Assembly: GCF_026616195.1 (NCBI RefSeq) | Contig: NZ_JANHDH010000001.1 | Coordinates: 434,001-498,000, forward strand | DNA: 64,000 bases | Source: Haloarchaeobius amylolyticus | Lineage (GTDB): Archaea > Halobacteriota > Halobacteria > Halobacteriales > Natrialbaceae | Direction: 5' to 3' | Shown: positions 1 to 64,000 of the stretch, piece by piece | Layout of the letters: each line of letters starts with the position of its first letter | Numbering within the stretch: the stretch's first letter is position 1 | Notes under the pieces: model-generated | What the model was told of the DNA's origin: nothing | What the model saw: only the letters and a program-made list of their open reading frames with translations | The model's database searches: none | Position numbers and translations under genes: made by a program

Positions 1-1
1 G

Positions 2-547
2 CTGGGCTGCATCGACGCCGTCCAGACCGACCAGACCATCGCGGAGTTCTACGGTCTCCAGAACTTCGTCGCCACCGGCGACATCGAGTCCCGCCTCGAC
101 TCCGACGTGAGCAAGATCATGCTCGTCGACGCGGCCGACGGCCTCGCGTTCGTCGTGGTCAACGACGAGAACAACGGGACCGGCGGCGCGGCCTCGATGG
201 AGTTCGTCGGCTTCACGCCGGCCCAGAACCTGCTCGTTGAGGACGACGACGCCTCGACCAGCGACGACTACACCGTCACCGGCGGCGTCCTCGAGGCTGC
301 CGACTGGCAGTGGGCGAACGCGAAGACCGACGGTATGGCGGTCGGGCCGATGCCGGGGAGCTTCTCCATCGCGGTGACGGCGAGCTTCAACGGCGACGCC
401 GACCAGCCGCCGCTCGACCCCGGTGTCATCAGCAAGTGGGTCGCCCATAGCGACGACGGCAGCGAGATCGAACTCGACATGTCCGGCGTCGACAACACGG
501 TCGTCATCACGACGCCCGACAACTGCGTGGACCAGATCGCGTTCTGA
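2..547 (+). CDS. Acidic protein of unknown function, 3' part only
   Basis: The reading frame is open from the left edge of the window (first full codon at base 2), so this is the C-terminal 181 residues of a longer protein; a GTG at 107 could be an internal start but the frame continues coherently upstream of it. The visible part is very acidic, rich in Gly, Thr, Val and Asp, has a single Cys near each end of the fragment, and has no membrane segment. I do not recognise a family. The composition and the neighbouring SipW-type surface protein suggest an exported beta-rich protein, but this is inference only. Confidence 0.7.
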   Translation: MGCIDAVQTDQTIAEFYGLQNFVATGDIESRLDSDVSKIMLVDAADGLAFVVVNDENNGTGGAASMEFVGFTPAQNLLVEDDDASTSDDYTVTGGVLEAADWQWANAKTDGMAVGPMPGSFSIAVTASFNGDADQPPLDPGVISKWVAHSDDGSEIELDMSGVDNTVVITTPDNCVDQIAF

Positions 548-946
548 TCCGACGACGAACGTGTGGTACCGCTGACTGTGCGGCGACCGGCACGCCTGGT
601 GCGGTCCGGGCCTCGTGCTCGGAATCTCTTCTGGGTCGGTCCTGTCGGACACACCGACGAGTGACGAGCTACCTGTGCCTGAACCGGTATCGACCCCCGA
701 TACCCCAATCCGTATCGAGCCCTGCCCTCCGACCGGCATCACGGTGTCTCGGACTGTCCCCGATTACCGGGTATGGCGCACATACCCTGGGTCAGGGGAG
801 CCTGAACGTCCGGTAGGAGAGCCCTGCCTTCGTTCGGTTCTCGGCTAACCAGCGGTTGCATTCCCCGAAGCGCCTCATAAGGAAATGGGTCCCAGTCCTC
901 GTCTCAACCAACACCTGGCGACCCAGGTGATCATCAACCAACAACC
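548..946. other. Intergenic region before the SipW-type gene
   Basis: About 400 bases with no convincing gene. The last 45 bases hold a hairpin flanked by a direct repeat (904-943). A weak TATA-like CATAAGG lies near 873-879, which would give an untranslated leader of roughly 45 nt for the gene at 947. The rest (548-870) shows nothing I can name. Confidence 0.5.
904..943 (+). promoter_or_regulatory. 5' leader hairpin framed by a direct repeat
   Basis: A perfect 7-bp stem CACCTGG/CCAGGTG (912-918 with 923-929, 4-base loop) is bracketed by two exact copies of TCAACCAACA (904-913 and 934-943), ending three bases before the ATG at 947. The structure is seen directly. A role in controlling translation or in mRNA stability of the downstream surface protein is inferred. 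Confidence 0.45.
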
Positions 947-2749
947 ATGGCAAACAAGATCTCACGCCGGCAGGTGCTGGCAGGACTCGGAACAATCGGC
1001 GTCGCGAGTGCGGGTGCGGGTCTCGGCACGACCGCGTTCTACAGCGACCGCGAATCGCTCGAGGGCTGGTACGAGGCCGGCCGCGTCGACCTCATCCTCG
1101 ACTACCGCTCGACGTACAAGCCCTGGGAGCGCTACGACCTCCAGAACGTCCCGATGGACCTGCGTCCAGCGGTCGTGGCCGACACCGATGGCATGACCTA
1201 CGAGGTCGCAGCCGCGCCCGCGGTACGTGACGAGAACGGCGAGGCCATCAGCCACGAGGACTGGGGCGCCATCCAGACGTCGCTCGACGTGTGTGCACTG
1301 CCGGTCCCGACCGACCTCGCAGACCAGCGCAACCCGGACGTCCTCGGTGGGCTCTCCGTCCTGAATGACCCCGACAACGACTACCTCCCGGGCTACGTCG
1401 ACGGCGCGTCCGCGATGTTCGTGGACCTCGACGACATCAAGCCCTACGACGAGGGCGAGACGACCTTCAGTTTCCACCTCTGTGGCAACCCGTCGTTCAT
1501 CTACGCGGAGCTCATGGACGAGGACGCCGACGGTCTCCCGCTCCCGCGCTCGGGTGAGGACTACCGCGATGGCGTCGTCGACCCGACCGAACCCGAGGTC
1601 GCGGCCGGCGACGACACCGCCGAGGTCGGCGAACTGTGCGACTACATGTACGTGGTCGTCTCGACCGACCCCGACTGTGACAATCTCTCCACGCCGGGCA
1701 GCGACGACGACATCCTCAACCCCTTCGGCGAGGAGGGCGAGGCCGGCAACGTCCTCTACGCCGGGTCGATGACCGGCTGGCTCGAACAGTTCGGTCCCGA
1801 CTTCTCGGGCCGCGTCCGCCTCCCGCCGGTCGTCAAGGAAGACGGCTCCGGCGTCGCGGGCGACCCCGACGTGGACGCCGCCTGTTTCGAACCGGGCGTC
1901 CACTGCTACGTGATGAACTGGTACCTCCCGTGCAAGGAGTTCGACGCCGAGCGGCTCGGCTTCACCGACCTCCCCGTCAAGGGCGTCCTCGTGAACGGCG
2001 AGCCGCTCTCGGGCGGCGAGGACGGCATGGAGGGCGTGACCTTCAACGACGAACTGCGCGCCCGCGGTTACCAGGACGAGGTGGACGGCCTCGACGTCAC
2101 GAAGGACGTGAACGTCACCCAGACCGACACCTGCCACGTGGGTCTTCGCTTCACCGCCGAGCAGTGCCGCCACAACACCGGCAGCGACGTCGAGGTGGAG
2201 TTCACGACCGTCCCCGGTGAGGGCTGGGCGAAGCTCGAGGAGAACTTCAACAGCGACGGCTCCAAGAGCGCCGAGGGACACGCCCGGCACGGGAACACCC
2301 CGCAGGACCAGCTCGCGCTCCGGACGACCGGTGACGCCGTCGTCGACGGCTTCGTCGGGCACACCTACACCGGCGACTTCGAGCCGTTCTCGTTCGAGTA
2401 CGACGACGCGACCGGGATGTACACCTTCACCGTCGGTGGTGACAGCGTGAGTGGTGCCATCGCACCCGCGTTCGCCGGCGGGCGCATCGCCATCCAGACG
2501 AAGGCCGACGAGGCGGAGGTGTCGGTCCAGAACGTCGCGCTCGAGCTGGACGGCGTCGCACAGACGCTCTCGGGTCCGACCACCGTCTCCTCCAGCAACG
2601 CTGGCGACGGGAGAGACCTCGACTACCTGCTCATCAACACCACCCCGGCCGACCTGACGAACGGCTTCACGGTCTCCGGTGAGGTCAAGGTCGTCGACAA
2701 CGGCGCCCCGAACCAGGAGTCGTTCGGCTTCGACGTGGTCGTCGAGTGA
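947..2749 (+). CDS. SipW-type signal peptide surface protein
   Basis: A 600-residue exported protein. Residues 1-32 form a SipW-dependent-type signal: SRRQVLAGLGTIG, a small-residue hydrophobic stretch, then TTAFYSD, which is the pattern of haloarchaeal TasA/camelysin-like proteins. The mature part is strongly acidic, contains about ten Cys in the middle region (for example CALPVP, CGNPS, CDYMY, CFEPGVHCYV and DTCHVG), and ends in a beta-rich domain (about 430-600) reminiscent of choice-of-anchor modules. It is probably secreted and cell-surface associated. The start is fixed by the signal peptide. No SipW peptidase gene lies nearby. The family call is firm for the signal and weak for the rest. 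Confidence 0.8.
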   Translation: MANKISRRQVLAGLGTIGVASAGAGLGTTAFYSDRESLEGWYEAGRVDLILDYRSTYKPWERYDLQNVPMDLRPAVVADTDGMTYEVAAAPAVRDENGEAISHEDWGAIQTSLDVCALPVPTDLADQRNPDVLGGLSVLNDPDNDYLPGYVDGASAMFVDLDDIKPYDEGETTFSFHLCGNPSFIYAELMDEDADGLPLPRSGEDYRDGVVDPTEPEVAAGDDTAEVGELCDYMYVVVSTDPDCDNLSTPGSDDDILNPFGEEGEAGNVLYAGSMTGWLEQFGPDFSGRVRLPPVVKEDGSGVAGDPDVDAACFEPGVHCYVMNWYLPCKEFDAERLGFTDLPVKGVLVNGEPLSGGEDGMEGVTFNDELRARGYQDEVDGLDVTKDVNVTQTDTCHVGLRFTAEQCRHNTGSDVEVEFTTVPGEGWAKLEENFNSDGSKSAEGHARHGNTPQDQLALRTTGDAVVDGFVGHTYTGDFEPFSFEYDDATGMYTFTVGGDSVSGAIAPAFAGGRIAIQTKADEAEVSVQNVALELDGVAQTLSGPTTVSSSNAGDGRDLDYLLINTTPADLTNGFTVSGEVKVVDNGAPNQESFGFDVVVE

Positions 2750-2798
2750 GCGAGACACGGTAGCGACGACGCGAGGGCGGCCTCCCTCGCCCGGTTCC

Positions 2799-2805
2799 TT
2801 TTATA
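2799..2805 (+). promoter_or_regulatory. TATA element for the HD-domain gene
   Basis: TTTTATA is centred about 27 bases upstream of the ATG at 2829, the spacing expected if transcription starts at or next to the start codon (leaderless mRNA). It decides against any upstream in-frame start. Confidence 0.6.
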
Positions 2806-2828
2806 CGAACGCGCCGAATCACCCGGTA

Positions 2829-4061
2829 ATGAAGACCATCAAGGACAGCGTTCACGACCACATCGAGGTCGACGGTGTGGCCCGGGCGCTGCTGGATACG
2901 CCGGAGGTGCAGCGACTCCGGCACATCACACAGCTCGGCACCGCCTCGCTGGTCTACCCGTCGGCGAACCACACACGGTTCGAACACTCCCTCGGCGTGT
3001 ACCACAACGCCTGCGAGGCCCTCGACCACCTCGGCATCGAGGGGGAGAACGCGGAGAAGGTCCGGGCCGCCGCCATCCTCCACGACGTGGGCCACGGCCC
3101 GTTCTCGCACAACCTCGAACCGCTGACCCACCGGCGCACCGGCAAGTACCACGACGACGTCCACGAACTGTTCGAGCGTGGGACCATCGGCGAGGTGCTG
3201 CGCGAGCACGACATCGCTCCCCACGAGGTCGCCGACCTCGTCGCCGGCGACGGGCAGTACGGCCAGATCGTCTCGGGCGAACTCGACGTCGACCGGATGG
3301 ACTACCTCGTCCGCGACGCCCACCACACGGGCGTCCCGTACGGGACCATCGACCACGCGCGCCTGCTCCGCGAACTCACCTTCGACGACGACGGCGAACT
3401 CGTCCTCGACGAGGGGAACGTCCAGACCGCCGAGAGCCTGCTCGTGGCACGGGCGCTGATGACCCCGACGGTGTACGGTCACCACGTCGCCCGCATCTCG
3501 AAGGCGATGCTCCGGCAGGCCGGCGAGCGCCTGCTGGACACGACCGAGACCAGCGCCGGGGAACTCCGCCGGATGGACGACCACGACCTGCTCTCCACGC
3601 TGCGGAACACGGAGACGACGGCGGAACTCGCTCGCCGGTTCGACCACCGCGACCTGTTCAAGCGCGCGGTGTGGGCCGAGTACGACGACGTGCCCGACCA
3701 CCTGCTCGCGGCCGAGCACGAGGACATCCGCGGCTGGGAGCTCGAGATCGCCGACGAGGCCGGCGTCGACGTCGGCGAGGTCATCCTCGACGTGCCCGGC
3801 GACCCGTCGATGCAGGAGTCCTCGACGCGGGTGCTGGTCAACGGTGAGGCCCGCCGCCTCGACGAGCAGTCGCCGCTGGTGCAGGCGCTGCAGTCCGCCC
3901 AGCAGGCCCAGTGGCGCCTGGGTGTGTACGCACCGGCGGAGGCGACCGACCAGGTGCGCAGTGCGGTGGTCCGGACCCTCGACATCGAGGAGAGCGCGCT
4001 CGTCTCGGAGGTCGGTGCGGGCCTGCACGCGACGCTCGACCAGTTCGCGGAGGGAGCATGA
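2829..4061 (+). CDS. HD-domain phosphohydrolase (YdhJ/dGTPase-like)
   Basis: A 410-residue protein of the HD superfamily that includes dGTPases and SAMHD1. Metal ligands are visible: His53 in TRFEHSLG, His85-Asp86 in ILHDVGHGPFSH, and an Asp near 155 in LDVDRMDYLVRDAHHTG, followed by the usual C-terminal helical and mixed region. The N-terminal KTIKDSVHDHIEVD strand is typical of the archaeal members. Expected activity is metal-dependent hydrolysis of a nucleotide phosphate; the substrate is unknown. The start is chosen from the TATA spacing. The stop overlaps the next gene by 4 bp (ATGA), so the two are probably translated together. Confidence 0.88.
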   Translation: MKTIKDSVHDHIEVDGVARALLDTPEVQRLRHITQLGTASLVYPSANHTRFEHSLGVYHNACEALDHLGIEGENAEKVRAAAILHDVGHGPFSHNLEPLTHRRTGKYHDDVHELFERGTIGEVLREHDIAPHEVADLVAGDGQYGQIVSGELDVDRMDYLVRDAHHTGVPYGTIDHARLLRELTFDDDGELVLDEGNVQTAESLLVARALMTPTVYGHHVARISKAMLRQAGERLLDTTETSAGELRRMDDHDLLSTLRNTETTAELARRFDHRDLFKRAVWAEYDDVPDHLLAAEHEDIRGWELEIADEAGVDVGEVILDVPGDPSMQESSTRVLVNGEARRLDEQSPLVQALQSAQQAQWRLGVYAPAEATDQVRSAVVRTLDIEESALVSEVGAGLHATLDQFAEGA

Positions 4062-5077
4062 TACTGGAAGGCACCATCCTCGCCGGCAGCGACTTCGAGC
4101 CGGTCGAGGGCCGCGTCGTCGTCGAGGACGGCGAGATACAGGCGGTCGAGGAGGCGCCGGTCGAGAGCGACGACATCGTCCTGCCGGCGTTCGTCAACGC
4201 CCACACGCACATCGGCGACTCCATCGCGAAGGAGGCCGGTGGCGGCCTCTCGCTCGAAGAACTCGTCGCGCCCCCGGACGGGCTCAAGCACCGGCTGCTC
4301 CGCCAGACGAGCTACGAGGAGAAGGTGGCGGCGATGCGCCGGTCGCTCCAGTTCATGTACTCGGGCGGGACCGCGACCTGCGTCGAGTTCCGTGAGGGCG
4401 GCGTCGAGGGTGTCCGGGCCATCCGCGAGGCGGCGGACGGCCTCGCCATCGACCCGGTCGTACTGGGCCGGGAGACCATCGACGCGATGCGGCTGGACGA
4501 GGCCGACGGCTTCGGGGCCTCGGGGGCGAACGACGCCGAGTTCGGCGAGGAGCGCCGGGCGACCGCCGAGGCCGGCAAGTTGTTCGGTATCCACGCCGGC
4601 GAGGCCGACCCCTCGGACATCGACCCCGCGATGGACCTCGACCCGGACTTCCTCGTCCACATGTGCCACCCCGAGCCGCGTCACCTCGCCCGCGTGGCCG
4701 AAGAGGAGACCCCCATCGCGGTCTGCCCGCGCTCGAACCTCGTCACGGACGTGGGGCTCCCACCCATCCGCGAGTGGCTCGACCGCACCACGGTCGCGCT
4801 CGGCACGGACAACGTGATGCTCAACTCGCCGTCGATGTTCCGCGAGATGGAGTTCACGGCGAAACTGTGCGACGTGACCGCGACCGAGGTCCTGCGCATG
4901 GCGACGCTCTCCGGTGCGGAACTGGCGGGGTTGAACTACGGCTGCATCGAACCGGGCCGCGAGGCGAAACTGCTCGTCCTCGACGGCGACTCGGACAACC
5001 TCGCCGGCGTCAGGGACCCGGTCCGGGCGGTGGTCAGGCGGGCGGGAACGAGCGACGTGTCCGAAGTCGTGGGCTGA
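4058..5077 (+). CDS. Amidohydrolase family (deaminase-like)
   Basis: A 339-residue cytosolic metal-dependent amidohydrolase. It has the beta-strand cap residues at the N terminus, the H-x-H motif in FVNAHTHIGD, a later His in FGIHAGEAD, HMCH, and the metal-binding Asp in ALGTDNVML, followed by the C-terminal CIEPGREAKLLVLD strand usual in the S-adenosylhomocysteine/cytosine deaminase branch. At 339 residues it is shorter than most members (about 400-450). Start at 4058 overlaps the HD phosphohydrolase stop (ATGA), so a joint role in nucleotide or nucleoside breakdown is plausible but inferred. Substrate not determined. Confidence 0.85.
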   Translation: MILEGTILAGSDFEPVEGRVVVEDGEIQAVEEAPVESDDIVLPAFVNAHTHIGDSIAKEAGGGLSLEELVAPPDGLKHRLLRQTSYEEKVAAMRRSLQFMYSGGTATCVEFREGGVEGVRAIREAADGLAIDPVVLGRETIDAMRLDEADGFGASGANDAEFGEERRATAEAGKLFGIHAGEADPSDIDPAMDLDPDFLVHMCHPEPRHLARVAEEETPIAVCPRSNLVTDVGLPPIREWLDRTTVALGTDNVMLNSPSMFREMEFTAKLCDVTATEVLRMATLSGAELAGLNYGCIEPGREAKLLVLDGDSDNLAGVRDPVRAVVRRAGTSDVSEVVG

Positions 5078-5127
5078 ACCGGGGATACAACTAAAGCCTC
5101 CGGCTCGCGTACGTGGTAGCATACCGC

Positions 5128-5568
5128 ATGTACGACCGAATCCTCGTCCCGACCGACGGCTCACAGGGCGTCGAACGCGCCATCCAGCACGCGGTCGACC
5201 TGGCGGTCGCCCACGGCGCGACGCTGCACGCAGTCTACGTCCTGAACTCGGCGAGTTACGGTGGCGTCCCCATCGAGACCTCGTGGGAGGGACTACACGA
5301 CATGCTCGAGCAGGAGGGCGAACACGCCATCGAGCGCGTGCAGACACTCGCCGACCCCGCGGACGTGCCCGTCGTCGGGACGATACTCGAGGGTTCGCCG
5401 AGCAAGGAGGTCGTCCGCTACGCCGAGGAGAACGACTGCGACCTCGTCGTCATGGGCACCCACGGCCGCGGCGGCATCGACCGGCTCCTGCTCGGGAGCG
5501 TCGCCGAGCGCGTCGTCCGGTCGTCGTCGGTCCCCGTGTTGACGGTGCAGGTCGGCGAGGAGGCGTGA
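5128..5568 (+). CDS. Universal stress protein, UspA family
   Basis: A 146-residue single-domain UspA protein: N-terminal MYDRILVPTDGS strand and loop, and the ATP-binding motif GTHGRGGIDRLLLGSVAERV near residues 112-131, with the C-terminal VPVLTV strand. Members bind ATP or AMP and act in stress responses. The ATG at 5128 is preferred over an in-frame GTG five codons upstream because the family starts directly with MY(D/E)RIL. It stands alone, about 50 bp after the amidohydrolase gene. Confidence 0.93.
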   Translation: MYDRILVPTDGSQGVERAIQHAVDLAVAHGATLHAVYVLNSASYGGVPIETSWEGLHDMLEQEGEHAIERVQTLADPADVPVVGTILEGSPSKEVVRYAEENDCDLVVMGTHGRGGIDRLLLGSVAERVVRSSSVPVLTVQVGEEA

Positions 5569-5629
5569 CGCGTTGGCCGAGTGATAGCTCGCCGCAAGGC
5601 CCATACTATCCCACGCCGAGGCTAGACCA

Positions 5630-5770
5630 ATGATGGACCTCGGCGACAAGCTTGTCGCGCTGGCCGCCATCGGTTTCATCAACGCGATGTTCGCGCTGGT
5701 CCTCCCGTGGATGGCGATGTTCTCCGCCATCGCGTCGCTCCCGCTGGCGGCGGCCATCGTCTTCCGCTAG
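5630..5770 (+). CDS. Small hydrophobic membrane protein, 46 aa
   Basis: A short gene, 46 codons (MMDLGDKL...FR). Almost the whole length after residue 8 is hydrophobic, with Pro in the middle (FALVLPWMAMF), so one bent or two short membrane segments are likely. Two adjacent ATG codons (5630 and 5633) could start it. It sits between uspA and the convergent birA. No family is recognised; composition and clean start and stop make a real peptide likely but not certain. Confidence 0.55.
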   Translation: MMDLGDKLVALAAIGFINAMFALVLPWMAMFSAIASLPLAAAIVFR

Positions 5771-5793
5771 CCCACGTCCCGGCGAGGGACCCG

Positions 5794-6735
5794 TCAGTCC
5801 TCGCCGACGGGGCGCAGGTGCTCGCAGTCGCCGGCACTGACGCGGGTCGTCCCGTCGTCCGTCTCGACGAGCAACGCGCCCGGGAAGGCCACGTCGACCG
5901 CGTCGCCGATTATCTCCTCACCCGGCGTCTCGACCCGGACGCGCTGTCCGAGCGTGAGCGAGGCGTCGCGCCACGCCGGCAGGACCGCGTCGGTGTCCTC
6001 AACGAGGTCGTGGAACTCCTCCAGCACGCGCTGGAGGAAGGTCCGGCGGTCAACGTCGCCGACCAGCTCCCGGACCGTCGTCGCGGTCTCCGGGAGGTCG
6101 GCGGCGTCGATGTTGACGTTGACGCCGATGCCGACGACGACCCAGGAGACGCGGTCGGCCTCGCCCTCCATCTCGGTGAGGATGCCGGCGAGTTTCTGCT
6201 GGTTCCCGCCCACCTCGACAAGGACGTCGTTCGGCCACTTGATGCCGGCCTCGACGCCGGCTTCACGTGCAGCCCTGGTGACCGCGACCGCGGCCGCCAG
6301 CGTGAGGATCGGGACCTGTGCAGGGGGAATCTCGGGGCGAAGCACGACCGACGCCCAGACGCCGCCGCTGGGGGCGTTCCACTCGCGGTCCAGCCGGCCG
6401 CGGCCGCCGGTCTGTTCGTCGGCGACGACCACCACGTCGGCGGCGCCCTCGCCGGCGAGTTCGCGGGCGCGCCGGTTCGTCGAGTCGATGCTCTCGTGGT
6501 ACTCGACCTCGTAGGGCGCGTCCAGCCCGTACTCGATGGCCATGCCGCCGTAGTCGGGCACCCCGGCGAGCCGGTAGCCGTCGTCGCCGCTCTCGACCGT
6601 GAACCCCGCCTCCCGGAGCGCCTCGACCTGCTTCCAGACCGCGGCGCGGGAGACGTCGAGCGCGTCCGCCAGGGCCGGCCCGGAGATGGGGCCGTCGGCG
6701 AGCGCGTCGAGCACCGCGCGTCTCGTCTCGTTCAT
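5794..6735 (-). CDS. birA: Biotin--protein ligase / biotin operon regulator BirA
   Basis: A 313-residue two-domain BirA. Residues 1-65 are a winged helix (ALADALDVSRAAVWKQVEALREAGF), followed by the ligase core with the biotinyl-AMP loop GGRGRLDREW (about residues 113-122), KWPNDVLV (about 165-172), and a C-terminal SH3-like domain. It attaches biotin to carboxylase carrier domains and probably also represses transcription through the winged helix. ATG at 6735 is the first start that gives the intact winged helix; it is divergent from the membrane protein at 6809. No biotin genes are in the window. Confidence 0.95.
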   Translation of the reverse strand: MNETRRAVLDALADGPISGPALADALDVSRAAVWKQVEALREAGFTVESGDDGYRLAGVPDYGGMAIEYGLDAPYEVEYHESIDSTNRRARELAGEGAADVVVVADEQTGGRGRLDREWNAPSGGVWASVVLRPEIPPAQVPILTLAAAVAVTRAAREAGVEAGIKWPNDVLVEVGGNQQKLAGILTEMEGEADRVSWVVVGIGVNVNIDAADLPETATTVRELVGDVDRRTFLQRVLEEFHDLVEDTDAVLPAWRDASLTLGQRVRVETPGEEIIGDAVDVAFPGALLVETDDGTTRVSAGDCEHLRPVGED

Positions 6736-6808
6736 GCGCCCGCCTACGCCGGGTACCGTCTTGAAACCGTCCGAAGGAGTCTCGGTCCGCACCCGCCTAC
6801 CACCGGGT

Positions 6809-7300
6809 GTGAGCGAACGCTCGAGCGACCAGTTCCTCCGGGTCGGGGCGCTGGTCGGGACCATCGGCTGGACCGTGACGCAGGTCGCCGCGTGGCTCGG
6901 CGCCGGCGCGCTGCCGGTGCTGGTACTCTGGGTCGGCCTGCTCGGGGCGATGACCGTCGTGGGGCTCGCCCGGACCCCGCCGACCGTCCGGTTCTCGACG
7001 CCCTTGCTGGTCTGGGGCGCGACGAACGGGACGGCGACCGTGTGGACCGTCGCGGCGGTCCTCGGCGCGCCGGTACCAGCCACAGCCCTGGCGGGCTGGC
7101 TGCCGTGGCTCGGGTCGTTCACGGTCGCGTACGCGGCGACGGCGTGGTTCGTCCCCGCTGCACGCCTCGTCTACGGCGCGGCGAGCCTGTCTGCGGCGGG
7201 GCTGGCGGTCGCGCTGCTGGCGCTTCCGGCCCTCGCGCCCGTGACGTACCTGCTGGTCGGGGCGGTCCACGTGGTGCCACTGGTCGTCGCGACGCGGTGA
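6809..7300 (+). CDS. Multi-pass membrane protein of unknown function, 163 aa
   Basis: A GTG-initiated 163-residue protein with about five predicted membrane segments (around 13-30, 35-52, 64-82, 91-112 and 118-160) and almost no charged residues between them. Haloarchaeal-type hydrophobic protein; no motif recognised. The start at 6809 gives MSERSSDQFL directly before the first segment; longer readings would overlap the start of birA on the other strand. Function unknown. Confidence 0.72.
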   Translation: MSERSSDQFLRVGALVGTIGWTVTQVAAWLGAGALPVLVLWVGLLGAMTVVGLARTPPTVRFSTPLLVWGATNGTATVWTVAAVLGAPVPATALAGWLPWLGSFTVAYAATAWFVPAARLVYGAASLSAAGLAVALLALPALAPVTYLLVGAVHVVPLVVATR

Positions 7301-7326
7301 GAAGCGAAAACGAGAACGAGGCCGGC

Positions 7327-8325
7327 TCAGTTCGCGCGGAACTCGCGGAGCTTCTCGCGGCCGTCGGCGACGAGGTCGTCGAGGTACTCCGCGAGCGTGT
7401 TCTTGGCGTCCTGCGGGTGGAGTTCGCCCGATTCGAGGTCCGCCTCGAGGCTCTCGTAGTCGTCGTAGACGAGGTCGCCGCCGTACTTCTCGGGGCGCTC
7501 GACCGTGACGGACTCGAAGCGCGGGAAGACGTGGTACTGGTACAGTTCGAGCACCGGATTGTGGCGCTCGTTGCCCTCGTCGTCGGGCTCGGGGTCGGCC
7601 GTCGGCGGGCAGAACGCGGAGGTGACCTTCTCCTTGAGGTCCTCGGAGGAGTCCTCCATCGAGATGGTGACGCCCTTCGAGGAGGACATCTTGCCGATGC
7701 CGGTCGTCAGGTCGGCGAGGATGGGCGTGTGCAGGCACGGCCGGGAGTCGTAGTCCAGCGTCGGCATCTCCTCGCGGTGGAGCATGTGCACCTTGCGCTG
7801 GTCGAGCCCGCCGATGGCGAGGTCGAGGTCGAGGTACTCGATGTCCAGCGCCTGCATGAGGGGGTAGACGACGTGGCTGACCTTCGCGGTCTCGCCGGAC
7901 TGGAGCTCGGCCATCGCGCGCTGGGCGCGGTTCAGGCTCGTCGAGAGCTCGAGTTCGTGCAGGTCGAGCACGTAGTCCTCGTCGAGCTGGAACTCGCTCC
8001 CGTAGACGAACTCCGTCTGGGCCTCGTCGAGCCCGTACGCGAGGAACTGCGCGCGCATCTGCTCGGCGGTGTCGCGGATCTCCTCGAACGTCCCCTTCCC
8101 GTTGAGGTAGGCGTGTACGTCCGCGAGCAGGATGACGACCTCGAACCCGGCGTCCTGGAGGTCGATGAGCTTGTTCGCGGTGAGGAGGTGGCCGACGTGG
8201 AGCACGCCGGAGGGCTCGTAGCCGACGTAGACCCGCTTCCCTGTAGGGTCCTCGGCCAGTTCGCGAACCTCCTCCTCCGTGATGACCTCCTCGGTGTTCC
8301 GAGTGATCAACTCGTAGGTGTCCAT
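7327..8325 (-). CDS. tyrS: Tyrosyl-tRNA synthetase
   Basis: A 332-residue class I synthetase of the archaeal/eukaryotic TyrRS type, which charges tRNA-Tyr. Visible landmarks: the HIGH-equivalent GVLHVGHLL near residues 40-48, the tyrosine-binding region with VVYPLMQALDIEYLDLDLAIGG, DQRKVHMLHRE, and the KMSSSK loop near residue 216. Length matches archaeal TyrRS (about 310-340). It is monocistronic with a clear ATG start at 8325. Confidence 0.96.
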   Translation of the reverse strand: MDTYELITRNTEEVITEEEVRELAEDPTGKRVYVGYEPSGVLHVGHLLTANKLIDLQDAGFEVVILLADVHAYLNGKGTFEEIRDTAEQMRAQFLAYGLDEAQTEFVYGSEFQLDEDYVLDLHELELSTSLNRAQRAMAELQSGETAKVSHVVYPLMQALDIEYLDLDLAIGGLDQRKVHMLHREEMPTLDYDSRPCLHTPILADLTTGIGKMSSSKGVTISMEDSSEDLKEKVTSAFCPPTADPEPDDEGNERHNPVLELYQYHVFPRFESVTVERPEKYGGDLVYDDYESLEADLESGELHPQDAKNTLAEYLDDLVADGREKLREFRAN

Positions 8326-8446
8326 ACGGGGAGAGATTCGCCGCGAGGGTTTGAAGGTTTTCTACCTGTGCTAGTGTGTCAGACGGGAGCAGGGCGGCTC
8401 AGACCGGCGGACGGCAGCCCACGATGGATGCCGACAGCTCGGGTGG

Positions 8447-8470
8447 CGACTCCCGTCACGACGGGAGTCG
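8447..8470 (-). terminator. Hairpin downstream of the glycine-zipper gene
   Basis: An 11-base perfect inverted repeat, CGACTCCCGTC with GACGGGAGTCG, separated by two bases, lies 7 bases after the stop of the gene ending at 8477 and before the tyrS promoter region. Position and strength suggest it ends or stabilises the upstream transcript. Archaeal termination does not require a hairpin, so the functional label is inference. Confidence 0.4.
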
Positions 8471-8476
8471 GCAGTG

Positions 8477-8677
8477 TCAGAACGGCTTGAGGACGTCCTC
8501 CACCCCGTCGCGGACCGCACCGGCGATGTGGCCGCTGGCGGCGCCGAAGCCGGCCCCGATGCCAGAGCCGACCGGGCCGAGCGGGCTGCCGATGGTGGCG
8601 CCGATCTCGGCACCCTTCTTCGCGCCCTCTTTGGCGTGCGAGTCCTTGCGCATGCAGGGAGGCTTGAGTGGGTTCAT
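8477..8677 (-). CDS. Glycine-zipper small protein, 66 aa
   Basis: A 66-residue protein whose centre is a glycine-zipper run (GAEIGATIGSPLGPVGSGIG and on to GHIAG) bounded by a Lys-rich start and an amphipathic end VRDGVEDVLKPF. Such segments pack in membranes or assemble into small pores or oligomers in other families. A TATA-like TTTATAC on the minus strand (8706-8712) lies about 30 bases upstream of the ATG at 8677, supporting that start; an internal ATG at 8653 is the alternative. Function unknown. Confidence 0.65.
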   Translation of the reverse strand: MNPLKPPCMRKDSHAKEGAKKGAEIGATIGSPLGPVGSGIGAGFGAASGHIAGAVRDGVEDVLKPF

Positions 8678-8795
8678 CGTCTCGGTTCGCGGCTACGGTC
8701 GCGGTGTATAAAGTTCCTGACCCCGGACAGGTTCCCGTGACATCGATGTTATCAGGTTGGGTTCGGTGCCATCTGGTTGCATTAGTGTCGCCTGA

Positions 8796-8803
8796 ATTAT
8801 AAG
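8796..8803 (+). promoter_or_regulatory. TATA element upstream of the DoxX operon leader ORF
   Basis: ATTATAAG is centred about 32 bases before the ATG at 8832 and about 108 before the DoxX start. The transcript should therefore begin at or just before the small leader gene rather than at DoxX. Confidence 0.5.
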
Positions 8804-8831
8804 TCGGTTCGTTCTCGTACTAGGTAACGCG

Positions 8832-8906
8832 ATGAAACCACACTGGACTTCGACCGACGACAGCACCGCTGCACCGACCACCGGCCTCGACACGGAGGTG
8901 GCCTGA
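8832..8906 (+). CDS. Possible 24-codon leader peptide before DoxX
   Basis: ATG-initiated 24-codon frame (MKPHWTSTDDSTAAP...) that starts right after the expected transcription start and ends one base before the DoxX ATG at 8908. The layout fits a leaderless first cistron that delivers ribosomes to the next gene. The peptide is polar, with no signal or motif. Only position supports it; it could instead be an untranslated leader. Confidence 0.4.
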   Translation: MKPHWTSTDDSTAAPTTGLDTEVA

Positions 8907-8907
8907 G

Positions 8908-9330
8908 ATGGCGCTCGAACTCACCGGCTCCGCAGGGCTCGTGTTGCTCGCCGCCCGCGTCCTCGTCGGCGGCGTGCTCGCCTTTATGGGGCTGAACCAC
9001 TTCATGAACACCGAAGACATGGCTGGCTACGCAGCGATGAAGGGCGTCCCGGCACCCGAGCTCGCGGTCACGTTCTCGGGCGGGATGCTCGTCCTCGGCG
9101 GGTTGAGCATCGTCCTCGGCGCCTACGCCGCCATCGGGGCGGGCGCCATCGTGGTGTTCCTGCTGGTGACCACCCCGATGATGCACGACTTCTGGACGAT
9201 GGAGGACCCCGAACAGCAACAGAACGAGATGACCGCGTTCCTGAAGAACGTCGTGATGCTCGGCGCGGCACTCGGGTTCCTGGTGCTCGCCGGAACCGAC
9301 TGGCCCTACGCGGTCGGGGTGGGCCTCTAG
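8908..9330 (+). CDS. DoxX family membrane protein
   Basis: A 140-residue protein with four predicted membrane segments (about 10-30, 53-72, 75-92 and 113-137) and the DoxX signature of an N-terminal RVLVGGVLAFMGLNHF followed by a short loop. DoxX proteins are linked to quinol oxidases and redox processes in other organisms; the exact role here is unknown. Its stop (TAG) is followed immediately by the ATG of the flavin-reductase-like gene, so the two are one operon, perhaps a membrane/cytosolic redox pair. Confidence 0.85.
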   Translation: MALELTGSAGLVLLAARVLVGGVLAFMGLNHFMNTEDMAGYAAMKGVPAPELAVTFSGGMLVLGGLSIVLGAYAAIGAGAIVVFLLVTTPMMHDFWTMEDPEQQQNEMTAFLKNVVMLGAALGFLVLAGTDWPYAVGVGL

Positions 9331-9918
9331 ATGGAGATCGACCCCGCCGAGGTGGAGGGCTCGCTCTACCGCACCCTCTCCGGGTCGGTCGTCCCGCGGC
9401 CGATCGCATGGGTCAGCACGACGAGTGAGGACGGCGTCGACAACCTCGCGCCGTTCTCGTTCTTCACCGTCGCGGCCATCGACCCACCCATACTGGTGTT
9501 CGCGCCGGTCGACGGCCCGGACGGCCTGAAGGACACCCCGCGGAACGTCCGCGACACCGGGGAACTCGTGGTCAACATCGTGACCGCCGACACCGTCGAA
9601 CAGATGAACCAGACGGCGGCGACTCTTCCCCAGGAGGAGAGCGAGTTCGACCACTCGGGTGCGACCCGCGCCGACTCGACGCGGGTGACGCCCCCGCGGG
9701 TCGCGGAGTCGCCCATCGCCTTCGAGTGCGACCTGTACGACCTGCAGGACGTGGGCGGTTCGAGCCTCATCCTGGCCGAGGTCGTCTACGTGCACGTCGA
9801 CGACGCCGTCACGACCGACGGGAAGGTCGACGTGGAGAAACTCGACGCGGTCGGCCGTCTCGCCGGGTCGTGGTACGCGAGCACCGGGGACCGGTTCTCG
9901 CTCGAACGGCCACCGTAG
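9331..9918 (+). CDS. Flavin reductase-like FMN-binding protein
   Basis: A 195-residue split-barrel flavin-binding protein. Motifs include SGSVVPRPIAWVST (strand and flavin contact, about 14-30), NLAPFSFF (about 38-45), and a C-terminal KLDAVGRLAGSWYAS typical of the family. It probably binds FMN and uses NAD(P)H to reduce it or a protein partner; the partner is unknown. No spacing separates it from DoxX, so the genes are translated from one message. Confidence 0.85.
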   Translation: MEIDPAEVEGSLYRTLSGSVVPRPIAWVSTTSEDGVDNLAPFSFFTVAAIDPPILVFAPVDGPDGLKDTPRNVRDTGELVVNIVTADTVEQMNQTAATLPQEESEFDHSGATRADSTRVTPPRVAESPIAFECDLYDLQDVGGSSLILAEVVYVHVDDAVTTDGKVDVEKLDAVGRLAGSWYASTGDRFSLERPP

Positions 9919-9939
9919 CGACCAGCGATTCGAGGGTCC

Positions 9940-10410
9940 TCACTCCGTCTCGTTGCGCTCGCCCGGTTCCTCGAGCAGGATGCGCGCGATGTTCGACAGC
10001 GCCCGCTGGCACACCGGGACGTAGCCGGCCGCGAGCAGTGGTACCTCGAAGACGACCCGGCACTGCTCCTCGCCGAGGTACTCCGCCCGGTGGCCGGTCG
10101 CCGGGATGCCCGCCACGTCCCAGGTCCAGCGCTCGCCGTCGGCGAACGTCACCGCGAAGGAGACCCACGGCCCGCCGAGGACCCGGACCTTCCCCTCGTC
10201 CCCGGCCGAGATGAACCGGTCCGGAGCCTCTACGTCGGTGACCGTCGGCCCCCAGTCGGGCCAGCGCCACGTGTCTGTGAGCAGTTCCCACGCGAGCATC
10301 CGGTCGACGGGGAGGTCCCGCGAGACCTCTATCCGGCGCCCGTCGGGGGTGCGTGCGAGCCGGACCTGTGGCCGTGATTGCATGTGGTACACCATGGCAT
10401 ACTGTCGCAT
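9940..10410 (-). CDS. SRPBCC/START-like domain protein
   Basis: A 156-residue protein with the SRPBCC (Bet v1-like) pattern: an initial beta strand IEVSRDLPVDRMLAWELLTDTWRWPDWGP, then repeated strands (WVSFAVTFADGERWTWDVAG) and a long C-terminal helix (CQRALSNIARILLEE). Such domains hold hydrophobic ligands. Starts at 10410, 10395 and 10383 are possible; 10410 is nearest to a TATA-like GTAAACG on the minus strand around 10450. It converges on the flavin-reductase gene. Ligand unknown. Confidence 0.75.
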   Translation of the reverse strand: MRQYAMVYHMQSRPQVRLARTPDGRRIEVSRDLPVDRMLAWELLTDTWRWPDWGPTVTDVEAPDRFISAGDEGKVRVLGGPWVSFAVTFADGERWTWDVAGIPATGHRAEYLGEEQCRVVFEVPLLAAGYVPVCQRALSNIARILLEEPGERNETE

Positions 10411-10520
10411 AAGGGTACCGTCGGGTGCCCACCGACCGGCCGGAAGGGCGTTTACGTCACCTGATTGACCGGCGGGGCCGGTATATTCAACTAGGCCGCG
10501 ACCTTGGCTCAGGACGACGA

Positions 10521-11444
10521 ATGATAACCGTCGAGGACCTCCGAAAAGAGTACGACGGGTTCGTGGCCGTCGACGGCAGTTCCTTCACCATCGACCGCGG
10601 CGAGGTCTTCGGCGTCGTCGGCCCGAACGGTGCCGGAAAGACGACGACGTTGAAGATGCTCGCCGGCCTCATCGAGCCGACGAGCGGCCACATCTCGGTC
10701 GCCGGGCAGCCCGCCGGCGACGCCGACATGCGGCGCAACCTCGGCTTCCTCCCCGAGGAGTCCCCGCTGTACGAGGAGATGACGGCGCACTCCTACCTCG
10801 AGTTCTTCGCCGACCTGTACGACGTGCCCGACGACGTGGCGCGAGAGCGCATCACGACCGCCCTGGACCGACTCGACCTCGAACACCGGGAACGACGCAT
10901 CGGCGACATGTCGAAGGGGATGAAGCGCAAGGTCGCCATCGCCCGGTCGCTGGTCAACGACCCGGACGTGCTCATCTACGACGAGCCGGCGTCCGGGCTG
11001 GACCCCCTCACGACGAACTACATCATCGAGTTCACCGAACAGCTCGCCGAGCAGGGCAAGACCATCGTCTTCTCGGCGCACAACCTCTACCACGTCGAGA
11101 GCATCTGCGACCGCGTCATCGTGATGAACCACGGCGACATCATCGCCCGCGGGACCCTCGAAGAGATCCGCCGCGAGCACGGCCGGACGACCTACCACGT
11201 GTTCACCGACGTCCGGGTCGAGGACTGCGAGCGCGTCGGCGAGGGGCGCTTCGAGACGGTCGTCTCGGACATGGCCGCGGTCGACCGCATCCGGTCGCAG
11301 GCAACCGCCCGCGGTGGGTCGGTCGTCGACCTCCAGACGGAGAACCCGAGCCTGGAGGACATCTTCCTCGACATCGCCGGGGAGACGCCGGAGGAGGCCC
11401 GCGAGACGGAGACCGACCGGACCCTCGGGGAGGCCGAGACGTGA
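10521..11444 (+). CDS. ABC transporter ATP-binding protein (NatA/CcmA type)
   Basis: A 307-residue ATPase: Walker A GPNGAGKTTTLK (about residues 34-45), Q-loop region LPEESPLYEEMTAHSY, signature MSKGMKRKVAIARSLV, Walker B DVLIYDEPASGLDP and a switch His in FSAHNLYHVE. The final 80 residues form the C-terminal extension of ABC-2 exporter ATPases. A TATA-like GTATATTC near 10481 precedes the ATG at 10521 by about 37 bases. It drives the two permeases encoded immediately downstream; the first overlaps its stop by 4 bp (GTGA). The exported substrate is unknown. Confidence 0.93.
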   Translation: MITVEDLRKEYDGFVAVDGSSFTIDRGEVFGVVGPNGAGKTTTLKMLAGLIEPTSGHISVAGQPAGDADMRRNLGFLPEESPLYEEMTAHSYLEFFADLYDVPDDVARERITTALDRLDLEHRERRIGDMSKGMKRKVAIARSLVNDPDVLIYDEPASGLDPLTTNYIIEFTEQLAEQGKTIVFSAHNLYHVESICDRVIVMNHGDIIARGTLEEIRREHGRTTYHVFTDVRVEDCERVGEGRFETVVSDMAAVDRIRSQATARGGSVVDLQTENPSLEDIFLDIAGETPEEARETETDRTLGEAET

Positions 11445-13282
11445 GGAAGCCGGGGTTCGACCGGGTCCTCTCGCTCCGCAAGACACTGCGCATCGCCCGG
11501 TGGGAGGTCGCCCGCAGCGCGGGCACCCTCGACCGGCAGACGGTCGCCCTCGCGCTCGTCCTCGTGGCCGTCGGCGCCGTGGTCGGCCCGACCGTCGTCG
11601 CCGACGGCCCCGGCCTCGACGAGGGCATCTACCGCGTCGGGGTCGAGACGGACTCTCCCTACCACGACGTGGTCACGAACACGAGCCAGTTCGTGGCCAG
11701 ACCCGACCACGCCAGCGCCAGCTCCCTCAAAGCGGGCGAGATAGACATCCTGATACCCGAACGCGGGGAACCAATCCCGCGCTCGACCCGGAAGGGACAG
11801 GCGGCCTACGCGGAGTTCCGGACCGCGGTCCAGGAGTACAACGACCAGCTGATGGGCGAGGAGTCGAACCGGAGCGCCGCCTTCCCCGTCGACGTCCAGG
11901 TCCAGTACGAGAGCCGCGGCGGCAGCGAGTTCACGGGCGGGACCGGGACCGGCGGCACCGGCGATGCCGGCACCGGCAGTGACGGCGCCGGTGGCGGTAG
12001 CGATGCCGGAACCGGTGGCGGCACCGACGGCGGGCAGGCCGGCGACGGAACCGACGGCGACGGGCAGGTGCAGGCGCCCCGACTCGGCGGTTCCTCCATC
12101 GTCAGCGGCTCGACCGCGGGCTCGCCGAGCAACATCAGCCCGCCGTTCCCCTTCGCCTCGCTGGTGCTGGCGTTCCTGTTCATCGTCCCGATGAACTTCG
12201 TCATCCAGGCGTACGGGAGCACCATCATCAACGAGCGCATCAACCGCCGCGGCGAGTTGATGCTGGTCTCGCCCGTCTCGCGCCGTGACATCATCGCCGG
12301 CAAGACCCTGCCCTACCTCGCCGCGTTGCTGGTCATCACGGTCGCCATCGCCATCCTCATCGGCGGGTCGGCGGTGTCGGTCGGGGCGGTCCTCCCCATC
12401 GCGCTGGTGTTCCTCGCGGCGACGTTCGTCGGCGGGATGTTCGCGCGGTCGTTCAAGGAGCTGACCTTCGTCACCATCACCGTCTCCGTGTTCATGACCT
12501 CCTACGTGTTCGTCCCGGCCATCTTCACGGACGTGACGCCCATCGCGCTCATCTCGCCGCTGACGCTGGTCGTCATGGACCTGCAGAACGAGGCCGTGAC
12601 GGCGGGCCAGTACGTCTTCTCCACGCTCCCGTTCTACCTGACCGCGATGGCGATGTTCACCTTCGGCGCGGGTACCTACCGCGAGGAGGACATGTTCAGC
12701 CAGCGCCCGGTCCACCAGAAGGCGCTCGACGCCGTCGCGACCCGGGTGCGGAACAAGCGGACGGTCGCGCTCGTGACGGCCCTGTTCCTCCCGTTCGTCT
12801 TCGTCGCGGAGTTGCTCGCCATCGCGGTCCTGTTCATCATCCCGCCCGCGCTGTCGGTGCCGGTGCTGTTCGGGGCCATCGCGCTCATCGAGGAGACCGC
12901 GAAGAGCATCCACGTCTACGCCGGGTTCGAGTACTCGCGGTTCGAGCGGTCGCCGAAGACCGCGGTCGTACTCGGGCTGGTCAGCGGGCTCGCGTTCTTC
13001 CTCGCCGAGAAGCTCACCCTGCTCGTCCAGCTGGTGCAACTCCAGACCCTCGAACTGGGTGGCCGCGCCTATCCCGGTGCGGCGGCCGCCGACCCGGCCA
13101 GTGGGGTCGACCCCCTGGTCGTCGTCGGCCTGCTCTTGCTCCCGCTGGGGCTGCACACCGTCACGGCGACCATCTCGGCGCTGGGTGCCCAGCGCTCGAA
13201 GCGGGCCTACGCCGGAGCCTTCGTGCTCGCGGTCGTGGTCCACGTCGGCTACAACATGGGGGTGACCGGCCTTGTCGGGTGA
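11441..13282 (+). CDS. ABC-2 permease fused to a PrsW-like membrane protease
   Basis: A 613-residue protein. The N-terminal two thirds is an ABC-2 type permease: a first membrane helix, an extracellular loop with a Gly/Ser/Asp-rich low-complexity linker (about 165-215), then five helices around SRRDIIAGKTLPY. The last 180 residues match a PrsW/CPBP-type intramembrane protease: EETAK at 484-488, FFLAE with Phe519 and Glu523, and HVGYN with His601 and Asn605. The GTG start overlaps the ATPase stop. The fusion puts a protease module inside an exporter, hinting at processing of a peptide or membrane protein cargo (inference). Confidence 0.85.
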   Translation: MRKPGFDRVLSLRKTLRIARWEVARSAGTLDRQTVALALVLVAVGAVVGPTVVADGPGLDEGIYRVGVETDSPYHDVVTNTSQFVARPDHASASSLKAGEIDILIPERGEPIPRSTRKGQAAYAEFRTAVQEYNDQLMGEESNRSAAFPVDVQVQYESRGGSEFTGGTGTGGTGDAGTGSDGAGGGSDAGTGGGTDGGQAGDGTDGDGQVQAPRLGGSSIVSGSTAGSPSNISPPFPFASLVLAFLFIVPMNFVIQAYGSTIINERINRRGELMLVSPVSRRDIIAGKTLPYLAALLVITVAIAILIGGSAVSVGAVLPIALVFLAATFVGGMFARSFKELTFVTITVSVFMTSYVFVPAIFTDVTPIALISPLTLVVMDLQNEAVTAGQYVFSTLPFYLTAMAMFTFGAGTYREEDMFSQRPVHQKALDAVATRVRNKRTVALVTALFLPFVFVAELLAIAVLFIIPPALSVPVLFGAIALIEETAKSIHVYAGFEYSRFERSPKTAVVLGLVSGLAFFLAEKLTLLVQLVQLQTLELGGRAYPGAAAADPASGVDPLVVVGLLLLPLGLHTVTATISALGAQRSKRAYAGAFVLAVVVHVGYNMGVTGLVG

Positions 13283-14405
13283 CCCGCCGCGTCCCGAGCA
13301 CGGGAGCACTGCCGCCCGGCGGGAAGACGAGGCGAGCGACGGCAGCGGCGCGTCCTGGCGTGCCCGGCTCACCATCGCCCGCCGGGAGATCGCCTCGCTG
13401 CGGAGCGAGAAGACCATCGTGCTCGCGCTACTCATCCAGCTGTTCGTGGCGACGTTCTCCTCGTTCCTCGTCGTCGGGCTGGTGTCGCTGTACGACCCCG
13501 GCTCGGTCGACGGCTACCAGCTCGACATGGCCGTGACGGGCAACGCCTCCGACGAGGTGCTGCAGGCGGTCCGCGGGCAGTCCGGCATCGACCCGACCCG
13601 GTACGCGTCGGTCGCCGACGCGAGAGCCGACTTCCAGGACCGGCGCGTCGACGCGGTGATGGTCGCCACACAGGGCGCGAACGGGACGGTGTTCGTCACG
13701 ACCAGCGTGCCGAAGGAGAACCTGCGGACGACCATCATCGTCGTGCAGGTCCGGGATACGCTGGAGTCCATGGAGGAGAACCTCCGCCGCGAGTACGCAG
13801 GGAGCCTCGAACACCGGGTGCTGGAGGTGCCACAGAAGCGCGGCTCCAGCCCCTACTTCGGGTTCACCTACACCGTGCTCGTACCCCTGCTCATGTTCCT
13901 CCCGGTGTTCATCAGTGGCTCCATCGCGGTGGACTCGCTGACCGAGGAGATGCAACGCGGGACCCTCGAACTGCTGCGGGTCGCGCCCGTCTCGCTGGCG
14001 GACATCGTCGACGCGAAACTGCTCGCGACGGCCATCCTCGCCCCCATCCAGGCCGCGGTCTGGCTCCTCCTGCTGTGGGTCAACGGGACGAAAATCGCGA
14101 ACTGGCCGATGCTCGTGGCCGTCGTGGCCGGCCTCTCGTTCACCGTCGTCACCGCGGGACTGACCATCGCCCTGCTCGCCTCGGACCGCCGGCAGGCGCA
14201 GTTCCTCTACTCGACCGGGGTGCTCGGGGCCATCACGGTGACGGGCCTGCTGCCAGAGCACCCGGCGAACACCATCGCCCGGCTCGCCATCGGCAGCCCC
14301 GGGACGTACACCTGGGTGTTCGCGGCCGGCTACGTCGCCCTCGGCGTGGTGACCTACCTCGGGATGCGCGTCGGGATGCGCTTCGTGAACGCCGAGTCGG
14401 TCTGA
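13272..14405 (+). CDS. ABC-2 type permease, second subunit
   Basis: A 377-residue ABC-2 permease: a cytoplasmic acidic tail, a helix at about 48-72, a large extracytoplasmic loop (75-185) with NASDEVLQAV and TTSVPKENLRT, then five helices including LEEMQRG-like TEEMQRGTLELLRVAP, the usual permease coupling region. The start is TTG at 13272, overlapping the previous stop by 11 bp; the next in-frame ATG would remove the first membrane helix. It probably pairs with the permease/PrsW fusion as a heterodimer driven by the ATPase at 10521. Confidence 0.88.
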   Translation: MSGDPPRPEHGSTAARREDEASDGSGASWRARLTIARREIASLRSEKTIVLALLIQLFVATFSSFLVVGLVSLYDPGSVDGYQLDMAVTGNASDEVLQAVRGQSGIDPTRYASVADARADFQDRRVDAVMVATQGANGTVFVTTSVPKENLRTTIIVVQVRDTLESMEENLRREYAGSLEHRVLEVPQKRGSSPYFGFTYTVLVPLLMFLPVFISGSIAVDSLTEEMQRGTLELLRVAPVSLADIVDAKLLATAILAPIQAAVWLLLLWVNGTKIANWPMLVAVVAGLSFTVVTAGLTIALLASDRRQAQFLYSTGVLGAITVTGLLPEHPANTIARLAIGSPGTYTWVFAAGYVALGVVTYLGMRVGMRFVNAESV

Positions 14406-14442
14406 CCTCCGGCTTCTTGGTCCCGCTCCCCCTCTGTTCGCC

Positions 14443-14844
14443 ATGGACCCTCGCATCACCGTCGTGACGCTCGGCGTCGACGACCTCGACGCCGCCATCG
14501 AGTTCTACCGTGACGGCCTCGGGCTGCCATTACGCGACCGGGAACCGGACAGCGACATCGCCTTCTTCACCCTGACGGGCACGTGGCTCGCGCTCTATCC
14601 CTGGGACGCGCTGGCCGAGGACGCGACCGTCTCCCCGGACGGGGACGGGTTCTCGGGCGTGACCCTGGCGCACAACGTCCCGGACCGGGAGGCCGTCGAC
14701 GCGCTGCTGGCCGAAGCGGTCGCAGCCGGTGCGGAACTCGTCAAGGAGCCACAGGAGACGTTCTGGGGCGGCTACTCCGGGTACTTCGCAGACCTCGATG
14801 GCCACCTCTGGGAGGTCGCTGCACCACGTCTGGACGGGATGTGA
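14443..14844 (+). CDS. VOC (glyoxalase/bleomycin-resistance fold) protein
   Basis: A 133-residue vicinal-oxygen-chelate protein with two beta-alpha-beta-beta-beta modules: VVTLGVDDLDAAIEFYRDGLGLPL at the start and FWGGYSGYFADLDGHLWEVA at the end. Possible metal ligands are the C-terminal Asp-Gly-His-x-x-Glu region. Substrate cannot be told. Its stop abuts the stop of the convergent gene at 14845. Confidence 0.88.
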   Translation: MDPRITVVTLGVDDLDAAIEFYRDGLGLPLRDREPDSDIAFFTLTGTWLALYPWDALAEDATVSPDGDGFSGVTLAHNVPDREAVDALLAEAVAAGAELVKEPQETFWGGYSGYFADLDGHLWEVAAPRLDGM

Positions 14845-15324
14845 CTACAGCTCCCGGAGTATCATCGGGAGCGCGACCATCTTCAGGCCGAGCAGCACGA
14901 GGAGGAAGAACCCGACCATGCCGAAGAACTGCAGCGCCGGCACCGGGTTCCAGCCGTCGTCGTCGTCCGCGTGGAACACGTCGTAGGTCACGCTCTCGCG
15001 GAGGGTCTCGCCGTCGGTCGTCTCGACGACGACCGTGATTGTCCGGTCGCCTTCTTCCATGAACCGGTAGGTCGTCTCGGTCCCGGTGGCGGTCGAGCCG
15101 TCCGGGAACTTCCAGGTCACGGACTCGACGTCGGCACCCAGGACGCTCACCCTGAACTCCTCGCTGTAGTTGTAGACGGCCGTCTCCGGGCCGTAGATGT
15201 TCACGTCGGGTGAGTCGGACTCGTTCTCCTGCAGGGCGAGGGAGCCGGCGTCGGCCGCCGCCGGCGCAGCGGCGAACAGGCAGGCCAGCGCGAGGACCGC
15301 GGCTGCGAGGTGGAGGGCACGCAT
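14845..15324 (-). CDS. Secreted PKD-like domain protein with C-terminal anchor
   Basis: A 159-residue protein: a Sec-type signal (residues 1-25, rich in Ala and Leu, ending AAAPAAADA), a single PKD/Ig-like beta domain (about 42-116, with WKFPDGSTATG and YRFMEEGDRTITVVV), and one C-terminal membrane helix (about 130-150). It would be displayed on the outer face of the membrane. It resembles small haloarchaeal PKD proteins; partners are unknown. Confidence 0.75.
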   Translation of the reverse strand: MRALHLAAAVLALACLFAAAPAAADAGSLALQENESDSPDVNIYGPETAVYNYSEEFRVSVLGADVESVTWKFPDGSTATGTETTYRFMEEGDRTITVVVETTDGETLRESVTYDVFHADDDDGWNPVPALQFFGMVGFFLLVLLGLKMVALPMILREL

Positions 15325-15397
15325 ATTTCACCCAAATCACGTCGGATACCTAATCAATGCGGCGATGTTTTTCACCCCGGCGGTCGTGGCCCCGTCC

Positions 15398-16372
15398 ATG
15401 GAGTACACCACACTGGGTGACACCGGCATGGAGGTCAGCCGCATCTGTCTCGGCTGCATGAGCTTCGGCACCTCGGACTGGCGCGAGTGGGTCCTCGACG
15501 AGGAGGCGGGCATCGAACTCGTGAACCGGGCGCTCGACCTCGGTATCAACTTCTTCGACACCGCGAACATGTACTCGGACGGCGAGTCCGAGCGCGTCCT
15601 CGGCAAGGCCCTGGAGGGCCAGCGCGACGAGGCCGTCGTCGCCACCAAGTGCTACTTCCAGATGGACGAGGACGACCCGAACTCGGGTGGCCTCTCGCGG
15701 AAGGCCATCGAGCAGGAACTCGAGAACTCGCTCGACCGCCTCGGCATGGACACCATCGACCTCTACCAGATCCACCGCTGGGACGACGACACGCCCATCG
15801 AGCAGACCATGCGAGCGCTCGACGACGCGGTCCGCCGCGGGCAGGTGCGCTATCTGGGCGCGTCCTCGATGTGGGCCCACCAGTTCGCCGAGTCGCTGCA
15901 CACCAGCGACCGGCTCGGCCTCGACCGCTTCGTCACGATGCAGAACCACTACAACCTGCTCTACCGCGAGGAGGAGCGCGAGATGCTCCCCCTCTGCGAG
16001 CGGGAGGGCGTCGGCGTCATCCCGTGGTCGCCGCTGGCCCGGGGCTACCTCGCGCGGCCCCACGAGGAGTTCGACGCGACGACCCGCGGGCAGTCCGACA
16101 GTCACGCCAAGAACCACCCGTACTTCGAGGGTGGCGGCCGCGAGGTGAACGAGCGCGTGCAGGAACTCGCCGCACAGGAGGGTGTCGAGATGGCCCAGAT
16201 CGCCCTCGCGTGGCTCTTCTCGAAGGACACGGTCGACGCACCCATCGTCGGCACCACCAGCATCGAACACCTCGAGGCCGCGGTCGAGGCGCTCGACATC
16301 GACCTCTCGGACTCCGACGTCGAGTGGCTGGAGGAACCGTACGAGCCGGTGCCGGTCTCCGGCCACGACTAG
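15398..16372 (+). CDS. Aldo/keto reductase
   Basis: A 324-residue NAD(P)H-dependent oxidoreductase of the AKR superfamily. Catalytic tetrad residues are visible: Asp in FFDTANMYSDG with Tyr four residues later, Lys in AVVATKCYF, and His in LYQIHRWDDD. The C-terminal cofactor-binding region has WSPLARGYL and IVGTTSIEHLEAAVEAL. The start is placed at 15398, where the family begins (MEYTTLGDTGMEVSR); in-frame codons further upstream overlap the divergent PKD-like gene. Substrate unknown. A strong hairpin follows at 16394. Confidence 0.93.
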   Translation: MEYTTLGDTGMEVSRICLGCMSFGTSDWREWVLDEEAGIELVNRALDLGINFFDTANMYSDGESERVLGKALEGQRDEAVVATKCYFQMDEDDPNSGGLSRKAIEQELENSLDRLGMDTIDLYQIHRWDDDTPIEQTMRALDDAVRRGQVRYLGASSMWAHQFAESLHTSDRLGLDRFVTMQNHYNLLYREEEREMLPLCEREGVGVIPWSPLARGYLARPHEEFDATTRGQSDSHAKNHPYFEGGGREVNERVQELAAQEGVEMAQIALAWLFSKDTVDAPIVGTTSIEHLEAAVEALDIDLSDSDVEWLEEPYEPVPVSGHD

Positions 16373-16393
16373 ACGGCTGTTATCGTCTCACGT

Positions 16394-16418
16394 GCCGGCC
16401 AACCGGTGTTTGGCCGGC
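16394..16418 (+). terminator. Hairpin after the aldo/keto reductase gene
   Basis: A perfect 9-bp stem, GCCGGCCAA with TTGGCCGGC, around a 7-base loop, followed by CTTTGTGG, lies 22 bases after the reductase stop. It probably marks the 3' end of that transcript. An in-frame ATG at 16406 for the next gene falls inside this hairpin, which argues for the later start at 16454. Confidence 0.45.
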
Positions 16419-16453
16419 CTTTGTGGTGTCTGGCGACCCGAGCATCGACCGAG

Positions 16454-17305
16454 ATGTTCGACGGGAGTGCAGCCATCGACGTGGAGGTGCTCGGCCCGAC
16501 AGACGAGGAGGAGCCGTCGCTCGCGGTGGTCGGCGGCATCCACGGCGACGAACCGGCCGGGGTGCGCGCCATCAGGCAGGTCCTGGAGGAGCCGCCGGAC
16601 CTGCAGCGCCCGGTGAAACTCGTCCTCGCGAACCCGCCCGCGACGGCGGCCCACCGGCGGTACCTGGATACCGACATGAACCGCTCCTTCCCCGGCTCAA
16701 CCGACGCGGACGCCCGGGAGGAACGCCTCGCCGCCGAACTGGCGAGCGAACTCGCCGACTGCACGACCCTCTCCATCCACACCACGCACAGCCACGACGA
16801 ACCCATCGCGCTCGTCGACCGGGACAACCCGCGGGCACAGGAGGTCGCGGACGCCCTCCCGGTCGAACACGTCGTCGACGAGCAGCAGGCGGCCGACGGT
16901 GCCTTCACCGGGTGCGAGGGCGTGGTCTCCGTCGAGGCCGGTCGCCAGCTCTCCGAGAACGCGACCGAGAACGCCGTCTCGCTCGTCCGGGCGTTCCTGC
17001 AGTTGACCGACGCACGGCCGGGCGAGCCCGACACCGTCGACAGCTCGTTCTACTCGCTCCGCGAGGCCGTCGAGAAGCCCGTCGACGGCGAGGCGGCCGA
17101 ACTCGTCGTCGACAACTTCGAGCAGGTCGAGGGCGGGGAGACCTACGCGAGGGCGGACGGGACCGAACTCGTCACCGAGGAGCCCTTCGTCCCCATCCTG
17201 ATGAGCGAGTGCGGCTACGACGACATCTTCGGCTACCGCGGCGAGCACGTCGGCGACGACCTGGAGAGCGCCCGCGAGACGTGGGGGGTATCGGTCGAGG
17301 CGTGA
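16454..17305 (+). CDS. Succinylglutamate desuccinylase/aspartoacylase family
   Basis: A 283-residue zinc carboxypeptidase-fold amidase. Zinc ligands are visible in GGIHGDEPAG (His and Glu, about residues 30-39) and in LSIHTTHSH (about 105-113); the arginine of DTDMNRSFPGS is the family's substrate contact. It should hydrolyse an N-acyl amino acid. The C-terminal beta domain (from about 200) with TYARADGTEL is usual. No arginine catabolism genes are nearby, so the substrate is open. Confidence 0.87.
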   Translation: MFDGSAAIDVEVLGPTDEEEPSLAVVGGIHGDEPAGVRAIRQVLEEPPDLQRPVKLVLANPPATAAHRRYLDTDMNRSFPGSTDADAREERLAAELASELADCTTLSIHTTHSHDEPIALVDRDNPRAQEVADALPVEHVVDEQQAADGAFTGCEGVVSVEAGRQLSENATENAVSLVRAFLQLTDARPGEPDTVDSSFYSLREAVEKPVDGEAAELVVDNFEQVEGGETYARADGTELVTEEPFVPILMSECGYDDIFGYRGEHVGDDLESARETWGVSVEA

Positions 17306-17320
17306 GTCGCGCCCGGGGAC

Positions 17321-17533
17321 TCAGTCCGTCCCGGCCTGCTCGTGCGTGTGGTGGAAGAACCAGAGTTCGCCGCCGGGGCGGGGCTCGAAGCAGACCCGGC
17401 GGTAGCGCTCGTTGTCGAGCAGGTTCACCATCACGCCGGACCGGTGTGCCGAGACGGAGTCGTAGTCGTGGTCGCAGACGGGGCAGGCCGGCGGGGCGTC
17501 GGCTGGCACGTCCATGCCGTCGCTACGGGCCAC
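17321..17533 (-). CDS. Small haloarchaeal protein with a CxxC motif, 70 aa
   Basis: A 70-residue protein with CPVCDHDYDSV near residues 17-27, a third Cys in RRVCFEPRPG and a His-His-x-His run near the end (FFHHTHEQ), which together could bind one zinc. The start may be 17533 or the ATG six codons later. It lies between the amidase gene and the macro-domain gene, on the latter's strand, 42 bp downstream of it. No known family is recognised. Confidence 0.6.
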   Translation of the reverse strand: MARSDGMDVPADAPPACPVCDHDYDSVSAHRSGVMVNLLDNERYRRVCFEPRPGGELWFFHHTHEQAGTD

Positions 17534-17575
17534 ACCGAGAAAGTCGGCGCGCCCCCCGGCACCGGGCAGGTCCGC

Positions 17576-18079
17576 CTACTGGAACTCGCTCGCGACCTCG
17601 CGGATGGTCTCGAACTCGTCGTCGGCGTACGCGATGAAGCGCACGTCCGAGAGCGACGTGGGCTCGTAGGCCGCGAGCTCCTCGCAGATGAGGCGGGCAC
17701 CCTCGCGGAGGTCGAACCCGGCGACGCCACAGCCGAGGGCGGGGACGACGAGCGACTCGCAGCCGCGCTCGTCGGCCGCCGCCAGCGCGTTCCGGGTCGC
17801 GTCGCGGATGCTCTCCTCGGTGGCCTGTCCGTCCCCGTAGTGCGGCATCGCGGCGGCGTGGACGACGAACTCGGCGTCGAGGTCGAAGGCGTCGGTCACC
17901 GCGACCGCGCCGAGGTCGACGGGGCCCTTCGCCATGGCCGCCTGGTTGATGCCGTCGCCCGCCCCGCGACGGAGCGCGCCGGCGACGCCACTGCCCATGC
18001 GGAGGCTCGTCCCGGCCGCGTTCACCAGTGCGTCTGCGGACTGCTGTGCGATGTCTCCCTGGACGACGGTGAACTCCAT
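17576..18079 (-). CDS. Macro-domain (ADP-ribose binding) protein
   Basis: A 167-residue single macro domain of the O-acetyl-ADP-ribose deacetylase (YmdB/MacroD) kind. The ligand-binding features are all present: VVQGDIAQ, ALVNAAGTSLRMGSGVAGAL with the substrate-contacting Asn and glycine-rich loop, VHAAAMPHYG, and VPALGCGVAGFD. It binds ADP-ribose derivatives and may remove ADP-ribose from proteins or hydrolyse O-acetyl-ADP-ribose. ATG at 18079 starts the domain exactly. It is divergent from the small gene at 18199, with a DtxR-type palindrome between them. Confidence 0.93.
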   Translation of the reverse strand: MEFTVVQGDIAQQSADALVNAAGTSLRMGSGVAGALRRGAGDGINQAAMAKGPVDLGAVAVTDAFDLDAEFVVHAAAMPHYGDGQATEESIRDATRNALAAADERGCESLVVPALGCGVAGFDLREGARLICEELAAYEPTSLSDVRFIAYADDEFETIREVASEFQ

Positions 18080-18174
18080 GGTCGACCCTGCACGCGAGAG
18101 CTGGTTAAATCCGTCCCCGGACTGCTCCGGCCGCACCGGTCCCGGGGGTGACGTGTCGAACCGCAAGGTTTAGA

Positions 18175-18190
18175 TTTAGGTTTGCCTAAA
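18175..18190. promoter_or_regulatory. DtxR/MntR-type metalloregulator operator
   Basis: The 16-base palindrome TTTAGG-TTTG-CCTAAA matches the half-sites of the bacterial DtxR operator (TTAGGTTAGCCTAACC...) and of archaeal DtxR-family sites. It ends nine bases before the ATG of the 47-residue gene and so would overlap its start region between TATA (TTTAGA near 18170) and the start codon, where a bound repressor blocks transcription. Control by Fe2+ or Mn2+ through an Idr/SirR-like protein is inferred. Confidence 0.5.
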
Positions 18191-18198
18191 GGACTCGT

Positions 18199-18342
18199 AT
18201 GAGCGATGGACAGCTGGACGAACCGGAGTCGGTGCCACAGGTCAAGGCGAACGAGACCAGCCCCGGCCGGCTGGTCTTCTCCGAGCAGGGGAACACGGAC
18301 GGGTGGATCGCGACGGACTACACCGTCGACGCCGAACCCTGA
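18199..18342 (+). CDS. Small acidic protein, 47 aa, probably metal-regulated
   Basis: A 47-residue soluble protein: MSDGQLDEPESVPQVKANE, then a conserved-looking core SPGRLVFSEQGNTDGWIATD and an acidic end. It is reminiscent of short haloarchaeal proteins with the same S-P-x-R-x-V-F-x-E-x-G-N pattern, which I recall only as uncharacterised families. The ATG follows the DtxR-type palindrome closely, implying a leaderless message under metal control. Confidence 0.7.
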   Translation: MSDGQLDEPESVPQVKANETSPGRLVFSEQGNTDGWIATDYTVDAEP

Positions 18343-18360
18343 GACGGCAGAACGGACCGT

Positions 18361-18509
18361 TCTCTCACTGGAGAGCGTGTCGTCCGCGAGGTAGTGGTGG
18401 ATGGAGTGGACGAACTCCTCGAGTTCGGGGAGTTGCTTGCGGACGGACTCCTGGGTACTCCCCCATCGTATGCGCTCACTGATATCTTAGACGTTTGTCG
18501 CCGTGCCAT
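18361..18509 (-). pseudogene. Frameshifted remnant of a small gene
   Basis: On the minus strand an ATG at 18509 opens MARRQTSK, and a -1 shift at about 18486 continues as DISERIRWGS-TQESVRKQLP-ELEEFVHSIH-HYLADDTL, a helical, well-composed protein segment. The first frame after the shift point becomes Ser/Thr/Pro/Arg-rich, as off-frame haloarchaeal DNA does. The second frame has no in-frame start of its own (a TAA lies just before it) and runs on without a stop. The simplest reading is a decayed small gene; a sequencing indel is possible. The rest of the 340-bp gap (18343-18684) holds only the promoter of the next gene. Confidence 0.35.
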
Positions 18510-18653
18510 GGCACGGTCTGGACCGCACCGGACCGCGGGAGGTGTCGCGACCGGCTCGGCCGTTGGTCGTCGTGGGCAGTGTCACCAGTGGCCTCGCGCG
18601 CGCACGGTCCGGCGCTGGCAACGATTGCCGGCGGTTAATTCGCTCATGAGTAA

Positions 18654-18660
18654 ATTTTTA
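18654..18660 (+). promoter_or_regulatory. TATA element of the aldehyde dehydrogenase gene
   Basis: ATTTTTA is centred 28 bases before the ATG at 18685, the leaderless spacing. It excludes the in-frame ATG at 18646, which lies upstream of this box. Confidence 0.55.
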
Positions 18661-18684
18661 GTCCCGGCGGTCGCATGTACTGGT

Positions 18685-20112
18685 ATGGCAACGAAGACGG
18701 CACAGCGGAAAGAGCGGCTACTCGTCGGCGGTGAGTGGGTCGACAGCGAATCGACGCTCCCGGTGACGGACCTGGCCGACGGGGGACACTTCGCGGAGGT
18801 CGTCGCGGCCTCCCCGGAGCAGGCGAACGACGCCCTCGCCGCGGCACACGAGATGAAGGAGACGCTCCGGCAGACGACGGTCGTCGAGCGAGCGGAGTGG
18901 ATGTTCGAGATCGCCGACAAACTCGAGGCACGCGAGGAGGAACTCGCGGAGGTCATCGTCCGCGAGGCGGGCAAGCCCATCTCCTCGGCCCGTGGCGAGG
19001 TCGGCAGCGCGGCCGAGCGCTTCCGGCGCGCCGCCGAGGAGATCCGTCAGATCAAGGGCCAGTACCGCGAGGGCACCACGGCGGGCCACGAGGGCTGGGA
19101 GGCCATCGTCAAGCACGAACCCATCGGGACCGTCCTCTGCATCACCCCGTACAACTACCCCCTCGCGACCACGGCGCTGCAGGTCGCCCCGGCGCTCGCC
19201 GCGGGCAACAGCGTCGTCCTCAAGCCCGCGACGAAGACGCCCGTCAGTGGCGCCATCCTCGCGGAGGTCGTGAACGAGGTCGTCCCCGACGGGACGCTCA
19301 ACTTCGTCACCGGCAAGGGCTCCGAGATCGGTGACGTCCTCGCCGGCGACGACCGCATCAACGCGGTCGCGATGACCGGCTCCTCGGGCGCGGGCAAGCA
19401 CGTCGCCAAGGAGTCCGGCATGGTCAACCTCCACATGGAACTCGGCGGGAACGCCCCGGCCATCGTCTTCCCCGACGCCGACATCGACGAGGCCGCCGCG
19501 GCCGCCGCGAAGGGCTCGCTCAAGTACGCCGGCCAGCGCTGCTCGGCCGTCTCCCGCGTCCTCGCCCACGAGGACGTCCACGACGAGCTCGTCGCGAACA
19601 TCGAGGAGAAGATGGGCGACTGGGTCAAGGGCGACCTCTTCGAGGAGGACACCGACCTCGGCCCCCTCATCTCCGAGGACCAGGCGGACTGGGTCGAGGA
19701 ACTGGTCGACGACGCCATCGAGAAGGGCGCGACGCTCGTCGCCGGCGGCGAACGCGACGGTCGCGACTTCGAGCCCACCCTGCTCGCGGACGTGCCCCAC
19801 GACGCCCGCATCGTCCACGAGGAGCAGTTCGGCCCGGTCTGTGCCGTGACGAAGGTCGCCGACGAGGACGAGGCCGTCGAACTGGCGAACGAGGGCGACC
19901 TCGCACTCGACGCCGCCGTCTTCACCGCCGACTACGACCGCGCCATGAACCTCGCCGACGTCATCGACGCCGGTGCGGTCCGCATCAACGGCGCCCCGAG
20001 CCACGGCCTCGGCGACATCCCCTTCGGCGGCAACAAGGACTCCGGTATCGGGCGTGAGGGCATCGACGCCTCCATCCACGCCTTCCTCCGGAAGAAGAGC
20101 ATCGTCCTGTAG
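18685..20112 (+). CDS. NAD(P)-dependent aldehyde dehydrogenase (GapN/lactaldehyde type)
   Basis: A 475-residue ALDH superfamily enzyme. The cofactor-site motif TPYNYPLATTALQVAPALAA and LKPATKTP, catalytic Glu in MELGGNAPAIVF and catalytic Cys in KYAGQRCSAVSRVL are all present, as is the C-terminal GAVRINGAPSHGLGDIPFGG. The GQRC-x-AV context is closest to non-phosphorylating glyceraldehyde-3-phosphate and lactaldehyde dehydrogenases, so a sugar-derived aldehyde is likely but not proved. Start is fixed by the TATA spacing. Confidence 0.92.
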   Translation: MATKTAQRKERLLVGGEWVDSESTLPVTDLADGGHFAEVVAASPEQANDALAAAHEMKETLRQTTVVERAEWMFEIADKLEAREEELAEVIVREAGKPISSARGEVGSAAERFRRAAEEIRQIKGQYREGTTAGHEGWEAIVKHEPIGTVLCITPYNYPLATTALQVAPALAAGNSVVLKPATKTPVSGAILAEVVNEVVPDGTLNFVTGKGSEIGDVLAGDDRINAVAMTGSSGAGKHVAKESGMVNLHMELGGNAPAIVFPDADIDEAAAAAAKGSLKYAGQRCSAVSRVLAHEDVHDELVANIEEKMGDWVKGDLFEEDTDLGPLISEDQADWVEELVDDAIEKGATLVAGGERDGRDFEPTLLADVPHDARIVHEEQFGPVCAVTKVADEDEAVELANEGDLALDAAVFTADYDRAMNLADVIDAGAVRINGAPSHGLGDIPFGGNKDSGIGREGIDASIHAFLRKKSIVL

Positions 20113-20181
20113 GCCGGGGCCCGCTCTCCGCTCCCCGTCTTCTCCGTTCTGTCCCACCGTCTCTCTCCTGGCACCGACCCG

Positions 20182-21081
20182 TCAGCAGCTGCGCTTTGCC
20201 TCGGCCGACGACGACCCTGACTCGCCCGGCGTCCCCTCCCGCAGGAGGTCGAAGTCCCCGATGGGCTGTGTGCCGACCTGCGAGACGACCGGGCCGTCGG
20301 TCGTCCGGTCACCCCAGTCGTACTCGGCCAGTCCCCCGGCGCTCTCGGTCGCGGTCGCGAGTGCGTCCGGGTCGGTGCTGTCGGCGAACGCGACCGCGAG
20401 GGTCAACCGGGCGGTGTCCGCCGGGAACGTCCACGAGTAGAGCGTGCCGAGACGGCCGTCCCCGGCGTCGTCGGTGCGGCCGCCGAAGACGTCGACGGTC
20501 CCGGCCGCGGCCCCGGCGAGGTGGTCGTACGCGGTCGAGGTGTCGGCCACCGAGGGAGCCCCACCGGAATTCGCGTCCAGTGCCGCCCGGACGCGGGCGT
20601 CGGTCCCGAGCACGATGACACCAGAATCGGCGGCGACCGTCTGACCGTCGAGGTCGAACAGTGGGACCTCGCGGTAGCGACCGGCGTCTGTGAGCCCGCC
20701 GTCGGCCAGCGTTCGCACGAGGCCGTCGGTGTCGACGCCGAGGACGAACAGCTGGTGGGCGGTGAGGACCGCGTCGACGTCGCCACGTTCGAGTGGGAGG
20801 CCCACGGTCGCGGGGTCGTACAGGGCCCCGATCTGCTGGCCGACGGTCCCGGGGAACCGGTCGCGGACCGCCTCCAGACGTCTCGCGTCGACGTAGATGA
20901 GGTCGAGTGGGGGCTGCCCGTCGTCGCCGTCACTGCCGGGGACGTACCCAGCGAGGGTCTCCCGGGGTGTGCCGCCGGCGCCATCTCCGCCGAGCCCGGG
21001 GATGGACGCCAGGCACCCGGCGAGCGAGCCGAGGGCGAGCGTCGCCCCGACGCCCGAGAGCACCGTCCGTCTCTGTACCAT
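20182..21081 (-). CDS. Haloarchaeal lipoprotein, 299 aa
   Basis: A 299-residue exported lipoprotein: RRTVLSGVGATLALGSLAGC gives a twin-arginine-like signal and lipobox with Cys22. The mature region is mixed alpha/beta, with paired blocks seen also in the next gene: VDAVLTAHQLF, GGLTDAGRYRE, a WTFPADTARLTLAVAF segment and IGDFDLLREGTPGE. It is a paralogue of the gene at 21168-22457 but lacks that protein's last 95 residues. TATA-like CGTATTACC lies about 27 bases upstream. Function unknown. Confidence 0.75.
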   Translation of the reverse strand: MVQRRTVLSGVGATLALGSLAGCLASIPGLGGDGAGGTPRETLAGYVPGSDGDDGQPPLDLIYVDARRLEAVRDRFPGTVGQQIGALYDPATVGLPLERGDVDAVLTAHQLFVLGVDTDGLVRTLADGGLTDAGRYREVPLFDLDGQTVAADSGVIVLGTDARVRAALDANSGGAPSVADTSTAYDHLAGAAAGTVDVFGGRTDDAGDGRLGTLYSWTFPADTARLTLAVAFADSTDPDALATATESAGGLAEYDWGDRTTDGPVVSQVGTQPIGDFDLLREGTPGESGSSSAEAKRSC

Positions 21082-21167
21082 GTGCGGCCCTTACGGCTGG
21101 ACCCGGTAATACGGTCGGACCGCGACCCCTGTCGCCGCTTCCCGGCAGACGAAGAGGCCGGTCCGGG

Positions 21168-22457
21168 TCAGGGCAGCGTGAACCGCGCCAGGACGGAACT
21201 CACGCCGTCCTCGGCCCAGACGATCTGGATCGCTGCACCGGACTCGGCACCGCTCACGTCGACGGTGAGGGCGTCGCCGGCCTGCACGGACTCGTGGGTC
21301 TGTGCCCACTGTGCGGCGGTCGCCTCGCCCTCGAGCCGCACGGTGAGGTTCGCCGCCTGCAACTCGTCGCCGCCGTAGTGGGTGATGACGACTTCTCCGG
21401 CGTCGGGGTCGTACTCGAAGTCGAACTGGACCTGTGGCGCCCGGGTCCCCCGGGTCGTCCGCTCGCCCGGGTCGCCGTCGGTGAGCAGGTCGAAGTTCTC
21501 GGTCGGGATGGTCCCCGTCGCGAGCAGGACCCTGCCCCGCGACTCGACGGTGAACTCGCCGTAGTCCCGGAAGCCCCGGCGGTCCGCGAGGTAGGCCGTG
21601 AGGTCGCTCCCGGCCGGGACCTCGCCCTCGGGGTAGGCGATACCGACCGTGACCGTCGTCTCCGCGGGCCCGAACGTCCAGGCGTACCCGAAGCCGGTGC
21701 CCGAGGCGACGACCCCACTGCCCTCGATGTCTCGGGGAACCATCACGGCGAAGTGGCCGCCGGGGAGCGCCTCGCGGACCGTGGCGAGGTCCTCGCTCGA
21801 CCCGACGTAGCGCGGTTCCTCGCCGTTCTTCGCGCCGAGGACCGCCGCGATGGTCTCGGTCGGCGCCTCGGCGTCCTGCACGACGACGACGGTGCCGTCG
21901 ACCGCCACGCAGGTCAGGTTCGCACCGTCGACCGAGCCGGTGTACTGCGTCCGACCCGCGACCGTGCCGTCCTCGGTGAGGCCCGCATCGGTGAAGGCGG
22001 TCGCGAGGTCGGCGTCGGCCGTGCCCGTCGACGCGAGGACGAGAGCACTGGACTGGGCCTGGACGACGGCCTCGACGGTCCCCTGTTCGAGTTCGAGGAG
22101 CGACGCCGCGCCGAGGGCCGTCTTCCGGAATCGCTCGTAGCCGTCCTCCGCGAACGCCTCGCGACGCTCGTAGATGGTCGCCGCGTCGGCGGTGAGGAGT
22201 TCGAACTCGCCGCCGGCGGGCGGGAAGGCCTCGGGTGCTGGCACCCACGAGAGCAGGGCGTCGACGGCCGAGGAATCCCCTGCTCCTGACTGCGTCGTGG
22301 TCGCGGTGGCCGTCCCTGTCTCGTCGGTCGTCTCCGACGGCGACGTGGTCGTGTCCTCTCCACTGCTCGACTCGTCGAGACAGCCGGCGAGGCCGACCAG
22401 TGACGCTGTACTCGTGAATCCGACCTGTAGCAATCGGCGGCGGGAGGGCGAAGGCAT
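21168..22457 (-). CDS. Haloarchaeal lipoprotein with extra C-terminal pilin-like domain
   Basis: A 429-residue lipoprotein with signal RRRLLQVGFTSTASLVGLAG-Cys and a Ser/Thr/Asp-rich linker (residues 27-60). Residues about 65-335 parallel the neighbouring 299-residue lipoprotein (VEAVVQAQ, AGLTEDGTVAGR, YAWTFGPAETTVTVGIAY, TENFDLLTDGDPGE). The last 95 residues (FDFEYDPDAGEVVITHYGGD and on) resemble the C-terminal beta domain of haloarchaeal type IV pilins. Start at 22457 is set by a TATA-like TTATCTG 28 bases upstream. It should be anchored on the outer surface; role unknown. Confidence 0.75.
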   Translation of the reverse strand: MPSPSRRRLLQVGFTSTASLVGLAGCLDESSSGEDTTTSPSETTDETGTATATTTQSGAGDSSAVDALLSWVPAPEAFPPAGGEFELLTADAATIYERREAFAEDGYERFRKTALGAASLLELEQGTVEAVVQAQSSALVLASTGTADADLATAFTDAGLTEDGTVAGRTQYTGSVDGANLTCVAVDGTVVVVQDAEAPTETIAAVLGAKNGEEPRYVGSSEDLATVREALPGGHFAVMVPRDIEGSGVVASGTGFGYAWTFGPAETTVTVGIAYPEGEVPAGSDLTAYLADRRGFRDYGEFTVESRGRVLLATGTIPTENFDLLTDGDPGERTTRGTRAPQVQFDFEYDPDAGEVVITHYGGDELQAANLTVRLEGEATAAQWAQTHESVQAGDALTVDVSGAESGAAIQIVWAEDGVSSVLARFTLP

Positions 22458-22611
22458 ACCTGACCGTACTGGAATCGAACAGATAACTGCTGTGTCTGGT
22501 CGGTGGCGTGCCACGCCGGCGCAGGGCATGGGTGGCGTCCCCGTCCCGGCACGACCCGACTCGACCCGGCCCGGAGTCGCCTTTTTGCCCTGGGGCCCCG
22601 AACCCGATGCC

Positions 22612-23100
22612 GTGACCGACCCCGGCTCGGATTGCCAGAACGACCCGACCGCCCCTGCCCGCACCACCGAGACGGCGGTCAGGGAGTCGCTGCTCGACAC
22701 CCACGGCGACCTGCTCGCCGCGGTCGGCGACTGTGCCGACGAGGTCGCCGCGGCGTGGGACGGCCCCGCCACCGACCGCCGGCAGGTCGTCGAGCCGCTG
22801 ACCGCCCTGCTCCGCCAGCAAGGAATCCTCGAACGGCTTCCCGGAGTGCTCGCCTCGGCGGTCGAGGCCGCGGGGTACGACCTCCGGGCGAACCCGGTGC
22901 CGGCGCCGCCCTACGTCGTCGTGACCGGAACCGGACCGGTCCTGCGCGCTACCGTGGCCGACGGCCGGCTCGTCGTCCGGTTCGAGTGCTTCGAGCTCCG
23001 GCGGGAGGGCGGGGACGGCGAGACGCCGGCCGGCCGCACCCGGTACGTCAGGCGCGAGGGAGCCGCCGGCGACTGCCTCTCGGTCGAACTGAAGCGGTAG
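22612..23100 (+). CDS. Conserved-type hypothetical protein, 162 aa
   Basis: A GTG-initiated 162-residue soluble protein. CTTTTTG is centred about 27 bases before the GTG, consistent with a leaderless start. The first half is helical (TAVRESLLDTHGDLLAAVGD, LTALLRQQGILERLPGVLAS), the second half beta (PPYVVVTGTGPVLRATVADG and RLVVRFECFEL), ending LSVELKR. It resembles uncharacterised haloarchaeal proteins; no catalytic motif is visible. Encoded just upstream of the YbaK-like gene, but on its own promoter. Confidence 0.7.
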   Translation: MTDPGSDCQNDPTAPARTTETAVRESLLDTHGDLLAAVGDCADEVAAAWDGPATDRRQVVEPLTALLRQQGILERLPGVLASAVEAAGYDLRANPVPAPPYVVVTGTGPVLRATVADGRLVVRFECFELRREGGDGETPAGRTRYVRREGAAGDCLSVELKR

Positions 23101-23157
23101 CGCGCAAGCCGTACCGGCGAACGTAGCTTTTTGTCGACCCGCGCACTCACCGCGTCC

Positions 23158-23628
23158 ATGCACGAGAGCGCCGCCGAGTTCGTCGCACAGGCCCGCGACC
23201 GCTACGGGTTCGTCCCGGACGTGACCGAGTTCCCGGAGGGGACGAAGACCGCCGCCGACGCGGCCGACGCCATCGGCTGCGACGTGGCCCAGATCGGCAG
23301 CAGCATCGTCCTCGTCGCCGACGGCGAGGTCGTCGTGAGCGTCACCTCGGGCGCGAACCGGGTCGACACCGACAGACTGGCCGAACTCGTGGGGGCCGAG
23401 TCGGCCCGGATGGCACAACCCGACGAGGTGAAGGAGGCGACGGGCTGGAGCATCGGCGGGGTCCCGCCGTTCTGCCACGAGACCGACCTGCCGGTGTACC
23501 TCGACGAGACGCTGACCGAGTTCGAGACCGTGTGGGTCGCCTCGGGCACCCCGACGACCGTCTTCCCCATCGTACCCGACGAGTTGCTGGAGTATTCGGG
23601 CGCGACGGTGGCCGACGTGGCGGAGTGA
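23158..23628 (+). CDS. YbaK/EbsC-type aminoacyl-tRNA deacylase
   Basis: A 156-residue trans-editing domain protein. It has the family's conserved lysine region TEFPEGTKTAADAADAIGC, the strand IGSSIVLVADGEVVVSV, and GGVPPFCHE in the substrate pocket. Members free mischarged tRNAs (often Pro- or Cys-tRNA linked) in the cytosol; which tRNA this one edits is unknown. CTTTTTG is centred 28 bases before the ATG at 23158. Confidence 0.9.
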   Translation: MHESAAEFVAQARDRYGFVPDVTEFPEGTKTAADAADAIGCDVAQIGSSIVLVADGEVVVSVTSGANRVDTDRLAELVGAESARMAQPDEVKEATGWSIGGVPPFCHETDLPVYLDETLTEFETVWVASGTPTTVFPIVPDELLEYSGATVADVAE

Positions 23629-23755
23629 ACGGGGCCAGTCACGTGCCAGCACACCACCGTTGCAAGTGAAGCTCTCGCAGACGGCGGCGGGTCGATACCC
23701 GCGAAATGGAAACCGTCAGGCACCTTTATCCCCGGGCCACGAGACGGTCTAGCTG

Positions 23756-25852
23756 ATGGGAACGTTGACAGGCTTGTTCGCGCCGGAACGGGTCGCCGTG
23801 GTCGGGGCGACCGACCGCGAGGGCTCGGTCGGGCGCGCGATACTGGAGAACCTCCGCAGTTTCGACGGGGACGTCGTCGCGGTGAACCCGAGTCGGGACG
23901 AAGTACTCGGGGAACCGTGTTACGACGACCTGCAGGGCGTCCCCGACCCCGTCGACCTCGCGGTGGTCGTCGTGCCGGCAAAGTACGCCATCGACGTCGT
24001 CCGAGACGCCGGGGAGGCCGGCGTCACGAACGTCGTCGTCATCACCGCCGGGTTCGGCGAGACCGGCGGCGAGGGGGCGAACCGTGAACAGGAGCTGAAG
24101 GCGGTCGCCGAGGAGTACGACCTGAACCTCGTCGGGCCGAACTGCCTCGGCGTGATGAACACCGGGGTGGACATGAACGCCACCTTCGGCCCGGAGATGG
24201 CCCTGCCGGGCAACATCTCCTTCATGAGCCAGTCCGGCGCGTTCATCACCGCGGTGCTGGACTGGGCGAACGACCAGAACATCGGCTTCAAGGACGTCGT
24301 CTCGCTCGGCAACAAGGCGGTGCTGGACGAGACGGACTTCGTCCGGTCGTGGGGGGACGACCCCGACACGGACGTCGTCCTGGGCTACCTCGAGTCCATC
24401 CAGGACGGCCGCGAGTTCATCGAGGCGGCCCGCGACACCACCGACGACACGCCGGTCGTCGTGGTCAAGTCCGGGCGGACCGACGCCGGGGCGAAGGCCG
24501 CGTCGAGCCACACCGGCGCCATCGCCGGCAGCGAGGCCGCCTACGAGGCCGGCCTCGAACAGGCCGGCGTCCTGCGTGCCGAGTCGGTCCAGGAGCTGTT
24601 CGACTCGGCCCGCGCGCTGTCGGGCCAGCCGCTGCCCGAGACCGACGAGGTGGCGGTCATCACGAACGCGGGCGGTCCCGGCGTGATGGCGACCGACGCC
24701 ATCGGGGACTCCTCGCTCTCGCTCGCCTCGTTCACCGAGGACACCCTCGACCGGCTCAAAGCGGAGATGCCGGACGAGGCGAACATCTACAACCCGGTCG
24801 ACGCCATCGGGGACGCCGACATCGAGCGCTTCGAGACGGCCATCGACATCGTCCTCGACGACCCGAACGTCGCGGCCGCCGTGGTCGTCAGCGCGCCGAC
24901 CGCGGTCCTCGACTACGGCGACCTCGCCGAGGTCGTCGTCGACCGACAGGCCGACCACGGGAAACCGCTGCTCACCTGTCTGATGGGCGGGGAGCGCACC
25001 GGCGCGGCGGCGGAGACGCTGCGCGAGGCCGGCATCCCGAACTACTTCGACCCGGCCCGCGCCGTCGACAGCATCGACGCGCTGGCGCGCTACCGGCGCA
25101 TCCGGGACACCGACTACGAGGCCGCGACCGAGTTCGACGTGGACCGCGAAGCCGCCCGCGAGGTGCTGGAGCAGGCGAAGGTCCGCGACGACAACCGCCT
25201 CGGCGTGGAGGCGATGGAGCTGCTCGACGCCTACGGCATCCCGACGCCGGAGGGCGCGGTCGTCGACTCGCCGGCAGAGGCGGTCCAGACCGCCGCCGAC
25301 ATCGACGGCCCGGTCGTGATGAAGATCGTCAGCCCCGACATCCTGCACAAGTCCGACATCGGCGGGGTGAAGGTCGGCGTCGAGACCGACGACGTGTACG
25401 ACGCCTTCGAGGACCTCATCACCCGCGCCCGGAACTACCAGCCGGACGCGAACATCCTGGGCGTGCAGGTCCAGGAGATGGTCGACCTCGACGAAGGGAC
25501 TGAAACCATCGTCGGGGTCAACCGCGACCCGCAGTTCGGCCCGCTCGTCCTCTTTGGACTGGGCGGCATCTTCGTCGAGGTGCTGGAGGACACGACGCTG
25601 CGGGTCGCGCCCGTCTCCGAACCGGAGGCGCGCGAGATGATCGACGACATCCAGGCGGCGCCGCTACTGCGCGGGGCCCGCGGCCGCACCCCGGCCGACG
25701 TCGACAGCGTCGTCGAGACCATCCAGCGCCTCTCACAGCTCGTGACCGACTTCCCGCAGATACTGGAACTGGACATCAACCCACTGGTCGCCGGCCCCGA
25801 CGGGGTCCAGGCGGTCGACATCAGACTCACCGTGGACACGGAGGACCTATGA
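23756..25852 (+). CDS. ADP-forming acyl/acetyl-CoA synthetase (alpha-beta fusion)
   Basis: A 698-residue fused-subunit enzyme that makes ATP from acyl-CoA, ADP and phosphate in the cytosol. Order: CoA-binding domain (1-125, VAVVGATDREGSVGRA), succinyl-CoA ligase-like domain with the phosphorylated His252 in ASSHTGAIAG, then an ATP-grasp domain from about 465 (LLDAYGIPTPEGAVVD, VVMKIVSPDILHKSDIGGVK) ending DINPLV. Haloarchaeal ACD enzymes have this single-chain form. CCTTTAT lies 29 bases before the ATG. The next gene overlaps its stop by 4 bp. Acetyl-CoA is the likely but unproved substrate. Confidence 0.95.
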   Translation: MGTLTGLFAPERVAVVGATDREGSVGRAILENLRSFDGDVVAVNPSRDEVLGEPCYDDLQGVPDPVDLAVVVVPAKYAIDVVRDAGEAGVTNVVVITAGFGETGGEGANREQELKAVAEEYDLNLVGPNCLGVMNTGVDMNATFGPEMALPGNISFMSQSGAFITAVLDWANDQNIGFKDVVSLGNKAVLDETDFVRSWGDDPDTDVVLGYLESIQDGREFIEAARDTTDDTPVVVVKSGRTDAGAKAASSHTGAIAGSEAAYEAGLEQAGVLRAESVQELFDSARALSGQPLPETDEVAVITNAGGPGVMATDAIGDSSLSLASFTEDTLDRLKAEMPDEANIYNPVDAIGDADIERFETAIDIVLDDPNVAAAVVVSAPTAVLDYGDLAEVVVDRQADHGKPLLTCLMGGERTGAAAETLREAGIPNYFDPARAVDSIDALARYRRIRDTDYEAATEFDVDREAAREVLEQAKVRDDNRLGVEAMELLDAYGIPTPEGAVVDSPAEAVQTAADIDGPVVMKIVSPDILHKSDIGGVKVGVETDDVYDAFEDLITRARNYQPDANILGVQVQEMVDLDEGTETIVGVNRDPQFGPLVLFGLGGIFVEVLEDTTLRVAPVSEPEAREMIDDIQAAPLLRGARGRTPADVDSVVETIQRLSQLVTDFPQILELDINPLVAGPDGVQAVDIRLTVDTEDL

Positions 25853-26901
25853 AATCGTTACTCGTCACCGCGAACGCAGAGAGCACCGGCAAGACAGCAA
25901 TCACCCTGGCCCTCGCCAGCATCGCCAAGGAGCGCGACGGCAGCGTCGGCTACATGAAACCGAAGGGCACGCGCCTGCAGTCGAACGTCGGCAAGACGCT
26001 CGACGAGGACCCGATGCTCGCGAAGGAGCTGCTGGGCCTCGACGCCGAGATGCACGAACTCGAGCCCGTCGTCTACTCGCCGACGTTCATCCAGCAGGTC
26101 GTCCGCGGCCGGGAGGACGCCGACGAGGTGCGCGAGCGCATCCGCGACGCCTACGACAACCTCGCCGCCGAGTACGACCAGCTGTTCCTCGAGGGCGGCG
26201 GCCTGAGCACGGGGAACATCCTCGACATCGCCGACGGCGACATCGCCGAACTCGTCGACGCCGAGGTCCTGCTCGTCTGCAGCTACGAGCGCATCAACGA
26301 CGTCGACGAGGTGCTGGCGGCGGTCGACGACGTGGGCAAAGACCGGCTCCGGGGCGTCGTCTTCAACCGCGTCGCCGACGGGGTCTACGAGGAACTGGAG
26401 GACGACGTGGTCCCGTTCCTCGAGAAGCAGGGCGTCCCCGTCGTCGGCATCGTCCCGCGCGAGAAGCACCTCGCCGGCGTCACGGTGCAGGAACTCGCCG
26501 ACGAACTCGGCGCGGACGTGCTGACGGACGTGCCGATGGACGGCTTCGTCGAACGCTTCAGCGTCGGCGCGATGGGGGCCGACGCGGCCCTGCGCGGCTT
26601 CCGCCGGACGAAGGACGCCGCCGTCATCACGGGCGGGGACCGCGCCGACATCCAGTCGGCCGCGCTCGAAGCGCCGGGCGTGAAGTGCCTCATCCTCACG
26701 GGTGGGCACCGGCCGTCGGGGGCCGTCCTCGGCAAGGCCGCCGAGAAGGGCGTCCCCATCATGGTCGTGCAGGCGAACACCATCACGACGGTCGAGCGCG
26801 CCGAGGACGTCGTCCGGGTCGGGCGCACCCGCGACGAGGAGACCGTCGACACGATGGTCGAGATGCTCCGGAACCACGCCGACGTCGACGCGCTGCTCTG
26901 A
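25849..26901 (+). CDS. DRTGG/BioD-like phosphotransacetylase N-domain protein
   Basis: A 350-residue protein with a P-loop domain like dethiobiotin synthetase (LLVTANAESTGKTAITLAL, residues 4-22; FLEGGG near 114-119) and a C-terminal DRTGG-type domain (DAAVITGGDRADIQSAALEA, ILTGGHRPSG). This is the N-terminal half of the long phosphotransacetylases; the acetyl transfer domain itself is absent. It is translationally coupled to the acyl-CoA synthetase (ATGA), so it probably regulates or assists acetyl-CoA/acetate turnover (inference). Nucleotide binding is likely from the intact P-loop. Confidence 0.88.
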   Translation: MKSLLVTANAESTGKTAITLALASIAKERDGSVGYMKPKGTRLQSNVGKTLDEDPMLAKELLGLDAEMHELEPVVYSPTFIQQVVRGREDADEVRERIRDAYDNLAAEYDQLFLEGGGLSTGNILDIADGDIAELVDAEVLLVCSYERINDVDEVLAAVDDVGKDRLRGVVFNRVADGVYEELEDDVVPFLEKQGVPVVGIVPREKHLAGVTVQELADELGADVLTDVPMDGFVERFSVGAMGADAALRGFRRTKDAAVITGGDRADIQSAALEAPGVKCLILTGGHRPSGAVLGKAAEKGVPIMVVQANTITTVERAEDVVRVGRTRDEETVDTMVEMLRNHADVDALL

Positions 26902-26980
26902 CGGGGCGACCGCGGGTCCGGTCGCGGCCGCCAGATGTGTAGGCCGGGACCATTCGGGGCCGGACCCACTCGTCTCTCCC

Positions 26981-27109
26981 ATGGAACTCTCGACCTGGGT
27001 AATCGCGGCTGGCGCGGTCATGTTCGTCATCCCGGAACCGATCACCTCCGTCCTCGGTGCGGTCACCGCACTCGCCGGGGGGGTCATGCGCTACGGCTTC
27101 GGTATCTGA
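26981..27109 (+). CDS. Small membrane peptide, 42 aa
   Basis: A 42-residue hydrophobic protein (MELSTWVIAAGAVMFVIPEP...GVMRYGFGI) with one or two short membrane segments split by a Pro-Glu-Pro turn. Clean ATG and stop, and haloarchaea often carry such peptides, but the family is not recognised. It lies 79 bp after the DRTGG gene. Confidence 0.6.
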   Translation: MELSTWVIAAGAVMFVIPEPITSVLGAVTALAGGVMRYGFGI

Positions 27110-27159
27110 ACCGGACCGATGTGACGACCACGCGCAGGCACGCCAACGCGTGCCAAAGG

Positions 27160-27168
27160 ATTTTTTAG
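27160..27168 (+). promoter_or_regulatory. Promoter of the three-gene membrane operon
   Basis: GATTTTTTA in GC-rich surroundings is a clear TATA candidate. Transcription should begin near 27190, giving a leader of about 40 bases before the GTG at 27233. Confidence 0.45.
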
Positions 27169-27232
27169 CGGTCATCACGGATGGGTAGAAAGTGATACAG
27201 CCGACCGGACCGGGCGGCCGAGGTGGCCGCCG

Positions 27233-27550
27233 GTGATATCCGAGGAGACCTACTGGCTCCTCGTGCAGGCCGTGACGGTGCTCAACATCGTCGTCCTGAG
27301 CGTCGGCTTCGCCCTGTCGCTCATCGCGGTCCGCGGGTTCAGCGGCGCACCCATCAACCGGATGCTGAAGCCGATGCCCGTCGTCTTCGGCGCGTTCATC
27401 CTCACGAACGCGCCGGTCGCCGCGTTCTACCTGTTCGAGTTGCCCTACTACCGGGCCGTCTTCAGCGTCGTGTTCACCGTCGCCGTGCTCGCGGCGGTGG
27501 TCGCGGCCCTGCAGGCCGTCTACCTGCTGACCGAACGGAGGGACCTCTGA
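27233..27550 (+). CDS. Three-helix membrane protein, first gene of an operon
   Basis: A GTG-initiated 105-residue membrane protein with three predicted helices (about 7-28, 43-65 and 72-97) separated by short polar loops (RGFSGAPINRMLKPM). No motif recognised; it resembles small haloarchaeal membrane families seen beside sensory or regulatory genes. Its stop shares one base with the next ATG (TGATG), so the three genes 27233-28516 form a tightly coupled operon. Confidence 0.72.
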   Translation: MISEETYWLLVQAVTVLNIVVLSVGFALSLIAVRGFSGAPINRMLKPMPVVFGAFILTNAPVAAFYLFELPYYRAVFSVVFTVAVLAAVVAALQAVYLLTERRDL

Positions 27551-27987
27551 TGGCGCTTGACCTGGTGCTCGACACCCTGTTCCGGGACCTGCTCCGGGTG
27601 TTGCTGGAGAACCCGTTCCAGGTCGTCACCGCCCTCAACATCGGCCTCTTCCTGGCGGCCTCCCTGCTGTTGCTCTACCCCGCCGTCGCCTACGCCCAGA
27701 ACGTCGCCTACACCGAGGGCATCGTGGGCCTCTCGGTCGGCCTGTTCCTCGTCACCGTCTCGAACGTTCTCGGCCTGCTCATCGAGTACGACGTCATCCT
27801 CCCGGAGCTCTACAGTTCCTTCCTCGTCACGAGCGTCCTGAACCTCGGGGCCTCGACCTGTGCGACCATCGGCATCTACTACTTCGCGCGGCAGTTCATC
27901 GACACCGACCGGTCCTCCTTCGAGACAGAGACGCCGCCAGCGACCACCACCGACACCGGAGGGTTCGAAGATGCCGAGGACGACTGA
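27550..27987 (+). CDS. Membrane protein with polar C-terminal tail
   Basis: A 145-residue protein with three or four predicted helices (about 21-42, 51-68 and 83-114 with a polar break) and a soluble acidic tail rich in Thr and Glu. The first 20 residues are amphipathic (LDLVLDTLFRDLLRVLLEN). It starts inside the previous stop codon and overlaps the next gene by 17 bp. Function unknown; probably works with the other two products. Confidence 0.74.
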   Translation: MALDLVLDTLFRDLLRVLLENPFQVVTALNIGLFLAASLLLLYPAVAYAQNVAYTEGIVGLSVGLFLVTVSNVLGLLIEYDVILPELYSSFLVTSVLNLGASTCATIGIYYFARQFIDTDRSSFETETPPATTTDTGGFEDAEDD

Positions 27988-28516
27988 GCCCGACCCGCTG
28001 GCGGTCGACGCCGGCACCCAGGCGCTCGTGCTCATCTCGTCGCTGCGGTCGCCACTCACGCTGCTGCCCGGGTCGGCGTTCGAGAACCTGCTGGTCGTCT
28101 CGACGACGCGCTCGCCGGCGAAGGTCGAACAGCTCGTCCGCGAGCGCGGCGGCGACCCGAACAGGGTCGGCGTCGTCCCGGTCTCCGGGTCGCCGGTCGA
28201 CTACGACGGCCCGATGTGGACCGCCTCGGTCGTCCACCCGAACGACCTGAGCGGCATCGACCAGCGGTTCGCACGGGGGATGAACTACGTCAAACCAGGC
28301 GAGGGCTGGGTGGTCTTCGACAACGTGAACGTCCTGTTGATGTACGCGGAACTCTCGGGCGTCTACCAGCTGGTCGAGTCGGCCGCGGCTCGGACCCGCG
28401 ACCGGCGGGCCAGCGGCGCGTTCGCACTGGTCCGCGATGCCGTCGGGGACTCGACCTACGAGCGGTTCAGGGAGATATTCGACACCGAACTCGACGAGCG
28501 CGGACGGGAGTCATGA
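27971..28516 (+). CDS. KaiC/RecA-like degenerate protein
   Basis: A 181-residue soluble protein. The strand-loop-strand pattern (ALVLISSLRSPLTLLP, NLLVVSTTRSPAKVEQLV, GWVVFDNVNVLLMYAELSGV) resembles the core of RecA/KaiC-type domains as found in haloarchaeal sensory regulators, but no Walker A motif is present, so ATP hydrolysis is unlikely. It overlaps the upstream membrane gene, suggesting a membrane-tethered regulatory unit (inference). It converges with, and overlaps by 6 bp, the CNNM/CBS gene. Confidence 0.65.
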   Translation: MPRTTEPDPLAVDAGTQALVLISSLRSPLTLLPGSAFENLLVVSTTRSPAKVEQLVRERGGDPNRVGVVPVSGSPVDYDGPMWTASVVHPNDLSGIDQRFARGMNYVKPGEGWVVFDNVNVLLMYAELSGVYQLVESAAARTRDRRASGAFALVRDAVGDSTYERFREIFDTELDERGRES

Positions 28517-29587
28517 CGCGTCGAGCGGGTCGGTCTGCTCGCCGGTGATGGTCTCCCAGGCGTCGGTGGGTGTGAGCATCCCGACGACCTCACCGTCGCG
28601 TTCGACCAGTGCGAGCTCCTCGCCGGCCTCCTGGAACTGGTCGATGGCGTCGGAGACGGGGGTCCCGGCGTCGATGGTCATGGGCTCGCCCGTGCAGTCG
28701 GCGAGGTCGGTCTTGCCCGCCCGGAGGCCCTCGATGTTGCGCAGGACGGCGGGGGTGTAGACGGCCCCGCGGTAGTCGTCGAAGCCGTCGCCGACCAGCG
28801 GGAACCGGGTGTGTGGGTGCTCCTGCATGCGTTCGAGGGTGGTCTCAAGGTCGTCCGTCGCGTGCAGGACGACGGCCTCGTCGATGGGGACCATGATCTC
28901 GCTGACTGGCGTCTCGCCGATCTCGAACGCCGCGATGACCTCCTGCCGGCGCTCCTGCGGGAGGTTGGACCGGCTCAGCACGTCGCCCATCTTCGTCCGG
29001 AGCTCCGCACGGGAGGTGAGCTGGTCTTCCTCCCCCTCGAGTTCCTCCTCGGCCCACGAGCGCGTCATCTCGACGCCGAACAGGGCCAGGATGGCCTTCG
29101 CGATGCGGTCGGCGAGCCGGATGAACGGCGACATGAGCTTCGTCCACAGCGAGAGCGGTCGCGAGCCGTACTTCGCGGCGGTCTTGGTGCGCTCGACCCC
29201 GAAGTACGTCGGCGCCTGCTCGCCGATGACGACGTGCGAGAAGTTCATCAGCGCGAAGGCGGTGAGGGCGGCGACGGCCGCGTGCGAGCCCGGCTCTGCG
29301 AGCCCTACCGCGACGAACAGCGGGTTGATGGCTGCCGAGAGCGCGGGCTCGGCGACGACGCCCAGCCCGATGGAACAGACCGTGATACCGACCTGGCAGC
29401 CCGAGAGGTATATCTCGAGCTCCTCGGTCATCTCCCAGGCACGTTCGAGCCCCGGGTGGCCGGTGAACTCCGACTCGGAGAACTGTCTCACCCGCGTCAT
29501 CGCGAACTCGGTCCCGACGAAGAAGCCGTTCGCCAGCAGGAGGACGAACCCGCCGAGGAGTCTGACGGCTGTAAGCAACTCGCTCAT
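28511..29587 (-). CDS. CNNM-domain/CBS-pair membrane protein (HlyC/CorC family)
   Basis: A 358-residue protein: a CNNM transmembrane domain (residues 1-170) with VLLANGFFVGTEFAMTRVR and a conserved hydrophobic core (LSGCQVGITVCSIGLGVVAEP), then two CBS domains (about 210-350; PVSEIMVPIDEAVVL and GEPMTIDAGTPVSDAI). CNNM proteins act in Mg2+/cation movement and are controlled by nucleotide binding to the CBS pair. The C-terminal CorC_HlyC domain of longer members is missing. Start ATG at 29587. Confidence 0.92.
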   Translation of the reverse strand: MSELLTAVRLLGGFVLLLANGFFVGTEFAMTRVRQFSESEFTGHPGLERAWEMTEELEIYLSGCQVGITVCSIGLGVVAEPALSAAINPLFVAVGLAEPGSHAAVAALTAFALMNFSHVVIGEQAPTYFGVERTKTAAKYGSRPLSLWTKLMSPFIRLADRIAKAILALFGVEMTRSWAEEELEGEEDQLTSRAELRTKMGDVLSRSNLPQERRQEVIAAFEIGETPVSEIMVPIDEAVVLHATDDLETTLERMQEHPHTRFPLVGDGFDDYRGAVYTPAVLRNIEGLRAGKTDLADCTGEPMTIDAGTPVSDAIDQFQEAGEELALVERDGEVVGMLTPTDAWETITGEQTDPLDAS

Positions 29588-29946
29588 CGGTGCACGTTCC
29601 GAGGCCGGACGCCTTAGTTGTGGGGTCTATCGTGGCGGTGGCGGCCTGTCGGCGCCGACACCGCGGACGCGTGGCTCGGTAGGAGAGTCGGTCGGTGACA
29701 GAAACAAGGGGGGAAGTCCCCCTCGGTCAACGACCGGCTCGGGCAGGGCCGGTCGTCGAGGGCCGGATTGTCAGAGGCACCCCGGCATCCATACCAAACG
29801 GGGTGAGAGATTTATCTTCATCCACTCGGGATGTCACCGGGTGTTGAATCATTGTATAAAAGATTTTTGTGTATTTATGTACTGCGGGCGCGAGCGGCCG
29901 GCCCGCGAGCCGAACACTCAACTACGAGGCCGTGGGAGCGGGTGAT
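29588..29946. other. Intergenic region with hairpins and an AT-rich promoter
   Basis: Holds no convincing gene. A pair of adjacent hairpins occupies 29708-29756 (separate entry). At 29850-29880 an AT-rich tract with TATAAAAG (29854-29861) and a second box TATTTATG forms the best promoter for the aminotransferase at 29947, leaving a leader of about 60 bases. Confidence 0.5.
29708..29756. repeat. Two adjacent hairpins
   Basis: First stem GGGGG-AAGT-CCCCC (about 29709-29722). Second, a perfect 9-bp stem ACGACCGGC (29730-29738) with GCCGGTCGT (29748-29756) and a 9-base loop. They lie upstream of both the CNNM gene (other strand) and the aminotransferase gene. They could be part of a small RNA or a leader structure; nothing else identifies them. 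Confidence 0.4.
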
Positions 29947-31056
29947 ATGTTCCCGACCATCGAGTACCTGGAGTGGATCGCGGGCAAGCCCGAGGCCGCA
30001 ACCCACGACCTCGGGTCGAGCGACCTCCGCGGCACCTTCCAGCACCAGCGCGGGCCGATCCCGGGCCGGCTGGCCGGACTGGACGACCCGCCGCCGGAAC
30101 GGGACCTCGACCGCCAGCTGGCCGACTGCTACGGGGTCGACGAGTCGAACGTGCTGGTCACCGCCGGGGCGACCATGGCCAACTTCGTCGCCATCGCGAC
30201 CGCCATCCAGCAGGCAGGCGACACCGGTGACGCGTCCGGTCCGCAGGTGCTCGTCGAGAAGCCGGGGTACGAACCGCTCCGGGCGAGCGCGCGGGCGCTC
30301 GGCGGCCGGGTCGACCGGTTCCTCCGCCCGCCCGAGGACGGCTATCCGCTCGTCCCCGGCCGCGTCGAGGCCGCCCTGATGGACGACGCGGGGCTCGTCG
30401 TCACGACCAACCGGCACAACCCCTCCGGCGAGTTCACCGCGGTCGAGACGGTCGCCGAGACCGCCCGCGCCGCCGACGACTACGGTGCCCGGGTACTCGT
30501 CGACGAGGTGTACGCCCCCTACGTCACCGACCTGACGACCGACGGGCCCTTCGGAGCCCCGACGGCCGCCGGCGTCGAGAACACGGTCGTCACCGGCTCG
30601 CTGACCAAGTTCATGGGACTTGGTGGCCTGCGCGTCGGCTGGCTCCTCGCCGACGCCGACTTCGTCGAGGCGGCCCGGTCGGTCGCGTGGCACCTGCCGG
30701 CGCTCGCCGAACCGAGCGTCGCCCTCGCGGCGCGGGCGCTCGAGCACCGCGAGGAACTCGTCCCGGCCCAGCGCGACCTGCTCGCGGCGAACCACGAACT
30801 GCTCGCCGGCTTCGTCGCCGAACGCGACGACCTCGCGGGCGAGATTCCCCCCGGCTCGTCGTTCGGGTTCGTCGAACACGCGTCGGTCGGCGGCGACGAC
30901 CTCGCGGCCCGGGCGTGGGAGGAGTACGACCTGCTGGTCGTCCCCGGCCGGTTCTTCGACCGGCCCGAGGCGGTCCGGCTCAGCCTCGGCCGGTCGGCCG
31001 GCCACTGCGAGGAGGCCCTGGCCGTGTTCGGCGACCTGCTCGACACCCTGTCGTGA
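29947..31056 (+). CDS. PLP-dependent aminotransferase, class I/II
   Basis: A 369-residue fold-type I PLP enzyme. Residues seen: cofactor-binding NVLVTAGATMANF, NRHNPSGEF (substrate and phosphate contact region), LVDEVYAPYV (Asp pairing the pyridine nitrogen), PLP lysine in TGSLTKFMGLGGLRVGW and an Arg near the C terminus in AVRLSLGRSAG for the carboxylate. Acceptor and donor are not deducible. ATG at 29947 begins the family's usual MFPTIEYLEW. Confidence 0.9.
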   Translation: MFPTIEYLEWIAGKPEAATHDLGSSDLRGTFQHQRGPIPGRLAGLDDPPPERDLDRQLADCYGVDESNVLVTAGATMANFVAIATAIQQAGDTGDASGPQVLVEKPGYEPLRASARALGGRVDRFLRPPEDGYPLVPGRVEAALMDDAGLVVTTNRHNPSGEFTAVETVAETARAADDYGARVLVDEVYAPYVTDLTTDGPFGAPTAAGVENTVVTGSLTKFMGLGGLRVGWLLADADFVEAARSVAWHLPALAEPSVALAARALEHREELVPAQRDLLAANHELLAGFVAERDDLAGEIPPGSSFGFVEHASVGGDDLAARAWEEYDLLVVPGRFFDRPEAVRLSLGRSAGHCEEALAVFGDLLDTLS

Positions 31057-31100
31057 CCGTCTGACCAAGAATTAAGACCCGTCTCGCCCTCAGGGTGCGT

Positions 31101-31394
31101 ATGGACGGGACACCGCAAGAGATAACGAGCCTCGTCGGTCGCGAGGTCTATTCGAACAACGGCGTCTTCGTTGGGGAGATCGAGGACGTCCGCCTGAACA
31201 TCGACAACAGAACCGTCACCGGACTCGCGCTGAACGAACTCAATCCCGAACTGTTCAACGGCCGCCTCGAGAGCGGCGAGCGCGGCGTCCTCATCCCGTA
31301 CCGCTGGGTGCGCGCGGTCGGGGACGTGGTGCTGGTCAACGACGTCATCGAACGCCTGAAGAAGCCGGACCAGGACGAAGAGGTCGCGGCCTGA
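31101..31394 (+). CDS. PRC-barrel domain protein
   Basis: A 97-residue single PRC-barrel: ITSLVGREVYSNNGVFVGEI (residues 8-27), VTGLALNELNPELFNG, and a strand-rich end VLIPYRWVRAVGDVVLV. Such proteins occur in RNA processing and ribosome maturation in archaea. AATTAAG, 28 bases upstream, supports the ATG at 31101. It converges on the TrkA-N/DHH gene with a gap of 8 bp. Confidence 0.88.
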   Translation: MDGTPQEITSLVGREVYSNNGVFVGEIEDVRLNIDNRTVTGLALNELNPELFNGRLESGERGVLIPYRWVRAVGDVVLVNDVIERLKKPDQDEEVAA

Positions 31395-31402
31395 CTCCGC
31401 GT

Positions 31403-32854
31403 CTAGCTACCGTTTCCTGACTCGCCGCTCTCGACGCCCATCGCCTGGAACAGTTTCCGCTTCACCGCCTCCTCGGTGAGTTGCAAGAGCGTATCGCGGT
31501 TCTCGTCGTTGGTCTCGATGCCCGTGAAGATGCCCAGCGAGATCTCCGCGCTGGCCTGGGTGGAGTGGCCCGCGGCCTCGCCGATGTCGCCGTAGGCGTC
31601 GGCGAGCACCTTGCCGATGTTCATCCGGATGTCCTTCGAGCGTGCCGCGAGGAAGATGGTGTCGTCGGCGATGCCGAACACCGCGGTCGTGGTGATGCCC
31701 TCGAGGTTGAGGAGGTGCTGGGCCGCCTGCGCGAGCGCCTCGCGGTCGCGGATGAAGCCCGCGTTCGAGACGAGGTGACTGCCCTGGACCTCGCGGTTCT
31801 GGATGGCCTCGGCGAGCACGTCCAGCGTCTCCGGGCTCATCGACGGCGACTCGACCTGCTCCAGCAGGTCGTGGTTGGCGAAGGGGTAGAGGTACGCCGC
31901 GGCGGTCAGGTCCGCCGGGGTGGTATCGCGCTTGAAGTCCAGCGTCTCCTCGCGGATTCCGTAGAGGAGGGCGGTCGCGACCGCCTCGTCGACCTTCATG
32001 TCGAACTCCTGGATGTACTTCGTCATGATGGTCGACGTCGAGGACATGTTCGGGCGCACGTCGAGGAACGCCGCGTCGAGGTCCTCCTCGGGCTCGTAGT
32101 GGTCGATGATGACGTCGACCGAGATGTCGAGCGAGTCGCCGCTCTTGGCGTGGTCGACGAGCGCCATCGTGTCGTACACCTCCTTCTCCTCGATGTCGGC
32201 CCAGTTCAGCAACTCGATGCCGAGCAGGTTGACGAACGCGCGGTTCTCCTGGTGGCCGATGTCGCCGAGGTAGCAGATGTCGGCCTCGACGCCGAGGTGT
32301 TCGGCGATGGCCTGCAGCGCCGCCGCGGAGGCGATGGAGTCGGGGTCCGGGCTGTCGTGGGTGAGGATGGCGACGCGCTCTTTGGTGTCGGTGAGGACCT
32401 CCGCGAGCTGGTTCGCCTTGTACTCGAGTTCGCCGGATTCGAGCGAGCGCATGGCCGCGTCGGCGATGACCGACGACGGGTTGATGACCACGTCCGCGCC
32501 CATCTCGGTGAGTTCGTCCCCGGAGACGGGGTCAGAGGCCCGCACGACGACGAACTGCTCGCCGCCCTGCTCGCGGATGTTCTGGACCGCGGCCTTGTTC
32601 GACTCGATGTCCGAGGCCATGATGAGGACCACGTCGCAGTTGGCGACCTCCTCGGCGACGGCCTCGTCGCGGATGTCGGCGGTCTGGGCATTGAGGTCCT
32701 GGTCGCGCAGCGCCTCGACGCGGCCCTCGTCGCGGTCGACGATGAGGACGTCCTTGCCCTGCTCGACCAGTTCTTCGGCGACGGCGTGGCCGACGCTCCC
32801 ACACCCGAGGATGGCGTACTTCGACATCGAGGAGATGCTGACCCCGGCACTCAT
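31403..32854 (-). CDS. TrkA-N/RCK domain fused to a DHH-DHHA1 phosphoesterase
   Basis: A 483-residue two-part protein. Residues about 10-140 form a Rossmann TrkA-N domain (KYAILGCGSVGHAVAEEL, then VVRASDPVSGDELTEMGADV) that usually binds NAD(H) or nucleotides. The remainder is DHH phosphoesterase: THDSPDPDSIASA, ALVDHAKSG, DVIIDHYEPEED where the family DHH reads DHY, and DHHA1 region GEAAGHSTQASAEI in place of GGGH-x-x-AAGA. This fusion is known in archaea and is thought to act on cyclic dinucleotides or oligonucleotides; activity here is uncertain because of the altered motifs. A start at 32827 (MSKYAILG) is also possible. Confidence 0.88.
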   Translation of the reverse strand: MSAGVSISSMSKYAILGCGSVGHAVAEELVEQGKDVLIVDRDEGRVEALRDQDLNAQTADIRDEAVAEEVANCDVVLIMASDIESNKAAVQNIREQGGEQFVVVRASDPVSGDELTEMGADVVINPSSVIADAAMRSLESGELEYKANQLAEVLTDTKERVAILTHDSPDPDSIASAAALQAIAEHLGVEADICYLGDIGHQENRAFVNLLGIELLNWADIEEKEVYDTMALVDHAKSGDSLDISVDVIIDHYEPEEDLDAAFLDVRPNMSSTSTIMTKYIQEFDMKVDEAVATALLYGIREETLDFKRDTTPADLTAAAYLYPFANHDLLEQVESPSMSPETLDVLAEAIQNREVQGSHLVSNAGFIRDREALAQAAQHLLNLEGITTTAVFGIADDTIFLAARSKDIRMNIGKVLADAYGDIGEAAGHSTQASAEISLGIFTGIETNDENRDTLLQLTEEAVKRKLFQAMGVESGESGNGS

Positions 32855-33050
32855 GTTGTCAGACACCTTTCGCCCGGGGCACTTAACGGTCCCGAAGGCG
32901 CCGGGTCGCCCGGAGACGGGGGCGAGACGGCTCGTCGCGCCGGTTCGTGGGTCGCGGCCCACCCGGGCCACCTCGCCGGGACCGACGGCCCGCCGTCCCG
33001 GCGCTGGCACGTGATTGGAACACTCACCCGCGGCTGGTTCGAATGATAAC

Positions 33051-33058
33051 CCTTTTTA
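33051..33058 (+). promoter_or_regulatory. TATA element of tRNA-Lys
   Basis: CCTTTTTA is centred about 33 bases before the tRNA 5' end, the expected box A position for an archaeal tRNA gene. Confidence 0.55.
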
Positions 33059-33087
33059 ACTACCACCAGTAACGATGAGATGCAGTT

Positions 33088-33161
33088 GGGCCGGTAGCTC
33101 AGTTAGGCAGAGCGTCTGACTCTTAATCAGACGGTCGCGTGTTCAAATCGCGCCCGGCCCG
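33088..33161 (+). tRNA. tRNA-Lys (anticodon CTT)
   Basis: Full cloverleaf: acceptor GGGCCGG/CCGGCCC, D-arm GCTC...GAGC, anticodon stem TCTGA/TCAGA enclosing CTCTTAA (anticodon CTT, reads AAG), T-arm GCGTG/CGCGC with TTCAAAT loop, discriminator G. No intron and no encoded CCA. The last 14 bases belong to the integration site of the element to its right, and the gene remains intact. Confidence 0.95.
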
Positions 33162-33172
33162 CTTCTTCGACG
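33148..33172 (+). repeat. Left attachment repeat of the integrated element
   Basis: A 25-base sequence, from the last T-loop base of tRNA-Lys to 11 bases beyond its 3' end (key part GCCCGGCCCGCTTCTTCGAC), recurs perfectly at 39213-39237. This is the classical outcome of site-specific integration into a tRNA 3' end by a tyrosine recombinase. Confidence 0.9.
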
Positions 33173-33584
33173 CGCGAAAAACATTCGCGTGTCTCAGCAG
33201 TTCTCCCGGGCAGTTACAAGTAATTGCACTCGATCCGGGAGTTAGTTGCACGGGTTTCCGACGGCGAGTCCGCACCCTGGAGTGGTCCGGGTCCACTACG
33301 TCTTGCGGTTCTACTCGTTCAAACGCACCCCACAGAGATAACGTTGCCGCAGGCTCGCCCGCGCGGGGCACCTGTTTCACCGGAGAACGCCCCCGATTCC
33401 AGCCTCCGACCCGCGACTGCCGCGACACTGACCCGAAAAGCATCGACCACCGAATGGGTCCGTAATCTGGCACCCCCAAGAGGTTAGTAAGTCGTCAGTG
33501 GCGATGTACCCGATCGGAGGGTTAGTCGCTCACAGAATTTTGGAAAATTGGAGCCTCGCGTATGGGCGTGTCTCTTAGCGTTAG
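33173..33584. other. Left end of the element, no gene
   Basis: About 410 bases without a convincing gene. Two related short motifs, GTAATTGCACTCG (about 33218-33230) and TTAGTTGCACGGG (about 33242-33254), lie near the left repeat and could be recombinase arm sites; this is only a suggestion. The rest shows nothing I can name. Confidence 0.4.
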
Positions 33585-34307
33585 TTAGTCCCAGCGTTCG
33601 ATCTGCTCGTCGGTAGGGATATAGAACCGGTCTGCTTCTGGGTCGTGCGGCTTATCCTCTGGTACGTCTTCTATGGAGACCGCTTGGATGACCGAGTTCC
33701 TGTGGGATGCGCCAAGGTCATCGTCCTCTAATTTGCTCTCTGCTTGGCGTATGTTCTTGCGGATTGCCTCCGGGTTCACGTTCCTCGCTGTGGCCCAACT
33801 TTTCGTTTCTTCTGACGTGTTCCCGAGGACCCAGTAGTCCAGTGCTTCTGCTGGGCTCATTTCGTAACGGAACACCAGTTCTTTGAATCGCTGATGGGTA
33901 TGGGCGATCCCATCTTTCCATCCTTCGGGGTACTTTACGAAGACTGGGAAAAAGAAGGGGTCTTCGTAACTGCGGGAAATGCTTCCAGGGATTTCGAGTG
34001 TAATGCCAATGTCTTGAAAAGAATTGAGGTGAGCGTGAGCCACTGCGTTCAGCTGGGCAGGGTCGAACTCAATGTCAGCTCTCCGCAGTTCTTCCTGTAG
34101 TTCGTACTCGTTGAATGCGAGCCATACACCATCGCGGTTTTCGATGACCCAGTTGTCCATTCCAGTGTTGAGTCGGGCGTGTTTGAAGTGTTCCAAGAGA
34201 TTGCGCTGTATGGCTCGCTCTAAGTCTGCATCAGTTTTGGACAGGTCCTCCATGGTAAACTCATTGTTCTCTGCGAACGGCCGGAGGTAGCTGTTTGAGA
34301 CTCCCAT
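33585..34307 (-). CDS. Regulator-like protein with sigma-r4-like HTH (element gene)
   Basis: A 240-residue protein of moderate acidity. Residues about 135-190 (KELVFRYEMSPAEALDYWVL, then WATARNVNPEAIRKNIRQAE) match the helix-turn-helix pattern of sigma-70 region 4-like proteins common on haloarchaeal plasmids and viruses. The N-terminal part (RNLLEHFKHARLNTGMDNWV and IPGSISRSYEDPFFFPVFV) is unrecognised. AATTATAAAAAT, centred 26 bases upstream, supports ATG 34307 over 34316 and a leaderless message. A DNA-binding control role for the element is inferred. Confidence 0.75.
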   Translation of the reverse strand: MGVSNSYLRPFAENNEFTMEDLSKTDADLERAIQRNLLEHFKHARLNTGMDNWVIENRDGVWLAFNEYELQEELRRADIEFDPAQLNAVAHAHLNSFQDIGITLEIPGSISRSYEDPFFFPVFVKYPEGWKDGIAHTHQRFKELVFRYEMSPAEALDYWVLGNTSEETKSWATARNVNPEAIRKNIRQAESKLEDDDLGASHRNSVIQAVSIEDVPEDKPHDPEADRFYIPTDEQIERWD

Positions 34308-34316
34308 ACACAACAT

Positions 34317-35365
34317 ATAGTTGGGGAATTATAAAAATCCACCGGGCAAAACAACCATAAGTTGTACACAAGGAACCCACAGTGATTTCTTCGATTATAT
34401 ATGTTCAGGCTGCTGCTTGCGCTGGGGTCTTCGAAATGATATATTCCATAGGACCAAATTGAGCAATCTCCCACGTTTGAGTACGCCGCCGTACCGAACC
34501 ACGTTCTGCATCCGCCCATCGGTGCCGTGATGGTCTCGTCTCTATACATTCCCATCCAGTAACTTGCCCGCCACCGACCGCGTGGGCACCCTGATTCATC
34601 GAAGAAGCGCCCTGCTCACTGCTCCACTGCCGTCGTTCACCTGTCCATCAGGGGTACTCTCAGTCCGCGGTCGCCCTGACCGGTTGGTCGGCCGGTGGGG
34701 GTCCCTTGACCATCGGAGAACCGCGACTGACTATGCCCACCACCTTCCGGGGTGTCGTCCAGACCTCTCCACAGTCTCACCGCCGTAGCCAACAACCCTC
34801 CGGCCTCATGCAACCTCTCCCCTTGGGGCTGTCGCGTCGGTCCATACCTGGGGTGGCGGGGCAGGCACTGCCGGGGTTAGCAGGTCGTCAGGCGGGGGGT
34901 TCTGAGGGGAAGGGTTGGCCACTCGCGGAAATACCGTTTTTTATCTCTACGTGTGGTGCGTGCGATACGGTATCACGGCGGGTCGAGCCAGGCGTAGCCC
35001 CTGTGATGTCCCCAAGATCGCGGCGGCGGGAAGTGCGAGGGGCGAGGTTCTTCGGTGAGTGCGACCTCCGGTCAGTCATTGTAGCGGCCGAGCCTGCTGG
35101 GCGCGGCCTTCGGGGCTGTCCGGGTCCCGGCCGCATGGACGGTCTGAATGAGCCCTGTGTGTACTCCGGCCCGGTCACCCCACCGAGAAGTCCTGTGGCA
35201 CGGAGAACCCGCCGAATCGGTCACCACTCCTCCTCGGAGTCTCGTAGGAGGGTGGTGCTCATGCCGCAGGCGTTCTCCGATGAACGCGACCTCCGGTCGG
35301 TCTGCATATCGCACTTTATCACACTGGATTCTTCCTAATGAGGAGAATTAGGCAAAATCAAGTGT
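34317..35365. other. Gene-poor region of the element, possible origin or RNA locus
   Basis: About 1050 bases with no believable gene. Features: AT-rich start (34325-34345 and 34395-34450); TTTTTTATC (34937-34945), a promoter-like box pointing right; an inverted pair ATACCGT (34931-34937)/ACGGTAT (34977-34983); two copies of CGACCTCCGGTC (about 35060 and 35287); and an imperfect hairpin ACCACTCCTCC/GGAGGGTGGT around 35223-35260. These would suit a replication origin or a structured RNA next to the helicase-like gene. Not proved. Confidence 0.4.
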
Positions 35366-37231
35366 TCACCGTGGAAGCACGATACCGTGGTCACCGACGA
35401 AGTTAACTCGGTAGTCAAACCAACAGAGGTCCTTCCCGCGCTTCTCCTGCTGGAGGTCTCCTCGCTGAGCAAGGTCTTTCAGTACCTTCCGCGTCTGGTC
35501 CTGTTTGACTGGATCGTCGGATAGCGTCTCGACTGAGTTTTGAATCTCCGTAGTCGTTCGAGACTCGCCCTGGTCGACGCCAAGCTCGTGTAATGCCTTG
35601 CACACCTGCATCAGTCCTACGCTGGAACTCGTGGGTACAATCCGCCACGATTCTCGTTCCACGTCCACCCAGGACGGGATTGCCCCGGTGTAGACGTAGA
35701 CTGTCGCGCCGTGCGACCCGGTGCCGTTGGCCCGGCTGAATCGCATAATCGCCTGGAGGACATCATACTCGCGGAAATGCTGTGAGACCTCGTTCCCGAT
35801 GGGGCCAAAATCGAGAGCCTTCCCGCCCCTGCGGTTTCCATCCTCCCCCTGTGCTGCCTTGACCGACTCACCCATCAACGCACACCAACGCTCAATATCG
35901 CGGTCGGACCGCTGTGGAGCACCGATTATCAGTCCCACATCACACTGGGCCAGTGCGTTCGTGCCTGTGACCATCCCGTAATGACGAACATTTTCTTCTG
36001 GAATGAAGCCATCAAGACCGCGCTTGAGAAGCTCGTTTCTGGCCTTCTTCGACGTTATCAATCCTACATTCTGATTGTGATTGCACACGTATTCGATGAC
36101 GGCCATATCTCGCCCCGGATTTATCCAGTATGAACTGAGATACGGCTCAATGTTGTCGGTCAGTTGCACGATGCGGAGTTGGAGGGTATCTCGCAGATAG
36201 ACGTTCGCATCATTCCGGGATAGCACCTGAATGACCTCTGTCTCAGGTCCGAGACAATATCGCCAGAGCACGGGAGATGCCGTACCATCAAGGCCGACCA
36301 CTGAGGCCGCAGTTGAGAGGTCTGGCTTGCTCGCCAACCAGATTTCACCGTCCTCTGGGTGCCTGGCCGCGGTGTAGCCGCCACCTATGTCAACCCACCT
36401 CCACCCGTTCTCCAGCCAGTCCCAGGAGAGGGCGGCTCGGGTGAGTTGTAGTCCATTGATGTGCCCGTGCTCGGTCCGGTGCCAGTTCGCTTGAGAAGGT
36501 AGGCAGGTACTCGACTGACGCCATGCTTTAATCTCGGCCTTATTCGACCGATTGTAGAATGCTGCCTCAAGCTGAGCATAGTTCTCGAAGGGGAGGGTAG
36601 GCTCGTTCTTCAGAAATTCAGACACAATCTGCTGATATTCATCGGAGTCAAATTTCTTGAGAAATGCGTCTCCGGGGAACTCGTCTATGAATACGACCCG
36701 GCCGTCGATGTACTCGGAGACATAGGCGTGCTGGTGGTTCCCGATAATCACGTCTACCGTCGCAACCTCCTCTGGGTCTCGGAATTGAGCCATGTACGGG
36801 CACTCCGGACCACAAGGTAGTTCCTCCCCAAAGACGGTCCGGGCATTCTCGTGGAGCCACTTGGCGGACCTCCCCCGGTTGTATTTGCGGTTGAATTTGG
36901 TTTTCCAGGCGTCTCCATGTTCGTTGTTTTTCCCTGCCGTGGGGCAGTCTCGGTAAAAGGACGGGATTTGGTAGTAGGTCAATCCCTCCTTTTCACATCC
37001 CGCGATGTGTTCTTCAGACAGGTCCGTGCGCGAGGTGAGAATGGTTCCGGGGACGCCAAGCTCGCTCAGGACACTGGTGGCGGACCAACTTTTTCCCATC
37101 GACGGGAGCGCGTTCACCACGACCGGGTGGGGCACCTGTGCGGCGTCGAGGACCGCCTGTCGGCACAGTTGACGGGCGTGATCGATGGTCGGAGTCGAGA
37201 CAAAGTTGGCACTGTAATTGATGGCAGTCAT
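35366..37231 (-). CDS. Helicase-like ATPase of the element, 621 aa
   Basis: A 621-residue protein resembling superfamily-2 helicase-type proteins of haloarchaeal plasmids and viruses. A Walker A-like loop NALPSMGKSWSATSV is near residues 40-54 (PSMGKS in place of GxGKT), Walker B GRVVFIDEFPG near 175-185, a Cys pair CGPECPYM near 140, a C-terminal helicase half (VGLITSKKARNELL; QAIMRFSRANG as a motif VI-like QxxxRxxR), and a winged-helix tail (residues 550-605, EIQNSVETLS and RKVLKDLAQRGDL). Likely the replication protein of the element. Start ATG 37231. Confidence 0.75.
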   Translation of the reverse strand: MTAINYSANFVSTPTIDHARQLCRQAVLDAAQVPHPVVVNALPSMGKSWSATSVLSELGVPGTILTSRTDLSEEHIAGCEKEGLTYYQIPSFYRDCPTAGKNNEHGDAWKTKFNRKYNRGRSAKWLHENARTVFGEELPCGPECPYMAQFRDPEEVATVDVIIGNHQHAYVSEYIDGRVVFIDEFPGDAFLKKFDSDEYQQIVSEFLKNEPTLPFENYAQLEAAFYNRSNKAEIKAWRQSSTCLPSQANWHRTEHGHINGLQLTRAALSWDWLENGWRWVDIGGGYTAARHPEDGEIWLASKPDLSTAASVVGLDGTASPVLWRYCLGPETEVIQVLSRNDANVYLRDTLQLRIVQLTDNIEPYLSSYWINPGRDMAVIEYVCNHNQNVGLITSKKARNELLKRGLDGFIPEENVRHYGMVTGTNALAQCDVGLIIGAPQRSDRDIERWCALMGESVKAAQGEDGNRRGGKALDFGPIGNEVSQHFREYDVLQAIMRFSRANGTGSHGATVYVYTGAIPSWVDVERESWRIVPTSSSVGLMQVCKALHELGVDQGESRTTTEIQNSVETLSDDPVKQDQTRKVLKDLAQRGDLQQEKRGKDLCWFDYRVNFVGDHGIVLPR

Positions 37232-37775
37232 AATATTCAGAGTGGAGGTGTAGCCGCTGAGACAGGTTGATTACGTTCGAAAATACGAGGAAACGCAGCA
37301 GAAGCTCAGCAGATTCTCCTCATATAAAAACATTGTTGAGAGAGAATTTAAACTTGCTGGTGAGGTTGGCACTCACCGAGCAGTCGCCGAGAATTGTGTC
37401 CCTCAGATACACTTATTCCCGGGAGGATATTAGAACTTGTCGCCGTGTTCAACATTAAGAAACACAGGCATTTGGTTCCAGACGGTGGGTTTGAATAAAG
37501 GCCCTTACAACGCGCCGGGACCAACCAGTGAATACCTTTTCACCCGTCGCCACTGGACGCACCCTGGGCGATTCTGAGGCTTCAGGTCACCTGACAGCAC
37601 CGGAAGTGTTCGCAAACCCCGCAGGCGTCTATTACACCGGATAACCCACCGGGTCGAACAGCACTCGACCACGGGTGGGTTGCTGGAGTCTTCGGATGCC
37701 GGTGTCAGTTTTCCAGTGTGGGAGGTGGTTTGTGTGGCGCGCTTCTTCGCTGAACCAGACGGTCCACGGGAGACG
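37232..37775. other. Gene-poor AT-rich region upstream of the helicase-like gene
   Basis: Contains a TATA candidate on the minus strand, TTTTTATATG (37320-37329), about 90 bases before the helicase-like ATG, and a perfect inverted repeat GGTGAG (37359-37364)/CTCACC (37372-37377) with 7-base spacer that could be an operator. The 37450-37775 part is more GC-rich and shows nothing recognisable. A small plus-strand frame at 37267-37458 is not convincing. Confidence 0.4.
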
Positions 37776-38030
37776 CTACAGGCGCTTCACATAGGCACGT
37801 CTGAGCAGTCGTTTGACCTCCTTGTCGTCGGTGTCGACGGCCTGCTTAATCTTTTCCAGCTCGTCCTCGGTGAAGGCTGCAAACCCACACTCTCGTTTCT
37901 CGTAGGTGTCCCAGAGCGTGATTGCCAATATCTTGTTCTCTATCACCCATTTTTCGCGGTCGTTGGACGCGGCGCGGTACTCGTCAATCAGTTGTTGCAC
38001 ACTGGTCGGGTTGAAGTCGTAGTTAGTCAT
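37776..38030 (-). CDS. Small element protein of unknown function, 84 aa
   Basis: An 84-residue, mostly helical, charged protein (VQQLIDEYRAASNDREKWVI; FTEDELEKIKQAVDTDDKEV; basic end KRLLRRAYVKRL). Its ATG overlaps the integrase stop by 8 bp, so it is translated with it. A small accessory factor such as an excision or directionality protein is conceivable because of its position next to the integrase, but no known family matches. Confidence 0.65.
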   Translation of the reverse strand: MTNYDFNPTSVQQLIDEYRAASNDREKWVIENKILAITLWDTYEKRECGFAAFTEDELEKIKQAVDTDDKEVKRLLRRAYVKRL

Positions 38031-39111
38031 AGTAGCCTCCGGTCTGCTGCTTGCTCTGGGCGCGGTCTGCCGCCGGTTCGAGGTCCCAATAGTGGGCGTA
38101 CTCGGTGGTCTTCTCCTCGATGGTCCGTTTGTCGTACACCTTGCGGATGATCTCGGGACTCACGTTCATCTGGAGCGAGACCGCCTCGATGGGGATGTCC
38201 CGCTTGCGTGCCTCGGTGATAGCGGCCTTCCGCATTCCGTGCGGGCTGCGGGACGATGGGCAGGTCGAGGCACTGTGTCTGTTCTGGTTCCACTCGCAGG
38301 TGGTCGGGTTTCTGTTGTGCGGGCACTCCCCACTGTAGACGCATGGCAGGGTCGCCCGGTAGATGATGTTACGGATTGTCTGGCGTGCTGGTCTCCCGAA
38401 CCGGGTCGTAATCAGGGGTTTCCGCCCGTGTTTGTCGGTGATGTCGTTCCGGTTCGTCTTGATGTAGTCATCGATGACCTCCGCGGCTGGCTTCGAGACG
38501 ACGATTGGTCGCTGGCCGTCTTCCCCGTTCTTGAGCGGGGTCTCGGTCTCCGGTCGGTGCTGGGCATTCAGGCGGCGTTCTCCGCTGTTCCAGTCGTCCA
38601 GGTCGAAGCTCCGTAGGGTGCCCGTCCGAACACCGGTCGCCCAGAGAATTTCGAGAACCACGTGGTCGAGGCTCGCGTACTCGTATTTGCGGTAGTGCTT
38701 GATGATTCGCTTGGCAATCTCGGGTTCGATGAAGGCATGGCGCACACCTTCTCTCGGAGCGAGTCTGGTGGGTTCGACGTACACGTGGAGTCTGGGTAGG
38801 ACGGCCTGGAACGCCTCACACTTGCGGATGAACACGCGCAGGGTGTGTAGCTGGGTGTTGAGGGTGACGTTGTTGAGGTCGCCATCGTCGCGCCGCCAGA
38901 TGGAGAACTTGGTGAAGTCTCTCGGGGTGAGGTCGTTGAGGTTGGTGATGTCCTGTTCGTCGCACCAGCGGATGAAGTGGCCGAGTCTGGAGCGGTGTGC
39001 GGTGAGGCTTGAGGCCGCGAGTTCGGTCTTCCGCGTGTCGAGGTAGAGGTCGACTGCCTCTCGCGGCGTGATCGGTTCCAGTTCGTAGCCGGTTCGGTGG
39101 TTTGATTCCAT
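38023..39111 (-). CDS. Tyrosine recombinase/integrase of the element
   Basis: A 362-residue XerC/D-like integrase. N-terminal SAM-like core-binding domain (residues 15-105, EAVDLYLDTRKTELAASSLT), then the catalytic domain: first Arg in ILWATGVRTGTLRSFDLDD, H-x-x-R in SPHGMRKAAI, and nucleophile Tyr in IIRKVYDKRTIEEK. Four Cys (CVYSGECP, TCEW, TCPS) between the two catalytic blocks may form a zinc knuckle. Located 100 bp inside the right repeat, so it very likely catalysed the integration into tRNA-Lys. The ATG at 39111 is preferred over one 17 codons upstream by the start of the folded region. Confidence 0.93.
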   Translation of the reverse strand: MESNHRTGYELEPITPREAVDLYLDTRKTELAASSLTAHRSRLGHFIRWCDEQDITNLNDLTPRDFTKFSIWRRDDGDLNNVTLNTQLHTLRVFIRKCEAFQAVLPRLHVYVEPTRLAPREGVRHAFIEPEIAKRIIKHYRKYEYASLDHVVLEILWATGVRTGTLRSFDLDDWNSGERRLNAQHRPETETPLKNGEDGQRPIVVSKPAAEVIDDYIKTNRNDITDKHGRKPLITTRFGRPARQTIRNIIYRATLPCVYSGECPHNRNPTTCEWNQNRHSASTCPSSRSPHGMRKAAITEARKRDIPIEAVSLQMNVSPEIIRKVYDKRTIEEKTTEYAHYWDLEPAADRAQSKQQTGGYYD

Positions 39112-39212
39112 GTTTGGTGGAACCGAAGACAGAGTGGTGGCCTGGCAATCCCAGTTGGGCACCCGTCTGGATTACTGTGCGATTATTTTCCGAGGCGCGC
39201 GCAGCGGTTCAT

Positions 39213-39237
39213 TCGCGCCCGGCCCGCTTCTTCGACG
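39213..39237 (+). repeat. Right attachment repeat of the integrated element
   Basis: Exact second copy of the 25 bases at 33148-33172, the truncated tRNA-Lys 3' end left by integration. It carries no complete tRNA. Confidence 0.9.
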
Positions 39238-39648
39238 ACCGATTCACAGTCAGTCACGACGTTCTCGGACTCTTCGGTGACCCTTCTCGAGCCCGGGCCG
39301 TGGTAGCTTCTTCCGACTGCAAGTCAGGGATGCTCTGCACCAACATAACCTGGTCGGTCAGCCGGGTGAAAAGGCGAGTCGAGCCGGGGTCGGGTGGGGC
39401 GGACCCCCGGCCCGGACTGCGTAGATGGGATGGCGATGAGGGGTGGGGTCACGTGGTGGGCGGGGCACGTGACCCGTGAGTGCCGGCGGCCGATGGGGGC
39501 GACGGTTGACGGAGGGCCATCCGGCACGCAATGCGGGGATGCATTGCAATCGGAAGTCACGGTTCCATCGTAATGAGTTTTCTGTTGGTGTGTCATGTCA
39601 GGAACCAGTTACCACTGGTCGGGTACTGCTCGCAGAAAGAACGTGGGC
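39238..39648. other. GC-rich structured intergenic region
   Basis: No convincing gene. A 10-bp perfect stem GGGTCACGTG (39446-39455)/CACGTGACCC (39466-39475) with a 10-base loop is seen, and an imperfect stem CCGGGGTC.../GACCCCCGG just upstream (about 39378-39405). The region could encode a structured RNA, but I cannot match it to a known haloarchaeal RNA. Confidence 0.4.
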
Positions 39649-39810
39649 TCAGTCCTGCGGACCGAGTGGTTCGACCTTTTCACTGCCACAGGACGGGCAG
39701 ATACTGTACGCGGTCTCGAACTCCTCGTCGCAGAACTCGCACCGGAACGCCGCGGTCGATCCCGCCTCACCGCTCCGGAACGCGTTCTTGATGGATTCGA
39801 TGACGCCCAT
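39649..39810 (-). CDS. Zinc-ribbon small protein, 53 aa
   Basis: A 53-residue gene. MGVIESIKNAFRSGEAG is followed by a treble of Cys pairs: FRCEFCDEEFETAY and SICPSCGSEKVEPLG, i.e. C-x2-C-x13-C-x2-C, a typical zinc ribbon. Such proteins are abundant and largely uncharacterised in haloarchaea and may bind nucleic acid or protein. Clear ATG at 39810 and TGA stop. It reads away from the small zinc-finger gene at 39981. Confidence 0.78.
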   Translation of the reverse strand: MGVIESIKNAFRSGEAGSTAAFRCEFCDEEFETAYSICPSCGSEKVEPLGPQD

Positions 39811-39980
39811 GGCGGTCACGTTGGAGTTCGACCCGATTCATGTTAAATGTTGACTATACTCACGAATCCCGGCAGAACCGACCTGTCAGCGACCACAGTT
39901 CTTCGAGACCCGGTACATCCCGCGAGCGAACCCCTGTAGCCCCGACGTTTTTGTCGTCGCTGGCCGTGTGTCACGATGGC

Positions 39981-40106
39981 ATGTCCGACTTCGAGACGTT
40001 CACCTGTTCGGAGTGTAGTACGGATTTCAAGGCGCTTCCGGGTGCGAATGCCGCGGAGAACGAGTTCTGCTCGCCGGCGTGCGAGACCGCCGGGAAGGGA
40101 CTCTGA
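39981..40106 (+). CDS. Small zinc-finger protein, 41 aa
   Basis: A 41-residue protein with CSECSTDF and FCSPACETAG: two C-x2/3-C pairs spaced about 17 residues apart, a likely single zinc site. A GTTTTTG box about 31 bases upstream of ATG 39981 supports a leaderless start. Function unknown. Its end is 9 bp from the convergent end of guaB. Confidence 0.72.
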   Translation: MSDFETFTCSECSTDFKALPGANAAENEFCSPACETAGKGL

Positions 40107-40115
40107 GGACCGGGG

Positions 40116-41609
40116 TCAGTTCCCGTCCGGACTGTAGTTCGGTGCTTCGTCGGTGATGAGCACGTCGTGGGCGTGGCTCTCGGTCTGGCCCGCGGCCGAG
40201 ACGCGGACGAACTCCGAGCGCTCCTTGAACTCGGGAATGGTCTCGGCGCCGACGTAGCCCATGCCGGACTGCATCCCGCCGACGAGCTGGTGGAGTTCCT
40301 TCGCGAGCGGGCCCTTGTAGGGAGTCGCGGCCTCGACGCCCTCGGGGACGTACTCCTCGTCCTCGTCGTCGTCCTTGAGGTAGCGCTGGCCGTCGCCGGA
40401 CTGCATCGCGCCGACGCTGCCCATCCCGCGGTACTGCTTGTACTTCTTGCCCTGCATCGTGACGACGCGGCCGGGGGCCTCGTCGGTCCCGGCGAAGTAC
40501 GAGCCGAGCATCACCGCGTCCGCGCCGGCGGCGATGGCCTTGATGGCGTCACCGGAGTAGCGGATGCCACCGTCGGCGATGACGGGCACGTCGTGGCGCT
40601 GGGCCACGTCCGCGACCTCGGAGACGGCGGTGATCTGGGGCATCCCCGACCCACTCACGACGCGGGTCGTACAGATGGAGCCCGGGCCGATGCCGACCTT
40701 CAGGCCGTCCGCGAAGTCGACGAGGTCCTCGGCGGCCTCCTTCGTGCCGATGTTCCCGACGACCACGTCGGCCGAGACGTTCTGCTTGATCTCGCGGGCG
40801 CTGTCGATGACGTTGAGGTTGTGCGCGTGCGCGCAGTCGATGAACAGGACGTCCGCACCGGCCTCGTCGGCGGCGACGGCGCGGTCGACCTCGAAGGGGC
40901 CGACGGCCGCGCCGGCGATGAGGCGCCCGTCGTCGTCGCGGGCCGCGTTGTCGTACTCGCGGCGCTGGAGGATGCCCTGCATCGTGACCAGGCCGATGAG
41001 CCGGTCGTCCTCGTCGACGATGGGGACGCGCTCGATCTTGTGCTCGTACATGAGTTCGAGCCCCTCGCGCGCGGTGACGCCCTTGGGTGCCGTGATGACC
41101 TCCTCGGTCATGGCCTCGCTGACACGGTCCTGCTCGCCGACCTCGAGGTACGGGCGGATGTCGGTGCCGGAGATGATGCCGAGGACGCGGTTCTCCTCGT
41201 CGACGACGGGGGCGCCGTTGACGCCCTCGCGCTCCATCATCTCGTCGACCTCCTCGACGGTCTGTTCGGGCTGGGCCGTGACCACGTCACGGATGATGAG
41301 TTCGTCGGCGCGCTTGACGCGCTCGACGTGTGCGGTCATCTCGTCGACGTCCAGATTGCGGTGGATGACGCCGAGCCCGCCGTTACGGGCCATCGCGATG
41401 CCCATGTCGGCCTCGGTGACGGTGTCCATCGCCGCGGAGAGAACGGGAACTGGAAGCTCCACGTTCTTCGACACGCGAGATGTCAGGTCCGCCTCGTCCG
41501 GTTCGACGCGGCTCTCCTTCGGTCGGAGCAGTACGTCGTCGAACGTCAATGCCTCTGGGACACGGAGCTTCTGGGAGAATGGCTCGTCCTCGTGAGCGTC
41601 CTTCGCCAT
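40116..41609 (-). CDS. guaB: Inosine-5'-monophosphate dehydrogenase
   Basis: A 497-residue IMPDH, which oxidises IMP to XMP with NAD+ in GTP synthesis. Order: N-terminal barrel part ([20 protein letters not shown]), two CBS domains (about 105-220; [20 protein letters not shown] and [15 protein letters not shown]), then the catalytic barrel with the active-site Cys loop [15 protein letters not shown] and [10 protein letters not shown] in the flap region. Length and motif order match the family. ATG at 41609 is the start of the conserved N terminus ([15 protein letters not shown]). Other purine genes are not nearby. Confidence 0.97.
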
Positions 41610-41842
41610 ATAAGCGGTCCGCACGAGGCCCACAAAAGCGTTCCGAGACAGTCGCTCCGTGGCGTTCCCTTGCACACCCCGTGTGGGGGGACAGTCCCAG
41701 TGCACAGATACCAGAACTATCGGTGGTCACTGTTCACTGGCTACGAGACATAGCGCCTCTTTAAAAATAGGCCAGTAATTCGTTGGCGTATGGCCACTCG
41801 TCTCACACAATCCTTATCAATTCAGGTCCCTGTGGTGTGAGT

Positions 41843-42028
41843 ATGAACTCCGCCATCGACTTCGACGCGCGCACGTTCGCCCAGGTTCGTGACGACACCG
41901 CACGTTCGCTGGCGGAGACATTTGCACTCCTTCGACCCACCAAACGGTTCGCCGACGCCCTGCCGTCGCGTCGCCGCCGTTACCACCCCGGGGCCACGGG
42001 TCAGGCCCACCCACCAGCCGGTCGATGA
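41843..42028 (+). CDS. Small ORF coupled to the DUF5794-like gene, 61 aa
   Basis: A 61-codon frame (MNSAIDFDARTFAQVRDDTA...) that starts 29 bases after a TATA-like CCTTATCA and ends in ATGA overlapping the next start by 4 bp. The first 40 residues look like normal protein, the last 20 are basic and Pro/His-rich. It is either a small first cistron or an upstream leader that delivers ribosomes to the membrane protein gene. Confidence 0.5.
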   Translation: MNSAIDFDARTFAQVRDDTARSLAETFALLRPTKRFADALPSRRRRYHPGATGQAHPPAGR

Positions 42029-42804
42029 GCGCGTCACGCCACCCGGTCGCCCTCAAGCTCGAGGGCATCGTCGGCGGGAAGACCCGCCTGCTCGCGACCG
42101 TCATGGGCCTCTCGCTCGTCGACGGTATCTTCCCGGCACTGGTGCTCGCCGGCGCGCTCTCCGGCCCGGTCGGCATCCTCCAGGTCGGCCTGCTCGTCTT
42201 CGGCGGCAGCGCCACCGTGGCGGTCATCCTCGCCGAGATGGACGGCACCCACCGCGAGATCGTCACCAGCGTCGCCATCGTCGGTATCGGCATCGTCGCC
42301 CTCGCGGCCGTCGAGGCCGCCATCGCGCCGACCATCGAGAGCGTCCTCGACACCGAGACGTTCAAGCGCGCCGCCGCGCTCGTCATCGCGGCCGTCGCCG
42401 CCAAGACCGCCTCGGCCCGCGTGGGGGAGTACCTCCCCCGGCCCGCGGTCGTCGTCGGCCTCGGCCTGCTGGTCAGCCTCGACCTCTCGAACCCCCAGCT
42501 CGCCCTGGCGCCCGACGTGGTCCTCATCGCGAAGGCCACCGCCGCGGCCGCCGTGGGCGCCACGTTCGCCCTGCTGGTCGCCATCGCCGGCCCGCACCTC
42601 CGCCAGCGCATGGACGTCGACCGCTTCCGCTTCGGTAGCGCGGTCGCCCTCGGCCTGCTCGCGCTCTCCATCGCGGGCCTCCTCGAGGTCAACTCCGCCC
42701 CGCTCGCGGTCATGCTCGTCTCGGCCGTCCTCGCACTGGACCCCAGTGCGGGTGAGGAACAGCCGGTCGATGCCGCCAGCGAGCACGCGGACTGCGCCGA
42801 CTGA
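42025..42804 (+). CDS. Multi-pass membrane protein (DUF5794-like)
   Basis: A 259-residue integral membrane protein with about seven to eight predicted helices, beginning HPVALKLEGIVGGKTRLLAT followed by GLSLVDGIFPALVLAGAL. I recall this as the DUF5794 family of haloarchaea (from memory, not searched). No catalytic motif. The start overlaps the upstream small ORF (ATGA); the DUF5795-like gene follows 50 bp downstream, the neighbour it usually has. Function unknown. Confidence 0.8.
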   Translation: MSASRHPVALKLEGIVGGKTRLLATVMGLSLVDGIFPALVLAGALSGPVGILQVGLLVFGGSATVAVILAEMDGTHREIVTSVAIVGIGIVALAAVEAAIAPTIESVLDTETFKRAAALVIAAVAAKTASARVGEYLPRPAVVVGLGLLVSLDLSNPQLALAPDVVLIAKATAAAAVGATFALLVAIAGPHLRQRMDVDRFRFGSAVALGLLALSIAGLLEVNSAPLAVMLVSAVLALDPSAGEEQPVDAASEHADCAD

Positions 42805-42854
42805 CCGCGGTCCTGACCGGAGGGCTTACGGCCGTCCGGCGTTCCATTCCTCCC

Positions 42855-43082
42855 ATGACAGGCAATCGCGTCGTGGAGGGTCGCATGGTCACCCCCAAGA
42901 GCCTCGCCGAACTCGTCGAGGGCGAGTCCGTCATGGAAGCCGAGAACATCGAAGACGCCGACCGGGAGTGTCCCGACTGCGGCGGCGACGTGCTCAAGGT
43001 GGTCTACATGCCGAGCGTCACCGAACTCGTCACCGGCTACAAGTGCCAGGAGTGCGAGTGGGGCGAGGCCGACCGCGACTGA
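42855..43082 (+). CDS. Zinc-finger protein (DUF5795-like), 75 aa
   Basis: A 75-residue protein: N-terminal helix-rich part (MVTPKSLAELVEGESVMEAE) and a C-terminal zinc ribbon with CPDCGGD and YKCQECEWGE (two C-x2-C pairs about 26 residues apart). Remembered as DUF5795, often beside the previous membrane family. Role unknown; a partner of the membrane protein or a nucleic-acid binder are both possible. Confidence 0.8.
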   Translation: MTGNRVVEGRMVTPKSLAELVEGESVMEAENIEDADRECPDCGGDVLKVVYMPSVTELVTGYKCQECEWGEADRD

Positions 43083-43146
43083 GCGGTCCCTCGAATCGGT
43101 CTGAATCGAAACCCCTTTAGTGCGAACCGCCAAACGAGAGAGCGAA

Positions 43147-43326
43147 GGGGACGTGGCCAAGCCAGGCATGGCGACTGACTCCAGAGGCCACGCGCCCGGG
43201 ACGAAACTCCAGCTGATATACCGAGCGGCCGACTGATCATCGGTCCGCGACGACGACCCTCTGGAGTTCCGAGGCGCACACACCGGAGATATCAGTCGAT
43301 CGGGGGTTCAAATCCCTCCGTCCCCA
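43147..43326 (+). tRNA. tRNA-Trp (CCA) with a 106-nt bulge-helix-bulge intron
   Basis: Exon 1 43147-43184 and exon 2 43291-43326. Acceptor GGGGACG/CGTCCCC, anticodon stem GACTGA/TCAGTC, anticodon CCA at 43181-43183. The splice motif is visible: bulges AGA (43183-43185) and ATA (43289-43291) separated by the 4-bp helix CTCC/GGAG, giving cuts after 43184 and 43290. Within the intron CCTCTGGAGT (43258-43267) is complementary to 43178-43187, as expected of the haloarchaeal tRNA-Trp intron that guides 2'-O-methylation of the anticodon loop. Confidence 0.95.
43185..43290 (+). ncRNA. Intron of tRNA-Trp with C/D-type guide
   Basis: The 106-nt intron carries a 10-base antisense segment to the exon-intron anticodon region (43258-43267 against 43178-43187) and CTGA box-like sequences (43213-43216 and 43233-43236). 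In Haloferax this intron acts as a box C/D RNA; the same role is inferred here from the antisense segment, since the C/D boxes are only partly canonical. Confidence 0.55.
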
Positions 43327-43434
43327 TTCTTTCGTGGCACCAGACGGCGAGCAGAGGGTGTCCCCTCTCCGGAACCACCGGCCGTCGGCTGCTTCTGCCA
43401 AAAGCTCTTTCCGCTGGCCGTGGGTCGGTCCGAC

Positions 43435-43875
43435 ATGGCAACGCGACGACAGTGTATCGCCGGTCTTTGGTGTGCGGTAACGACGGCCACCGCCGGCTGT
43501 ACCGGGGAGTCGATGACGCCGAAAATCGAGCACAGGTTCTCCCTCGACCGGGGTGAACGGCACTCGTTCTCGCTGCAGTTCGACGAGGACGTTGTCTACG
43601 AACTCGACGTCACGGCACGGGGTGGCCGGGTCGACGTGACGATGCTCGAAGTGGATGGATTCGTGAACTTCCTCGACGACGTGGAGCGTCCGTACGAGTA
43701 CCTCATCGAGCCGTACGTCCAGGGCGACGGGGATGACGCGAAGAAGGGGTCTGCCCCGTCGGGCCGGTACTTCCTGGTGGTGGACAACAGCAACGAGTGG
43801 ACGCCGCCGTCGAGCAGCGACCCCGTGACGGTCGCACTGACGTTACGGTCGCGAGAGAGAACCATCTTCGATTGA
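43435..43875 (+). CDS. Lipoprotein, 146 aa
   Basis: A 146-residue exported lipoprotein: RRQCIAGLWCAVTTATAGC gives a short signal with lipobox Cys. The mature part is one beta-sandwich-like domain (FSLDRGERHSFSLQFDEDVV, YFLVVDNSNEWTPPSSSDPV, TVALTLRSRE), reminiscent of Emp24/GOLD-like or pre-peptidase C-terminal folds; this is a guess. ATG at 43435 is preferred to one five codons earlier by the signal layout. Function unknown. Confidence 0.65.
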   Translation: MATRRQCIAGLWCAVTTATAGCTGESMTPKIEHRFSLDRGERHSFSLQFDEDVVYELDVTARGGRVDVTMLEVDGFVNFLDDVERPYEYLIEPYVQGDGDDAKKGSAPSGRYFLVVDNSNEWTPPSSSDPVTVALTLRSRERTIFD

Positions 43876-43938
43876 GAACCGCCTGCACGTCGGCCCGCTC
43901 GTCGCCTCCTTTCAGCAACCGGCCGACGGCTGACCGCC

Positions 43939-46200
43939 CTAGTCCCCCAGCAGCCGGTCCACTACCCCACGCTTCCGGGCACGCTCGGCGAGTAGCACGG
44001 AGCAGTCGACGTCCTCGACGACGTCGAGCACGAGCGAGCCTCTGACCAGTCGATTCAGGAGGCCGCGTTCGGTCGCGCCGATGATGACCATGGTCTCGTC
44101 GGTGGCGGCACGTTCGATGGCGTTCTCGACGTCGCCTTCCTCGACGTGGATGGTCGCGTCGGCGAGGTCGTGGTCGGCGGCCCACTCTTCGAGGAAGGCG
44201 GTGCCGTCCTCGACGGCGTCGGCGACGTGCAGGAGCGTGATGTCGGAGTCGTACTCCGACTGGAGCAGTTTCGCGACCTCGGCGGAGAGGTCGGAGTCGG
44301 GGCCGCCGGCGGTCGGGACGAGGATGCGGTCGGGGTCGAAGCCGCGGTCCTTGAGGACGAGGAAGTCACAGGGTAGGTCGGCGGCGAGGTCGTCGACCGC
44401 GCTCTCGACGCGGCCGGGGGAGCCGAATCGCTGCTTCCCCCAGCCCATGACGACCATGTCGGCCTCGTGGGTCCGGGCAGCGTCGAAGATCTCGCCGAAG
44501 GACTCGTGCGAGAGGATGGTGTGGGTCTCGACGTCGACGCCGAAGGTCTCGGCGTCGCGCTCGGCGGCGTCGAGCACGGCGTGGTAGTCCTCCTCGAGTT
44601 CGTCGGCGTGGGCCGCGGCGTGGCCGAGCGAGGTCTGGTCCGGGGCCGTGACGATGTGGACGGCGTCGACGGTGCCGCCGTGCTGGCGGGCGATGGCGCT
44701 GGCGAGCGTGATGAGGTCCTTCTCGTGTTCGGGGTTCGCGAGGGGGACCATGACGCGGTAGTCGCCGCCGTCGGGCTGGACGGTGTCGGCGGCGGAGACG
44801 GCCGCCTGGGGCAGTTGCTCGGACTGTTCGAGGATGTACTGGCTCAGGATGCCCTTCTTCTCGGCCTTGTCCTTCGCGTAGACGAGGTACCAGACGAGGC
44901 CGCCGGCGACGAACACCAGCGAGAGGCCGATCTCGATGGGTTCCATGAACGCGATGAGGCCGAAGGAGGTGAGCGCGCCGAGGATGGGGACGATGGGGTA
45001 GAGCGGGACCTCGAACTCGGGCTGGTACTCGTCGACGTCGGCCTCGCGCATCACGATGAGGGCGAGGTTGAGCAGGCCGTAGACGATGAGGTGGAGGACG
45101 CTGCCGGCCTTCGCGAGTACCTTCACGTCCCCGATGGCGATGAACAGCAGGATGAGCCCGCCCGTGACGGCGATGCTCCGGTACGGGGTCGCGAAGCTCG
45201 GGTGGATGGCGTTCAGTTTCGCGCTGATGAGCTTGTCACGGCCCATCGCGAAGTTGATTCGCGAGGACGCGAGGATGGAGGCGTTCGCACTGGAGGCGGT
45301 CGCGAGCAGGCCTGCGAAGGTCAGTAGTCCGACGCCGAGGCCGGCGAGGCCGACGGTCCCGAACGCGATGTCGGCGACGTCGAGGACCGGCGTCGTCGTG
45401 GCCTGTGGGCCGAGCTGGCGCCAGTTCACGACACCCATCAGGACGACCATGATGATGGCGTACATGGCGGTCACGATGGCGACGCTGCCGACGACCGCCA
45501 GCGGGAGGTTCCGGCCGGGGTTCTTCAGCTCCTCGGCGACGGTCGTGATCTTCGCGAAGCCGAGGAAGGAGACGAACACCAGGCCGGTCGCGGGGAGGAC
45601 GGCCGCGGCACCGCCCGTCTCCTCGGGGAAGAACGGCCGCAGGGTCGAGAGGTCGGCCTGCATGATGCCGAGGACGGAGAAGACGGTGAGGATGCCGACC
45701 AGCAGGGTCACGATGACGATCTGTATCTTCCCGGTCTCCTTCGCGCCGACGTAGTTGATGAGCACGAACGCCGACCCGGCCAGCAGCGCGCCGAGCTGGA
45801 ACTCCGAGAGGGCGAGTGGCCCGAGCGTGAGGGTCGGGAGGGGCAGGAAGGTGGCGAGGTACTCGCCGAAGCCGAGGGTGTAGAAGGCGCTCGCGAACGC
45901 GAGGCCCATCCAGTTCCCCCAGCCCGCGATGGACCCGAAGATGGGCCCGAGCGCGTGGTTGACGTAGTAGTAGCTGCCGCCAGCCTTCGGCATCGCGGTG
46001 CCGAGTTCGGACGCCGAGAGCGCCGTGAACAGCGAGATGACGCCGCCGACGACGAACGAGAGGGCGACCGCGGGGCCCGCGGCGGCCGCGGCCTGGCCGG
46101 GGAGGACGAAGATGCCGGCGCCGATCATCGTGCCGACGCCGATGGTCAGCGCCGAGAGCAATCCGAGGTCCTTCGCGAGTTCCTCGTCGTTCGCCGTCAT
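43939..46200 (-). CDS. APC amino acid transporter with two C-terminal UspA domains
   Basis: A 753-residue membrane transporter. Residues 1-460 are an APC superfamily permease with about 12 helices (GLLSALTIGVGTMIGAGIFV at the first helix, the usual unwound GxGIF motif; FLGFAKITTVAEELKNPGRN). Two UspA domains follow: about 487-620 (YRVMVPLANPEHEKDLITLA) and 625-745 (DRILVPTAGGPDSDLSAEVA), the second ending CSVLLAERARKR. APC-UspA fusions are known in haloarchaea; the UspA pair probably regulates transport by nucleotide binding. Start overlaps the upstream uspA stop by 4 bp. Substrate unknown. Confidence 0.92.
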   Translation of the reverse strand: MTANDEELAKDLGLLSALTIGVGTMIGAGIFVLPGQAAAAAGPAVALSFVVGGVISLFTALSASELGTAMPKAGGSYYYVNHALGPIFGSIAGWGNWMGLAFASAFYTLGFGEYLATFLPLPTLTLGPLALSEFQLGALLAGSAFVLINYVGAKETGKIQIVIVTLLVGILTVFSVLGIMQADLSTLRPFFPEETGGAAAVLPATGLVFVSFLGFAKITTVAEELKNPGRNLPLAVVGSVAIVTAMYAIIMVVLMGVVNWRQLGPQATTTPVLDVADIAFGTVGLAGLGVGLLTFAGLLATASSANASILASSRINFAMGRDKLISAKLNAIHPSFATPYRSIAVTGGLILLFIAIGDVKVLAKAGSVLHLIVYGLLNLALIVMREADVDEYQPEFEVPLYPIVPILGALTSFGLIAFMEPIEIGLSLVFVAGGLVWYLVYAKDKAEKKGILSQYILEQSEQLPQAAVSAADTVQPDGGDYRVMVPLANPEHEKDLITLASAIARQHGGTVDAVHIVTAPDQTSLGHAAAHADELEEDYHAVLDAAERDAETFGVDVETHTILSHESFGEIFDAARTHEADMVVMGWGKQRFGSPGRVESAVDDLAADLPCDFLVLKDRGFDPDRILVPTAGGPDSDLSAEVAKLLQSEYDSDITLLHVADAVEDGTAFLEEWAADHDLADATIHVEEGDVENAIERAATDETMVIIGATERGLLNRLVRGSLVLDVVEDVDCSVLLAERARKRGVVDRLLGD

Positions 46201-46622
46201 CCCTCCGTCTCCTCCGGCAGCGCGACGACGGGACAGTCGGCCTCCGTGACGAGTCTGAGGGTGCGGTCGCCGGCGAGGAACTGGACGAGTCGGGAGCCAC
46301 CACGTGGCCGGAACACGATGGCGCTCGCGTCGACCTCGTCGGCGTACTCGACGATCCCCTTCACCACGTCGCGTCGGTACACCTTGCTCGTCTCGGCGTC
46401 GGGGAACGTGTTCCGGAAGGTGGCGAACGCCTTGTCGGCGACCGTCTCCGACTGTTCGACCGGCGTCTTGTCGGGGACGCCGTCGCCCTTCTCGACGACG
46501 TGGACGACGATGATGCGCCCGAACGTGTGCGCGCCGAGTGCGTCGAGCGCCTCGGCCGTCCCACGCGCGTCTGCCTCGGTCGCGACCGGTACCACTATCG
46601 TATCGGTGAGTGTGCGTTTCAT
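46197..46622 (-). CDS. UspA-family protein
   Basis: A 141-residue single UspA domain: TIVVPVATEADARGTAEALD at the N terminus and VFRPRGGSRLVQFLAGDRTL, a variant of the nucleotide-binding region lacking the classical GxxG-9x-G(S/T) (only partial). Third gene of the operon headed by the Lrp-type regulator; it overlaps both neighbours by 4 bp. It may modulate the APC transporter downstream. Confidence 0.85.
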   Translation of the reverse strand: MKRTLTDTIVVPVATEADARGTAEALDALGAHTFGRIIVVHVVEKGDGVPDKTPVEQSETVADKAFATFRNTFPDAETSKVYRRDVVKGIVEYADEVDASAIVFRPRGGSRLVQFLAGDRTLRLVTEADCPVVALPEETEG

Positions 46623-46783
46623 TCTATCTGGTAGTGACAGAATTCGACCGCCCCACAGCTGGGGCAGGCGTCGGTGTCCGGGTCGACCGTGGTGCCACAG
46701 TTCCGACACTCCGAGAGCGTCTCGTCCGGGGTGAACAGCCGTTTCAGTAGCGTCGGGAGCGTGGCCATGACGGTCTGTCTCAT
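46619..46783 (-). CDS. Zinc-ribbon small protein, 54 aa
   Basis: A 54-residue gene. After an amphipathic start (MRQTVMATLPTLLKRLF) comes a zinc ribbon: SECRNCGTTVDPDTDACPSC with CGAVEFC near the end, giving C-x2-C and C-x2-C pairs. It overlaps the Lrp stop and the UspA start by 4 bp each, so it is a true cistron of the operon. Role unknown; perhaps an adaptor. Confidence 0.82.
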   Translation of the reverse strand: MRQTVMATLPTLLKRLFTPDETLSECRNCGTTVDPDTDACPSCGAVEFCHYQIE

Positions 46784-47556
46784 CGGATCGACGTCTCCGG
46801 TGTGCAGAACGGGTCGAGGCCGTCGTCGTCGTCACCGGAGCCGTGCCGCGAGAGGACGGTGACGATGTCGTCGGGTTCGACGACCGTATCGCCGTGGGGC
46901 GTCAGCTCCTGGTCGTCCCGTTCGATGCCGATGATGAGCGTGTCGTCGTCGAGGATACCCTGTGCCACCGCGTCCTCGATGGAGAGGCCGGCGATGGGGG
47001 CGTCCGGCTGGACGGGTATCTCGACGATGTTGGCCTCGCCGGTGAGGCTGATGAAGTCGTTCGGCTGGCCCGTGGGCTGCTCGACGTCGGGGTTGAACGG
47101 GGTGTACGGGCTGAAGAACTCGTCCTCGACGAGGTCCTCGTCCTCGATCTCGATGCCGAGTTGCGAGAGGTTGCGAGCGACGCGCTGGAGGTCCTTGGTC
47201 GTCTCGCCGACCGCCAGCACGTGCAGGTTCTCGCGCCCGGTCATCAGCGTCCGGACGTTGATGACGCCCGGTATCGCTCGCGCCTTGTGCGCGAGGGCTT
47301 CGCGCTCCGGCACGGGGACGTTACACAGGTAGAGGTTCGTGAGGTTGCCGCCAGCGCGCTCGAAGTCGAGGTGGACCGGGTAGCCCCGGATGACGTCGTT
47401 GGCCTCGAGTTTGCGTATCCGGTTCCGGACGGTCGCGCCCGAGACGTTCACCTCCTCGGCTATCGAGGCGGCGGTGTTGCGGGCGTCCTGCATCAGTGCG
47501 TACAGGATGCGCCGGTCGATATCGTCGAGTCGGTGGTCGGTGTTCGGGTGTGTCAT
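46780..47556 (-). CDS. Lrp/AsnC regulator with RCK_C (TrkA-C) domain
   Basis: A 258-residue transcription regulator. An N-terminal AsnC-type winged helix (DDIDRRILYALMQDARNTAA, VSGATVRNRIRKLEANDVI), an Lrp effector-like domain (residues 65-145), then a C-terminal RCK_C/TrkA-C domain (about 175-245: IVEIPVQPDAPIAGLSIEDA, GDTVVEPDDIVTVLSRHG). RCK_C domains sense ligands in K+ and other transport systems. It leads the operon and likely regulates it. A TATA-like AATATACT lies about 50 bases upstream. Confidence 0.92.
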   Translation of the reverse strand: MTHPNTDHRLDDIDRRILYALMQDARNTAASIAEEVNVSGATVRNRIRKLEANDVIRGYPVHLDFERAGGNLTNLYLCNVPVPEREALAHKARAIPGVINVRTLMTGRENLHVLAVGETTKDLQRVARNLSQLGIEIEDEDLVEDEFFSPYTPFNPDVEQPTGQPNDFISLTGEANIVEIPVQPDAPIAGLSIEDAVAQGILDDDTLIIGIERDDQELTPHGDTVVEPDDIVTVLSRHGSGDDDDGLDPFCTPETSIR

Positions 47557-47790
47557 GCCTGGAACCTGGCCGCGTACGGTTTCGGTTTCACAAACGAGTG
47601 GCTAGTATATTGCTTTAATCATTCCCACGGCCACTTCCGATTTCGATTTCCGAACCGACTGCTGGTCGCAGGCCCCGAATCGGCGCGGACGGGAACGGCG
47701 TCACAGCCCGGTCAGCCTCCCTGTCTGGGCCGGACACGCGAACACGTTCGCGTGTTCCAGCCCGCTGGGAATAGAAACCAGTATTCATTA

Positions 47791-47810
47791 CGAACCGATT
47801 CGAAGGTTCG
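47791..47810. promoter_or_regulatory. Inverted repeat before the WtpA-like gene
   Basis: CGAACC and GGTTCG form a perfect 6-bp inverted repeat with an 8-base spacer, ending 13 bases before ATG 47824, a position suitable for a repressor site. The regulator is unknown. Confidence 0.35.
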
Positions 47811-47823
47811 GACAGACAGTTAC

Positions 47824-48645
47824 ATGCCGACGCGTCGCCGGACCCTGCAGGCGCTCGCCGCCACCGGAACGGCCGGACTGCTCGGGAGCACCGTCTACGG
47901 GCAGCTCTCGGCGTCGAAGGACGCGCCGACGGCGCTCGTCGCCGGCTCGCTGCTCACGGTCGCCTCGAACACCGAGGGTGCGAGCATCGAGGCGCACGGG
48001 TCGGCGACCGTCGCCCAGCTCGTCCGCGACGACCTGCGGGACCCGGACGCGGTGGCCCTCGCCGACCCCGCGCTGTTCCGGGGCATCACCGACGAGTTCA
48101 CGCTGTTCGCGACGAACGCGCTGGTGCTGACCTACGACCCCCAATCGGCCCGGGCCGGGCAGATACGGCAGCACTGGCGCGAGGCGGTCCGGGACCCGGA
48201 CGTGGCGGTCGGCCGGACCGACCCGAAACTGGACCCGCTGGGCTACCGGACCGTGATGGCACTGCGACTCGCGGACGGAATCGACGCCGAGAATGTCCTC
48301 GACGAGTCCCGCATCTTCGCCGAGACGGGCCTCCTGAACGCCCTCGAGGCCGGCGGCATCGACGCGGCGTTCACCTACCGGAACATGGCGGTCGAGCGCG
48401 ACCTCCCCTACGTCGACCTCCCGGCGAGCATCGACTTCTCGGACCCGACCCACGCCGAGACCTACGCCACGGTCAGCTACGACCTGCCCGAGCAGACCGT
48501 GCAGGGCGCGCCCATCAGGTACGGCGTGACGGCGCTGACGCCGGCCGGCGAGCCGTGGGTCGAGACCCTCGTGGCCGAGGACCGCCGGCTGGAGATGGCG
48601 GGGTTCACCATCCCGCGGAGCTACCCGAAACTCGGCCGGCCGTGA
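47824..48645 (+). CDS. Orphan WtpA-like (tungstate/molybdate) binding protein
   Basis: A 273-residue Tat-exported protein: RRRTLQALAATGTAGLLGST signal, then a periplasmic-binding fold with features of WtpA/ModA proteins: ALVAGSLLTVASNTEG, SIEAHGSATVAQLV, VAVGRTDPKLDPLGYRTVMA (the phosphate-like oxyanion site), and FTYRNMAVERDLPYVDLPAS. No cognate permease or ATPase is adjacent, so the transporter partner lies elsewhere or the protein has a sensing role. There is no obvious lipobox. Confidence 0.82.
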   Translation: MPTRRRTLQALAATGTAGLLGSTVYGQLSASKDAPTALVAGSLLTVASNTEGASIEAHGSATVAQLVRDDLRDPDAVALADPALFRGITDEFTLFATNALVLTYDPQSARAGQIRQHWREAVRDPDVAVGRTDPKLDPLGYRTVMALRLADGIDAENVLDESRIFAETGLLNALEAGGIDAAFTYRNMAVERDLPYVDLPASIDFSDPTHAETYATVSYDLPEQTVQGAPIRYGVTALTPAGEPWVETLVAEDRRLEMAGFTIPRSYPKLGRP

Positions 48646-48703
48646 CTGGTGGAACCCGGACACGACCGCGTCGTTTATCGGTCGGGCCCGCCCGGGTTCG
48701 AGT

Positions 48704-49216
48704 ATGACGCTGGCGAGGGAGACGCGCGACGCGGCCGACGACCACCCCTTCCTGCTCGCCGCCCTGCGTGCGGGCGTGGTGAACTACTCTGCGGCCGCAC
48801 GGTTCCTCTCGGTCGACGGCGAGGAGGAGGCGGTGGCGACGGCGCTCCGGCGCTACGCCGACGCACTCCCCGACTTCGAGACGGGTAACCGGGACGTTCG
48901 CGTCACCATGCAGAGCGGCATCGCACCGGTCGACGAGGACGACGGGACCGAGCCACTGCTCCGGGTCGGCGAGCAGGGCTACACGAAGGCCAGCGGCGGC
49001 GGCGCGACCGCCATCCTCGCGACCGGGATGGTCGACGCGGCGCTCTGCCAGCAGGTGCTCGGGCGGCTGGAGACCGACGGCGTGGGCGTCTCCGCCCTCG
49101 GGTTCGACGCGGACGCGCTCGTCGTGCTGGTCGACCGCCGGGAGGCAGCCAACGCCCTGCGCGCCGTCGAGGCCGCCGCCGAGGCCGTCCGCGAACCGGC
49201 GGGTGACACGCCGTGA
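48704..49216 (+). CDS. Hypothetical haloarchaeal protein, 170 aa
   Basis: A 170-residue soluble protein starting MTLARETRDAADDHPFLLAA, with a helical first half (VNYSAAARFLSVDGEEEAVA) resembling DNA-binding or ACT-adjacent modules and a second half with repeated beta-alpha units (GYTKASGGGATAILATGMVD, LGRLETDGVGVSALGFDADA) that resemble ACT-like domains. TTTATCGG lies 29 bases before the ATG. It precedes cysS but with a separate promoter. No firm family call. Confidence 0.7.
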   Translation: MTLARETRDAADDHPFLLAALRAGVVNYSAAARFLSVDGEEEAVATALRRYADALPDFETGNRDVRVTMQSGIAPVDEDDGTEPLLRVGEQGYTKASGGGATAILATGMVDAALCQQVLGRLETDGVGVSALGFDADALVVLVDRREAANALRAVEAAAEAVREPAGDTP

Positions 49217-49262
49217 CCAGTCACCGTATCGGTTAAAGGGGCTGCAGGGGAACAAGCAGGTA

Positions 49263-50750
49263 ATGACCCTGTACGTGTCGAACACGTTGACGGGCGAGAA
49301 GGAGGCGTTCGAGCCACAGGACCCCGACGATGTGCTGCTCTACTACTGTGGCCTCACCGTCTCCGACCCCGCCCACCTCGGCCACGCCCGCGGCTGGGTA
49401 CACGTGGACGTGATGCACCGCTGGCTGGAGCACCAGGGCTACGGTGTCCGCCACGTCGAGAACTTCACCGACGTGAACGAGAAGATCGTCGCCCGTGCTG
49501 GGGACCCCGACCTCGGCGACGACGAGGCCGCGGTCGCCGAGCACTACATCCAGGACGTGCTCGACGACATGCGCGGGTTGAACCTCAGGCGAGCCGAGGT
49601 CTACCCCCGCGTCTCCGAGCACGTCCCGGAGATCGTCGACCTCATCGAGACGCTGGTCGAGGGGGGCCACGCCTACGAGTCCAACGGCTCGGTCTACTTC
49701 GACGTGACCACCTTCGAGGACTACGGCAAGCTCTCGGGCCAGCAGGTCGAGGAGATCGAAGAGCAGGGCGACCCGGACGAACTCGCGGAGAAGCGCCACC
49801 CCGCGGACTTCGCGCTCTGGAAGGCCGACGGCGTCAAGCCCGAGTCTGTCCGCGAGCACCGCAAGGCGGGACACCCACTCGGCGACGACGAGTGCCCCAG
49901 CGGCCAGACGTGGGACTCGCCGTGGGGCGAGGGCCGGCCCGGCTGGCACATCGAGTGCTCGGCGATGTCGATGACCCACCTCGACTCGACCATCGACATC
50001 CACGTCGGCGGGCAGGACCTCGTCTTCCCCCACCACGAGAACGAGGTCGCCCAGAGCGAGGCCGCCACCGGCCAGCAGTTCTCGAAGTACTGGCTGCACG
50101 TCCGCCTGCTGGAGACGAAGGCCGAGAAGATGTCCTCCAGCCTGGGCAACTTCACCACCGTCTCGGACCTGCTGCGCGAGGAGGGCCCGAACGTGGTCCG
50201 GATGTTCCTCGTCTCGACGGCCTACCACAACAAGGCGGTGTTCAGTGACGAGACGCTGGCCGAAGCCCGCGAACGCTGGGAGCGCCTCGAACGCGGCTAC
50301 CGGACCGCGGTCGACGCCTGTGACTCGACTGGCGCCCGGACGAAGGTCACCGACCGCGACCTCCGGTCCGCGGTCGAGCGTACCCGCCGGGAGTTCGCCG
50401 AGGGCATGAACGACGACTTCAACACCCGCGAGGCGACGACCGCGCTGCTCGAACTCGTGAGCGCGGTGAACGCCCACGTCGGCGAGCGCGACGAGTACGA
50501 CTACCGCGCGCTGCGAGACGCCATCGACGCGTTCGAGGAACTCGGCGGCGGCGTCCTCGGCTTCCAGTTCGGGGCCGAGACCGACGGCGAGGCCAGCATC
50601 GCCGACGAGGTCGTCCAGCTGGTCCTCGACGTGCGCGAGGCCGAACGCGAGGCCGGCAACTACGAGCGCGCCGACGACCTCCGCGACGAACTCGAGGCCA
50701 TCGGCGTCACCGTCGAGGACACCGACGACGGCGCGACGTTCCACTACTGA
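49263..50750 (+). CDS. cysS: Cysteinyl-tRNA synthetase
   Basis: A 495-residue class I synthetase charging tRNA-Cys. Zinc-site Cys in LYYCGLTVSD, HIGH-equivalent PAHLGHARGW, zinc-region WHIECSAMS and VFPHHENEVAQSEA, KMSKS-equivalent AEKMSSSLGN. The C-terminal DALR-like helical domain (REFAEGMNDDFNTREATTAL) completes it. Length is in the normal range. GTTAAAGG lies 29 bases before ATG 49263, ruling out an upstream reading. Confidence 0.96.
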   Translation: MTLYVSNTLTGEKEAFEPQDPDDVLLYYCGLTVSDPAHLGHARGWVHVDVMHRWLEHQGYGVRHVENFTDVNEKIVARAGDPDLGDDEAAVAEHYIQDVLDDMRGLNLRRAEVYPRVSEHVPEIVDLIETLVEGGHAYESNGSVYFDVTTFEDYGKLSGQQVEEIEEQGDPDELAEKRHPADFALWKADGVKPESVREHRKAGHPLGDDECPSGQTWDSPWGEGRPGWHIECSAMSMTHLDSTIDIHVGGQDLVFPHHENEVAQSEAATGQQFSKYWLHVRLLETKAEKMSSSLGNFTTVSDLLREEGPNVVRMFLVSTAYHNKAVFSDETLAEARERWERLERGYRTAVDACDSTGARTKVTDRDLRSAVERTRREFAEGMNDDFNTREATTALLELVSAVNAHVGERDEYDYRALRDAIDAFEELGGGVLGFQFGAETDGEASIADEVVQLVLDVREAEREAGNYERADDLRDELEAIGVTVEDTDDGATFHY

Positions 50751-50821
50751 CCTGTCGCCACGGTGGAAGACCGAGCGACGTAGGCGAACAGACTTTTGTT
50801 TCGTGCCGATTGAGCGACCGT

Positions 50822-51463
50822 ATGAAGCTGACACGACGGACGCTGCTGGGTAGTGCGAGTGCTGGAATCGCTGCCACCGCCGGGTGTCTGGGCATCCTCT
50901 CGGGCACGAGCGAGTTCACGGCCGACCAGGTCGCGGTCGACTCCCAGGTCGCGAGCGAGACGAACTACGTCAAGCAAGAGCCCAAAGAGCAGACCATCGA
51001 GAAGACGTTCTCGGCGGCGGGTCAGGAGAAGACCGTCAAGGTCGTCAACTGGATCACGCAGTACTACAAGACGCTCGACCTGCCCATCGCGTCGGACCAG
51101 AAGGCGGGCGTGTTCGCGCTCATCTCCTCGCCGAAGGTGGAGGTGCTCGGGCAGTCGTTCAACCCCCTGAAGGACTGGGACACGCGCAAGTTGGCGGCCC
51201 AGCTCCAGTCCCAGTACGAGGGCTTCTCGGTCGGCCAGGAGGTCGACCAGTTCGCCGTCCAGATACTCGGCTCGGCGAAGACCGTCAGCAAGTTCGAGGG
51301 GACGGCGACCCTCGGCGGGAGCGACGTCGACGTCTACATCCTGCTCTCGGGCGCGGTCGGGCACGAGTCTGACTTCGTCGTCCCGATGGCGGTCTACCCG
51401 CGCCAGATCGACGAGCAGGCGAACGTCCGCAAGTTGATGCGGAACCTCGTCCACCCGGCCTGA
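50822..51463 (+). CDS. Lipoprotein of the DUF6517 type
   Basis: A 213-residue Tat-type lipoprotein: LTRRTLLGSASAGIAATAGC, then an all-beta/mixed domain starting EFTADQVAVDSQVASETNYV, characteristic (from memory) of the DUF6517 family of haloarchaea. CTTTTGTT lies 27 bases before ATG 50822. It is convergent with the first pilin-like paralogue, whose stop is 21 bp away. Function unknown, likely external face of the membrane. Confidence 0.82.
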   Translation: MKLTRRTLLGSASAGIAATAGCLGILSGTSEFTADQVAVDSQVASETNYVKQEPKEQTIEKTFSAAGQEKTVKVVNWITQYYKTLDLPIASDQKAGVFALISSPKVEVLGQSFNPLKDWDTRKLAAQLQSQYEGFSVGQEVDQFAVQILGSAKTVSKFEGTATLGGSDVDVYILLSGAVGHESDFVVPMAVYPRQIDEQANVRKLMRNLVHPA

Positions 51464-51484
51464 GACGGGGCGTTCGCCGCCCGG

Positions 51485-53131
51485 TCAGTACTGCCGGAGG
51501 TCGACCACGTCGACGTGGACGCGGACGTAGGACACCCGCGAGTCGAACAGGTCGACCGGTATCACGTCGAGTTGCATGCCGACGAGCGACGCGTCGTAGG
51601 TGACAGTCGTGCTCTGTTTGACGGCGATGGGGCCGGCGACGATGGCACCCGTGACCGACGACGAGCCGGTCGCGACGCAGACGTCCCAGCCGACGCACTG
51701 GCTGGCCCCGGTCAGCTGTGCAGCGTTGGCCTCGCCGGGTGCCAGCGCGGGGGTGGCCCGCGGGGCGTAGATGACGCCCTCGAACTTGGTCGACCCGCCG
51801 GCGAACCCGACCTGCATGGTCGAGGGGCCGAACACCTGCGCGTGGCGGGCGTCGCCGTCGGTGACCAGGAACTCGCTGTTGCGCATCGCGAAGTTGCCGG
51901 CCGCGTACACCCGGAGGACGCCGTCGCCGCCCGCGCCGACGACCGTGACGTCCCCGCCGTCCAGGACCACGTCGCCCGGCACGACCAGCGTCACGTTGCC
52001 CGCCGACAGGTCGACGACGAGGGTCTCCCCGGTGAGCGAGAGGTCGCCGCTCCCGTCGACGAGGTAGGTGCCCGAGGCGAGGACCGTGGTCGCGTGGGCG
52101 GTCGGGTCGAACGACAGGACGCCGGCGGTGCCCGTGACTGCCTGACCCGAGACGGGCCCACAGCCGGGGTCACAGACCGTGACCGAGCGCGACTGGAAGG
52201 TGCCCGGCTCTGCCATCGTGGTGGCGCGGTCGACGGTCGCGGCGACGACCCAGTCGAGGCTCGACAGGCCGTCGTCGTGGTGCTCGGTCGTGGTGCCCGT
52301 GATGGCGCCCGCGCCCTGGACCGTGACGGCGCCGCTGGCGACGACCGACCCGTCGACGACCGAACTGCCGGTGCCGACGTAGATGTCGCCGTCGGCCCCA
52401 CCGGTGGCGACGGCAGCGTTGTCGAGTCGGGGCGTCGTCTGTGCGCCCGGGACGAAGGTCATCGAGACGGTCTGAGCAGGCGCATCGACGACGACCGCCG
52501 ACCCGGCGAACGACCGGAAATGCTCGGCCCAGACCGTGTAGTACGGCGATTCGACCGTGACGGTGGTGGGCGTCCCGTCGACGAACACCGTCCCGGACGC
52601 ACTCGCGAGTGGCTGTTCCTTCGCGACCGTCAGCGTCCCCGACGAGAGGTCCGAATCCCCGTCGAAGGCGATGACCGGCAACGAGAGCGTGTCGTCGCGG
52701 TAGGAGAGCTCCGGCGTCGAGAGGACGACCGTGCCCGCCTCGGTCACCTTCCACAGCCCGCCGCCCTCGTAGACGAACGTCGCCCGCGGGTGCTCGTAGA
52801 CCACCGCGGTCAGGTCCTCCTCGAGAAGCGTCTCCGACGGCGTCTCGACGGTTATCGTCCCGGTCGTGAGCGTGTACACCCCGGTCGCTCCCGCCGCGGG
52901 TAGCCGGACCGTCGTCGCGCCCGCCTCGGAGTGTGCGACGCTCTCGACCCGGTGCTCGAACGCGAGCATCGCGGCCTCTGCGGTGTTCGTCTCCGCGGTC
53001 GACCTGGTCTCCGTGAGGACCGTCCCCGCGAACACCGCGATGCCGGCGCTCGCGACGACCACCATCGTGATAACTAGTAACACACCGACGACTGTACTGA
53101 CCCCCCGTCCTGCTGGTACTTCTGCGTACAC
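51485..53131 (-). CDS. Pilin-like surface protein, most divergent paralogue (copy A)
   Basis: A 548-residue protein with a GTG start (MYAEVPAGRGVSTVVGVLLV). The RG/VSTVVGVLL junction matches an archaeal type IV prepilin peptidase site, with the hydrophobic helix at 11-37. The body has bactofilin-like short beta repeats (GDIYVGTGSSVVDGSVVASG, VTVQGAGAITG) and the shared motif CVGWDVC. It differs from the other four: extra Cys pair CDPGCG, no YAYQAGGVWRGTG (reads TFVYEGGGLW), and a different tail. TATAAATA (53229-53236) lies about 100 bases upstream, so the 5' leader would be about 75 nt. No known function. Confidence 0.82.
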   Translation of the reverse strand: MYAEVPAGRGVSTVVGVLLVITMVVVASAGIAVFAGTVLTETRSTAETNTAEAAMLAFEHRVESVAHSEAGATTVRLPAAGATGVYTLTTGTITVETPSETLLEEDLTAVVYEHPRATFVYEGGGLWKVTEAGTVVLSTPELSYRDDTLSLPVIAFDGDSDLSSGTLTVAKEQPLASASGTVFVDGTPTTVTVESPYYTVWAEHFRSFAGSAVVVDAPAQTVSMTFVPGAQTTPRLDNAAVATGGADGDIYVGTGSSVVDGSVVASGAVTVQGAGAITGTTTEHHDDGLSSLDWVVAATVDRATTMAEPGTFQSRSVTVCDPGCGPVSGQAVTGTAGVLSFDPTAHATTVLASGTYLVDGSGDLSLTGETLVVDLSAGNVTLVVPGDVVLDGGDVTVVGAGGDGVLRVYAAGNFAMRNSEFLVTDGDARHAQVFGPSTMQVGFAGGSTKFEGVIYAPRATPALAPGEANAAQLTGASQCVGWDVCVATGSSSVTGAIVAGPIAVKQSTTVTYDASLVGMQLDVIPVDLFDSRVSYVRVHVDVVDLRQY

Positions 53132-53228
53132 GTGACTCTCCCCGTTTCCCCTGTCTCCGTCTCGACGGCGTCACACTGTGTCGCGCCGCTCCCCTGGGAC
53201 AGGCCCAACCAATAGGACGTTAGATATG

Positions 53229-53236
53229 TATAAATA
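53229..53236 (-). promoter_or_regulatory. TATA element for copy A
   Basis: On the minus strand TATTTATA falls just inside the gap before the copy B stop. It predicts transcription from about 53205 toward the GTG at 53131, so copy A is likely not just a read-through product of copy B. Confidence 0.5.
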
Positions 53237-53253
53237 GTTATTCTAGCGGGGCT

Positions 53254-54882
53254 TCACGAGAGAGCGAGTCGTTCGTCCTCGTCACCGTCGTCGAGTTCGA
53301 CCTCGTGCAGCGAGACGTGGAGGAAGGTGATCGGCGGCGGGAACAGCTGGTCGTCGATCTGGAGCGACGGTTCGACGTTGGTCAGGTAGGGGTCGTGGGT
53401 GAACTCGGTGTTCTGTTCGAGCTTCGTCGGCCCGCCGATGATGGCGCCCACGAGGTTCGAACTCCCGGCGACGACGCAGACGTCCCAGCCTTCGCACTTG
53501 CTCTGGCTGGAGAGGGCCGCCTCGTTCTCCTCGTCGTCGTCGATCGCCGGGTAGTCCCGGGGCGCGTAGATGGTCCCGAAGAACTCCGTGTCGCTCCCGC
53601 CGGTGATGGCGACCTGCATGTCCGAGGTGCCGTAGATCTGCAGGCGCGAGGAGTTGTTGTCGTAGCCGGCCTGGGCGTTGTGCAGCCCGAAGTTCCCGGT
53701 CGTGTACACCCGGAAGGCGGCGTCGCCGGTCGGGTTGTTGATCTCGAGGTCCGCGTCGTCCAGCGAGATGTTCCCGTCGAGGACGAGCGTGACGTTCCCG
53801 TCGGAGAGGTCGACCCGGACGTCGTTGCTCGTCAGGTCGATGTCCTGGTCGTAGAAGTACGTGCTCCCGTTCTCCATCGTGATGTTGTTGCCGGGGTTGT
53901 TGGGGGTGAGGACCGAGCTGTTGTTCCGGGCCCCCTCCACCTTCCACTCGATGGCCGGGTCGAGTTCGTACAGGCCGGACTCGATGCCGGACTCGATGGA
54001 GCCGGTGATGCTGCCGGCCCCGCTCACGTTCACGTCACCCTCGGCCCGGACCGGCCCGTTGATGACCGCGTTCCCGCTCTGGACCGTGACGTCGCCCTCG
54101 TCACCGCCGGTCGCGTACACGCCCTGTCTGAAGTCGCCGTTCAGGATGGGCCGGCCGAGCTTGACCTTCACCGTCTCGTTGGCGTGGTCCACCGAGACCG
54201 CCCGCTCGCTGGTGTGCTTGCGCAGGTAGTCCGCCCACCCGCCGTAGTACTCGCTGTGGATCTTCACCGTCACGAGCTCGCCCTCGACGTAGCCGACGCG
54301 GTTGATGGGCGACATCGTCCGGTTCTTGCGGATGTTGACCACGCCCGAGTCGATGCGCTCCTCGCCCGAGATGATGGGTATCGGGAGGTTCAGCGTGCCG
54401 TCGCGGTAGTAGAACTGCGGCGGCGACACCATGACCGCGTCGTCACCGGTGCCGCGCCAGACCCCACCGGCCTGGTAGGCGTACACCGTCTCGCCCCTGG
54501 TGTACTCGATGGAGCCGAACGACTCGTTCGCGATGTCGATGTTCTGTGTGTAGACCTCGATGCGCCCGGTGTCCTTGCGGTGGATGGCTCCCTCGCGGGT
54601 CCGGATGTCGAAGTTCGTCTGGTCGCTCGACCCCTCGCCGAGCGCCACCGAGTTGACGTTCTGCTCCAGCTCGACGAACACCTGCTCTATCCGGACGTCC
54701 TCGGTGTCCTCTCTGGTCTCCTCGAGCGTGAGCCCGCCGACCACGACGATGGAGACCGCGCCGATCGTTACGACGGCTACGAGCAACACGATCGCCAGCA
54801 GTGCGCTCTGCCCTCGGGCTGTGCCGTCCTGTGTCCCCCGACACGACGTACCGTCTCCCCCCCTCGTGGAGAGACGTCTCAT
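53254..54882 (-). CDS. Pilin-like surface protein paralogue (copy B)
   Basis: A 542-residue protein. Basic leader (MRRLSTRGGDGTSC), then ARG/QSALLAIVLLVAVVTIG, a class III (pilin) style signal with Q at +1 and helix at about 25-50. The body shares VYAYQAGGVWRGTG, QGVYATGGDEGDVTVQSG, INGPVRAEGDVNVSGAGSIT, VTLVLDGNISL, CEGWDVC and the tail PPPITFLHVSLHEVELDDGD. ATG 54882 is 27 bases after TTATAAATA (54905-54913), which decides it against the GTG six codons upstream. Probably a surface or filament subunit. Confidence 0.85.
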   Translation of the reverse strand: MRRLSTRGGDGTSCRGTQDGTARGQSALLAIVLLVAVVTIGAVSIVVVGGLTLEETREDTEDVRIEQVFVELEQNVNSVALGEGSSDQTNFDIRTREGAIHRKDTGRIEVYTQNIDIANESFGSIEYTRGETVYAYQAGGVWRGTGDDAVMVSPPQFYYRDGTLNLPIPIISGEERIDSGVVNIRKNRTMSPINRVGYVEGELVTVKIHSEYYGGWADYLRKHTSERAVSVDHANETVKVKLGRPILNGDFRQGVYATGGDEGDVTVQSGNAVINGPVRAEGDVNVSGAGSITGSIESGIESGLYELDPAIEWKVEGARNNSSVLTPNNPGNNITMENGSTYFYDQDIDLTSNDVRVDLSDGNVTLVLDGNISLDDADLEINNPTGDAAFRVYTTGNFGLHNAQAGYDNNSSRLQIYGTSDMQVAITGGSDTEFFGTIYAPRDYPAIDDDEENEAALSSQSKCEGWDVCVVAGSSNLVGAIIGGPTKLEQNTEFTHDPYLTNVEPSLQIDDQLFPPPITFLHVSLHEVELDDGDEDERLALS

Positions 54883-54904
54883 ACACTGCTGAGTAGTCAC
54901 GGGA

Positions 54905-54913
54905 TTATAAATA
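54905..54913 (-). promoter_or_regulatory. TATA element for copy B
   Basis: Minus-strand TATTTATAA is centred 27 bases before ATG 54882, giving a leaderless start. Confidence 0.6.
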
Positions 54914-55085
54914 AGAATTGTAAGGTCAGCCGTACGAAATCAGTTGTTCTTTCTGATGGTTGTATAGTACTAACTGAATAATCTCAGAACAAATCCCTGA
55001 TAGGGCCCAAGAACTAGTCTAGAGCGTTTCAGGCGTCGACTGTCAGCAAACGGAACTCTGGCCGCAAGTTTCAATAGTACAACTA

Positions 55086-56813
55086 CTACTGGTGTCTCGG
55101 CGCGAACATGAACGTTGTGGCCCTGCATCCCCGGGGAACCGCGACCTCTCCGACGAGCAGGGACGTCCGCGCATCGACCCCGTGTGCTGCGTGGTCGAGG
55201 ACGACCCGCCCGGCCGTGTCACCGTCCTCGAGGGCGACGTCGTGGACCGAGACGTGCAGGAAGGTGATCGCGGGCGGGAAGAGGCTGCGTTCGAGCTCCA
55301 GTGACGGCTCCTGGTCCACGAGCGCGGTGTCGTAGACCAGCCCCGTGCTCTGGCCGACGTAGGTCGACCCGCCGACGATGGCACCGACGACGTTGCTGTT
55401 CCCCTGCGCGAGGCAGGTATCCCAGCCGTCGCACTCGCTGGCGGTCCCGACGACGCCCTCGTTCGGCTGGCCGGGTGCGAGGGCAGTCTCCTCGCGCGGT
55501 GCGTAGATGAGGCCGTAGAACTCCGTGCTACCGCCGGTGAACCCGACCTGCATGTCCGAGGTACCGTACACCTGGACGTACTCGGGGTGGCCGCTGACGC
55601 CAACGATACCGTTGTGGAGGCCGAAGTTGCCGGTCGTGTACACCCTGAAGGCCGTGCCTGCCGACCCGTTGGTCACGTGGATGTCGCCGCCGTCGAACGA
55701 GAGGTTCCCGTCGACCAGCAGCGTCACGTTGCCGCCAGCGAGGTCGACGTCGACGTCCTCGCCGGTCGAGACCACGTCGGCGTCGACGTAGTACGTCTGC
55801 CCCCCGTCGAGCGTCTCGGTGAAGGGGTCGGGTCGCGGGACCGATGCGTTCCGCTCCGCGTCTGCGACGAGTCGTTCGACGACCGGGTCGATCTCGGTCA
55901 GCGACGCGTCGACGTTCGACGCGACCGTCCCGTCGATGGAGGTGCTCGACTTCGTCTGGACGTCGCCCTCGGCGACCACCGGGCCGTCGATACCCCCGGC
56001 ACCGCCGTCCGCATCCACCGTCACGTTGCCGCCGGCACCACCGGTGGCGTACACACCGTGGTCGAAGCTCCCCTTCGCCAGGGGCCGACCGAGGCTGAGG
56101 ACCACGGTCTGGTTCGCGTGGTCGACCGAGACGGCGACGTCGTTGGTCCGCTCGCGGAGGTACTCGGCCCAGCCGGCGTAGTACTCGCTCTGTATCTCGA
56201 CGGTCACCAGCCGCCCCTCGACGTAGCCGACCTGGTTGACGGACGACCTGGTCCCGCGCTTGGTCGCCGTGACGGGACCGTCGGTGAGCTGCCCGTCGCC
56301 GGTGACGATGGGGACCTGCACGTTCAGCGTCCCCTCGCGGTAGGAGAACTGCGGCGGGGTCACCATCGTCGCGTTCGCGCCGGTGCCGCGCCAGACGCCG
56401 CCGGCCTGGTACGCGTAGACGTCGTCGCCGCGGCGGTACTCGACCGCCCCGAGCGAGACGTTCGCGATCTCGGTCCCACCAGAGACGACCCTGAGGCGGC
56501 CATCGTCGCGGCGCTGTATCGTGGCGTCGCTGCGGTCCACGTCGAAGTCGACCTGGTCGACCCGGCCCTCACCCAGGGCGACGCTATCGACGACGCGGTC
56601 GAACTCGCGGAAGGCGAACTCGACGCGCGTGTCTTCTGCCGCTGCTTGCTGCTGCTGGACCGTGACGTGCCCGGCGACGAGGACGCTGACGACCCCGGCG
56701 GTGACGAGCAGGGTCAGCAGGGCCACGGCGATGGCCTCCGACTCACCACGACTGCACATCGCTGCCGGCCACCGTCGCCCTCGCCCGTCGGGCCTCGGAC
56801 TACGACGTGTCAT
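55086..56813 (-). CDS. Pilin-like surface protein paralogue (copy C)
   Basis: A 575-residue protein, longest of the five. Basic leader MTRRSPRPDGRGRRWPAAMC, then SRG/ESEAIAVALLTLLVTAG (glutamate at +1, helix about 26-46). Shared blocks: VYAYQAGGVWRGTG, HGVYATGGAGGNVTVDADGG, VVAEGDVQTKSSTSIDGTV, VTLLVDGNLSFDGGDIHV, GFTGGSTEFYGLIYAPREET, CDGWDTC and PPAITFLHVSVHDVALEDGD. A C-terminal extension of about 40 residues (from HAAHGVDARTSLLVGEVAVP) is unique to this copy. No clear TATA upstream of the ATG at 56813 (weak GGATATCG at 56838). Confidence 0.83.
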   Translation of the reverse strand: MTRRSPRPDGRGRRWPAAMCSRGESEAIAVALLTLLVTAGVVSVLVAGHVTVQQQQAAAEDTRVEFAFREFDRVVDSVALGEGRVDQVDFDVDRSDATIQRRDDGRLRVVSGGTEIANVSLGAVEYRRGDDVYAYQAGGVWRGTGANATMVTPPQFSYREGTLNVQVPIVTGDGQLTDGPVTATKRGTRSSVNQVGYVEGRLVTVEIQSEYYAGWAEYLRERTNDVAVSVDHANQTVVLSLGRPLAKGSFDHGVYATGGAGGNVTVDADGGAGGIDGPVVAEGDVQTKSSTSIDGTVASNVDASLTEIDPVVERLVADAERNASVPRPDPFTETLDGGQTYYVDADVVSTGEDVDVDLAGGNVTLLVDGNLSFDGGDIHVTNGSAGTAFRVYTTGNFGLHNGIVGVSGHPEYVQVYGTSDMQVGFTGGSTEFYGLIYAPREETALAPGQPNEGVVGTASECDGWDTCLAQGNSNVVGAIVGGSTYVGQSTGLVYDTALVDQEPSLELERSLFPPAITFLHVSVHDVALEDGDTAGRVVLDHAAHGVDARTSLLVGEVAVPRGCRATTFMFAPRHQ

Positions 56814-57016
56814 CACAGAGTAAGAAGGCTCCCGCGGGGATATCGCGAGAGGCTATCCTATGTGCGTCCGTGGCCGCGGCACTGGGAAGACACTCGTCTC
56901 CTCTCCGGTGTAAACCGTGTTCTGAGACCACCTCTCTTCCGTCTCCGGGCGATAAGGCTTCACCGATAGCTACCTAAGGAGATTGGTAGCAGAACGTAAC
57001 ATGTCCCGCCGGGTGC

Positions 57017-58654
57017 TCAGGCGGCCTCGACGACGATGCGCTCGTCCTCGTCACCGTCGTCGAGCCGGACGTCGTGGACCGAGACGTGCAGGAACGTGAT
57101 CGGCGGCGGGAACAGGCCGTCCTCGAGCTGGAGCGTGGGCTCGGTCCCGACGAGGCTCGGGTCGTGGGTCAGGCCCGTGCTCGACCCGACGTAGGTCGGG
57201 CCGGCGACGATGGCGCCCTCGATGTTGCTGTTCCCCGTCGCGATGCAGACGTCCCAGCCGTCGCACTTGGTCTTGGTGTCGATGGTCGCGACGTTGGTCT
57301 CGCCGGGGTCCAGTGCCGGCTCGTCCCGCGGCGCGTAGATGGTGCCGTAGAAGGCGGTGCTGCCCCCGGTGAACCCGACCTGCATGTCCGAGGTGCCGTA
57401 CACCTGGAGGTGCTGCGCCTTGCCGGTGATGCCGCCCTGCCCGTTCTTCATGCCGAAGTGGCCCGTGGTGTAGACGCGGAACGCGGTCCCCGGACTCGGG
57501 TTGTCTATCTCGATGTCGCCGTCCTCCAGCGCGATGCTCCCGTTGACGATGAGCGTGACGTTCCCGCCCGAGAGGTCGACCTCGATGTCGTCACCGGTCG
57601 AGACGATGTCGGAGTCGACGTAGTAGGTCTTGCCCTGGTCCAGTTCCTCGGTCAGGGGGTTCGGCCGCGGCATACTCGGGTCGTCCTTCGCGGCCTCGAC
57701 CTTGCGCTCGATGGCGGGGTCGATCTCGGTCAGGTCCGCGTTCACGTTCGGCTCCTCGGAGCCGTTGATGGAGTTGTTCTTCTTCTTGTCGATGTCACCC
57801 TCGGCCTTCACCGGGCCCGTGATGCCCCCGGCGTTCCCGTTCGCGTCGACCTTCACGTCGCCCTCGGCGCCGCCGGTCGCGTACACGCCCTGCGCGAAGT
57901 TCCCGTCGATGAGGGGTCGCCCGAGCTTGACGATGACCGTCTCGTTCGCCTCGTCGACCGAGACGGCGACGTCGTTGGTCCGCTCGCGGAGGTACTCGGC
58001 CCAGCCGGCGTAGTACTCGCTCTGTATCTCGACGGTGACGAGCTGCCCTTCAACGTAGCCGACCCGGTTGACGGGCGACCGCGTGCCGTTCTTTCGCACC
58101 TTCACGACGCCGTTCGAGAGCCGCTCCTCCCCGGAGACCACCGGGATGGGGAGGTTCAGGGTGCCGTCGCGGTAGTGGAACTGCGGCGCTGCCACCATGA
58201 CGGTCTCGTTGCCGGTGCCGCGCCAGACGCCGCCGGCCTGGTACGCGTACACCGTCTCGCCCTTGCGGTACTCGATGGAGCCGAAGGACTGGTTCGCGAG
58301 TTCGCTCCCGTTCGCGGTCACCGTGATGCGACCTGTGTTCTCCCGGTGGACGGTCCCGTCGCGCGACCCGAGCGCGAAGTCGACCTGGTCCGAGCCGTCG
58401 TCGCTCAGCGCGACCGAGTCGATGGTCCGGTCGAGTTCGAGGAACGTGTACTCGATGCGCTTGGTCTCGCTCTCTTGCTGTTGCTCCTCGAGCGTCAGCC
58501 CACCGACGACGAGGATCGAGACGACGCCGATGGTGACGAGACCGATGAGCAGCACCATCGCTACCACTGCTGTCTGACTGCGGTCCCCACCGCGTGCCTG
58601 TCCGGTCACCTGTCCCCCCCGGGTGCCCACCCCTGTGGATGAGGGACGTATCAT
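57017..58654 (-). CDS. Pilin-like surface protein paralogue (copy D)
   Basis: A 545-residue protein. Leader MIRPSSTGVGTRGGQVTGQA, then RGGDRSQTAVVAMVLLIGLV with the hydrophobic helix at about 27-52; here the R-G-x-S is replaced by R-S-Q-T. Shared blocks: VYAYQAGGVWRGTG, YYAGWAEYLRERTNDVAVSV (identical in copy C), QGVYATGGAEGDVKVDANGN, CDGWDVC and PPPITFLHVSVHDVRLDDGD. It is closest to copy C in the middle region. TAAATAGAAAT (58680-58690, read on the other strand) is about 27-32 bases upstream of ATG 58654, supporting this start over an upstream reading. Confidence 0.85.
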   Translation of the reverse strand: MIRPSSTGVGTRGGQVTGQARGGDRSQTAVVAMVLLIGLVTIGVVSILVVGGLTLEEQQQESETKRIEYTFLELDRTIDSVALSDDGSDQVDFALGSRDGTVHRENTGRITVTANGSELANQSFGSIEYRKGETVYAYQAGGVWRGTGNETVMVAAPQFHYRDGTLNLPIPVVSGEERLSNGVVKVRKNGTRSPVNRVGYVEGQLVTVEIQSEYYAGWAEYLRERTNDVAVSVDEANETVIVKLGRPLIDGNFAQGVYATGGAEGDVKVDANGNAGGITGPVKAEGDIDKKKNNSINGSEEPNVNADLTEIDPAIERKVEAAKDDPSMPRPNPLTEELDQGKTYYVDSDIVSTGDDIEVDLSGGNVTLIVNGSIALEDGDIEIDNPSPGTAFRVYTTGHFGMKNGQGGITGKAQHLQVYGTSDMQVGFTGGSTAFYGTIYAPRDEPALDPGETNVATIDTKTKCDGWDVCIATGNSNIEGAIVAGPTYVGSSTGLTHDPSLVGTEPTLQLEDGLFPPPITFLHVSVHDVRLDDGDEDERIVVEAA

Positions 58655-58998
58655 CGTGAAAGGAATTGCACCCGACACGTAAATAGAAATCGAATTTTTT
58701 ACTATATTTCCTGAATGAGACACCCGTTGCTGGAGTAAACTCAATACACAATTTCAGAAAGAAATCCTCAGGAAATCTTTGAAAGGCCCTAAGAGACGTT
58801 CAAGGCGTGCTGAATGTTGCCGGTAGATGGCCGCAACATTCTTTCGTCCGTGTCGGCCGAGACCTGACTGGCAGTCGAACCGTCGTGACCTGTCCGACGT
58901 ACTCGGTGGAACTGGTCAATCGAAGAACATCCTCGTAACAGGAGGAAACCCGGTCGTCGCTGACTGCGACCGACGAGAAGAGATGCTGCCCGACGCCC
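58655..58998. other. Intergenic region between copies D and E
   Basis: About 344 bases. The first 40 hold the copy D promoter, followed by an AT-rich tract (58695-58715). No gene is convincing in the remainder (58740-58998). The stretch 58735-58820 weakly resembles 54958-55040 in the B/C gap (shared AAATC, AGG-x-CC and AAGA-like words), possibly an old duplication. Confidence 0.4.
58680..58690 (-). promoter_or_regulatory. TATA element for copy D
   Basis: Minus-strand ATTTCTATTTA lies about 30 bases before ATG 58654 in an AT-rich tract, as for the other copies. Confidence 0.55.
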
Positions 58999-60675
58999 TC
59001 AGTGCGCCACCGCCGCGCCAGCGTGGTCGGCGACGACGATGCGTTCGTTATCGTCCTCACCGTCCTCCAGTTCCACCTCGTGGACCGAGACGTGGAGGAA
59101 CGTGATCGGCGGCGGGAACAGGCCGTCTTCGAGCTGGAGGTCCGGGTCGAGCGTCGAGAGGCTGGAGTCGTAGGTCATCTCGGTGCTCTGGCCGAGTTTG
59201 GTCGGGCCGCCGACGATGGCGCCGTGGATCTCAGAGCCACCCTGGATGATGCAGACGTCCCAGCCATCGCAGGTGTCGGCATTCTTGTAGCGGTCGTAGA
59301 CAGGATTCGCCTCGTTCGAGTCGAGTGCCGGCTCGTCGCGGGGTGCGTAGATGGTCCCGTAGAACTCCGTGTTCGACCCGCCGGTGATGTAGACGGTGGT
59401 CTCGGAGGTCCCGTATATCTGCAGGCGTTCCGGCTCGTCCTCCTCGCCGGCCACGCTCTTTTTCATCCCGTAGTCGCCAGTCATGTAGACCTTGAACGAG
59501 GCGTTGCCCGTCTCGTTGTTGATGTTCAGGTCCTCCTTTTCGAGGTAGAGACTTCCGTTCAGGATAAGCGTCACGTCACCGTTCCCGAGGTCGACGTCGA
59601 TGGACTGACTGTCAGCGACGACGTCCGAATCCGCGAAGTAGGTCTTTCCGTCCTTCAGTTCGGTCGTCGCCGGGTCGACTGTCGTGATGGAGCTACTGTT
59701 CTTCGCCGTGTCGACCTTCGTCTCGATCACCATGTCGATCTCCGAGAGGTCCGACTCGACGTTCTGTTGCGTCGTCCCGGTGATGTTCCCACTTCCCCCC
59801 GTGGAGATGTTCCCTTCCGCCCGGACCGGCCCGTTTATCTGTGGGCTGCCGTTGTCGACGGTCACATCCCCATCGGCACCGCCGGTCGCGTACACCCCCT
59901 GGGTGAAGTTGGTGTCCGCCATCGGCCGCCCGAGCTTGACCAGCACCGTCTCGTTCGCGTCGTCGACCGAGACGGCGACGTTGTTGGTGCGGTCCCGGAG
60001 GTACTGGGCCCAGCCGTTGTAGTACTTGCTCTGGATCTCGACGGTCACGAGCTCGCCCTCGACGTAGCCCACGTTGTTCACCGGGGCCATCGTCTGGTTC
60101 TTGGATATCTCGACGACGCCGGAGGAGAGCTGTTGTTCGCCACTGACCGTCGGAATTGGCAGGTTCAGCGTGCCGTCGCGGTAGTGGAACTGCGGCGAGG
60201 CGACCATGCTGGCGTCGCCACCGGTGCCACGCCAGACGCCGCCAGCCTGGTAGGCGTAGACGCTGCCGTCCCGCCTGTACTCTATCGAGCCGAAGGACTC
60301 GTTCGCTATCTCTGTCCCGTTGGCGGAGACGACGATGCGGCCGGTGTTCTTCCGGAAGACGGCGCCCTCTTTCGTTCTGATGTCGAAGTCCACCTGCCGG
60401 GTCGCACCCCCACCGAGGGCGACGGAGTCGACGCCCTCGTCGAGCTGGACGAACACCTGCTCGATGCGCTGGTCCTCGGCATCGTCTTTCGATTCCTGCA
60501 GGGCGACACCACCGAGGACGACGATGGACACCGAGCCGATGGCGACGATGCCCACGAGGAGGACGACGGCGAGGATGGCGGACTGCCCTCGCTCGTCCCG
60601 GTGTGTCACACCACGAGTGCCGTCGGGTCCGCTGCCCCCAGCAGCCGGACCGTGGGTCGGGAAAGCACCTCTCAT
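58999..60675 (-). CDS. Pilin-like surface protein paralogue (copy E)
   Basis: A 558-residue protein, first of the five in transcription order. Leader MRGAFPTHGPAAGGSGPDGT, then ERG/QSAILAVVLLVGIVAIG (cleavage between residues 30 and 31 if it follows the prepilin rule; helix 31-55). Shared: VYAYQAGGVWRGTG, QGVYATGGADGDVTVDNGSP, NGPVRAEGNISTGGSGNITG, VTLILNGSLYLEKEDLNIN, CDGWDVC and PPPITFLHVSVHEVELEDGE. Many Asn-x-Ser/Thr sequons could be glycosylated on the surface. CTATATG (about 60702-60708) is centred near 27-30 bases before ATG 60675. Confidence 0.85.
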   Translation of the reverse strand: MRGAFPTHGPAAGGSGPDGTRGVTHRDERGQSAILAVVLLVGIVAIGSVSIVVLGGVALQESKDDAEDQRIEQVFVQLDEGVDSVALGGGATRQVDFDIRTKEGAVFRKNTGRIVVSANGTEIANESFGSIEYRRDGSVYAYQAGGVWRGTGGDASMVASPQFHYRDGTLNLPIPTVSGEQQLSSGVVEISKNQTMAPVNNVGYVEGELVTVEIQSKYYNGWAQYLRDRTNNVAVSVDDANETVLVKLGRPMADTNFTQGVYATGGADGDVTVDNGSPQINGPVRAEGNISTGGSGNITGTTQQNVESDLSEIDMVIETKVDTAKNSSSITTVDPATTELKDGKTYFADSDVVADSQSIDVDLGNGDVTLILNGSLYLEKEDLNINNETGNASFKVYMTGDYGMKKSVAGEEDEPERLQIYGTSETTVYITGGSNTEFYGTIYAPRDEPALDSNEANPVYDRYKNADTCDGWDVCIIQGGSEIHGAIVGGPTKLGQSTEMTYDSSLSTLDPDLQLEDGLFPPPITFLHVSVHEVELEDGEDDNERIVVADHAGAAVAH

Positions 60676-60700
60676 CACATCGAGACTGGCAGGGACCGAA

Positions 60701-60709
60701 CATATAGGG
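60701..60709 (-). promoter_or_regulatory. TATA element for copy E
   Basis: Minus-strand CCTATATG is centred about 28 bases before ATG 60675, the leaderless spacing. Confidence 0.5.
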
Positions 60710-60887
60710 GGACTACGGTTGTGGACCGTTTTCGCCGTTCACACGGGCGTCACGCGGGTACGACGCACCCGTGCTTTCACGCGGTGCACGCAGAAAGAAG
60801 AATCGAGAAGAGGCTTTGAACGGTCTCGGGCGTTTCTGAACTATTCAACGAATTCACACGAACGGGCGATTGCCGCGAGGGGGGCCC

Positions 60888-61736
60888 TCAGCGCGGTTGC
60901 CACTCGGGCTCTCTGTCCTCGAAGAACGCGTCGATGCCCTCGTTCTTGTCCTCGTTGGCGAACAGCAGCGCGAAGAGTTCGGCCTCGTACTCGATACCCT
61001 CTTCGAGGCCCATCCGCGAGCCCGCCTTGACGGCCTTCTTGGCGATCTCGAGTGCGAGCGGGGACTTCGCGGCCATCTGGCCGGCGAGGTCGTAGACGCG
61101 CTCGTCAAGGTCCTCCTCGGGGTAGACCTCGTCGACGAGCCCGATGTCGTTGGCCTCCGCGGCGTCGATGAGTTCGCCAGAGAGGATGAGCCGCATGGCC
61201 TGACCCTCGCCGACGAGGCGGGGGAGGCGCTGGGTCGCGCCACCGCCGGGCATGATACCGAGGTTGATCTCGGGCTGGCCGAGCTTCGAGCCTTCCTGTG
61301 CGATGCGCACGTCACAGCCGAGCGCGAGTTCGGAGCCGCCGCCGAGGCAGTGCCCGTTGATGCGGGCGATGACCGGTTTCTCCAGGTCGTCGACGTACTC
61401 GTACACGCGGGGGCGCTTGGAGGCGTCGCGCTGTTCGATGGCGTCGCGCTCGCGCAGTTCCGTCACGTCCGCGCCCGCGACGAACGAACTCGACTCGTCG
61501 GAACCGGTGAGGACGACCACGCGGATGGCGGAGTCGGCCTCGACCGCGTCGAGCACCGACTTGAGTTCGCGCCGGAGCTGGGCGTTCAGCGCGTTCCGGG
61601 AGTCCGGCCGGTTCAGGACGACGGTCCCGACGCCCTCGGCGTGGTCACCGACCGTGACGTCCACGAGGTCGCACTCCTCGGCGGCCGCGACGGCGTCGGC
61701 ACCGTCCGACTCCGCGTCGGTCGCGTCCTCACCCAT
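60888..61736 (-). CDS. Enoyl-CoA hydratase/isomerase family
   Basis: A 282-residue crotonase-fold enzyme of fatty acid or acyl-CoA breakdown. After a 25-residue acidic N-terminal extension, the oxyanion-hole block VLNRPDSRNALNAQL and FVAGADVTEL appear, then the two catalytic Glu positions: GGGSELALGCD and GQPEINLGIMPGGGATQRL. It hydrates 2-enoyl-CoA to 3-hydroxyacyl-CoA. Its ATG overlaps the stop of the dehydrogenase gene (TGATG), so both steps of beta-oxidation are made from one message. Confidence 0.94.
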   Translation of the reverse strand: MGEDATDAESDGADAVAAAEECDLVDVTVGDHAEGVGTVVLNRPDSRNALNAQLRRELKSVLDAVEADSAIRVVVLTGSDESSSFVAGADVTELRERDAIEQRDASKRPRVYEYVDDLEKPVIARINGHCLGGGSELALGCDVRIAQEGSKLGQPEINLGIMPGGGATQRLPRLVGEGQAMRLILSGELIDAAEANDIGLVDEVYPEEDLDERVYDLAGQMAAKSPLALEIAKKAVKAGSRMGLEEGIEYEAELFALLFANEDKNEGIDAFFEDREPEWQPR

Positions 61737-62620
61737 CAGTCGTCACCCCAGTCGCCGCTCGTGCCGACGATCTCGCCGTCCTCCCAGACGTAGAAGCCCT
61801 CGCCGGTCTTCTTGCCGAGCTTGCCGGCGCGAACCTTCTGCTTGAGCAGTTGCGGCGGGCGGAAGCGCTCGCCCAGCTCTTCGCGCAGGTACTCGAGGAT
61901 GTCGAGACGCACGTCGAGCCCGACCACGTCACCCAGCTCGATGGGGCCCATCGGGTGGTTGTACCCGAGTTCCATCGCGGTGTCGATGTCCTGCGGGGAG
62001 GCGACGCCCTCCTCCAGCATCCGGATGGCCTCCACGCCGAGGGAGACGCCGAGACGCGAGGACGCGAAGCCGGCGGAGTCCCGGACCGTCACGGGTTCGC
62101 GGTCGATACCGGAGACGAACTCCTGGGCGAATTCGACGGTGTCCTCGCTGGCCTGTTCCGGCACGACGATCTCGACCAGTTGCATGATGTGGACCGGGTT
62201 GAAGAAGTGCAGTCCGACGGCGCGCTGGTCGTGGTCGAGCGCGCTGGCGATCTCCGTGACCGAGAGCGAGGAGGTGTTCGAGGCGATGACGGTGTCGTCG
62301 CCCGCGAGTGCCTCCACGTCCTCGAAGGTCTGCTTCTTCAGGTCCATCTTCTCCGGGACCGCCTCGACGACGATGTCCGCGCCCGGGACCGCCTCGTCGA
62401 GGTCGACCGCGGTATCGATGCGGTCGAGCGTCTCCTCCATCTCGGCTTCGGTGACCTTGCCGCGGTCGACCCCGCCCTGGAGGTTCTTGCGGATGCCCTC
62501 TATCCCGTTCTCGACGTACTCCTGTTCGATGTCGCGCATCGTGACGGAGTGGCCGGCCATGGCGCAGACCTGTGTGATTCCGTGCCCCATCGTGCCTGCT
62601 CCGAGTACACAGACTTTCAT
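61736..62620 (-). CDS. 3-hydroxyacyl-CoA (3-hydroxybutyryl-CoA) dehydrogenase
   Basis: A 294-residue NAD-dependent dehydrogenase. Rossmann motif VCVLGAGTMGHGI at residues 3-15, catalytic His region GLHFFNPVHIMQLVEIV, SNTSSLSVTEIA, and C-terminal helical dimer domain with ELGYNHPMGPIELGDVVGLD and DGEIVGTS. Oxidises 3-hydroxyacyl-CoA to 3-ketoacyl-CoA. ATG 62620 is chosen as the first start before the GxGxxG fold; an upstream in-frame ATG adds 17 residues with no family match. It is upstream of and coupled to the enoyl-CoA hydratase gene. Confidence 0.95.
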   Translation of the reverse strand: MKVCVLGAGTMGHGITQVCAMAGHSVTMRDIEQEYVENGIEGIRKNLQGGVDRGKVTEAEMEETLDRIDTAVDLDEAVPGADIVVEAVPEKMDLKKQTFEDVEALAGDDTVIASNTSSLSVTEIASALDHDQRAVGLHFFNPVHIMQLVEIVVPEQASEDTVEFAQEFVSGIDREPVTVRDSAGFASSRLGVSLGVEAIRMLEEGVASPQDIDTAMELGYNHPMGPIELGDVVGLDVRLDILEYLREELGERFRPPQLLKQKVRAGKLGKKTGEGFYVWEDGEIVGTSGDWGDD

Positions 62621-62722
62621 GAACGATACCGCTCGGGCGAGGGCCGTAAACGTTGGCGCTTCGGCAGGCAAGCGTATGATTGTCAGTGCCTGACAGGGCC
62701 GCGACGACGGCCAGATTCGGGG

Positions 62723-64000
62723 TCAGTGCTCGGGGTCGTACAGCCAGAGCTGGTTCGGTGCGTGCGGGCCGTCCTCTCCGACGAGGACGCGCCCGTCCGG
62801 GAGCACCACGACGTTGTCCGGCCCCCAGAAGGTGGTCTGGGAGCCGGCGACCGCGGGCTCGATGCGGGCCACGTCGAAGTCGGTGTCGAGCCGTGCCCGG
62901 TACAGCACCCCGTAGGGGTGACGGTCCAGCACGATGTCGTCCCGGGGGCGGGCGTCGAACCCGCTTGCGTCGGCCGAGCGCATCGTCCCCCGGACCGCGG
63001 AGACCACGATGTAGAGGAAGTCACCCGGTTCCGCGCCGGGGCGGACGTTGACGCCCTCCATCTTGTTCCACTCGGCGGTCGCTCCCCTCGCCAGGGCGGC
63101 CTGCCGGGATTCGAGGAACGCGACGCGGTCGTCGGCGGCCTCGCCGGCCGCCCACGCCTGTACGTCGTCGCGGGTGAGGTACCGGGCGGGCGAGTCGGTC
63201 TCGCCAGCGGTGCCCTGCGTGTCGCCGACTTCCTGCCCCTCGTACTCGGCGACCCAGCGAGCGATCTCGGCTTCTCGTCCGTGCGCCAGCCGAACCCAGT
63301 CCACGTCGAACCCGACGGTCGCCGGGTCCGTTCCCGGGTCCTGCGTGAGTTTCGCGGCGAAGAGCGTCCCCGCCGAGAGGTCGCCCGGCGCGTCGGCGAC
63401 GAACTTGAACAGCACGCCGCCGGCCGCGTCGTCGCTGAGATACACGGTACGCCGGTCCGGCATGACAACCGCGGCCTCGTGGGAGAACCGGCCGAGTGCG
63501 AACCGGCGCGTCGGTGCTGGTGTCCGCGCCAGCGGCTCGGTCACCTCCACGATCCAGCCGTACCGGTACGGGTTCCCCGGCCGGCCGAGGTAGCGTTCGA
63601 CCTGCAGGTGTGCGTCCTTCCAGGTCGTGCCCGCGTACCAGTTCGCCGCCGGCGGTTCGTACTCCTCCGAGAGCAGTGGTGTGCCCCACGGCGACACCGT
63701 CCCGAAGCAGGTGTTCCAGAGGCCGTCGAGCGCCCGGAGGTCGAGGTTCTCGGCACCCCGGACCTGCCAGCCCGCGCCCGTCCGCTGGAGGTGCAGCCTG
63801 CTCACCGCCGCCGGGATGTGTTCCCACGCCGTGTAGAGGTAGCCCTGCGACGGGTCGTCGGGGAAGGCGACGAACCCGTTGAAGTCCGGCTTGCTCGCGT
63901 CGGTGAGCTCGGTTCCGTCCGCCGCGTACGTCACGCCGATGCGCTCCCCGGTCGCCAGCCGGTCGCCGCCGTTGCAGAGCACGCGATGGGCCCCGATGCA
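62723..64000 (-). CDS. PhoX-like/DUF839 protein, 5' part beyond the window
   Basis: The frame is open to the right edge, so the N terminus is missing; the visible part is 425 residues. Landmarks: GTPLLSEEYEPPA, RYGWIVEVTEP, GRFSHEAAVVMPDRRTVYLS, GGVLFKFVADAPGDLSAGTL, AEWNKMEGV and VVLPDGRVLVGEDG, as in PhoX-type (DUF839) beta-propeller phosphatases that use Ca2+ and Fe. The protein is probably secreted through Tat in this family, but the signal lies outside the window. Substrate: phosphoesters are likely, not proved. Convergence with nothing here; next gene upstream unknown. Confidence 0.88.
   Translation of the reverse strand, partial: CIGAHRVLCNGGDRLATGERIGVTYAADGTELTDASKPDFNGFVAFPDDPSQGYLYTAWEHIPAAVSRLHLQRTGAGWQVRGAENLDLRALDGLWNTCFGTVSPWGTPLLSEEYEPPAANWYAGTTWKDAHLQVERYLGRPGNPYRYGWIVEVTEPLARTPAPTRRFALGRFSHEAAVVMPDRRTVYLSDDAAGGVLFKFVADAPGDLSAGTLFAAKLTQDPGTDPATVGFDVDWVRLAHGREAEIARWVAEYEGQEVGDTQGTAGETDSPARYLTRDDVQAWAAGEAADDRVAFLESRQAALARGATAEWNKMEGVNVRPGAEPGDFLYIVVSAVRGTMRSADASGFDARPRDDIVLDRHPYGVLYRARLDTDFDVARIEPAVAGSQTTFWGPDNVVVLPDGRVLVGEDGPHAPNQLWLYDPEH

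Follow-up and report, generated by a model that had tools for sequence, protein, structure and literature searches.

A predicted PrsW-type intramembrane protease domain fused to an ABC exporter permease in haloarchaea and their relatives

Introduction

Why should half of an ABC exporter and an intramembrane protease be made as one polypeptide? The question is raised by a single open reading frame in Haloarchaeobius amylolyticus, located in the window we analysed (the whole stretch of DNA, 64,000 nucleotides of contig NZ_JANHDH010000001.1, from whose first letter all positions are counted). To our knowledge, little is understood of how the peptide remnants of intramembrane cleavage exit the membrane. 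What ties such proteases to ABC transporters in Firmicutes is the mutant phenotypes of separate proteins, as reported for Bacillus subtilis and Staphylococcus aureus (PMC2996298, PMC7157817). A protease and an exporter in one chain, with motif residues kept across a phylum, would make physical coupling testable by point mutants. The phylum concerned includes genetically tractable archaea. Here, we describe a fusion present in haloarchaea and in many related archaea, whose kept active-site residues suggest a machine that may cut small membrane proteins and clear away the pieces.

Results

The fusion protein, P0001, is encoded on the forward strand at 11441..13282 as a single open frame of 613 amino acids with a GTG start, exactly where a first-pass annotation of this DNA had placed one chain joining a permease to a protease. 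The ATPase and second permease that the same annotation had assigned to the operon are also present, and both overlap the fusion gene. The ABC ATPase P0003 lies upstream (10425..11444, forward strand; PF00005, E 3.2e-32), its stop overlapping the P0001 start by 4 bases, while the second ABC-2 permease and partner of the fusion, P0002, lies downstream (13272..14405, forward strand; PF12698, E 6.8e-18) and overlaps the end of P0001 by 11 bases. P0003 scores 112.4 bits against PF00005, exceeds the cut-off of DrrA1-3_C, and carries the Walker motifs of a cognate ATPase (GPNGAGKTT, DEP and SAH); its best NCBIfam model is drrA, matched below that model's cut-off. Because most orthologue alignments start at residues 29-33, homology suggests that the true start of P0003 is the ATG at 10521. 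The closest named relatives of P0001 are from Haloarchaeobius: one locus (L039) scored 65% as listed by the search and 70% once aligned in full, and another (L062) 76% across residues 228-612.

The permease half of P0001 occupies residues 1-421 (11441..12703, forward strand) and is modelled as an elbow helix, six transmembrane helices and a large external domain. In P0001, Pfam is confident for the permease only: ABC2_membrane_3 (PF12698) covers residues 238-463 at 33.1 bits, barely over its cut-off of 31.6. The full model has a pLDDT of 77.8, with its lowest part in the loop formed by residues 151-234, and a structure comparison in which only residues 9-426 were tested well matched the permease half to ABCA4, ABCA7, NosFY, ABCG25 and a mycobacterial efflux pump at Z 12-15. 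Taken with the PF12698 score, the model supports the assignment of this half as a predicted type-V (ABC-2) exporter permease. The external domain falls between TM1 and TM2 in the secondary structure of the model (11606..12151, forward strand), probably on the outer side of the membrane, and the loop of low confidence within it is a Gly/Thr/Asp-rich stretch (about residues 151-234) with pLDDT below 50. A linker of residues 413-438 (12677..12754, forward strand) follows, which carries a conserved YREEDMF...Q with near-invariant columns from Y413 to Q421. Applied to the modelled helices, the positive-inside rule would place this linker in the cytoplasm, the five protease helices next and the C-terminus outside; with helix ends taken from the model, the motif residues of the protease would lie near mid-helix. 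A recent duplication linking the permease half to P0002 was considered and is not supported (hhalign probability 40 over 30 columns).

Residues 439-613 (12755..13279, forward strand) form the predicted protease domain, with five transmembrane helices and a complete set of four motifs. The EETAK, FxxxE and HxxxN motifs listed by the first-pass annotation are present at residues 484-488, 519-523 and 601-605. Motif 1, EETAK, is encoded at 12890..12904; motif 2, FFLAEK, at 12995..13012, its FFLAE being residues 519-523; motif 3, H572, at 13154..13156, between FxxxE and the final motif; and motif 4, HVGYN, at 13241..13255, all on the forward strand. H572 was missing from the earlier list. Conservation was assessed in 94 sequences, of which 48 belong to the order and 46 represent other families of the phylum (in which 107 genomes outside the order matched); 88 of these formed the initial set and six more were picked since their profile match had stopped short. 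The first-pass annotation had made its reading depend on whether orthologues conserve the motif residues, and E484, E485, K488, E523 and H601 are each found in 94/94, as are K524 and H572. F519 is present in 87/88, and position 605 is N in 85 sequences and D in 9.

Only 8 of the 174 domain columns are invariant in the 94 sequences (E484, E485, K488, E523, K524, P568, H572 and H601), and apart from K524 and P568 they are the motif Glu, Lys and His residues, with none of these six missing. Random placement of six residues would put all of them within eight invariant columns with a probability of about 8e-10, an approximate value in which neither residue-type bias nor shared descent is taken into account. 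The invariance rules out chance occurrence of the motifs. Among 97 distinct sequences of the order, E484, E485, K488, F519, E523 and K524 are found in 96 and H572 and H601 in 95, the exceptions being a locus cut by a contig end (L096) and one whose query match ends at residue 546 (L100). Three further residues, T575, G582 and A583, are invariant within the order's set and variable outside it. Frozen motif residues in a drifting scaffold look like the mark left by catalysis. Additionally, the residue following the motif-2 Glu is Lys in all 94 fused domains and Asn in 32/32 stand-alone haloarchaeal PrsW domains, all of which passed a selection pattern that allowed only Asn or Tyr at that position. 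This Lys is a private mark of the fused branch.

Six lines of unequal weight, namely Pfam, hhalign, the domain profile against its own genome, genome G149, the fold and H572, support the assignment of the C-terminal domain as a predicted intramembrane protease of PrsW type. With Pfam, P0001 by itself falls under the PrsW (PF13367) cut-off, and a protein-level PF13367 scan at E <=0.01 matched one of 48 orthologues of the order (A1); in the 20 fusion-bearing genomes among 40 searched, the domain is over the cut-off in 7, below it in 2 and undetected in 11. Profile-to-profile comparison by hhalign was clearer: against 32 stand-alone haloarchaeal PrsW domains, the haloarchaeal set gave E 1.6e-8 (probability 95.5), a mixed set E 5.5e-7 (92.3) and a set of 40 domains taken outside the order E 1.6e-5 (79.1), and the mixed-set alignment pairs EExxK, FxxxE, H and HxxxN between the fusion and the stand-alone proteins. 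The genome has three stand-alone PrsW genes, and a search of it with the domain profile gave, after the domain itself, weak matches to two of them (E 0.016 and 0.92). In G149, a genome without the fusion, the top match of the full profile is a stand-alone PrsW (E 1.6e-4).

The structural evidence points the same way. The domain model is confident (pLDDT 89.0, pTM 0.85), and among solved structures it matches best to three gamma-secretase entries, each time to chain C (Z 10.7-11.3, with 156-163 aligned residues). In one of the three, 5a63, this chain is APH-1 (PMC6588880); in the other two it is presumably APH-1 as well, to judge from the entry titles. PrsW, Rce1 and APH-1 have been described as one superfamily (PMC4602095, PMC6588880), and the structural model, which the first-pass annotation had named as a check, appears to show the fold of this group. 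The domain model also matches a multipass-translocon complex through its chain 6 (Z 10.6), with the next matches at 7.8. The comparison tool warns that Z under about 13 in helical bundles may reflect a common arrangement of helices, and we therefore rely on the fold only jointly with the motifs. Foldseek at E <=0.001 returned no match for either the full model or the domain, the APH-1 match of the domain ranking fourth at E 1.6. Rce1 (4CAD) was not among the matches listed for the domain model, which is no evidence of absence. By sequence, searches against solved structures gave no meaningful match for P0001 or A1 and none for A2.

The first-pass annotation had left the protease as one of the PrsW/CPBP kind. 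PrsW is reported to have an extra conserved His in its fifth helix that is absent from the type II CAAX protease (PMC4602095), and the invariance of H572 therefore favors PrsW over CPBP/CAAX. Membership of the CPBP/CAAX family (PF02517) was rejected, as P0001 has EExxK instead of EExxxR and no PF02517 match; nine places in the genome match PF02517, none of them at the fusion. A comparison with CPBP by hhalign also gave no match, a weak result, with 15 domains picked by motif and PrsW also unmatched there (probability 4.4) despite sharing a superfamily with CPBP. The hhalign match, the APH-1 fold and H572 support the PrsW part of the earlier assignment; its CPBP part is dropped, and PrsW is the more precise description.

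The fusion is widespread. At E <=0.001, the P0001 query matches 209/293 genomes of the order, 202 of them strongly (E about 1e-88 or lower) and seven weakly, which rules out a gene-prediction artefact or a local fusion. No strong match is present in 91/293 sampled genomes, and the fusion therefore serves no universal process. Orthologues were retrieved from several Haloferax species (for example at loci L049, L075 and L110). In a sample of the phylum, which we take to be GTDB Halobacteriota with its many methanogens, 148/294 genomes matched, extending to 14 families beyond the order; in G319 (f32) the match is split over two frames. When the full profile was run again on the seven weak genomes (G005, G071, G077, G105, G149, G226 and G250) with E values up to 1 allowed, four gave no match; the matches in G005 and G105 and a second one in G149 span the permease stretch only. 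P0002 is found at E <=1e-20 in 203/293 genomes, the same 202 that carry the fusion strongly plus G149, where its match is much weaker (E 4.8e-36). In a quick tree, the 48 sequences of the order group together with weak support (0.40).

Gene order was compared in 106 loci of the order, which hold 97 distinct fusion sequences because some genomes were counted twice or sequences recur. The ATPase is present in 104 of these loci and the second permease in 104; one locus (L070) is an orphan copy without either gene, and in two (L088 and L096) a contig end truncates the locus. In the loci compared outside the order, the second permease directly follows the fusion in 40/40. The ATPase there is upstream, encoded on the opposite strand in 36 loci and on the same strand at L212; no ATPase was found at L174, L189 and L211, and a clustering of ORFs covers 37 of the 40 loci. 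The constancy of the second permease and the varying strand of the ATPase indicate that the three-gene set is fixed though its transcription layout has changed. We saw no orthologous permease without the protease: matches listed in the order reach at least residue 607, and all eleven short matches of the phylum, ending at or before residue 533, carry all four motifs, the exceptions to a full-length fusion being a contig-edge fragment (G516) and the two-frame copy in G319. A search of the operon's surroundings for a conserved gene that might encode a cargo or a regulator found none, either in 76 loci of the order, where the largest cluster apart from the operon genes spans 27 loci, or in the 40 loci outside it (largest cluster, 13).

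Discussion

What, then, might a permease gain from a protease? The explanation we favor, which in our judgment has an even chance of being right, is built by analogy. The three genes would give rise to one membrane complex, a heteromeric type-V ABC exporter assembled from the fusion, the second permease and, as in comparable exporters, an ATPase dimer, with the PrsW-type intramembrane protease tethered to one permease through the cytoplasmic linker. The protease would cut small membrane-embedded proteins, or leftover signal and anchor peptides, inside the bilayer, and the attached exporter would extract the hydrophobic product and push it out of the membrane, so that cutting and export might be coupled. 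Also by analogy, a transporter able to cleave what it exports or a regulator in the membrane, as the first-pass annotation had imagined, would be plausible.

The precedent comes from Firmicutes. In S. aureus, the Eep protease, described as a membrane metalloprotease, and the EcsAB transporter are both required for the release of linear peptides derived from lipoprotein leaders (PMC7157817), and in B. subtilis RasP has been linked with EcsAB and a membrane-cleaning role proposed for Ecs (PMC2996298). Our proposal resembles the pairing of Eep or RasP with EcsAB or PptAB in that an intramembrane protease works with the ABC transporter that releases its peptides (PMC7157817, PMC2996298). These are separate proteins, whereas here both parts are in one chain, and P0001 lacks HExxH. 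Eep and RasP are metalloproteases of the S2P type, and Eep has the S2P fold and not that of PrsW. Several observations speak against the reading we favor. The Eep of the precedent is not a PrsW, the operon is not accompanied by a gene for a cargo or precursor, 91/293 sampled genomes of the order have no strong match to the fusion, and PF13367 leaves P0001 under its cut-off and matches one of 48 orthologues at E <=0.01 in the protein-level scan. On our best model, the fusion would be a covalent counterpart of the Eep and EcsAB pairing, a proposal about evenly balanced between right and wrong. A broader and more doubtful extension is that we are looking at an ancient, phylum-wide machine, one polypeptide of which would both cleave helices within the membrane and take part in pulling them out at the expense of ATP, which would be a covalent archaeal way of removing hydrophobic stubs and perhaps a source of secreted peptide signals in archaea.

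Other explanations assign the protease a different task. The transporter could sense or move a toxic compound, upon which the protease would cut a membrane-anchored regulator elsewhere. That every motif residue is kept agrees with such a regulatory role, as does the precedent of B. subtilis PrsW, the site-1 protease acting on the anti-sigma factor RsiW (PMC9263693, PMC4602095). However, neither the 76 loci in the order nor the 40 outside it show a conserved regulator gene beside the operon. We also know of no ECF sigma/anti-sigma target pair of PrsW in archaea, which counts against this role, and we consider it unlikely. It is less probable still that the complex is an ordinary exporter, moving a drug, a lipid or an ion, and that the protease merely protects the system or controls its quality by acting on the transporter or its clients, on the model of CPBP/Abi proteins, which are associated with bacteriocin processing and immunity. 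The resemblance of P0003 to drrA and DrrA1-3_C and the existence of a curated family of ABC-permease/CPBP fusions are in keeping with an ordinary exporter; against it, no orthologous permease lacking the protease was seen, barring the fragment in G516 and the split copy in G319.

Finally, the domain might be a pseudoprotease scaffold that binds transmembrane helices and presents them to the exporter with no cutting at all. Its closest solved folds are indeed APH-1 and chain 6 of the multipass translocon complex (Z 10.6-11.3), and APH-1, a gamma-secretase subunit that shares the fold of the P0001 C-terminal domain, is reported to have QExxR instead of EExxR at motif 1 (PMC6588880). P0001, in contrast, has EExxK and belongs to an exporter, and both motif-1 Glu residues, E523, H572 and H601 are invariant in 94/94 sequences. 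Since both of these Glu residues are invariant, we regard a scaffold as the least likely alternative and improbable in itself. Our preferred reading is still that of a protease whose products are cleared by the exporter to which it is attached.

The combination of exporter permease and Rce1-superfamily protease is not categorically new, because a CPBP version is already named in NCBIfam NF041647 (ABC transporter permease subunit/CPBP intramembrane protease), whose members are presumably bacterial. NF041647 joins the same two kinds of parts as P0001, with a CPBP protease where P0001 has one of predicted PrsW type. It gave no match to P0001 at E up to 10, and none over its 435-bit cut-off in 60 genomes of the phylum or 14 control genomes; its permease half weakly resembles P0002. 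No NCBIfam model matched P0001, and the libraries searched contain no model for the PrsW version, which forms a family of its own. The PrsW family itself (PF13367, MEROPS M82) shares with the fusion the EExxK, FxxxE, H and HxxxN/D motifs in consecutive transmembrane helices, and the profiles align; its members are stand-alone, whereas the P0001 domain is joined to an ABC permease and has Lys, not Asn, after the motif-2 Glu. In peptidase-containing ABC transporters (PCATs), the protease is a cytosolic C39 cysteine peptidase, in contrast to the intramembrane protease predicted in P0001. PCATs are like P0001 in having exporter and protease in a single chain (PMC7018657). PrsW domains fused to polymorphic toxins have been proposed to process the fused passenger and extrude it through the membrane (PMC3482391), an earlier idea that points the same way as ours. 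The domain joined to PrsW in those proteins is a toxin and their export role is a prediction; in P0001 it is one half of an ABC exporter.

We found no description of an ABC-PrsW fusion in the titles and abstract openings of the open-access papers listed by our searches. A 2022 review of Haloferax volcanii membrane proteases names one PrsW-like protein, HVO_0408, and the word ABC is absent from its main text (PMC9263693). The database entry of one haloarchaeal orthologue reads just 'ABC transporter permease subunit'; the fusion adds a likely protease that annotation has overlooked.

Outside the haloarchaeal order, the two permease genes are divergent from the ATPase gene in 36 of the 40 loci that represent other families of the phylum (L173-L212), whereas within the order the ATPase, the permease-protease fusion and the second permease share one strand. 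The operon layout has therefore been altered at least once, with its gene content held constant. An SRPBCC/polyketide-cyclase-like gene (window 9940-10410, minus strand; its PF10604 score is below that family's cut-off) lies 5' of the operon and is transcribed divergently from it. Among 76 haloarchaeal loci, 26 have a relative of this gene, identified by BLAST, next to the operon, an association that is perhaps mere synteny.

In Halorussus salinisoli the fusion is present in an additional copy, an orphan (L070:1985-10232) in which all four motifs are intact and which is accompanied by neither an ATPase nor a second permease in the 12 kb of locus examined. Homing-endonuclease-associated HNH-repeat genes lie directly upstream of this copy, and more of them follow downstream, after one unassigned ORF.

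In the structure comparison of the modeled protease domain alone (m376451f2bca9; window 12746-13279), several of the neighbors ranking below the APH-1-like rows are ABC permeases (Mce, Mla, LptG and NosFY; Z 5-7.8). A similar likeness, of ABC-TMD to APH-1, is reported in an ECOD paper (PMC6588880). The exporter and protease folds might have a common origin.

Intramembrane protease genes are numerous in the genome from which the window derives: besides the fusion, contigs C1, C2 and C4 together contain three PrsW genes that stand alone and nine places that are CPBP-like.
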